From IMG/VR virus record IMGVR_UViG_3300030202_000802, positions 1-26,814 of that record: a stretch of 26,814 nucleotides of DNA. One strand, written 5' to 3'. Source of the DNA: a virus. This document shows, one piece after another, positions 1 through 26,814 of this stretch. The translations under genes and the position numbers were made by a program. The notes beneath the pieces are model-generated. The model worked only from the letters and a program-made list of their open reading frames with translations. It ran no database searches and had not been told where the DNA came from. How positions within the stretch are numbered: position 1 is the stretch's first letter; each line of letters opens with the position of its first letter.

Positions 1-65
1 ACATTGTATAGAGAGTCATTTACTTCGTGTGCGTTTGTAGTTCGTAAAAAATTTAATAATGTCAT
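1..65 (-). CDS. 5' end of a leftward gene, cut by the window edge
   Basis: Leftward reading frame starting at ATG 65 with a GAGG Shine-Dalgarno ending 5 bases upstream. It stays open for 21 codons to the window edge, so only the N-terminus (MTLLNFLRTTNAHEV...) is visible. A TATAAT box lies upstream on the same strand at 98-103, which supports a real gene start. The product cannot be identified. It continues the leftward small-gene set. Confidence 0.5.
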   Translation of the reverse strand, partial: MTLLNFLRTTNAHEVNDSLYN

Positions 66-97
66 AATAACCTCACTTTCATTTCATTATTAAAACT

Positions 98-125
98 ATT
101 ATACAGATAACCACGACAAAGTAAA
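98..125 (-). promoter_or_regulatory. Putative leftward sigma70-type promoter
   Basis: On the minus strand, a perfect -10 TATAAT (103-98) is preceded after 16 bases by TTTACT (125-120, four of six -35 consensus bases). The expected start near 91 leaves a short leader before ATG 65. The -35 lies inside the inverted repeat at 107-147, so that repeat may be an operator. Confidence 0.45.
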
Positions 126-147
126 TTATCCACTTTGTCGCAGTTAT
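107..147. repeat. Two-part perfect inverted repeat (operator or hairpin)
   Basis: Inner arms CGACAAAGT (114-122) and ACTTTGTCG (132-140) are perfectly complementary around a 9-base centre. Outer arms ATAAC (107-111) and GTTAT (143-147) also pair, with a 2x2 internal mismatch between the two stems. It overlaps the -35 of the leftward promoter and lies downstream of the gene ending at 176. No T-tract follows on either strand, so an operator or leader structure is more likely than a terminator. Confidence 0.6.
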
Positions 148-175
148 AACTTTGCTGAAGTCGATCTTCAACATA

Positions 176-442
176 TCAACCACCATTAATAGTTGTTGTA
201 TCGACTTTAACAGAATTGTCAGCTGATAATGAATTATCAGTATATAATACTGTAAATCCTTGTTTTTTCAGCTGAGTATTAAATCGTGAATAGGTGCTTG
301 GATATGCTTTGCCTTGCCTATCCAAAGTTGGTGTTTCACTATTTGCGTGTGCAATAGCGAAGTCATATAGTGCTTTGACATTGCCAAAGACCTTAGGCAC
401 ATCTAAGTAATTAGATTGTGCCAAATATACAGTTTTTGCCAT
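176..442 (-). CDS. Small hypothetical phage protein (88 aa)
   Basis: Leftward ORF of 88 residues starting at ATG 442 behind a GGGGGG Shine-Dalgarno that lies inside the last codons of the gene upstream (stop 444-446, one-base gap), so the two are probably translationally coupled. The protein is soluble, with no signal peptide or membrane segment. The centre (GKAYPSTYSRFNTQLKKQGF) looks like a small alpha/beta or helix-turn-helix-type fold and resembles small unknown proteins of marine phages from memory, without an assigned function. Clearly a gene; role unknown. Confidence 0.75.
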   Translation of the reverse strand: MAKTVYLAQSNYLDVPKVFGNVKALYDFAIAHANSETPTLDRQGKAYPSTYSRFNTQLKKQGFTVLYTDNSLSADNSVKVDTTTINGG

Positions 443-443
443 G

Positions 444-659
444 TTATTTTACCCCCCATGCTTCCTGTAAATCGTTGATATTTAAGTCGTTTAGTCGTTT
501 GTTAGATTGTGAGTTTATTCGATCAGCAAATCTATGCTTATCAAATCTGTTATTACTACTTGCCATGATATATACGATATCATCTACCATAGCTTTTGTA
601 GGATTGTGCTTTGCTATCAAGTCAGCAAATTCTATAAATTGTTTTTTAGATAATGGCAC
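444..659 (-). CDS. Small hypothetical phage protein (71 aa, GTG start)
   Basis: Leftward ORF of 71 residues. Its start is GTG at 659 (residues PLSKKQFIEFADLI follow), supported by AAGGGGG a few bases upstream. The start lies inside the 3' end of the preceding 58-aa gene, a 14-base overlap that suggests coupling. The sequence is a mostly helical soluble protein with the pattern F-x2-F-A-x2-I ... N-N-R-F-D-x2-R-F, seen in small phage proteins of unknown function. No catalytic motif is recognisable. Confidence 0.7.
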   Translation of the reverse strand: MPLSKKQFIEFADLIAKHNPTKAMVDDIVYIMASSNNRFDKHRFADRINSQSNKRLNDLNINDLQEAWGVK

Positions 660-822
660 GTTTTAACCCCCTTAATTTTTGGATTATTTTAACAATGTCA
701 GCATTTGACATATGCACTTCGTCATCATAGTCAGCAAATTCACGATCTACTATTTCGTGTTGCATTTGCTCAATTATGAACTCAATCTCATTGAGATTTA
801 ATTCGATTTCATTAATTACCAT
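646..822 (-). CDS. Small acidic hypothetical protein (58 aa)
   Basis: Leftward ORF of 58 codons from ATG 822 to TAA 646-648, preceded by GAGGTAA at a good distance. The product (MVINEIELNLNEIEFIIEQM...) is short, acidic and probably a helical hairpin, ending in a basic tail (KLRGLKRAII). Its end overlaps the next leftward start by 14 bases, the compact arrangement of a phage operon. Function unknown. Confidence 0.6.
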   Translation of the reverse strand: MVINEIELNLNEIEFIIEQMQHEIVDREFADYDDEVHMSNADIVKIIQKLRGLKRAII

Positions 823-902
823 TTTTATTACCTCACGATTTTATAAGTTAATTTTAGCACCATGATTTTAAAAATCAATGTGCATTGTGTCGCACCTAGC
901 AG

Positions 903-1133
903 TTATCTGCTAGATGCTAATTTCATATATTTTGCGTAGTCGGGATGTGCTTGTGCTTTACGAAGTAAAGACACGCGACCACCATCTGAAAGTCTTTGTT
1001 TTTCAGATTTAAAGACATAGCCTTGAAAATACGATTTTTCAGCACTTTCGTAGCGATCTTTTTGACCATTGAAAATGGGTGATTTACCGATTGGTAAATA
1101 ACCACGACCAATAGTAGCCATACTAGATTTCAT
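903..1133 (-). CDS. Small hypothetical protein (76 aa)
   Basis: Leftward ORF of 76 residues, ATG at 1133, with a GAGGGAA Shine-Dalgarno 6-7 bases upstream. The N-terminus (MATIGRGYLPIGKSPIF from residue 5) is rich in Gly and Pro; the C-terminus is basic and helical. No signal peptide, metal site or known motif. It is first in the leftward cluster, behind a candidate promoter at 1160-1187. A competing frame at 923-1111 lacks a comparable ribosome site and is taken as a shadow. Confidence 0.6.
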   Translation of the reverse strand: MKSSMATIGRGYLPIGKSPIFNGQKDRYESAEKSYFQGYVFKSEKQRLSDGGRVSLLRKAQAHPDYAKYMKLASSR

Positions 1134-1159
1134 AATTTATTCCCTCACAATCTAAAATC

Positions 1160-1187
1160 ATTATCTCACAACCAATTTCAAAATCAA
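1160..1187 (-). promoter_or_regulatory. Putative leftward promoter of the small-gene operon
   Basis: On the minus strand TTGATT (1187-1182) and GATAAT (1165-1160) are separated by 16 bases. That is four of six and five of six matches to the sigma70 consensus. A transcript starting near 1153 would have a short leader carrying the GAGGGAA site of the gene at 1133. Moderate support only, because the region is AT-rich. Confidence 0.35.
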
Positions 1188-1311
1188 GAACTTTTTTGAG
1201 GGTGCGACCAAAATATACAAATCGACCTTTATTATCAAAGTTAATGACTTTGAAAATAGTTGTTTAAAGTAGGGTTATCATCTCAAATTGAAATCAATAA
1301 GTCATCTTAAG

Positions 1312-1330
1312 AAATGTAAACAAATGTAAA
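1312..1330 (+). repeat. Tandem AAATGTAAA direct repeat
   Basis: Two exact copies of AAATGTAAA (1312-1320 and 1322-1330) spaced exactly 10 bases start to start, one helical turn. This spacing suits a protein-binding pair. In AT-rich DNA it could also be chance. Confidence 0.4.
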
Positions 1331-1370
1331 AACAGTAGTCATATTGTTATATATAAAACAGTCGGATTTA

Positions 1371-1404
1371 TGCGACACTATATCGCGTGTGGCATATTGT
1401 CGCA
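1371..1404. repeat. Inverted repeat TGCGACA / TGTCGCA
   Basis: Perfect 7-base arms at 1371-1377 and 1398-1404 around a 20-base centre. The half-site TGTCGCA recurs several times between 130 and 1730, so these may be binding sites of one protein. Confidence 0.5.
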
Positions 1405-1480
1405 CCAAATTTTAGGCATGGGGTGCCCTACGATTTTCACGCATCATTTCTTCTTGACTACCCTACCGATAGGTGTAGTA

Positions 1481-1500
1481 GATAGCCCCGAAGGGCTATC
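1481..1500 (-). terminator. UUCG tetraloop hairpin after the 55-aa gene
   Basis: In the leftward transcript this reads GAUAGCCC-UUCG-GGGCUAUC, a perfect 8-bp stem closed by the extra-stable C(UUCG)G loop, starting 8 bases after the stop codon at 1509. No U-run follows, so it may block 3' exonuclease or cause weak termination rather than act as a full intrinsic terminator. Confidence 0.6.
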
Positions 1501-1508
1501 TGCTAAAT

Positions 1509-1676
1509 CTATCTAGGAACAGTATCATAAACTCTGGCAAACCACCCTGTGTCATTTTGCCACACTTTGTATACAGGTGCGACCTTTTTGCCACTGTAGA
1601 TTCTGTTCGTATTCTGTGCAATTCTCGCCTTAATTAAAGGATAAGAATTTTCTTTTAAAAGTTTTCTTTTTACCAT
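1509..1676 (-). CDS. Small basic hypothetical protein (55 aa)
   Basis: Leftward ORF of 55 codons from ATG 1676 to TAG 1509-1511. The product (MVKRKLLKENSYPLIKARIA...) is basic; its second half (KKVAPVYKVWQNDTGWFARV) has the alternating hydrophobic and turn pattern of a small SH3-like beta-barrel, which is inference. It is followed immediately by a UUCG hairpin, supporting a transcribed gene. Against it: no clear Shine-Dalgarno precedes the ATG. No known family. Confidence 0.45.
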   Translation of the reverse strand: MVKRKLLKENSYPLIKARIAQNTNRIYSGKKVAPVYKVWQNDTGWFARVYDTVPR

Positions 1677-1751
1677 GTTTCAAGTATGACAGATATTGAA
1701 AAAATTAAAATGGCACATACTGTCGCAGGGGTGCAAGGTCAGGCTATCGGG

Positions 1752-1800
1752 ATTGTTTCAGTATATGGAACGCATATACTAGAGCTGGATTTGAAACAGT
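1752..1800. other. Nested double hairpin, possible structured RNA
   Basis: Outer arms ATTGTTTC (1752-1759) and GAAACAGT (1793-1800) pair over 8 bases with one G-U. Inside, AGTATATG (1760-1767) and CATATACT (1773-1780) form a perfect 8-bp stem with a 5-base loop GAACG. The stems stack coaxially on the left with no gap, and 12 bases are left single-stranded on the right. It lies in a gene-free stretch. It does not fit a tRNA, since there is no U33 and no T-arm. Confidence 0.5.
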
Positions 1801-1822
1801 AGTAGGATTAGAGTTCTTGAGA

Positions 1823-1856
1823 GGGGGGCAGGGTTTAGATCTCAACCCCCACCCCC
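1823..1856. other. G/C-rich imperfect hairpin
   Basis: GGGGG-CA-GGGTT (1824-1835) faces AACCC-CCA-CCCCC (1844-1856) across an 8-base loop containing AGATCT. It lies on the 3' side of the leftward gene ending at 1913, so a termination or transcript-stabilising role is possible, although no T-tract follows on either strand. Confidence 0.45.
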
Positions 1857-1912
1857 AAAAAATGCGTGTGCACTAGCATACATAATGCATCAAAAAAAAT
1901 TTTAGCAAAAAT

Positions 1913-2128
1913 TTAGACTTTTTTATTTTCGCGTCTAGCTTGATGTATGTAGTCGTGGATGCGTAGATCAGGTCTGTTAGGATTTCGCGTGCCCCTCTCC
2001 TCTGTGAGATAGGAAGAAAGGATTTCAACAAATTCCTTAGGACTAAGATTATTTGATAATGATTTAAGATAGCGGCTTATATGCCGCCTTATCTTTTTAG
2101 GAGATATTATCCTGTGTGATTCTTTCAT
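1913..2128 (-). CDS. Small basic hypothetical protein (71 aa; possible 88-aa form)
   Basis: Leftward ORF ending at 1913. Two starts are possible. ATG 2128 (71 residues, MKESHRIISPKKIRRHISRY...) has a full AAAAGGAGGT Shine-Dalgarno at 2148-2139. ATG 2179 (88 residues) has GAGGGGG, but both that site and the AUG are buried in a stable hairpin at 2158-2192. I chose 2128. Between its SD and AUG lies a 12-base palindrome (TAGCGCGCGCTA, 2128-2139) that could fold and shorten the spacing. The protein is basic and helical, with RRxxSRYLKSL near the N-terminus and a charged C-terminus, compatible with nucleic-acid binding. It is divergent from terS. No known family. Confidence 0.55.
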   Translation of the reverse strand: MKESHRIISPKKIRRHISRYLKSLSNNLSPKEFVEILSSYLTEERGTRNPNRPDLRIHDYIHQARRENKKV

Positions 2129-2157
2129 AGCGCGCGCTACCTCCTTTTGTTTTATGC

Positions 2158-2192
2158 GAGGGGGTATGCCCGAAGGCATTTATAACCCCCTC
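2158..2192 (-). promoter_or_regulatory. Hairpin that hides an SD and start codon
   Basis: In the leftward transcript GAGGGGGU (2192-2185) pairs perfectly with ACCCCCUC (2165-2158), and inside it AUGCC-UUCG-GGCAU (2179-2166) forms a 5-bp UUCG hairpin. The outer stem contains the Shine-Dalgarno and the inner stem starts with the AUG of the longer 88-residue form. The structure would block that start or act as a stable 5' cap for translation from 2128. Confidence 0.6.
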
Positions 2193-2238
2193 TTCTTACA
2201 GGAGACACCCTCGGGGAGAGGGATGCTGTAATGCTATC

Positions 2239-2274
2239 ATAACAACCCTTGTCAATACAAGGGCTCTATGTTAT
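2239..2274. promoter_or_regulatory. Nested dyad over the terS promoter, probable operator
   Basis: Inner arms CCCTTGT (2246-2252) and ACAAGGG (2257-2263) are perfectly complementary around CAAT and cover the -35 box. Outer arms ATAACA (2239-2244) and TGTTAT (2269-2274) also pair and reach into the -10. Such placement is typical of a repressor or activator site controlling late-gene transcription. Confidence 0.5.
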
Positions 2275-2277
2275 AAT
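2249..2277 (+). promoter_or_regulatory. Rightward promoter of the packaging operon
   Basis: TTGTCA (2249-2254), a 17-base spacer and a perfect TATAAT (2272-2277). The start point expected about 7 bases downstream is near A2284, only two bases before the terS ATG at 2286. The transcript would therefore be leaderless or nearly so; no Shine-Dalgarno is visible before that ATG. On the opposite strand the same place contains a perfect TTGACA (2255-2250) without a convincing -10. Confidence 0.7.
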
Positions 2278-2285
2278 TTTTTTAC

Positions 2286-2747
2286 ATGGATAAAAATAAA
2301 CCCTTGACAGGAAGACAAGAACTATTCTGTCAAGAATACATTAAAGATTTAAATTCAAAGGCAGCGGCAAAGCGTGCAGGTTACTCAGACAAAGTAGCTG
2401 ACGCGAAGTCCTATCAGTTTTTGAAGATGGATCGTATTAGAGATAGGATCGCAGAACTTAAACAGGATTCAATGCGCAGGCTGCAGCTTGACGCAGATGA
2501 TATCCTTAGAAGGTTAGTGCGTATTGCAGATCAGACAGAGCAAACAGGTGATTACAATGCAGCTATTAGAAGCTTAGAGTTATTGGGAAAACACAAAGCG
2601 CTATGGACAGACAAGACTATAAACGAAACAACACTAGTCAATGCATTTGCTTCTGGTAATTCTGAAGAAGATATCCAAAGAGATGTAGAACGTTTGAAAA
2701 GAATAGCTACACCTAAACTAAAAGTTATATCGGGAGACAAGAAATGA
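2286..2747 (+). CDS. terS: Terminase small subunit
   Basis: A 153-residue protein with the Terminase_2-type N-terminus: LTGRQELFCQEYIKDLNSKA followed by AKRAGYS (residues 7-34), the helix-turn-helix that recognises phage DNA at the packaging start. The middle (residues 55-100) is helical, as expected for oligomerisation, and the C-terminus is basic. It sits directly upstream of the large terminase. The conserved family start is so close to ATG 2286 that no later start fits, yet no ribosome site precedes it. The gene ends with an ATGA overlap onto a 33-codon ORF. Confidence 0.85.
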   Translation: MDKNKPLTGRQELFCQEYIKDLNSKAAAKRAGYSDKVADAKSYQFLKMDRIRDRIAELKQDSMRRLQLDADDILRRLVRIADQTEQTGDYNAAIRSLELLGKHKALWTDKTINETTLVNAFASGNSEEDIQRDVERLKRIATPKLKVISGDKK

Positions 2748-2845
2748 TTTTAACGCCAAAGCTAGAACCGTACGCAGGACAACCTAATGTGGATATTTAT
2801 TCTCAAATAGTTTTGTGGGGCGGTATTGCATACATCCGAAGATAG
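2744..2845 (+). CDS. Possible 33-aa ORF bridging terS and terL
   Basis: An ATG overlapping the terS stop (ATGA, 2744-2747) opens 33 codons ending at TAG 2843-2845, 20 bases inside the terL frame. The peptide (MILTPKLEPYAGQPNVDIYS...) has no known motif. It may simply carry ribosomes from terS to the TTG start of terL. A separate function, or a +1 shift at its stop into the terL frame, cannot be excluded but is unsupported. Confidence 0.25.
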   Translation: MILTPKLEPYAGQPNVDIYSQIVLWGGIAYIRR

Positions 2846-4379
2846 AGACGCAGCCACTAGGCTAGCGGTTAAACAAGCACGTGATGATTTACTAGCATTT
2901 GTAATGCTAATGAATCCTAGCTTTAATGTAGGACCGCATCATCGTTTACTTTGTGACCAACTGATGGAGTTGGAGCAAGGAGAAACTGATAGACTTATGG
3001 TCTTTGTTTCTCCGCGTTCTTCTAAGTCACTAATCACATCAACATATTTCCCCGCTTGGGCGCTAGGTCGTAATCCATACTGGCAAGAGATAGCAGTATC
3101 TCACTCAGATGACCTAGCAACTAAGTTTGGTAGAGCTATTCGTGATATAATAAATACCACAGCTTACAATACAATCTTCCCAAAAGTAAAAATTAAAAAA
3201 GATAACCGTGCTGCAAACTCCTGGGCACTCGAAGAAGGGGGCAAACAAGCAGGAAGTTTTCTAGCTGCTGGTTCTGGATCAGGTATTGCAGGTTTTGGTG
3301 CGCACTTAGCGGTCATTGACGACCCAATATCAGAGCAAGATGCGTTTTCAAAGACAAGAAGAGAGCAATTAAACGAGTGGTATGCTTCTGGTTTACGTAC
3401 AAGATTAATGCCAGGTGGAAAAGTTGTGCTTGTAATGACAAGATGGCACGAAAATGACCTAGCAGGTCACTTGTTAAAGCAACAAGAAGCCTCACCATTA
3501 GCAGATAAATGGTCTGTTGTAAGAATACCTGCACTAAATACTGCAGAATCTGCAGAAAAATTGCAAGATGCTAGAATAGATTTAATAGATCAAGGGTATT
3601 TAACAGAAAGTTACCCACTACCAGAGGTTGGTAAGTCTTTTTGGGAAGAACCTGATCGTGAAAATGGTTTCTGTTGGTCAACAGAAGACATTATTCGTAC
3701 AAAAAACAACACACCACCTTTTAAATTTGATGCATTGTACTTACAAAACCCATCATCAGAGACAGGGGGTATCATTCAAGTAGATTATTGGCAAGATTGG
3801 TCCATAGAAGACCCACCCGAGTGTGATTTTATTATACAATCCTGGGATACAGCGTTTTCTACCCGCACTACTGCAGACTTTTCTGTAGTTACTACATGGG
3901 GAATATTTAAAAAAGACGATATTAGTCTAGCAAACATGGTATTGCTAGGAATGGAAAAGGGTCGGTGGGATTTTCCTACACTTAGACAGAAAGCTGTGGA
4001 TAAATTTATGACACATCGCCCAGATTCCGTAGTTATTGAGAAAAAAGCTTCAGGTCAGTCGTTAATCCAAGACCTAAGACTAGCAGGTTTACCTATTCAA
4101 GAGTATCAACCTGATAGAGACAAAGTATCTAGGGCATATGCAGTTAGTTCTTTGTTTCACAACTGTAGAATTTACGCACCTTTGACCAAAGTGTGGGCTA
4201 AAGAAACTATAGAAGAGTGTAGACAGTTCCCATCTGGACCGCATGACGATATTGTAGACTCAGTTACTCAAGCTATACTGTATGTGCGTAATGGTGGTTA
4301 TTTAGAACACAGTGATAATTCATGGCTTGACTTAGATGAGTCAGACGTGTATAATAGAAAACGCAGACGTTATTATTAA
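2826..4379 (+). CDS. terL: Terminase large subunit (packaging ATPase/nuclease)
   Basis: A 517-residue motor protein that pumps DNA into the prohead and cuts it. Residues 22-60 match the usual N-terminus (DLLAFV...GPHHRLL...DRLMVFV). The Walker A position reads SPRSSKS (62-68), a degenerate form keeping the Lys-Ser. Walker B is AVIDDP (162-167), followed by the MTRWHE coupling segment. The RNase H-like nuclease shows SWD341, the EKKASGQSLIQ segment and the closing GPHDDIVD (471-478). Translation probably starts at TTG 2826, because the frame is closed shortly upstream and GGGGCGG lies just before it. Full length for the family. Confidence 0.93.
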   Translation: MHTSEDRDAATRLAVKQARDDLLAFVMLMNPSFNVGPHHRLLCDQLMELEQGETDRLMVFVSPRSSKSLITSTYFPAWALGRNPYWQEIAVSHSDDLATKFGRAIRDIINTTAYNTIFPKVKIKKDNRAANSWALEEGGKQAGSFLAAGSGSGIAGFGAHLAVIDDPISEQDAFSKTRREQLNEWYASGLRTRLMPGGKVVLVMTRWHENDLAGHLLKQQEASPLADKWSVVRIPALNTAESAEKLQDARIDLIDQGYLTESYPLPEVGKSFWEEPDRENGFCWSTEDIIRTKNNTPPFKFDALYLQNPSSETGGIIQVDYWQDWSIEDPPECDFIIQSWDTAFSTRTTADFSVVTTWGIFKKDDISLANMVLLGMEKGRWDFPTLRQKAVDKFMTHRPDSVVIEKKASGQSLIQDLRLAGLPIQEYQPDRDKVSRAYAVSSLFHNCRIYAPLTKVWAKETIEECRQFPSGPHDDIVDSVTQAILYVRNGGYLEHSDNSWLDLDESDVYNRKRRRYY

Positions 4380-4389
4380 GGATTGATAT

Positions 4390-6810
4390 ATGGCAATAGA
4401 AAAACAATTTGAAATACCAGAGGGAGAAAACTTAACTCTCTTTGATGAAGTAGACCAACCCCAAAAAGATATTGATGTAATGGCTACACCTGATGGTGGA
4501 GCTGAAGTTACACTACAAGATAATGCTATCTTAGAAGAAGCAGAAGCTATGGGATTGTTTGATGATGAACAACCTGAAGCTACCATGGCAGCACATGATT
4601 CTAATTTAGTAGAATTTATAGATGAGTCAGACTTAAGTGCTATCGCAAATGAATTACAAGATTCTTTTGAAAGAGACAAACAATCAAGAGATGAATATGA
4701 TTCTATAGCTGAAGAAGGTGTAGACTTATTAGGTTTTAAAGCAGAAGATAGTGATGAGCCATTTCCTGGAGCATGCGCATCTTCTCATCCTGTGCTATCA
4801 CAAGCAGTAGTAAAGTTTCAAGCAAAAGCTTATAAAGAATTATTCCCTACCGAAGGACCAGTGCGTACACGAATAGTTGGTATACAAAACCAACAAAAGA
4901 TGGAACAAGCTAATCGTGTGCGTCACTTCATGAATTATCAAACACAAATTCAAATGCCAGAGTATGGTCCTGAATTAGATCGTTTATTATTCTATGTAGC
5001 GTTATACGGTTCTGCTTTTAAGAAAACATATTGGGATGTTAACTTAGGTAGACCAAGAACTGAATATATTAAAGCACAAGATTTTTATGTAGACTATTAT
5101 GCATCTGATTTAGAGAACGCTGAAAGATTTACTCACAAGTATTCAATGTCTATGAATGAAATTAAAAAGTTTCAGATGGCAGGAACTTTTACAGACATAG
5201 ATATTGACTCAAGTCAAATAGATGAAACTTCTGCAGAAGAAGCATCTGATGAAATACTTGGAGTAACAAAACCGTACGGTGATACAGAACGTGTAGAAAT
5301 TTTAGAAATGCATGTTAATTTAGACTTACCAGGATTTGAAGATCCTAATGGTTTAAAACTTCCTTATGTAGTTCACATGACTGATGAAGGAAAAGTTTTA
5401 GCAATTAGAAGAAACTGGAATGCTGATGACATGAAAAAAGAAAAGAAAATGTATTTCACACATTACTACATGATTCCTGGTTTAGGTTTTTATGGTTATG
5501 GTTATTTACATTTAATTGGTGGCTTAACTAAAACAGCAACATCATCAATGAGACAATTGATTGATGCTGGTACTTTTGCAAATTTACCTGGTGGTTTTAA
5601 AGCACATGGTCTTAGAGTATTAGCACCAGATGAACCTATTGCTCCTGGTGAATGGAGAGAAGTTAATAGCCCTGCAGGTGATCTAGGTAAATCTTTACAG
5701 CCTTTACCATTCAAAGAACCTTCAGGAACATTATTTAATTTAATGCAGTATGTAGTAAATGCTGCTAAAGAGTTTGCTGACTCGACTGACAACATAGTAG
5801 ATCAAGCATCTAACTATGGACCTGTTGGTACAACTATGGCTTTGTTAGAACAAAGTTCTAAGTTGTTCAGCGCTGTGCACAAGCGTCTGCATAACGCCCA
5901 ATCCAAAGACCTGCGAATCTTAGCGAGACTAGATTTTGAGTATCTTCCTGATCTGTACCCGTATGAAGTCGCAGGTGGTGCACAGCAAGTTTTTAAAAAT
6001 GATTTTAATTTAAAATCAATAGATGTTTTACCAGTATCAGATCCTAATATGCCAACAGAAGCACACAGGATTGCAAAGATAAATGCGATTATGCAAATAG
6101 CTCAACAAAATCCAAACGCATATAACATGGAACAAATAGGTATGGAACTGTTTGCAGCTATGGGTATTGATGAGCCACAAAGATATTTAAAGAAAAGCAT
6201 GCAACCAATAACAGCTGATCCTGTTACTGAAAATATGGCTTCAATGAAGGGGGCACCTTTAGCACCTAGACAAGATCAAAACCATGATGCGCATATAGTG
6301 GCGCACGCAGCTATGATGCAGAATCCTGCATACAAAGAAAACTTACCTATGATTCAAACATTAGCGGCACACATACAAGATCACTTAGCTATGAAATATA
6401 AAGGCGAAGTAATGCAGATGATTCAAGATCCACAGATAAGACAAGCTGTAGGTTCTGGTCAACCGTTACCACCTGAATTAGAAAATCAAATAGCTTTATT
6501 AACAGCTAATGCTTCTGACTCATTATTAAAATTAGATGAAGAGAAACGAAAAATTATGGCTGGTGAAAAGAAAGATCCTCAAGAAGAACAAGTAGAAATT
6601 CAAAAAGAAGATTTAGAATTACGTAAAGCTAAACTAGCACTAGATGCTAAGAAACATCAAGATGAAATAGCATTAGAAGAAGCTAAAGTTATTATTGATG
6701 ATGAGAATACAGATCTAGAAAGAGAACGTAAGATGGCAAAAGATGCTATGGATATGGCTAAAGATGGAATACAAAAAGCAAAAATTATGATTAAAAGAGA
6801 GGGCATGTAA
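4390..6810 (+). CDS. Portal protein
   Basis: At 806 residues this is in the range of long podoviral portals, and it lies directly after terL, the canonical place. Residues 1-75 are very acidic. The body contains SSHPVLSQAVVKFQAKAYKELFPT (120-143; HPVLSQAVVKF is typical of marine podovirus portals), then alternating stem and wing segments. The last 100 residues are a charged, helical, coiled-coil-like barrel (EEKRKIMAGEKKDPQEEQVE onward). It forms the dodecameric gate for DNA. Codon choice shifts to GC-rich synonyms around 5866-5990. Its stop overlaps the next ATG (TAATG). Confidence 0.88.
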   Translation: MAIEKQFEIPEGENLTLFDEVDQPQKDIDVMATPDGGAEVTLQDNAILEEAEAMGLFDDEQPEATMAAHDSNLVEFIDESDLSAIANELQDSFERDKQSRDEYDSIAEEGVDLLGFKAEDSDEPFPGACASSHPVLSQAVVKFQAKAYKELFPTEGPVRTRIVGIQNQQKMEQANRVRHFMNYQTQIQMPEYGPELDRLLFYVALYGSAFKKTYWDVNLGRPRTEYIKAQDFYVDYYASDLENAERFTHKYSMSMNEIKKFQMAGTFTDIDIDSSQIDETSAEEASDEILGVTKPYGDTERVEILEMHVNLDLPGFEDPNGLKLPYVVHMTDEGKVLAIRRNWNADDMKKEKKMYFTHYYMIPGLGFYGYGYLHLIGGLTKTATSSMRQLIDAGTFANLPGGFKAHGLRVLAPDEPIAPGEWREVNSPAGDLGKSLQPLPFKEPSGTLFNLMQYVVNAAKEFADSTDNIVDQASNYGPVGTTMALLEQSSKLFSAVHKRLHNAQSKDLRILARLDFEYLPDLYPYEVAGGAQQVFKNDFNLKSIDVLPVSDPNMPTEAHRIAKINAIMQIAQQNPNAYNMEQIGMELFAAMGIDEPQRYLKKSMQPITADPVTENMASMKGAPLAPRQDQNHDAHIVAHAAMMQNPAYKENLPMIQTLAAHIQDHLAMKYKGEVMQMIQDPQIRQAVGSGQPLPPELENQIALLTANASDSLLKLDEEKRKIMAGEKKDPQEEQVEIQKEDLELRKAKLALDAKKHQDEIALEEAKVIIDDENTDLERERKMAKDAMDMAKDGIQKAKIMIKREGM

Positions 6811-7100
6811 TGCCACAAAAGAAAGACCCAAGATTAGCTAGAGCTGGTGTATCTGGTTATAACAAACCTAAACGAACTCCTAACCATCCTAAAAAATCTC
6901 ACATAGTAGTTGCTAAAGAAGGTGACAAAGTTAAAACTATTAGATATGGTCAACAAGGAGTTACAACTGCAGGCAAACCTAAAGCAGGAGAATCTAGAAA
7001 ACAAAAGATGAGAAGAAAATCTTTTAAAGCTCGTCATGCTAAAAACATAGCTAAAGGCAAAATGTCTGCTGCATATTGGGCTAACAAAAGCAAGTGGTAA
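6810..7100 (+). CDS. Conserved small basic phage protein (96 aa)
   Basis: A 96-residue, highly basic protein starting in the TAATG overlap with the portal gene, with AGAGGG as ribosome site. The C-terminal half has the pattern RRKSFKARHAKNIAKGKMSA followed by AYWANKSKW, which I recall from many marine phage and large-virus small proteins (a domain of unknown function); the middle has VVAKEGDKVKTIRYGQQG. The charge suggests nucleic-acid or scaffold contact, and its place between portal and head genes suggests a virion or assembly role. Function not established. Confidence 0.8.
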   Translation: MPQKKDPRLARAGVSGYNKPKRTPNHPKKSHIVVAKEGDKVKTIRYGQQGVTTAGKPKAGESRKQKMRRKSFKARHAKNIAKGKMSAAYWANKSKW

Positions 7101-7651
7101 AGTTTAGATATTTAATTCCGTTATACATAGCTGTGCTGTGCATGGGTGCATTTTTAAATTTGCATGCTGAAACGAATACCGTGTCAAGTACGGTTGTGAC
7201 CAATTCAACACCACCTACGGCAAATGCGCCAACTATTATGAATAATAACAGTGATATATGTAAAGTTGGTGTGGGAGCTAGTGTGCAAAATAATGTTGTA
7301 GGACTAGCTACAGGTGTAGTTATTGATGATGAGTTATGTCAAAAACTTAAACTATCACGATCTCTATATACTTACGGTATGAAAGTTGCAGCAGTATCCG
7401 TCTTATGTCAAGACCCACGAGTCTGGGATGCAATGACCGATGCAGGCACCCCTTGCCCTGCACGAGGTTCCATCGGTTCTGAAGCAGCTCAATATTGGAG
7501 CGACAACCCATCTGAAATTCCAGATGGTAGTAAGTATAAAACAGATTACGTTCAAGCAAATAAACCAGAACCAAAGGAGTTTAGTGATGCGAACAATGCT
7601 TTATTCTTTAAAACTTTGTTTATTATTACTACTGGTCTCCTTATCTTCTAA
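7094..7651 (+). CDS. Exported protein with C-terminal membrane segment (185 aa)
   Basis: Starts at GTG 7094, seven bases inside the previous gene; no strong ribosome site is visible. Residues 1-25 form a signal peptide (basic VKFR, a hydrophobic core, cleavage likely after LHA). The mature part has four cysteines (C56, C82, C105, C122 approximately), including VAAVSVLCQDPRVWDAM and AGTPCP, so disulphides are likely. The last 15 residues (LFFKTLFIITTGLLIF) are a membrane segment lying in the region that also encodes the signal peptide of the next gene. A conserved-looking phage protein of unknown role, probably in the envelope. Confidence 0.7.
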   Translation: MVKFRYLIPLYIAVLCMGAFLNLHAETNTVSSTVVTNSTPPTANAPTIMNNNSDICKVGVGASVQNNVVGLATGVVIDDELCQKLKLSRSLYTYGMKVAAVSVLCQDPRVWDAMTDAGTPCPARGSIGSEAAQYWSDNPSEIPDGSKYKTDYVQANKPEPKEFSDANNALFFKTLFIITTGLLIF

Positions 7652-9047
7652 AGCAGATACTTGTTTACCAGACGTTGAAGGACTCTGTACTCCTGGCGTC
7701 ACTATAGATGAGCAAGTTACTATAGAAAAAACAGAAGAAGATAAAGGTACAGAAATTATCTTCACGACTACAACTACTAAGACTACAACCACAACCACAG
7801 TTACTAACGAAGACTCTGGTGATATCTTAGATGGGGATAATGATTATGTTGCCACAAGTAAAGAAGGTGACATGGATTATGACTGGGGTGGTGAAGGACC
7901 AGCGAGTATGCCATCAGGAACATCCTGTGGTCAACTAGGCTCAGACAAGTGTGCCATGATTACAGGTAGTGGCAATAATAAATCTCGTATGGGCGTTGAT
8001 GGTATGGGAACTACATTCTACCAAGAGGTAGATGTATCAGATTTAAATATTGATAATGGAGGACAAGTAACCTACTCAATTGAAGTAAATAAGCAAGATG
8101 CTCAAGATAGAATCTACATGCACGTTACAGGAACTGGAGGGGGCACTTCAGTCTTTTCAGGTACTGATATCTTGTCTGAGTCTGGAGTTGTATCAGGCTA
8201 TCAATCATATAACGGGTCTTTCGATTTCAGTGGCGTTTTAAGTAAAGTCACCATAGAGATAGGTGGTCGAGATATTAATTTAGCCATCGGTCCTATGTTT
8301 GATGATGTATCTGTGAACGTATTTTATAATGTTATATCTACTATTATCGAACAACAGATAACCACAGTAGAAGAAATAGTTTATCTAAATCTTACAGACC
8401 CTACTCAAATAGATTTGATTGAAGAGATTATCGAATATAACGATATTAAAGTTGATGATTCAGGGGAAATAGAATTTACCCCTATCGAAACTGTGCAAGA
8501 AGATATATCTTATGAAACAGTAGAAGCAGAAATAGATTTTAAAATAGATGATATTAAACCAGAACCAGAAATGCAGATGGCAGAATTAGAAGCTGATATG
8601 GAAATAGAAATGGAAATGGAAGTAGTAGAAATAGAAGAGACAGTAGATGAACAACCAACAGAAGAAGAAACAACCGAACCCGATAGCGAAGCTACTGAAG
8701 AGCCCGCTGTGGAAGTTGAAGATAGTACAGAGCAAGAAGATATACAACAGGAAAAAACAGAAGAGCCTGAAAAACCTGTGAAAGAACCTAGTGCAAAAGA
8801 AAAAGCTGCTACTAAGATAGTAAAAAAGATGGGTGATAAAGCTAGATATGATGAATCTAATCAAATGAAAACATTAATAGTAATGCAAATCTTAGGCAAT
8901 ACTAAAACATTTTTTGATACTCAAGCAACAATACAAGATACAAATGTTAATGAGTATTTAAATAAAGTAATAGACGATCCATACGGGGGTCTATTTATAG
9001 CAGAACAAGGACAAATAATGGAGGATATAGTAAATGCCCAGTATTGA
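7587..9047 (+). CDS. Large exported acidic protein (486 aa)
   Basis: The frame is open from 7440, but ATG 7587 with AAAGGAG seven bases upstream is the right start, since it begins a clean signal peptide (MRTMLYSLKLCLLLLLVSLS, cleaved near KADT). Then come a Thr-rich linker (about residues 60-72), a beta-rich domain (about 95-250; Gly/Ser/Asp-rich, a jelly-roll or carbohydrate-binding type is possible), a long Glu/Asp/Pro-rich low-complexity segment (about 320-410), and a helical C-terminal domain (about 415-486). It overlaps the upstream gene by 65 bases. Function unknown: a periplasmic or virion-associated protein is the best guess. Confidence 0.75.
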   Translation: MRTMLYSLKLCLLLLLVSLSSKADTCLPDVEGLCTPGVTIDEQVTIEKTEEDKGTEIIFTTTTTKTTTTTTVTNEDSGDILDGDNDYVATSKEGDMDYDWGGEGPASMPSGTSCGQLGSDKCAMITGSGNNKSRMGVDGMGTTFYQEVDVSDLNIDNGGQVTYSIEVNKQDAQDRIYMHVTGTGGGTSVFSGTDILSESGVVSGYQSYNGSFDFSGVLSKVTIEIGGRDINLAIGPMFDDVSVNVFYNVISTIIEQQITTVEEIVYLNLTDPTQIDLIEEIIEYNDIKVDDSGEIEFTPIETVQEDISYETVEAEIDFKIDDIKPEPEMQMAELEADMEIEMEMEVVEIEETVDEQPTEEETTEPDSEATEEPAVEVEDSTEQEDIQQEKTEEPEKPVKEPSAKEKAATKIVKKMGDKARYDESNQMKTLIVMQILGNTKTFFDTQATIQDTNVNEYLNKVIDDPYGGLFIAEQGQIMEDIVNAQY

Positions 9048-9546
9048 GTATGCGGGAATGAAGGTAACTGGAGGAAAGGTGTTTGCCATTCTAACCTTGT
9101 TATCAGCTCTCGGAGGAGCCGCTTGGACAGGCTTCAATTTTTATTCGGACTACCTTTCAATGAAGGAGAAGATTTTAACTTACACCGAACCAGACCTTTC
9201 AGGGTTTGATAAAAAGATTGCACTTGTAGAAAGTGAAACTCAAGCACAAATGGAAATTGTTTCACAAAAAATAGATGGTCTTAAAAGTGAGTTAGATATA
9301 GTACTAGAAGAAATAAATTTAATATCTCAAGTAAGTCGTGAATTAAAAGATGATCTTAAAACAGATCTGCGTCAGATGGAAGGAGATGTCAGACATATTA
9401 CAGAAATAGTTAATGATGTAGAAGACAGACAGAAAGAAGATGCTAGAGAACTGTTAGATGAAATGAAATTATTAGAAGATAGTCTAGATTTAAAAATAGA
9501 TAAAGCTTTAAATAATCCTTTATCAGGGTTGACATCTAAGAATTAA
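9034..9546 (+). CDS. Membrane-anchored coiled-coil protein (170 aa)
   Basis: Begins 14 bases inside the previous gene, with GGAGG upstream. Residues 14-36 are one membrane segment (VFAILTLLSALGGAAWTGF). Residues 60-165 are charged heptad-like helix (ETQAQMEIVSQKIDGLKSEL and onward), a long coiled coil. An N-terminal anchor plus periplasmic coiled coil is the plan of inner-membrane spanins (Rz), but internal virion or envelope proteins can look alike, and no partner lipoprotein is seen. Its last codons overlap the -35 of the hsp20 promoter. Confidence 0.7.
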   Translation: MPSIEYAGMKVTGGKVFAILTLLSALGGAAWTGFNFYSDYLSMKEKILTYTEPDLSGFDKKIALVESETQAQMEIVSQKIDGLKSELDIVLEEINLISQVSRELKDDLKTDLRQMEGDVRHITEIVNDVEDRQKEDARELLDEMKLLEDSLDLKIDKALNNPLSGLTSKN

Positions 9547-9558
9547 TTACTATATAAT
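9529..9558 (+). promoter_or_regulatory. Promoter of the hsp20 gene
   Basis: TTGACA (9529-9534) and TATAAT (9553-9558) are both perfect sigma70 boxes, 18 bases apart; the -35 lies in the end of the preceding gene. The predicted start near 9565 coincides with the first base of a hairpin. This gives the chaperone gene transcription independent of the upstream operon. Confidence 0.75.
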
Positions 9559-9563
9559 ACCTA

Positions 9564-9582
9564 TAGCTGCCGAAAGGAGCTA
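9564..9582 (+). promoter_or_regulatory. GAAA-tetraloop hairpin at the hsp20 mRNA 5' end
   Basis: TAGCT-(G bulge)-CC, loop GAAA, GG-AGCTA forms a 7-bp stem starting at about the predicted transcription start. A hairpin at the extreme 5' end is known to protect transcripts from 5'-dependent decay; that role here is inference. Confidence 0.5.
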
Positions 9583-9587
9583 GTAAA

Positions 9588-9605
9588 CTTTGCTTTCAAA
9601 GGAGG
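9588..9605 (+). promoter_or_regulatory. Small hairpin overlapping the hsp20 Shine-Dalgarno
   Basis: CTTTG (9588-9592) pairs with CAAAG (9597-9601) around CTTT. The right arm includes the first bases of the strong SD AAAGGAGG (9598-9605), six bases before ATG 9612. A weak stem that melts with heat would be a simple RNA thermometer, but it covers only part of the SD. Confidence 0.35.
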
Positions 9606-9611
9606 TATATT

Positions 9612-10010
9612 ATGACAAGCTTAGAACAATACAATCCATTTTGGATAGGATTTGATGATGTATTCAAAAGGATGAACTCATTCGAGTACACAACATTCCC
9701 ACCATATAACATTAAAAAAGTAGACTCTGAAAACTATGAGATAGAAATGGCTGTCGCTGGTTTTGCCAAAGATGATGTAAAGGTTAAGTATGCAGAAAAT
9801 ACTTTAACTATTACAGGGCAAAAGAAAGACAAGCAAGACTCAAAAGAACTACTGCACAAAGGAATATCTGAAAAGAACTTTATTAAAAAGTTTGAATTAG
9901 CAGATGACTTTGTAGTAGAAGAAGCAGGGTTGCAAGATGGTCTACTTTGTGTTAAACTTAAAAAGATAATTCCTGAAGAAAAGAAGGAAAAGATTATCGA
10001 CATTAAGTAA
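9612..10010 (+). CDS. Small heat-shock protein, Hsp20/IbpA-like chaperone
   Basis: At 132 residues this matches the IbpA class. The N-terminus has FDDVFKRM; the alpha-crystallin domain runs from YPPYNIKK-type residues (PPYNIKKVDSENYEIEMAVAGF, about 30-52) through LTITGQK, the LHKGISEKNFIKKFELAD segment (80-98) and GLLCVKL (about 109-115). The C-terminus ends in the I-D-I motif that links oligomers. It holds unfolded proteins without ATP. It has its own promoter, a perfect AAAGGAGG site and its own terminator. It lies between packaging and head genes, so a role in virion assembly or host stress is likely. Confidence 0.9.
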   Translation: MTSLEQYNPFWIGFDDVFKRMNSFEYTTFPPYNIKKVDSENYEIEMAVAGFAKDDVKVKYAENTLTITGQKKDKQDSKELLHKGISEKNFIKKFELADDFVVEEAGLQDGLLCVKLKKIIPEEKKEKIIDIK

Positions 10011-10020
10011 TCTCACTTTC

Positions 10021-10049
10021 GGGGGTGTCTTTATAGGTGCCCCCTTTTT
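10021..10049 (+). terminator. Intrinsic terminator after hsp20
   Basis: GGGGGUGUC (10021-10029), loop UUUAUA, GGUGCCCCC (10036-10044), giving a 9-bp stem with three G-U pairs, then five Ts (10045-10049). It begins 10 bases after the hsp20 stop. Its right arm contains the complement of the AGGGGGCAC word. Confidence 0.85.
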
Positions 10050-10066
10050 AGGATACAGGAGAACAC

Positions 10067-10285
10067 ATGCTAGACCAAGTTAAGAATTATAAAGAACGTA
10101 TGCAAAAAGTTTTGGCTGAAGCAATGGAAGCCAATAATCAGCAGCTACTTAGTGGTAGCACTGATGACTATGCAGGCTATAAATTTTTAGTAGGCATAGG
10201 GCAGACATTAAACGATATGTCTGATAGACTAGAAACTGAGTATAAGAAATTATACAAAGATATCGCAGGAGGAACAGATGAGTAA
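10067..10285 (+). CDS. Small helical hypothetical protein (72 aa)
   Basis: ATG 10067 with CAGGAG six bases upstream; 72 residues, no signal or membrane segment. The whole chain is amphipathic helix (YKERMQKVLAEAMEANNQQL, then GIGQTLNDMSDRLETEYKKL), suggesting a helical bundle or oligomer. It overlaps the GroES-like gene by eight bases, so the two are co-translated. It lies between two chaperone genes and before the scaffold; an assembly cofactor is possible but not shown. Confidence 0.75.
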   Translation: MLDQVKNYKERMQKVLAEAMEANNQQLLSGSTDDYAGYKFLVGIGQTLNDMSDRLETEYKKLYKDIAGGTDE

Positions 10286-10607
10286 ATTACCAAAACCAAA
10301 AGGTTATCGTATGTTACTTAAACCATGGGAACCATCAGCAATGACATCAGGAGGAATACTGTTGTCAGACCAAACAAGAGAACTTGCTAAGTTTGCTTGT
10401 GTGGTTTCTAAAGTTGTTGATATGGGTCCAGAGTGTTATCAAAACATGGATAAATCTGCAACTACATGGTGTAACGTGGGTGACTATGTACTCACTGGTA
10501 AATATGTAGGACTTAAATTCAAATATGAAAATGAAGATTATTCTATCATAAATGATGATGAAGTCGTAGCTATTGTGCCAGATCCAAGTAAAATAAAACA
10601 TAGATAA
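10278..10607 (+). CDS. GroES-like co-chaperonin (Cpn10 family)
   Basis: 109 residues with the Cpn10 plan: N-terminal beta strand (KPKGYRMLLKPWEP), then the mobile loop SGGILLSD (24-31), whose G-G-I-L-L matches the GroEL-binding tripeptide of GroES. VVSKVVDMGP, WCNVGDYVLTGKYVGLKF and the C-terminal IINDDEVVAIV complete the barrel. Phage co-chaperonins (T4 gp31 is the known case) replace host GroES so that GroEL can fold the capsid protein. The neighbourhood, with Hsp20 upstream and scaffold and capsid downstream, supports that use. The ribosome site is AGGAGG in the preceding gene. Confidence 0.88.
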   Translation: MSKLPKPKGYRMLLKPWEPSAMTSGGILLSDQTRELAKFACVVSKVVDMGPECYQNMDKSATTWCNVGDYVLTGKYVGLKFKYENEDYSIINDDEVVAIVPDPSKIKHR

Positions 10608-10611
10608 GCCC

Positions 10612-10641
10612 TTGCAATATTACCACTAAATATGGTATTAT
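10612..10641 (+). promoter_or_regulatory. Promoter of the capsid assembly genes
   Basis: TTGCAA (10612-10617), an 18-base spacer and TATTAT (10636-10641). A dyad TACCA-CTAAATA-TGGTA (10621-10635 plus the next bases) fills the spacer and may be an operator. The predicted start is near 10648. Confidence 0.6.
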
Positions 10642-10651
10642 ATTGTCCATA

Positions 10652-10673
10652 GCGTGAAACGCAGTTCGCAACT
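10652..10673 (+). promoter_or_regulatory. Twin short hairpins in the scaffold leader
   Basis: GCGT-GAA-ACGC (10652-10662) is followed directly by AGTT-CGC-AACT (10663-10673), just downstream of the predicted start and just before the ACGGAGG ribosome site. Like the hsp20 leader, the transcript would begin with hairpin structure. Confidence 0.45.
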
Positions 10674-10686
10674 GACGGAGGTATAA

Positions 10687-11664
10687 ATGATAGAAGACCC
10701 AAAACAAGAAGAACTTAATCAAGAGGAAGAACTCGAGATTGAGATTGATGAAGAGGGGCACACAGAAAGCCCTACTGAAGAGCAGCCAGCTCCAGAACCA
10801 GAAACCCCAGAAGCAGAAAAAGAAGAAGAAGATGAAGATCCTGTAGAGGAAGAAACATCTGATGCACCTGAAGAAGAGGAATCTGAAGACAAAAAAGTAT
10901 ACGGCAAAAGGGCTGAAAAACGCATAAAGCGTTTAGTAAAACAGCGTAAAGAACTACAAGAAAAGCTTGAAGCACTCGAAGCTGAAAAACAAAAGTTTCA
11001 ACAAGAGCGTGAAGAACTGTCTAGTAGAACTGCTGAGTCTGAACTAGAAGCTGTAAAGCAATATGGTAATAGACTAAAAGCCCAGGAAAAAGAAGTAATA
11101 GCTACACTTCGTGATGCTAAGAACAATAACGACTTAGAAAAAGAAATAGAAGCTACTGATAAATTAGCATCTATAAAAGCTGAAGCGTTAATAGTTAAAC
11201 AGTACGAAGAAAAAGCTAATAGAACTTCTTCCGCAAAAAAGCAAGTTTCATCTGAAACAACACAAGAGGTACAACCACAACAACCTGCTCCAGATAGAAG
11301 AGCAGTGCAGTGGCAAAAAAGAAACTCTTGGTTTGGTGGGAACGCTCAAAGCGAAAAGATTATGACGCAAGCGGCTATGGTAATACATAAGGAATTAATT
11401 GAAGAAGGGGTATACCCTGATGCAGATCCCGATGAGTACTACAGCGAACTTGATGCCAGAATCAGAACTGAGTTTCCTGACAAATTTAAAAATGTTAGGT
11501 CAGAGAAAAAAGTACAGGTAGTTGCGGGAGGAACGCGTACTTCCCCCAGTGGCAAACAGAAAGTCACGTTGACTAAGTCGGAAGTAGAGACTGCTAACAA
11601 GTTAGGAGTATCTTTACAAGAATACGCGAAACAGAAAATGCGCAGAGATCAAACTGCGGGATAA
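10687..11664 (+). CDS. Capsid scaffolding/assembly protein (putative)
   Basis: 325 residues; ATG 10687 follows GGAGGTATAA. The first 70 residues are almost all Glu, Asp, Pro and Ser. Residues about 75-175 are a long charged coiled coil (KRIKRLVKQRKELQEKLEAL and onward). A flexible Gln/Pro-rich linker (about 190-205) precedes a C-terminal domain with QWQKRNSWFG and a basic tail. Acidic and coiled-coil, no enzyme motifs, and two genes before decoration-like and capsid proteins: this is how scaffolds of podoviruses look. It would guide prohead assembly and then leave. The family call is by composition and position. Confidence 0.75.
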   Translation: MIEDPKQEELNQEEELEIEIDEEGHTESPTEEQPAPEPETPEAEKEEEDEDPVEEETSDAPEEEESEDKKVYGKRAEKRIKRLVKQRKELQEKLEALEAEKQKFQQEREELSSRTAESELEAVKQYGNRLKAQEKEVIATLRDAKNNNDLEKEIEATDKLASIKAEALIVKQYEEKANRTSSAKKQVSSETTQEVQPQQPAPDRRAVQWQKRNSWFGGNAQSEKIMTQAAMVIHKELIEEGVYPDADPDEYYSELDARIRTEFPDKFKNVRSEKKVQVVAGGTRTSPSGKQKVTLTKSEVETANKLGVSLQEYAKQKMRRDQTAG

Positions 11665-11675
11665 GGAGTAGATGA

Positions 11676-12143
11676 ATGACACAGGCTACTAAGACAACTC
11701 GAAAGACGCGAGCATCGGGTACTCGCAAGAAAACATGGGCACCACCAAGTCGATTGGAAACTCCAAAAGCTCCTGATGGTGTACATTATAGATGGGTCAG
11801 AAATGAACTGTTAGGCGAAAGCCACGCAGGTAATGTTCACGAAAGACACCGTCAAGGATACGAACCAGTCAAACCAGAAGAGCTTGGCAGTGACTGGCAA
11901 GCGGATGTTTTAGACACAGGTAAACATGCGGGAACTGTTAGATCGGGTGATTTAATTTTGATGAAGGTTGACCAAGAAATTGCAGACCAACGAAATGAAT
12001 ACTTTGCTAACAAGACCAAAGCTGCAGAGGGAGCGGTCAACTCTGAGTTGCAGAAAAACAACAGCGCTGTTGCACCTATAAGCCAAGACGAACAATCCTC
12101 AGTCTCAGTAGGCGGAGGAAAACAGGCAAAGTTTGAGGACTAA
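11676..12143 (+). CDS. Conserved phage head-region protein (155 aa)
   Basis: ATG 11676 is chosen over ATG 11672, which is out of frame and too close to the AAGGAG site. Residues 1-25 are basic and Thr-rich. The core has HYRWVRNELLGES, NVHERHRQGYEPVKPEELGS and SGDLILMKVDQEIADQR, followed by a low-complexity C-terminus with a Gly patch. I recall this RWVR...GYEPVKPEEL pattern from marine phages, always near capsid genes and without a proven role. Probably a minor head or assembly protein. Confidence 0.75.
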   Translation: MTQATKTTRKTRASGTRKKTWAPPSRLETPKAPDGVHYRWVRNELLGESHAGNVHERHRQGYEPVKPEELGSDWQADVLDTGKHAGTVRSGDLILMKVDQEIADQRNEYFANKTKAAEGAVNSELQKNNSAVAPISQDEQSSVSVGGGKQAKFED

Positions 12144-12147
12144 TATG

Positions 12148-12179
12148 TACCTCCACTTTGCTAATTAATAACGGAGGTA
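12148..12179 (+). promoter_or_regulatory. SD-sequestering hairpin before the decoration-like gene
   Basis: TACCTCC (12148-12154) is the exact complement of GGAGGTA (12173-12179), with an 18-base AU-rich loop between. The right arm is the complete Shine-Dalgarno of the gene starting at 12183. Folding would block ribosome entry unless ribosomes arriving from the gene ending at 12143 disrupt it or a factor binds. Confidence 0.6.
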
Positions 12180-12182
12180 AAC

Positions 12183-12788
12183 ATGGCAGGTTTTGGATTA
12201 AGTCCAGTTAAACATGCGAAAGGTGGAATTGTTAGAACTAACAATTTTGTCGGTCAAAACGGTTATAGAATCGCCACTACTGCCCCAACCGCATTCTTCG
12301 AAGGTGATCTCGTGACTCTAAGCTCAGGTAATATCGTAACAGATATGGGAGCTGCAAGTCCAGGCGCAGTCGTAGGTGTTTTCTGGGGTGCAGAATATCA
12401 AGACAACTCAACTGGTGAAGTTAAGTTTGTCAGAAGTATTCCTAACGGCACTGTAGCCAAAGAAAAGTACAAATGTTATGTCTACGATGATCCCGATGTA
12501 ATCTTTAAGATTCAAGCGGATCAAGCTGCAACACCAATTACAGCAGCTAAAGTAGGATCAAATGTACAAATCGTTGCATCACCAACAGGTAGTGCAATCA
12601 CACATAAATCAGGTCTTGTTGCTGACTCATCAACAGCCGCTACAGGAAACGCAGGTTTCCCACTAACAGTGTTAGGTAGTGCTGAATCTGATGACAGTTA
12701 CACAGCTGCAGGAACCACTATGGATGTTTTGGTGAAGATTAATACTCACCAGTTCGGACTAGGTGGAACTGGCGTAGCAGGTATATAG
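12183..12788 (+). CDS. Capsid decoration-like structural protein (201 aa)
   Basis: 201 residues directly before the major capsid gene, with GGAGG for both genes. The chain is beta-rich, Gly/Ala/Thr-rich and has no charge blocks: FFEGDLVTLSSGNIVTDMGA, then GAVVGVFWGAEYQD and KCYVYDDPDVIFKIQADQAA. This is the profile of head decoration or cement proteins that bind the expanded shell. The position (scaffold, this gene, capsid) agrees, although I cannot assign a named family. Its SD is paired in a hairpin at 12148-12179. Confidence 0.65.
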   Translation: MAGFGLSPVKHAKGGIVRTNNFVGQNGYRIATTAPTAFFEGDLVTLSSGNIVTDMGAASPGAVVGVFWGAEYQDNSTGEVKFVRSIPNGTVAKEKYKCYVYDDPDVIFKIQADQAATPITAAKVGSNVQIVASPTGSAITHKSGLVADSSTAATGNAGFPLTVLGSAESDDSYTAAGTTMDVLVKINTHQFGLGGTGVAGI

Positions 12789-12799
12789 GAGGATAAATT

Positions 12800-13708
12800 A
12801 TGGCTATATCAAGAGCACAAATCCTTAAAGAACTTGAGCCAGGTCTTAATGCGATTTTCGGTACTGAGTATAACAGATACGAAAATGAGCATGCCGTCTT
12901 GTTCGATGAGGAAACATCAAACAGAGCATTTGAAGAAGAAGTACTCTTCCCAGGCTTTGGTAATGCAGGTGAGAAATTCGAAGGTGCACCAGTATCTTAC
13001 GCTGAAACAGGTGAAGGATATGTATCACGATACACTCACAAAACAGTTGCATTAGCATTCTCATTAACTGAGGAAGCTATGGAAGATAACTTATATGATA
13101 AGTTGTCAACCAGACTAACCAAAGCTTTAGCAAGAGCTATGGCTTCTGCAAAGCAGTTAACAGCAGCTAACGTTTATAACAACGCCTTTGACGGAAACTT
13201 CACAGGTGGTGATGGTCAATCATTAGTATCTAATGCACACCCATTACAAAACGGTAGTACTGGTTCCAACAGACCAGCAACTTACGCTGACTTGTCTGAG
13301 ACATCTTTAGAAACAGCATTGATTGACATTGCTGGATTTACAGATGACAAAGGCGTGCCAGCTGCAATTACTGGTAAAACATTGCACATTCCAAGACAGT
13401 TAGTATTTGTCGCTGAAAGACTTATGAAGTCTGCAGGTAGACCAGGTACTGCTGATAATGATATTAATGCAATCAACAACATGGGTATGTTACCTGGCGG
13501 TTACTTTGTAAACCACAGATTTAATGATACCGATGCTTTCTTTATTAGAACTGACTGTCCTAACGGAACTAAGATGTTCAATAGAGCTGCATTAACAACT
13601 AAAATGGAAGGTGACTTTGAAACAGGTAACGTAAGATACAAAGCCAGAGAGAGATATTCATTTGGATTCTCTGACTGGAGAGCTGTCTACGGTAACCAAG
13701 GAGCCTAA
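12800..13708 (+). CDS. Major capsid protein (HK97-fold, Mu gpT-like)
   Basis: 302 residues preceded by an ideal AGGAGGATAAATT. The N-terminus (ISRAQILKELEPGLNAIFGT) and the EGAPVSYAETGEGYVSRYTH strand look like the Mu gpT/uncultured-marine-phage capsid group. It also has an AFSLTEEAMEDN-LYDKLSTR helix region, the SNAHPLQNGS loop, a long central P-domain, and a C-terminal RYKARERYSFGFSDWRAVYG strand. It forms the icosahedral shell and is expected to be the most abundant virion protein. Strong SD, terminator-like hairpin just after the stop, and location after scaffold and decoration genes all fit. Confidence 0.9.
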   Translation: MAISRAQILKELEPGLNAIFGTEYNRYENEHAVLFDEETSNRAFEEEVLFPGFGNAGEKFEGAPVSYAETGEGYVSRYTHKTVALAFSLTEEAMEDNLYDKLSTRLTKALARAMASAKQLTAANVYNNAFDGNFTGGDGQSLVSNAHPLQNGSTGSNRPATYADLSETSLETALIDIAGFTDDKGVPAAITGKTLHIPRQLVFVAERLMKSAGRPGTADNDINAINNMGMLPGGYFVNHRFNDTDAFFIRTDCPNGTKMFNRAALTTKMEGDFETGNVRYKARERYSFGFSDWRAVYGNQGA

Positions 13709-13722
13709 TAAACTTAAAGGTT

Positions 13723-13741
13723 GGGGGCTTAGTGCCCCCTT
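13723..13741 (+). terminator. Hairpin terminator after the capsid gene
   Basis: GGGGGC (13723-13728), loop TTAGT, GCCCCC (13734-13739), starting 14 bases after the capsid stop. Only a weak T-run follows (TTCCACTTATT), so it may be partial, lowering transcription beyond the capsid gene. The right arm carries the reverse of AGGGGGCAC. Confidence 0.65.
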
Positions 13742-13758
13742 CCACTTATTAACATTGA

Positions 13759-13772
13759 CTAGCGAAAGCTAG
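13759..13772 (+). promoter_or_regulatory. GAAA-tetraloop hairpin before the 174-aa gene
   Basis: CTAGC-GAAA-GCTAG, a perfect 5-bp stem with a GNRA loop, 18 bases before ATG 13791. It resembles the GAAA hairpin of the hsp20 leader. A TATTAA box lies at the -10 distance upstream (about 13747) but no -35 is visible, so it may mark a processed 5' end. Confidence 0.4.
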
Positions 13773-13790
13773 ATTACGGAAGGATAAACA

Positions 13791-14315
13791 ATGGGAAGAA
13801 CAACATTTTCAGGACCATTAAGAGTAGGAAAAACTCAAAAAATAAGCGATGCAGAGTTTGCTGGAGCAGTATCTCTTGTCGCAACAGCCTATATGGCTGA
13901 CCCAACAGCAGCAACTACAACAGTGCTTCGTAGAGGATCTAGTGCAACTGGTAACTCTTCTGAAGCAGTTATCTTGCCTGCTAACGCAATCATCACAAAA
14001 ATTGAAGCAGAAGCAGACGCAACTGGCGGTACAAACCCGACTTTTGATCTTGGCTTCATTGAAGTAAAAAGCGATAGCCCTACTTCAGATACTGATGGTA
14101 TCATTGATAATGGTGACGCAGATGCAGGTCACACAGTCTTTGATTTTTCAACAGCAACTGTTGGAAATGACTTTGGCTTTGTGATGAGCTCAGACTATCC
14201 TGTTAAAATTACAGGTGGTGTAGGTGCTTCTGCTGCAACTGGTGGCAACATTAATCTAAGGATTCACTATCATGTTTACGATACTTCATTCGGAACTGAT
14301 GGAAGTGCTGCATAA
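13791..14315 (+). CDS. Putative virion structural protein (174 aa)
   Basis: ATG 13791 with GGAAGG upstream. 174 residues, beta-rich, Ala/Gly/Thr/Asp-rich: the middle AVILPANAIITKIEAEADAT and the C-terminal GNINLRIHYHVYDTSFG have the strand pattern of small shell or tail surface proteins. No signal peptide or membrane part. Set between the capsid hairpin and another terminator-like hairpin, it may be a single-gene unit made in high amount. A fibre-like or decoration role is possible; no family recognised. Confidence 0.65.
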   Translation: MGRTTFSGPLRVGKTQKISDAEFAGAVSLVATAYMADPTAATTTVLRRGSSATGNSSEAVILPANAIITKIEAEADATGGTNPTFDLGFIEVKSDSPTSDTDGIIDNGDADAGHTVFDFSTATVGNDFGFVMSSDYPVKITGGVGASAATGGNINLRIHYHVYDTSFGTDGSAA

Positions 14316-14335
14316 TAACTAAATATTAACTCGGT

Positions 14336-14357
14336 GGTGGGGTGTAATGACCCCACC
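14336..14357 (+). terminator. Hairpin terminator between structural genes
   Basis: GGTGGGGT (14336-14343), loop GTAATG, ACCCCACC (14350-14357), a perfect 8-bp GC-rich stem following the stop at 14315. Downstream bases (CTTGATAAGG) have no long T-run, so it is an attenuating or RNA-stabilising hairpin rather than a full terminator. Confidence 0.6.
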
Positions 14358-14377
14358 CTTGATAAGGAGGAAATAAA

Positions 14378-14788
14378 ATGGCAGACGTAGTAACAACAAG
14401 AACTCTATTCCAAGGAGAAAGAAAACTTATAACAAGTTATGTAAATGTCTCTGATGGATCAGGGGGCACGACTAAGATAGTAGACGCTAGTGCTTTAACA
14501 AAGAATAGTAAGAATGAAGCTGTTGATAATGTATCATTAAACAGAATTTGGTTTAATGTTTCTGCAGCTACAACTGCACCAGTTCAACTACAATGGGATT
14601 TATCATCAGGAACTCAAACACCTTTATTGGCTTTAAACGAAACTGATAACTATGATTTCAGTGATATAGGTGGTATTACTAATCCTAAAGAAACTAATTA
14701 TACTGGTGATATTGATGTGGTCGTACCAGCTGCAGCGACTTCTGGTGAGACGTATACTTTAATTTGCGAATGGATTAAACATTACTAG
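14378..14788 (+). CDS. Putative virion structural protein (136 aa)
   Basis: ATG 14378 behind AAGGAGG. 136 residues, a beta-sandwich-like sequence: TTRTLFQGERKLITSYVNVS at the start, LNRIWFNVSAATTAPVQLQW in the middle and GETYTLICEWIKHY at the end. No catalytic motif. Similar small proteins in marine phage head-tail regions are virion components, possibly a head-surface or collar protein. Function inferred from place only. Confidence 0.65.
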   Translation: MADVVTTRTLFQGERKLITSYVNVSDGSGGTTKIVDASALTKNSKNEAVDNVSLNRIWFNVSAATTAPVQLQWDLSSGTQTPLLALNETDNYDFSDIGGITNPKETNYTGDIDVVVPAAATSGETYTLICEWIKHY

Positions 14789-14798
14789 GGGGTGACAT

Positions 14799-15512
14799 AT
14801 GGCTACCTCTGGTACATACACATTTAATCTTGATGTATCTGACATAATTCAAGAAGCTTACGAGCGTGTAGGCATTGAAGTAAAGTCGGGTTATGATCTT
14901 GTAACCGCAAGACGTTCATTAAATTTATTATTAACTAAATGGGTTAATGAAGGCGTTAACCTATTTACATTAGACTTAACTACTTTAACTCTTACTAAAG
15001 ATTCAGCTACTGTAGATCTAGCAGCTAATCAGTATTTAGATATATTAGATGCTGCAGTGCGAGATACTAATTCATCACCTGTAACAGATACAGATTGTGA
15101 AAGAATTAGTTTATCAGAATATCTTAACTATCCAAACAAAACAACTAGCGGTAAACCTGTACAATTTGCTGTTGAAAGAAACAGCCAGTACGATAGTTCA
15201 GGTGTAGCTAATCACAAGGTTTATTTATTCCCAGTTCCAGATCAAACTTATTATAGATTGCATTGTTGGACAATCAGATACCCACAAGATGTATCTGAAA
15301 CTTATACACAAAATCCAGATATACCTAGAAGATACCTACCTGCATTAATTAGTGGGTTAGCTTTTGAATTAGCAAATAAAAATCCAGACAAAGTTGATGC
15401 AACAAGAAGAGCAGAATTAAAAGGTATATACAATGAAGAATGGGAATTCGCAAAAGAAGAGGATAGAGAAAGAGCAAGTTTTTATATACAACCTAAGATT
15501 CGCGGGTACTAA
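14799..15512 (+). CDS. Head-tail adaptor, P22 gp4/T7 gp11-like (putative)
   Basis: 237 residues. The N-terminal helical part has DIIQEAYERVGIEVKSGYDL and ARRSLNLLLTKWVNEGVNLF, the typical start of podoviral tail adaptor/tubular proteins that bind under the portal ring; a beta part follows (LTKDSATVDLAANQYLDILD, VYLFPVPDQTYYRLHCWTI). The C-terminal helix (YNEEWEFAKEEDRERASFYI) ends with PKIRGY. It would seal packaged DNA and connect portal to nozzle. TAGGGGGTGA provides the ribosome site; family from pattern memory. Confidence 0.75.
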   Translation: MATSGTYTFNLDVSDIIQEAYERVGIEVKSGYDLVTARRSLNLLLTKWVNEGVNLFTLDLTTLTLTKDSATVDLAANQYLDILDAAVRDTNSSPVTDTDCERISLSEYLNYPNKTTSGKPVQFAVERNSQYDSSGVANHKVYLFPVPDQTYYRLHCWTIRYPQDVSETYTQNPDIPRRYLPALISGLAFELANKNPDKVDATRRAELKGIYNEEWEFAKEEDRERASFYIQPKIRGY

Positions 15513-15517
15513 GAACG

Positions 15518-16360
15518 ATGGCTAAAAGAGCTTCAGGTAAATATGCATATCTGATAGATGATCGTTCTGGCAGGAAGATACGATACAAAGATGCGCGAAC
15601 GGAGTGGAATGGGCTTCGAGTTCACAAAAAAGATTGGGAGCCCAAACACCCACAACTAACTCCACCCAAGTTAGGACCAGAAGCAACTTCACTATACAAC
15701 CCAAGACCAGATGCAGATAATGTTCCTACTACAGTAAAGCTTGGTTCTTTATTTGGTAGAGGCACACCTAACACAGTTGCATCAGTTGGTGCTGTTAATA
15801 TAAATGTAGCTGAAGTTTTAGATACTACTTTATTAACAACTGCGTTTACTCTTCCAGTAATTGCCACAGGTGTAACAGCTAGTGGTTTAGGATTAAGTTC
15901 TGCCGTAGGTTCTGTAGGAGTAGATACAACAGAACAAGCAGATTCACAATTACTACAAACTGCATTTACATTACCAAACATCAGTGTTCTTGAAGATGCA
16001 GATGGTATAGCATTAGCTTCAGCATTTACAAGTCCAACATTTAGCGCAAGTTCTAACTTAACTTTAACAGGACAGTCTGCTGCTACAGCACATGGTGCTA
16101 CAGGACTAAACTTTAATTTAACAGAAGTTCCAGCTGGTCATGCTTTAACTACAGGCATTGGATCATTAACATTCCAATCTAGTTCACAGTTAGCAATCAC
16201 AAGTCCAGGAACTTCAACTGCCATAGGTAGTGTAGGAATTAGTCCTACAGAAGATGTAGGAGGGTTGTCTTTAACCTCTGCACATGGTACAATATCAATT
16301 AGCATTGATAGTTCAGGCTGGGGTATCCAGACCTGGGGTCAGAATGCTTGGGGTACATAA
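15518..16360 (+). CDS. Structural protein with tandem ~20-residue repeats (280 aa)
   Basis: Residues 1-50 form a compact basic domain (YLIDDRSGRKIRYKDARTEW, then NGLRVHKKDWEPKHPQL) seen at the front of marine phage tail proteins. From about residue 88 to 268 the sequence is a run of roughly eight to nine imperfect repeats of 20-22 residues. Each has a turn plus strand (GSVGV, TLPNI, GSLTF, GSVGI) and ends L-x-[TS]-A-[FHIV]. The C-terminus is Trp-Gly-rich (GWGIQTWGQNAWGT). Repeats of this length suggest a beta-solenoid or fibre shaft. It sits between the two adaptor genes, so a tail-anchored fibre is plausible. Confidence 0.7.
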   Translation: MAKRASGKYAYLIDDRSGRKIRYKDARTEWNGLRVHKKDWEPKHPQLTPPKLGPEATSLYNPRPDADNVPTTVKLGSLFGRGTPNTVASVGAVNINVAEVLDTTLLTTAFTLPVIATGVTASGLGLSSAVGSVGVDTTEQADSQLLQTAFTLPNISVLEDADGIALASAFTSPTFSASSNLTLTGQSAATAHGATGLNFNLTEVPAGHALTTGIGSLTFQSSSQLAITSPGTSTAIGSVGISPTEDVGGLSLTSAHGTISISIDSSGWGIQTWGQNAWGT

Positions 16361-16362
16361 TT

Positions 16363-17052
16363 ATGGGTTTAACATTTAATCAATTAAAACAGGCTATTCA
16401 GGATTTTACAGAAAACTCTGCGGCTTCTTTTACTACTGCTACAGGATCTGGTAAAGCTCCTATAGAAGTATGTATTGAGCTAGCAGAACTTAGAATAGCT
16501 AAGGAAGTAGATCTTACAGCATTCAGAAAAATAAATACTTTTAGTCTTACACAAAACGTATCTACAAAAGCAGTGCCTGAAGACATGGTAGTTCCCAGAT
16601 ATTTACGTATTCAAAATGGTGCTTTCTTATTAGAGAAAGATGAAACATTTATAAAAGAGTTTAATAGAAATCCTGCAACCACAGGAACAGTCAGATATTA
16701 CGCTCTCAATCAAACAGGTACTACTTACACCAGTAGTAACAGGCAAACAAATTTCTTATTTGGACCAACTCCATCCCTTGCAACAACGATAGAAATAGGG
16801 TATACTATGAGAGTTCCAGGATTATCATCAAGTAATCAAAATACTTATCTTGGTGATAGAGCCCCAGATGCTATTCTGTATGGATCACTAATAGAGGCAG
16901 TAGCTTTTATGAAAGAGATACCACAACAGATAGAATTATGGACTAGCTATTATACAAAAGCTATTCTATCATTAGCAAATGAGGAACAAGTAAGAATGCG
17001 AAATGATGAGTTTCGCAACGGTGAACTAAAAACAATGACGAGAGGACAATAA
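16363..17052 (+). CDS. Second head-tail adaptor-like protein (229 aa)
   Basis: The frame is open to TTG 16348, but ATG 16363 (MGLTFNQLKQAIQDFTENSA) is the better start. The protein has a helical N-terminus with FIQTCIELAELRI-type residues (VCIELAELRIAKEVDLTAFR), a beta middle (VPEDMVVPRYLRIQNGAFLL, TIEIGYTMRVPGLSSSNQNT) and a helical end (ILYGSLIEAVAFMKEIPQQI onward). This plan recurs in phage adaptor proteins and parallels the gene at 14799, hinting at a duplicated adaptor pair that forms two rings under the portal. Inference from fold pattern. Confidence 0.65.
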   Translation: MGLTFNQLKQAIQDFTENSAASFTTATGSGKAPIEVCIELAELRIAKEVDLTAFRKINTFSLTQNVSTKAVPEDMVVPRYLRIQNGAFLLEKDETFIKEFNRNPATTGTVRYYALNQTGTTYTSSNRQTNFLFGPTPSLATTIEIGYTMRVPGLSSSNQNTYLGDRAPDAILYGSLIEAVAFMKEIPQQIELWTSYYTKAILSLANEEQVRMRNDEFRNGELKTMTRGQ

Positions 17053-17054
17053 GC

Positions 17055-17510
17055 ATGGCTATTACATCAGCAATTGCTAATAGCTTTAAACAGGAAATCT
17101 TAGTAGGCACTCACAACTTCACAGCAAGTTCTGGAAACACTTTTAAGATAGCTCTTATTAAAGCGAACGCAGCGCAATCTGGTACATACAATGCTGGCAC
17201 AACAAACTACTCAGTAGTTACAGGAAACAGTGATGAACTTCCAAACGGCAGTGGTTATACTACAGGCGGAAATACTTTAACAAGTGTTACTCCAGTCTTA
17301 GATAGTAGTACAGCTGTTTGTGATTTTGCAAACACATCTTGGTCAAGTGCTACATTTACTACAAGAGGTTGCATAATTTACAATACATCAGCATCTAATA
17401 AAGCCGTAATGGTATTAGATTTTGGTGCAGATTATTCGGTTTCTAACGGTACATTTACCGTTGAATTTCCAACAGCAGACGCAAGTAACGCAATTATAAG
17501 GATTAGTTAA
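17055..17510 (+). CDS. Conserved phage virion protein (151 aa)
   Basis: Starts two bases after the previous stop, with GAGG inside that gene's end. 151 residues beginning ITSAIANSFKQEILVGTHNF, a pattern very common in tail regions of marine and soil phages, followed by beta strands (NTFKIALIKANAAQ; VMVLDFGADYSVSNGTFTVE). No catalytic residues. It is a likely tail or fibre-base component; the role of the family is not established. Its stop overlaps the next start (TAATG). Confidence 0.75.
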   Translation: MAITSAIANSFKQEILVGTHNFTASSGNTFKIALIKANAAQSGTYNAGTTNYSVVTGNSDELPNGSGYTTGGNTLTSVTPVLDSSTAVCDFANTSWSSATFTTRGCIIYNTSASNKAVMVLDFGADYSVSNGTFTVEFPTADASNAIIRIS

Positions 17511-18004
17511 TGGCATCTACTTGGAGTAGTGGTGGATTAAACATTCGTTTAATGACCACAGGTGAAAATGATGGAACCTGGGGTGATCAAACTAATGACA
17601 ATTTAAAACGTTTAGAAAATAAAATAACAGGTTTTGCAACTGTTAGTTTATCAGGAACTTCACATACTCTAACATTTACAAGTAACCCTACATCTTATGC
17701 AGATGAAGACGGAAGAAATTTTGTCCTTAACTTCACTGGTTCACCAGGGGGCACTTGTACCGTAACTATACCAGCGCGTGAAAACGTTTACTTGGTACAA
17801 AACAATACTGCTAACAGTTTGATTTTTACTGTAGGCAGTGGCACAACATTTACTGTTCCTGCAGCAAGAGATGCTTTTATCTCTTGTGATGGTTCAGGTG
17901 TGTTTAACGCATTAGCTGATTTACAAGTAACAACTGTAAACGGTGTAGATGTTGGTGCATCAGCAACGAAAGGATTCGCTATAGCTTTAGCTGTGGCATT
18001 GTAA
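17510..18004 (+). CDS. Tail-fibre-type structural protein (164 aa)
   Basis: 164 residues. The N-terminus (GLNIRLMTTGENDGTWGDQT, then NDNLKRLENKITGF) is the widespread phage tail-fibre/virion module with the TTGE...WGxxTNxNL signature. The rest is a beta sandwich (VTIPARENVYLVQNNTANSL) ending in a hydrophobic helix. It starts in the TAATG overlap with the previous gene and contains one AGGGGGCAC copy at 17746-17754, read as Pro-Gly-Gly-Thr. Probably the base of the fibre apparatus. Confidence 0.75.
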   Translation: MASTWSSGGLNIRLMTTGENDGTWGDQTNDNLKRLENKITGFATVSLSGTSHTLTFTSNPTSYADEDGRNFVLNFTGSPGGTCTVTIPARENVYLVQNNTANSLIFTVGSGTTFTVPAARDAFISCDGSGVFNALADLQVTTVNGVDVGASATKGFAIALAVAL

Positions 18005-18014
18005 GGAGGAATAG

Positions 18015-18371
18015 ATGGCACAAGATTTCGAGAGAGCTGTAGCATTTGACTCTAGTGGTGATGTTAATATAGGCACAACTGCTAGAAGTATTATTACCTC
18101 AAACTCTGACGATGCAATCATAGGAATTAGATTATCTAATATTACAAACGCTACTATCAAAGCTGATGTTTATATAACATCTTCTGCTAGTGGTGGTTCT
18201 GCTGATTCTTATATTGTAAAGAACGCTCCTGTACCAGCAGGTGGTTCATTAGAGTTAATTGATGGGGGCGCGAAAGTGGTCCTTCAAAGTGGTGATGTAT
18301 TAAAAGCTAAGTCTGATACAGACGCAAGTTTAAACGTGTGGGTATCTTTTATAGATAGCATAAGCACATAG
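18015..18371 (+). CDS. Small conserved tail-region protein (118 aa)
   Basis: ATG 18015 behind AAGGAGG. 118 residues with one beta-sandwich domain (IIGIRLSNITNATIKADVYI, SYIVKNAPVPAGGSLELIDG, GDVLKAKSDTDASLNVWVSF). It resembles small virion proteins that occur just before fibre genes in marine phages. It lacks the anchor motif found in the following fibre genes. A fibre-attachment or trimer-cap role is conceivable; no experimental family known to me. Confidence 0.7.
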   Translation: MAQDFERAVAFDSSGDVNIGTTARSIITSNSDDAIIGIRLSNITNATIKADVYITSSASGGSADSYIVKNAPVPAGGSLELIDGGAKVVLQSGDVLKAKSDTDASLNVWVSFIDSIST

Positions 18372-18378
18372 GAGTAAC

Positions 18379-18816
18379 ATGGGATATTTAGGTAATCCAG
18401 TAACAAAAGATTTTACAAGCAGTACATCTGTACAAACATTAACAGGCGATGGTTCTTCTGCATATGCACTATCAGTTAGTGTAGCAGTGCCAGAAGATAT
18501 TGCGGTTCTTCGTAATGGTGTGCGCCAAAAACCTACAACTGACTATACAGTAGCAGGCAGTCAAATAACTTTTACAACAGCTTTAGCGGGTACCGATACT
18601 TGTTTTGTTATATTTTTAAATAGTGTTGTTGGTACAAATACACCAGGCAACGATTCAATAACAGCACCTATGATGACATCATTCAATGGTGTCTATGAAA
18701 ACTTACAAACAATAACATCAACTGTAGCAGTAGCTGCAAGTGATAACGCATTCTTAGCAGGTCCTGTAACATTCACAGGAACTGTCACAGTGGAGGGTAA
18801 TCTTACAGTAGTATGA
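18379..18816 (+). CDS. Tail-fibre protein, MGYxGNP type (copy 1, 145 aa)
   Basis: 145 residues. Begins MGYLGNP, then the common fibre N-terminal domain: TGDGSSAYALSVSVAVPEDI, VLRNGVRQKPTTDYTVAGSQ, ITFTTALAGTDTCFVIFL. It then has a short linker SITAPMMTSFNGVYENLQTI and a beta tip TVAVAASDNAFLAGPVTFTG. A clear paralogue lies at 21530 (MGYIGNP). The domain attaches fibres to the tail. It ends with an ATGA overlap onto the next fibre gene, so the array is translated as a coupled unit. Confidence 0.8.
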   Translation: MGYLGNPVTKDFTSSTSVQTLTGDGSSAYALSVSVAVPEDIAVLRNGVRQKPTTDYTVAGSQITFTTALAGTDTCFVIFLNSVVGTNTPGNDSITAPMMTSFNGVYENLQTITSTVAVAASDNAFLAGPVTFTGTVTVEGNLTVV

Positions 18817-19403
18817 GCACACTTGAAGTAAATAGCATTCAACCCCTATCATCGGGAACAACAGTAACATTAGGTGCTAGTGGTAAAACATTAAGTATAC
18901 CATCAGGCTGTACAATATCGAATAGTGGAACCGCTACAGGATTTGGAAAAATTGGTCAAGTAGTTTCAACAACAAAAACAGACAAATCAACTTTTACCTC
19001 TACTTCTTTTACTAGTATATCTGGTTTTAATGTTTCAATCACACCTACATCTACAAGCAGTAAAATATATCTTATGTGTTCGTTTTCTTTTGGAACAACA
19101 ACAAATGTTTATGGTGGTATAAGATTTCTTCGTGATAGCACAGCAATAGCTGTTGGTGATGCAGACGGAGTAAAAAATCAAGCAACTGCTCCTATGTCAA
19201 ATGCTATATTTGCTCGTGCACAAAATACAGACATGAACTTTTTAGACTCGCCTAATACGACTTCAGCTACCACTTATTATGTACAAGTTAAAATTAATAG
19301 TGGTCAAACTTTAAGTGTTAATAGTTCAGGTGAAGATGAAAATAATGCATCAACTGGTTTTAGATATGTTTCAACAATTACAGCAATGGAGGTCCTAGCC
19401 TAA
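18813..19403 (+). CDS. Short tail-fibre/receptor-binding protein, GFGKIGQV type (copy 1)
   Basis: 196 residues. N-terminal anchor STLEVNSIQPLSSGTTVTLG with SGKTLSIPSG, then TGFGKIGQVV, then a C-terminal jelly-roll-like head (SSKIYLMCSFSF, TTYYVQVKINSGQTLSVNSS). The GFGKIGQV linker and the head recur at 20488, and the linker in shorter form at 21036. The anchor recurs in the C1q-type genes. Overlaps its neighbours by four and one bases. Likely a trimeric short fibre with receptor-binding tip. Confidence 0.75.
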   Translation: MSTLEVNSIQPLSSGTTVTLGASGKTLSIPSGCTISNSGTATGFGKIGQVVSTTKTDKSTFTSTSFTSISGFNVSITPTSTSSKIYLMCSFSFGTTTNVYGGIRFLRDSTAIAVGDADGVKNQATAPMSNAIFARAQNTDMNFLDSPNTTSATTYYVQVKINSGQTLSVNSSGEDENNASTGFRYVSTITAMEVLA

Positions 19404-19936
19404 TGGGAACAGTATTCGTAGATAATTTAGAACCACAATCAGGCACTAGCTTAACTTTAGGCGCGAGTGGTGATACAGTAGCATTAGCTAGTGGAGCTTC
19501 TCAAACATTAGCAGTGAATACTCCCGCATTTTTAGCACATAAAACTGATGGTAATCAAAGCATATCAGCAGACACTGCTACTCTTATTACATTTAATACA
19601 GAAACTTTTGATAGTGATGGTAAGTATGCTTCCAATAGATTTACACCTACAGTGGCAGGCAAGTATATGATTGGATGTTCTTTAAGATGCGTCTCAGTGA
19701 GTTCAGCATCTTCATTGTTTTTAATGATAAGAAAAAATGGAACTGAAAGATTAGCTAAAATTACCAGACCAGATTCTAATGGCGGAGATGCAGGATTAGA
19801 CTTACATGGTATTATTGAAATGGATGACAATGATTATGTAGAAATTTATTTAGATTCTAGTGATAGCTCTCCAACAATAAGAAGTTCATCAAACTTAGAA
19901 TCATTTTTTTATGGATATAGAATTATAGGAGCATAG
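19403..19936 (+). CDS. Short fibre with C1q-like head (copy 1, 177 aa)
   Basis: Anchor GTVFVDNLEPQSGTSLTLGA, then SGDTVALASG. The head starts at TPAFLAH and shows the C1q/TNF-like pattern: TLITFNTETFDSDGKYASNR, FTPTVAGKYMIG, RKNGTERLA, DNDYVEIYL, YGYRIIG. Such heads trimerise and bind ligands at the fibre tip. Paralogous to 19937 and 23280 and, more distantly, 22732. The gene starts in the TAATG of the previous gene and its stop directly abuts the next ATG. Confidence 0.78.
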   Translation: MGTVFVDNLEPQSGTSLTLGASGDTVALASGASQTLAVNTPAFLAHKTDGNQSISADTATLITFNTETFDSDGKYASNRFTPTVAGKYMIGCSLRCVSVSSASSLFLMIRKNGTERLAKITRPDSNGGDAGLDLHGIIEMDDNDYVEIYLDSSDSSPTIRSSSNLESFFYGYRIIGA

Positions 19937-20488
19937 ATGTCAAAGATATTAGTAGATACAATCGACACAAGAAGCGGAACTACTACCTTAACATTAGGTT
20001 CATCCAATGCAGGTACGATTGCCTTGGGTAGTGGTGATGTGCAAAGTAATTTTTTATATCCTGCTTTTGAGGCAAACCTTGGTTCAGACCAAACTATTTC
20101 TGATAATAGTTATACAAAAATTAGCATAGGCACAGAGGTTTTTGATTCAGATAGTAAATATGATGCGAGTTCAAATTATCGTTTTACACCCACAATTGCA
20201 GGAAAGTATTTTGTTTATGGTTCAGCTCGTTTTGAAACTGACGCATCACAAATGCAATTAGGCTCTACTGCTATTTACAAAAATGGAAGTATTTACGCAG
20301 AACGGACAATAGATTTCAGAAGTAATAACGGACTTCAAATGAGTGTAGATGTTTCTGCTACAATAGATATGGATACAGACGATTACGTTGAGCTGTATGG
20401 AAAAATTTTTAAAGGTGGAGGCAGTGTAATTAGAATATTGACAACTAACAAAAGCACTAACTTTGGAGCGTATAGAATAGGAACATAA
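19937..20488 (+). CDS. Short fibre with C1q-like head (copy 2, 183 aa)
   Basis: Anchor SKILVDTIDTRSGTTTLTLG, then a C1q-like head: YPAFEANLGSDQTISDNSYT, EVFDSDSKYDASSNYRFTPT, IAGKYFVYG, IYKNGSIYAERT, TDDYVELYGK, and final YRIG. It shares the block order and many residues with copy 1, but the exposed segments differ, as expected when one scaffold is used for several receptors. Abuts copy 1 with no gap and overlaps the next gene by one base. Confidence 0.78.
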   Translation: MSKILVDTIDTRSGTTTLTLGSSNAGTIALGSGDVQSNFLYPAFEANLGSDQTISDNSYTKISIGTEVFDSDSKYDASSNYRFTPTIAGKYFVYGSARFETDASQMQLGSTAIYKNGSIYAERTIDFRSNNGLQMSVDVSATIDMDTDDYVELYGKIFKGGGSVIRILTTNKSTNFGAYRIGT

Positions 20489-21036
20489 TGAGCACATTAA
20501 AAGTATCAACAATCTCGCCTCTCGGCACTGACGCAACAAAAACAATTACTCTTGGTGAAAGTGGTGGCACATTAGGTATTGCTTCTGGTGCAAAGACATC
20601 AGGTTTTGGTAAGATTGGTCAAGTGGCTATGAACACAGCAGATTTAAATGTTACTATTGGATCTACTAGTTATGCTGAGATAAGCACTGATTTAAGATTA
20701 ACTCTTACACCTAATACTACATCTTCAAAATTTATTTATTCTTTAAACGGTACTGTTTTTACAAACGCTAACAATACAGCAACTTTTTTTGCTTTATATA
20801 AAAGCACAGATGGTGGTAGTAGTTTCTCATTAGTAGATGATGACATAGGTAGATATTATAACTATCAAGCATTATCTAGTAATTCTTTTTACAACTATAT
20901 ATGTTGGTTTGTTACAGATACACCTAATACAACTAATAGTATTATTTACACTCCTTATGCTAAATATTCTAACAATTCTACAAATTTTGGTAATAGTGGT
21001 CCTGTTACCTGTATATTAAGAGAGGTATTAGACTAA
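20488..21036 (+). CDS. Short tail-fibre/receptor-binding protein, GFGKIGQV type (copy 2)
   Basis: 182 residues: anchor STLKVSTISPLGTDATKTIT with LGESGGTLGIASG, linker TSGFGKIGQVA, then a jelly-roll head (TSSKFIYSLNGTVFTNANNT, ATFFALYKSTDGGSSFSLVD, NTTNSIIYTPYAKYSNNSTN) ending in CILREVLD. It parallels 18813 in block order. Head sequence is strongly diverged from copy 1 while anchor and linker are kept, which points to duplication followed by tip change or swapping. Confidence 0.75.
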   Translation: MSTLKVSTISPLGTDATKTITLGESGGTLGIASGAKTSGFGKIGQVAMNTADLNVTIGSTSYAEISTDLRLTLTPNTTSSKFIYSLNGTVFTNANNTATFFALYKSTDGGSSFSLVDDDIGRYYNYQALSSNSFYNYICWFVTDTPNTTNSIIYTPYAKYSNNSTNFGNSGPVTCILREVLD

Positions 21037-21530
21037 TGGCAGTAACAACAATACCAACAGCGGGAATAGCGGACAGTGCAGTCACAATAGCTAAAGCATC
21101 TGGTTTTGGTAAACTTATAGGTATACAAGATAATGTTTTAGGTACTGGTGCTGTTACAACTTCTGGCACTTATGCTGATGTTATATCAACAACATACACT
21201 CCAAGTTCAACATCTAACTATTTATATGTAGTGGTAAATGCTAATTACAGATTACATGGACTAAGCTCAACTACAACACCTAATGGTTATCTTCAAATAA
21301 TTTCGCCAACTACAACACGAGCTACTAGATTCATTGAAGAAAAATTCCCTGCAAATTCAGATAATGTTAAAGGATTTGTTTCTTTCTACGCATATTGGAA
21401 TCCTAACACTACAAGTTCAGTGGCGGTAAAATTACAATTTAAAGAAGATGCTGGAGGACAGTTTTTAGTTTATGATAATACAGATTATACAAGAGCAACA
21501 TCAATGACAATTTTTGAGGTAAGCGCATAA
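21036..21530 (+). CDS. Short tail-fibre protein with GFGK linker (164 aa)
   Basis: 164 residues. N-terminus MAVTTIPTAGIADSAVTIAK differs from the SGT-type anchor, followed by ASGFGKLIGIQ and the same head style as 18813 and 20488: TTSGTYADVISTTYTPSSTS, YLYVVVNANYRL, SSVAVKLQFKEDAGGQFLVY, final MTIFEVSA. An anchor exchange onto the same head type is a simple reading. One-base overlaps on both sides. Confidence 0.75.
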   Translation: MAVTTIPTAGIADSAVTIAKASGFGKLIGIQDNVLGTGAVTTSGTYADVISTTYTPSSTSNYLYVVVNANYRLHGLSSTTTPNGYLQIISPTTTRATRFIEEKFPANSDNVKGFVSFYAYWNPNTTSSVAVKLQFKEDAGGQFLVYDNTDYTRATSMTIFEVSA

Positions 21531-22003
21531 TGGGATACATCGGAAACCCTGCAGTCCAGGGAAATTTTTCAGTAATTGACGATATTAGCGGAAGCTTTAA
21601 TGGTTCCACCACACAGTTTACGATAGCTGTAGGGGGCACCACACAAACAATAGGTTCACTAGCATCGCTAATGATTCATATAAATGGTGTCTATCAAGTA
21701 CCAGGAACAGCCTTTACAGCGGGCTCAACATCTGGTACAATAGCATTTACATCTGCACCAGCAAGTGATGCAACATTTTCTGGACAGATATTCGGAGATA
21801 CTTTAGACATAGGTACTCCAAGTGACGCAACAGTTACTGCTGCGAAACTAACAAGTATTCAAGGCGCGTATAGAAATGTACAAACTTTGACGGGAGGACT
21901 TTCTATTGCAGCATCTGAAAATGCGAGTATAGTGGGTCCTATAACAGTGTCCTCAGGACAAACAATAAACATAGCCAGTGGCGGAACACTGGTGATACTA
22001 TAA
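21530..22003 (+). CDS. Tail-fibre protein, MGYxGNP type (copy 2, 157 aa)
   Basis: Paralogue of the gene at 18379: MGYIGNP, FNGSTTQFTIAVGGTTQTIG, MIHINGVYQVPGTAFTAGST and the linker TAAKLTSIQGAYRNVQTLTG, then the short beta end ENASIVGPITVSSGQTINIA. The linker SIQGAYRNVQTLTG corresponds to SFNGVYENLQTITS in copy 1. It contains an AGGGGGCAC copy (21631-21639) coding Val-Gly-Gly-Thr. A second start of the anchor-plus-fibres order suggests the array was partly duplicated as a block. Confidence 0.8.
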   Translation: MGYIGNPAVQGNFSVIDDISGSFNGSTTQFTIAVGGTTQTIGSLASLMIHINGVYQVPGTAFTAGSTSGTIAFTSAPASDATFSGQIFGDTLDIGTPSDATVTAAKLTSIQGAYRNVQTLTGGLSIAASENASIVGPITVSSGQTINIASGGTLVIL

Positions 22004-22013
22004 GGAGTAAACA

Positions 22014-22382
22014 ATGGCAGATTGTGCACAAGCAATACAATCAATCGGTTCATACGAGTTTGTCATAAATGGTGCCCCCTCTACCGAAGCGGAGTTTAAT
22101 TCGCAAGTTAAGTGGGTATCTGGCGCTGACTCTAACGGCACAGCTATTTTTGGCTCTAAGCCAGATGCTGTTACTTGGGCAAAAGTCAAAGCTGATATGG
22201 ACAAACAAGATGCATTCGCTGATCAGAAAGCAATCAACGAAACAGCAAGAGCTTATCTTGCTTCAACTGACTGGATGGTGGTCAGAGCAGCAGAAGGTGG
22301 AACCGCTGTACCTTCTGATGTAGCAACGAAAAGAGCGGCAGAACGTGCTAAAGTTGTGGAATACGCAAACTTTAGCGGATAG
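22014..22382 (+). CDS. Tail-fibre assembly-like protein (122 aa)
   Basis: ATG 22014 with AAGGAG. The C-terminal half (AYLASTDWMVVRAAEGGTAV, then PSDVATKRAAERAKV) is the well-known pattern of phage fibre assembly/chaperone-type proteins (xYLxxTDWYVxR...VPxxVxxxRAxAR). The N-terminal half (SYEFVINGAPSTEAEFNSQV) is a small beta region. It is followed by a similar gene with the identical AGGAGTAAACAATGGCA start context. Inference: a helper in fibre trimerisation or attachment. Confidence 0.7.
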   Translation: MADCAQAIQSIGSYEFVINGAPSTEAEFNSQVKWVSGADSNGTAIFGSKPDAVTWAKVKADMDKQDAFADQKAINETARAYLASTDWMVVRAAEGGTAVPSDVATKRAAERAKVVEYANFSG

Positions 22383-22391
22383 GAGTAAACA

Positions 22392-22721
22392 ATGGCATCA
22401 TTAGCAACAAAGGTAAAACTTTACTGCGCAGCTAATTCAAAAACTGTAGACTTTACAAAAGATGTTTTACTTCAGGATGATTCTGATGGTAAGGGTCCAT
22501 ACATAAAAGAATGGAATATTTCTGGTTTGGCTCAACCTTCAGCAGATCAACTTGCTGCACACGATTCAGCAGGTAACACTGAAGAGACAAACAATGAAGT
22601 TAAAGCTAAACGTAGAGCAGCGTACGGAGATATTGGAGATCAGCTAGACGAGATCTATACAGATATTGACGCATGGAAAACTAGAATTAAAGCTGTTAAA
22701 GACGCAAACCCAAAATCATAA
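22392..22721 (+). CDS. Tail-fibre-associated protein, XkdW/assembly-like (109 aa)
   Basis: 109 residues. Contains EWNISGLAQPSADQLAAHDS, recalling the tail-fibre assembly domain (xWNxxxLxxPTxEELxA), and a C-terminal helix RRAAYGDIGDQLDEIYTDID with AWKTRIKAVKDANPKS, a very common phage fibre-associated pattern (QLDxIYxDxxxWxxxIxxVKxxxPK). The start context repeats that of 22014. Likely works with its neighbour on the fibres. Confidence 0.7.
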   Translation: MASLATKVKLYCAANSKTVDFTKDVLLQDDSDGKGPYIKEWNISGLAQPSADQLAAHDSAGNTEETNNEVKAKRRAAYGDIGDQLDEIYTDIDAWKTRIKAVKDANPKS

Positions 22722-22731
22722 GGAGTAAGTA

Positions 22732-23280
22732 GTGGTATCACAGTTAAAGGTAAATGAGATTATAAAACAGTCAGGCTCATCAATTACGATTGGTGAAGCA
22801 GGAGATACCATTACTGTTCCTTCAGGAACTTTAGCAACTGATTTTTTTAATAGCACAGCATTTCAATCATACCAAAGTGGTGGCGACTTTACAATAAGTA
22901 ACAATACTTGGACTACTGCTCCTCTTGCAACTACTGAATATAATTTCGGAAGCGGTTTTGATACTTCATCATATGTCTATACAGCCCCTAGCACTGGTTA
23001 TTACAACTTTAATGTTACTATTATGCTTTACAATCCAACAGCAAGAAATTTTATGGCAAGGATATTAAAAAATAATACTGATGCTATAAAACAAGCAAGA
23101 AGAGAAGATGGTGCTGACGGAAAACAAGATCTAGAAAGTATTCATGTTAATGCAGTAGTGCAATTAGATGCAGGAGATAATGTAAGATTTCAAGGATATA
23201 TAGAGATGGATAGTAGTTCTGATAGAAGAATACTAGGTGGTCAATCGAATACTTATGCTAAAGGCGAGAGGATAGGTTAA
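22732..23280 (+). CDS. Short fibre with C1q-like head (copy 3, 182 aa, GTG start)
   Basis: Starts at GTG 22732 behind AAGGAG. Anchor VSQLKVNEIIKQSGSSITIG with AGDTITVPSG, then a C1q-like head: NSTAFQSYQSGGDFTISNNT, FDTSSYVYTAPSTGYYNFNV, RILKNNTDAIKQ, LDAGDNVRFQGYIEM. It is a more distant member of the C1q group, and the last strand differs. The coupled TAATG with the next gene places both in one translation unit. Confidence 0.72.
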   Translation: MVSQLKVNEIIKQSGSSITIGEAGDTITVPSGTLATDFFNSTAFQSYQSGGDFTISNNTWTTAPLATTEYNFGSGFDTSSYVYTAPSTGYYNFNVTIMLYNPTARNFMARILKNNTDAIKQARREDGADGKQDLESIHVNAVVQLDAGDNVRFQGYIEMDSSSDRRILGGQSNTYAKGERIG

Positions 23281-23813
23281 TGACTAGTAAACTCAAAGTA
23301 AACATACTTGCTGATGGCGGTGATAATGCCATTATGACTTCTGATGGGTCAGGCTCTTTAACACTTAATAATGCTGCATTGAAAAACACTCCTGCTTTTT
23401 TTGCAAAATTAGGAAGTAATCAAACTATTGCAGATGGTGCTTGGACAAAAGTTAATTTTAGCACAGAAGAATGGGACACAGATTCTGCATACGACACTAG
23501 TAATTATCGTTTTACAGTTCCAAGTGGTGAGGGTGGTAAATATTTTTATTCATATTCAATGTTTATATCTGGTCTTGATGAAGGTGAATATTGCCAATCA
23601 AGATTATACCTTAATGGATCATCAATTAACGAAGGTTTTGCAAGATCATATTCACAGAATAATATTGAGATAACAGTAGGCAGAGCGTCAGTCATTGATT
23701 TATCAGTAGGTGATTATCTTGAAGTTTATGCACAACAAACAGCGGGATCTAGTGAAACAATAAGTGCTTCAAATTTTTCAACTTGGACAATGTATAAATT
23801 AATAGGAGTATAA
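23280..23813 (+). CDS. Short fibre with C1q-like head (copy 4, 177 aa)
   Basis: Anchor TSKLKVNILADGGDNAIMTS, then NTPAFFAKLGSNQTIADGAW, TEEWDTDSAYDTSNYRFTVP, GGKYFYSY, SRLYLNGSSINEG, VGDYLEVYAQQTAG and final MYKLIGV. The SNQTIxD and YDxSxYRFTxP blocks match copy 2. It overlaps copy 3 by one base and is separated by one base from the larger fibre gene. Confidence 0.78.
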   Translation: MTSKLKVNILADGGDNAIMTSDGSGSLTLNNAALKNTPAFFAKLGSNQTIADGAWTKVNFSTEEWDTDSAYDTSNYRFTVPSGEGGKYFYSYSMFISGLDEGEYCQSRLYLNGSSINEGFARSYSQNNIEITVGRASVIDLSVGDYLEVYAQQTAGSSETISASNFSTWTMYKLIGV

Positions 23814-23814
23814 C

Positions 23815-24933
23815 ATGGCATTAAATACAATACCCAATAAAGGTTTAACAAATCAAGGTTATCCAAGCGATAGGATCGCAACTCCTTTAATTATCAATGG
23901 AGATATGCAAATTTCACAAAGAGCCACTAGTTCAACAGGTAAAACTTCATCAGGATATTATGCTTGTGATAGATGGCATATTAATCTTACTACTTTAGGA
24001 ACTTGGACTATTGCACAAGAAACTTTAACAAGCGGTAATGCTTATAATGCAGGTTTTACAGAAGCTTTTAGAATGGATTGCACCACTGCTGATGCTTCAC
24101 CTGCGGCGAGTGATGGTTTATGGGTAAGGCAAAAATTTGAAGGACAAAATCTTCGTTCTTTAAAAAAAGGCACATCTAGTGCTGAAAAACTTACAGTAAC
24201 ATTTTGGGTTAAATCAAATAAAACAGGAACTTATACCACTGGTTTTTATGACCATGATAATACAAGATTTGTTTCTAAAAACTATACAATATCTTCAGCA
24301 GACACTTGGGAGAAAAAAGTTATAAACTTTCCTGCTGACACATCAGGAGCAATGGATAATGACAATGCAGTAAGTTTAGATTTAAGATGGTATTTAGGTG
24401 CAGGTTCAAATGCTACAGGTGGTACACAAGCAACCACTTGGGAAAGTTTTACAGCAGCAAATGCTATACCTAGCAACCATGTTAATTTAGCAGATAGTAC
24501 ATCAAATGATTGGGCAATCACAGGTGTTCAACTTGAAGTCGGTGAGTTTGATTCCACATCTATACCTAATTTTCCTTTTGAGAGTTATGAGAGTAACTTG
24601 AATAAATGTCAAAGATATTATTTTGAGGAAGGTAATAGTGCTAATGGTTATGTAGCAGTAGCATTAAATACTTCTGCTTCTCCTTTTAGATTTTACTTTC
24701 CAATAACAATGAGAACAGCCCCTTCGGGAACTGTAGTAGGTACAGTAAATACCGATTTAAAACTTTACCACAATGGACAGTTTAGAACTTTAACTAATGT
24801 ATATTTTGCAAACATAACAGCAAACAGTACAAAAGTTGAAGTAGATTCTTCTGGTGCCTTTGATGTAGCTAGAGGGGGACATTTTTATTTTGCAACCTCA
24901 ACAGGTAAATTTAAATTTGATGCGGAGTTATAG
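23815..24933 (+). CDS. Larger tail-fibre/adhesin with carbohydrate-binding-like domain (372 aa)
   Basis: 372 residues. N-terminus MALNTIPNKGLTNQGYPSDR, then LIINGDMQISQRAT, the NGD-x-x-I-x-Q-R motif of phage fibre and CBM-like proteins. A jelly-roll domain fills residues about 60-245 (SGYYACDRWHINLTTLG, ...VTFWVKSNKTGTY, ...WAITGVQLEVGEFDST). After SNLNKCQRYYFEEG comes a C-terminal beta head (FRFYFPITMRTAP...GHFYFATSTGKFKFDAEL). This is the largest protein of the cassette and probably its main receptor binder. Confidence 0.78.
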   Translation: MALNTIPNKGLTNQGYPSDRIATPLIINGDMQISQRATSSTGKTSSGYYACDRWHINLTTLGTWTIAQETLTSGNAYNAGFTEAFRMDCTTADASPAASDGLWVRQKFEGQNLRSLKKGTSSAEKLTVTFWVKSNKTGTYTTGFYDHDNTRFVSKNYTISSADTWEKKVINFPADTSGAMDNDNAVSLDLRWYLGAGSNATGGTQATTWESFTAANAIPSNHVNLADSTSNDWAITGVQLEVGEFDSTSIPNFPFESYESNLNKCQRYYFEEGNSANGYVAVALNTSASPFRFYFPITMRTAPSGTVVGTVNTDLKLYHNGQFRTLTNVYFANITANSTKVEVDSSGAFDVARGGHFYFATSTGKFKFDAEL

Positions 24934-25107
24934 ATGATACAGACAATAACAAAAATAACATTTGAAATTGATAATTCAATTACATATAAAGTTGTTTTTC
25001 AAGATAATTCAACAATCTATGTTCCTCACAATACAGACAACAGACACTACCAAGAAATACTTGAGTGGGTTGCCGCGGGTAATACAATAACCGACCCAGG
25101 AGCGTAA
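24934..25107 (+). CDS. Mini fibre-associated protein (57 aa)
   Basis: ATG 24934 follows the fibre stop directly; 57 codons to TAA 25105-25107, overlapping the next ATG (TAATG). The end HYQEILEWVAAGNTITDPGA matches a phage pattern I recall (N-x2-Y-Q-x2-L-x-W-V-A-x-G-N-T), found in short proteins beside fibre genes and as C-termini of fibre helpers. No clear separate ribosome site except GGAG in the upstream gene. Probably a fibre helper; function inferred. Confidence 0.65.
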   Translation: MIQTITKITFEIDNSITYKVVFQDNSTIYVPHNTDNRHYQEILEWVAAGNTITDPGA

Positions 25108-25307
25108 TGAAAATAGATCTTAAATTAATAGCACCTTATGTAGTAATGGCTTTTGGTATAGCCGTGACATGGGGCATGTGGTCTGAAAGACTAGATGCTG
25201 TTGAAACTAAAGTAGATAGTATTACTCAAATGCAACAGGACATTGCCATTATCAAAGAGAAGATAATGTGGATGGAGAGTTACTTAGTAAATATACCTAA
25301 CAGGTAG
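25107..25307 (+). CDS. Small membrane protein with coiled coil (66 aa)
   Basis: 66 residues: a membrane helix at about 7-25 (LIAPYVVMAFGIAVTWGMWS) and then a coiled coil (LDAVETKVDSITQMQQDIAI and on). One membrane segment with the remainder helical resembles small holins, spanin-like proteins or membrane-bound lysis regulators, but no endolysin lies nearby, so the role stays open. Starts in the TAATG overlap with the previous gene. It is laid out like the 170-aa protein at 9034. Confidence 0.65.
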   Translation: MKIDLKLIAPYVVMAFGIAVTWGMWSERLDAVETKVDSITQMQQDIAIIKEKIMWMESYLVNIPNR

Positions 25308-25324
25308 GAAAGGGGGCACGGCAA

Positions 25325-26814
25325 ATGCCATTAGTACAATTAACAGCGCCTCCAGGAGTTATCACAGACATAACAGATTACCAAGCGCAGATGCGTTATA
25401 CAAACGCAGACAAGGTGCGCTTCTTTCAAGGCTATGCAGAGAAGATAGGTGGTTGGACTAAACGATTTAGTTCATCGCAACTACAAGGGCAATGCCGTAA
25501 AATATTCCCACATAGAGATACAGATGGTAGTAAGTTTATATTTATGGGAACATCAACTCACTTCTTTGTGGAGTACAGTGGTCAAGTATATGACATCACT
25601 CCATTTAGAACAGACCCAATAACTTTAACTAATCCATATACCACAGGTTCTGCAGGTTCTAATGTTGTCACAGTCACACATGCTAATCACGGTTTAGCTA
25701 ACACTAGCCCAGGTTCTCGTGTTGTTGTGCAAACAGCAGTAACCTTTGATGGTGTTACTATTGCAGCACAAGAATATGTAGCAACATATATAAGTGCAAA
25801 CCAATATTCTATTGTGGCATCTTCGGGTACAGCTTCATCTGGTGGTGTTACAGGCGGAGGTTCTATAACAGTTAGATACCTAACTAACAACGGACCAGAC
25901 GATGGTTTAACAGGCTATGGTTTTGGTGCTGGTTTGTGGGGAGCTTCTTCATGGGGTACTGCACGTTCAGGTTCTGGTGTTGTGTTGTCTCCTAGAGTTT
26001 GGTCTATTGATGCTTTTGGTGAGGACTTGGTAGCTTCTGTAGGTGGTGGTGAAGATACAATATATTATTTTGATGTCAGTGCTTTTGTAGCAGCGCCCAG
26101 TTCATTCAGAGGAACTACACTAGCTTACTACGTGACAAACACATTAAGTGGAGATGCTTCACAGATACCAACTAAAGTTGGGCAAGTGTTAGTATCTACA
26201 CCAGATAGACACTTAATTGTATTCGGTGCTAATCCTCAAGGTTCTTCTACATATGATAGAATGACCATAAGATTTTCAGATCAAGAAAGTTTAAGTACAT
26301 GGAACGCCCAAATAACAAACACAGCTGGTGAACAAAGGTTAGGTACAGGAACTAATATAGAAGCAGTAGAAAAAGGTCGTGGTCAGATATTTGTATGGAC
26401 AGATGTAGATGTTTATTCTATGCAATTTATTGGTCCGCCTTTTACATTCTCGTTCTCTGTACTTGGAGAAATATCAGGTACTATATCTAAGAACGCGGCT
26501 ACCACAATTGAAGGTGCGTCATTCTGGATGGGTGTGGATAACTTTTACATGTATGATGGTGCAGTAAGAACTTTACCATGTCCAGTATTACAGCACGTGT
26601 TTGATGACTTTAATCAAGTACAAAGAGAAAAAGTATTTGCTGGTCAGAATATTAAGTTCAATGAGATATGGTGGTTCTATCCATCAGAAGGTTCAACTGA
26701 TATTGATAAGTATGTCATATATAATTACATAGACAACAACTGGTCAATCGGTACATTAGATAGAACAGCATGGGTAGATTCTAATATCTTTGCTAATCCA
26801 CTAACCGTAGACAA
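25325..26814 (+). CDS. Tail nozzle protein, P22 gp10/T7 gp12-like (3' end outside window)
   Basis: Starts at ATG 25325 and stays open to the window edge (496 codons). The N-terminus MPLVQLTAPPGVITDITDYQ, then RYTNADKVRFFQGYAEKIGGW, is the classic start of podoviral nozzle/packaged-DNA stabilising proteins. Later blocks: GFGAGLWGASSWGTARSG, RLIVF-type RHLIVFG, IRFSDQESLSTWN, and FIGPPFTFSFSVLGEISGTI, GASFWMGVDNFYMYDGAVRT, all typical of this propeller family. It closes the tail tube. An AGGGGGCAC copy overlaps the ribosome-site region (25311-25319). Confidence 0.8.
   Translation, partial: MPLVQLTAPPGVITDITDYQAQMRYTNADKVRFFQGYAEKIGGWTKRFSSSQLQGQCRKIFPHRDTDGSKFIFMGTSTHFFVEYSGQVYDITPFRTDPITLTNPYTTGSAGSNVVTVTHANHGLANTSPGSRVVVQTAVTFDGVTIAAQEYVATYISANQYSIVASSGTASSGGVTGGGSITVRYLTNNGPDDGLTGYGFGAGLWGASSWGTARSGSGVVLSPRVWSIDAFGEDLVASVGGGEDTIYYFDVSAFVAAPSSFRGTTLAYYVTNTLSGDASQIPTKVGQVLVSTPDRHLIVFGANPQGSSTYDRMTIRFSDQESLSTWNAQITNTAGEQRLGTGTNIEAVEKGRGQIFVWTDVDVYSMQFIGPPFTFSFSVLGEISGTISKNAATTIEGASFWMGVDNFYMYDGAVRTLPCPVLQHVFDDFNQVQREKVFAGQNIKFNEIWWFYPSEGSTDIDKYVIYNYIDNNWSIGTLDRTAWVDSNIFANPLTVD

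Follow-up and report, generated by a model that had tools for sequence, protein, structure and literature searches.

Our analysis of a 26.8-kb stretch of viral DNA (here called the window; it comes from a virus record of 37,670 bases) shows that three of its genes, P1, P2 and P3, belong to a conserved P1-(P2)-P3 cassette of exported and membrane proteins that is present in diverse marine phages and has no annotated function. No family of known function matches P1, P2 or P3, and we found no description of the cassette in the open-licence PMC literature. Because the three exported proteins occur together in many otherwise unrelated ocean phages, these findings suggest that the trio forms a single, previously undescribed machine in the infected cell's envelope, possibly one that helps the phage to escape. 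The cassette and its neighbours in the window are, in order:

Small and large terminase genes, upstream of the portal gene (names from reading the sequence)
4390..6810, + strand, portal protein (phrog_1216, E 6.9e-42)
6810..7100, + strand, 96-aa basic protein (phrog_7595), between portal and P1
7094..7651, + strand, P1, 185 aa, GTG start; signal peptide, four-Cys domain and hydrophobic C-terminus
7587..9047, + strand, P2, 486 aa, ATG start; signal peptide, jelly roll and acidic stretch
9034..9546, + strand, P3, 170 aa; N-terminal transmembrane (TM) segment, helical tail and NPL motif
9612..10010, + strand, HSP20-like chaperone (PF00011, E 2.9e-19)
A 72-aa gene, between the HSP20-like and GroES-like genes
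10278..10607, + strand, GroES-like co-chaperonin (PF00166, E 1.5e-11)
A scaffold-like gene, after the GroES-like gene (name from reading the sequence)

The four genes that occupy positions 6810-9546 each overlap the next end to end, by 7 nt (96-aa gene and P1), 65 nt (P1 and P2) and 14 nt (P2 and P3). The mechanical ORF of P2 begins at 7440, and its true start was taken to be the ATG at 7587 because the signal peptide shows it. All three of the envelope-type genes that the sequence-only reading of this DNA had placed at 7094-9546 are present. Its placement of them between portal and chaperone genes with overlapping ends is correct for the ends within the trio, but a 65-nt gap separates P3 from the HSP20-like gene and the 96-aa gene intervenes between portal and P1. 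Homologues of the 96-aa protein (cluster C0) are found near the cassette of other phages at 23 of 118 loci, and this basic neighbour has some similarity to a minor-head/DNA-pilot PHROG. The portal protein of the window is closest to those of the pelagiphages HTVC027P and HTVC023P and to those of DSL-LC04 and 023Pt_psg01 (38–41% identity).

A tblastn search with P1 gave matches in 10 of 50,697 phage records, of which six are from pelagiphages, two from roseophages and two from uncultured phages. The order P1-P2-P3 is kept in their neighbourhoods, with small genes sometimes intervening. Cassettes in named phages are as follows:

HTVC033P, gp46-45-44
HTVC023P, gp45-46-48
HTVC202P, gp24-25-26
HTVC115P, gp54-53-49
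Baldr, 001-003-004
Mosig (a Kyanoviridae myophage), 202-201-200
CRP-810, gp53-52-51
CRP-207, gp75-74-73
uvMED S28-C10 (Autographiviridae), cassette present

The carriers thus include podoviruses, an Autographiviridae phage, a Kyanoviridae myophage and roseophages, and the position of the cassette in their genomes differs. The idea that it is an insert inside the head region therefore describes the window genome but not the others, where it lies beside endolysin or holin genes, before the terminase genes, or elsewhere. With Mosig as the positive control, P1 was found in none of eight other phages (P-SSM2, S-PM2, syn9, P-SSP7, HTVC008M, HTVC010P, HTVC027P and RcapMu); the first four of these are spanin-less cyanophages, a group that we considered as carriers and, for the members tested, rejected.

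The linkage of P1 to P3 was measured with profiles built only from the isolates and the window. At least 294 P1 loci fell into at least 122 clusters at 80% identity, and the 88 representatives with at least 4 kb of downstream sequence were counted (34 of the 122 representatives, and 23 of the 53 in the held-out set described below, have less than 4 kb and were left out); the locus collections comprise the 600 stretches listed, and family size is accordingly a lower bound. Among the matches listed, P3 lies downstream of P1 on the same strand in 87 of the 88 non-redundant representatives. The P3-profile matches listed number at least 259, of which 229 are downstream of P1 and 30 are in loci with no P1 match, most of which are taken to be incomplete loci; none of these 259 lies elsewhere within a P1 locus. 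A held-out, differently centred scan gave at least 53 new clusters, 30 of them long enough, and 29 of these 30 have a P3 by HMM among the matches listed; in the thirtieth, locus L363, inspection by eye shows a 118-aa TM protein with the C-terminus NANPLSL. The held-out loci and the others were fetched by P1, except for some window-like loci that came from a P3 query; the part of the 88 that these make up cannot count as independent of P3. The synteny survey that had been called for thus finds P1 and P3 almost always together in phages, and the claim that these envelope-type proteins belong together stands; the trio recurs in many diverged phage loci and is not a chance arrangement of the window.

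P1 is, as had been described, a Cys-containing protein with a signal peptide and a hydrophobic C-terminus. Its 17-aa hydropathy peaks are 2.13 at residue 7 and 2.08 at residue 169, and its Cys residues are at positions 16, 56, 82, 105 and 121, the last four of which are invariant in the alignment. A short S/T/N-rich stretch lies between the signal peptide and the four-Cys domain, and in the P1 proteins of loci L281 and L300 there are about 300 residues of N/S/T/G repeats. Signal-peptide-like N-termini are present in 42 of 42, 15 of 15 and 25 of 25 representatives of three groups of the family and in 19 of 24 roseophage representatives. Scans of Pfam, PHROGs, NCBIfam and PDB sequences gave no functional match to P1. 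The profile of PHROG 20531, for which the library records neither a function nor a link to P2 or P3, matches residues 42–134 (E 1.4e-9); the C-terminal part of this PHROG is matched by the window P1, by the repeat-rich P1 of L281 and by a roseophage lipoprotein (L241, E 5e-4). The AlphaFold2 model of P1 is confident over residues ~80–150 (pLDDT ~90 around 80–140) and contains two strands plus helices. It has no match in the PDB (Foldseek E 1.2 or worse; none at Z 2 with VIA-align), which does not establish a new fold.

P3 has no Cys and a single hydrophobic stretch (peak 1.76 at residue 16). Hydrophobic residues occupy 19 of 34 heptad a/d positions (shuffle mean 15.6, P=0.03), so of the earlier description as a membrane-anchored coiled coil the anchor is clear and the heptad signal is modest; the helical tail is probably a coiled coil. 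The most characteristic feature of P3 is its end: an NPL motif (residues 161–163 in the window) lies no more than 12 residues from the C-terminus in 85 of 87 P3 proteins among the matches listed, while the remaining two end in PL. It is likewise present in 29 of 29 held-out P3 proteins, again among the matches listed, as against 9 of 4460 background ORFs. A second TM segment is found in 0 of the 87, and the N-terminal hydrophobic segment is weak in three. In their records the P3-like proteins of CRP-810 and CRP-207 bear the label "lysozyme", yet they are TM-plus-helix proteins that end in NPL, and the GH108 endolysin of CRP-810 is gp31. Library matches to P3 are generic coiled-coil matches, with spanin PHROGs marginal (E 0.08–0.2). 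Phages HTVC010P and HTVC027P have weak P3-like matches whose C-termini have no NPL.

P2 also agrees with the sequence-only reading in being large, acidic (pI 4.1) and equipped with a signal peptide. It has 104 D+E against 30 K+R (42 against 5 in residues 301–400) and consists of a jelly roll (residues ~74–247), an E-rich acidic stretch and a C-terminal helical segment. Structure prediction of P1 and P2 singly, as had been proposed for the trio, gave a confident core with no PDB match for P1 and a CBM-like jelly roll for P2; the P2 model is moderately confident only in the jelly roll and poor elsewhere (mean pLDDT 47). In the rows listed, this region superposes on carbohydrate-binding jelly rolls with Z up to 11.9 at 8–16% identity. 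The fold likeness is to CBM4/16/22/61, Fbs1 and phage tailspike domains, and sugar binding by P2 is predicted from it; there is no Pfam CBM match, and the other library scans gave only sub-threshold matches to P2. The window P2 and the HTVC033P-type P2 have the jelly roll in common (hhalign probability 96% over 99 columns). The jelly-roll type is only one of the forms that the middle slot takes, since its profile finds 54 of the 88 representatives among the matches listed and misses the middle genes of the other 34. Two roseophage isolates have a different middle protein (187 and 261 aa), and loci L286, L298 and L306, all of one phage group, have several exported genes between P1 and P3. In the HTVC033P/Mosig group median identity is 66% for the P1 domain, 41% for P3, 25% for the N-terminal part of P2 and 29% for its C-terminal part (28 of 32 loci compared), while all parts of the cassette are similarly conserved (73–78%) in the 15 loci of the window's own group. 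The variability of the P2 N-terminal domain would fit a specificity module as well.

Outside phages, the only plasmid match to P1 is an unannotated 299-aa protein of the 2.48-Mb megaplasmid of Variovorax paradoxus VAI-C. It carries a signal peptide followed by an S/T/N-rich stretch, and it keeps the Pro, Cys, Asp and Gly positions that are conserved in the domain. Its gene lies between those of an exported 230-aa protein rich in G/A/S/N and of an exported 114-aa protein, response regulators flank the locus on either side, and nothing phage-like is annotated there. The other cellular P1 matches, among those listed, are nine loci in MAG contigs that may be phage DNA. Occurrence of the homologues apart, in unrelated contexts, had been named as evidence against a joint system, and it is seen in part here, where a P1 homologue has no P3. 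The Variovorax context and the L281 and L300 repeats speak for a role of the P1 family as a whole at the surface or in the matrix, and they lower our confidence in a pure lysis role.

A unimolecular spanin combines an N-terminal lipobox and a C-terminal TM segment in one protein. The window P1 resembles such spanins (of the T1 gp11 type) in being exported with a C-terminal hydrophobic segment, but it has no lipobox, and its partner genes are nearly always present. The likeness to the two-component Rz/Rz1 spanins is broader: P3, like the i-spanin Rz, has an N-terminal TM segment and a helical tail, with a putative N-in/C-out topology; the cassette genes likewise overlap and are often near lysis genes; and roseophage cassettes include a small lipoprotein. 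Passages of Kongari et al. (PMC6139136) take a periplasmic Cys in at least one component as a spanin criterion, and the cassette has four invariant Cys in P1; they also report that ~13% of surveyed phages, many of them marine, have no detectable spanin, and propose that other topologies, such as a C-terminal TM protein, might serve as one. The cassette differs from Rz/Rz1 in its extra large secreted P2 and in the lipobox of the o-spanin, which is seen neither in the window record nor in five complete pelagiphage genomes. No convincing small lipoprotein was found in these (HTVC023P, HTVC202P, HTVC033P, HTVC115P and Baldr, and the window's record), so that no canonical o-spanin is seen there. 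Since convincing lipoproteins were not found in the P1-less pelagiphages HTVC010P and HTVC027P either, a missing o-spanin is not special to carriers. We do not class the cassette as a spanin because the window has no such lipobox, but it may still work like one.

In roseophages a 67–86-aa lipoprotein lies directly upstream of P1 and overlaps its start in 9 of 11 representatives among the matches listed; its Cys pattern fits the P1 domain and it matches PHROG 20531. CRP-810 and CRP-207 also carry a lipoprotein with a P1 domain (unannotated in CRP-810), and no other convincing lipoprotein was seen in the scanned DNA, which comprised 47.7 of 57.7 kb for CRP-810 and the whole genome for CRP-207. 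Two lipoproteins near P1 match PHROG 1119 "Cor" over the signal peptide only. In L165, from a close relative of Mosig, an i-spanin-like gene overlaps a lipoprotein gene, followed by a holin-like gene and then the cassette; this lipoprotein matches PHROG 812 "Rz-like spanin" (E 1.1e-8) and has homologues in L158 and L326. A canonical Rz/Rz1-like pair thus stands just upstream of the cassette in L165, where a second spanin would be redundant. In this lineage the cassette therefore belongs to the lysis neighbourhood but is unlikely to be the only spanin.

The cassette is enriched next to endolysin genes. A Pfam search of the 49 cassette-bearing records found an endolysin above cut-off in 28, and 12 of these have it no more than 2 kb from the cassette, as against 2.6 expected (P=2e-6); for this test the cassette was taken as P1 plus 2.6 kb, with coordinates transcribed by hand. 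When the records are collapsed to 20 hand-made lineage groups of our own definition, six have a close endolysin (1.7 expected, P=0.0044). The nearby enzymes differ (GH24, Amidase_2 and M15), which implies several independent pairings, and a GTA-type holin gene adjoins P1 in records G015, G016 and Mosig. On the other hand, more than 7 kb separates the endolysin gene from the cassette in 16 of these 28 records, including CRP-810, HTVC115P, HTVC202P, Baldr and G001; the last holds locus L003, whose P1 is identical to that of the window, and no GH24 endolysin is present in the window's own 37.7-kb record. A proximity test based on phmmer (23 of 41 loci within 2 kb, 9.5 expected) was set aside as biased because its seeds came from cassette neighbourhoods, and the Pfam-based test was therefore relied upon.

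Our best single reading of these observations, which we hold tentatively and at somewhat less than even confidence, is that the trio is a late, three-part, envelope-spanning, spanin-like release complex. P3 would sit in the inner membrane with its N-terminus inside, and its helical tail would lie in the periplasm with the NPL end directed outward; the window P1 would be exported and held by its own C-terminal hydrophobic tail, and the roseophage P1 would be backed by the small outer-membrane lipoprotein copy of its domain; and P2 would be exported and bind an envelope glycan (peptidoglycan or LPS) through its predicted jelly roll. The complex would connect the inner membrane with the wall and the outer membrane; after cutting of the wall by the endolysin, the outer membrane would then give way and virions would be released. 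A spanin-like or lysis role was among those suggested for the trio from the sequence; the endolysin enrichment speaks for it, and the coexistence with Rz/Rz1, the distant endolysins and the Variovorax homologue speak against it. A more specific form of the idea, which we consider doubtful, is a lipobox-free outer-membrane release machine of three components, a third route beside the two-component and unimolecular spanins, in which P3 would be a rod with an NPL latch, P1 the four-Cys partner of that latch and P2 an exchangeable glycan-binding arm, and whose users would be abundant marine phages without Rz/Rz1.

Superinfection exclusion or remodelling of the host surface, also suggested from the sequence, is a strong rival, close behind the release reading, even if rather unlikely when taken by itself. 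Here the complex would display or anchor P2 and the low-complexity stretch of P1 at the surface, where the variable, putatively sugar-binding domain of P2 would mask or alter a receptor or make infected cells stick. The CBM-like fold of P2, the contrast between a conserved P1 and an N-terminal part of P2 that ranks with the most variable elements, the P1 repeats of L281 and L300, the Variovorax neighbourhood, and the several exported proteins of L286, L298 and L306 all agree with such a role, but the significant endolysin linkage, the nearby holins and the resemblance of the roseophage lipoprotein to an o-spanin in size and position do not. The known phage curli (T8SS) system, which parts of two papers (PMC9599517, PMC7029224) describe in pelagiphages as exported, envelope-directed multi-gene clusters that move between phage families as the cassette does, is excluded as its form, since CsgG was found in 0 of the 49 cassette-bearing records, many of them fragments, and in 4 of 14 control genomes. 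It is improbable that the complex controls lysis timing or inhibition by sensing the envelope and acting on holin or endolysin instead of the outer membrane; holin-like and endolysin genes are close by, and there would be no contradiction with the canonical spanin pair of L165, L158 and L326, but many cassettes are far from recognised lysis genes and library scans gave no match to a known antiholin. Least probable of all, and very much so, is a part in the virion or in genome delivery, as envelope proteins for assembly or as proteins packaged and used at entry. The position between portal and capsid genes in the window and CRP-810 and the frequent small basic neighbour with its PHROG similarity would suit it, but the signal-peptide-like N-termini of P1 argue for export from the cell, and the position of the cassette varies between genomes.

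How spanin-less phages open the outer membrane is left open in the relevant passages of Kongari et al. (PMC6139136), and the near-fixed gene order across phage groups offers a concrete set of genes to test for this function. If the cassette is instead a surface or exclusion device, then phages that infect abundant ocean bacteria would commonly carry such a device, and it would have gone unrecognised. In both cases, hundreds of marine phage genes labelled "hypothetical" become parts of one system, and two "lysozyme" labels are corrected.

In the roseophages, the start of P1 (the protein of the envelope cassette with a signal peptide and a four-Cys domain) is the site of a small lipoprotein that shares the P1 Cys pattern, and in the CRP-810 record no feature is annotated there. 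Small lipoproteins with this pattern lie at the following positions:

L334 (CRP-810) 36391-36651, minus strand
L353 (CRP-207) 13156-13371, minus strand
L241 7823-8038

P1 itself occurs in variants in which about 300 residues of N/S/T/G repeats precede the Cys domain:

L281 5589-6965, P1 variant with repeats
L300 7212-8489, P1 variant with repeats

An unannotated cellular homologue of P1 is present in Variovorax paradoxus VAI-C (CP063167.1; L360 8725-9621), where it is flanked by genes for response regulators and for an exported protein rich in G/A/S/N.

Homologues of a small protein encoded elsewhere in the window lie immediately 3' of P3, the cassette's TM-plus-helix protein, in six of ten loci, and a gene pair in L165, a close relative of the myophage Mosig, is followed directly by a holin-like gene and then the cassette:

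Window 25107-25307, 66-aa TM-plus-helix protein resembling pelagiphage HTVC115P gp48
L165 5587-6418, Rz/Rz1-like pair

In HTVC115P, gp48 adjoins P3. CRP-810 gp51 and CRP-207 gp73 carry the labels "lysozyme" and "putative lysozyme", but these sequences are P3-like, with a TM segment, a helix and an NPL end.

Four exported proteins, several with Cys, separate P1 from P3 in three loci, and a scan of some of the intervening proteins gave no Pfam hit above the cut-off:

L286 8401-10644, P1-P3 interval with extra exported genes (homologous regions in L298 and L306)

The L002 ORF at 7326-9176 contains, close to the right edge of the window, a few consecutive unknown residues that mark a gap in the record. 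The window also encodes a run of several proteins:

Window 18813-23813, consecutive proteins of about 110-200 aa each

Many of these share a "TLxLGxSG"-like opening stretch, and they look like a paralogue family of short fibres or appendages.
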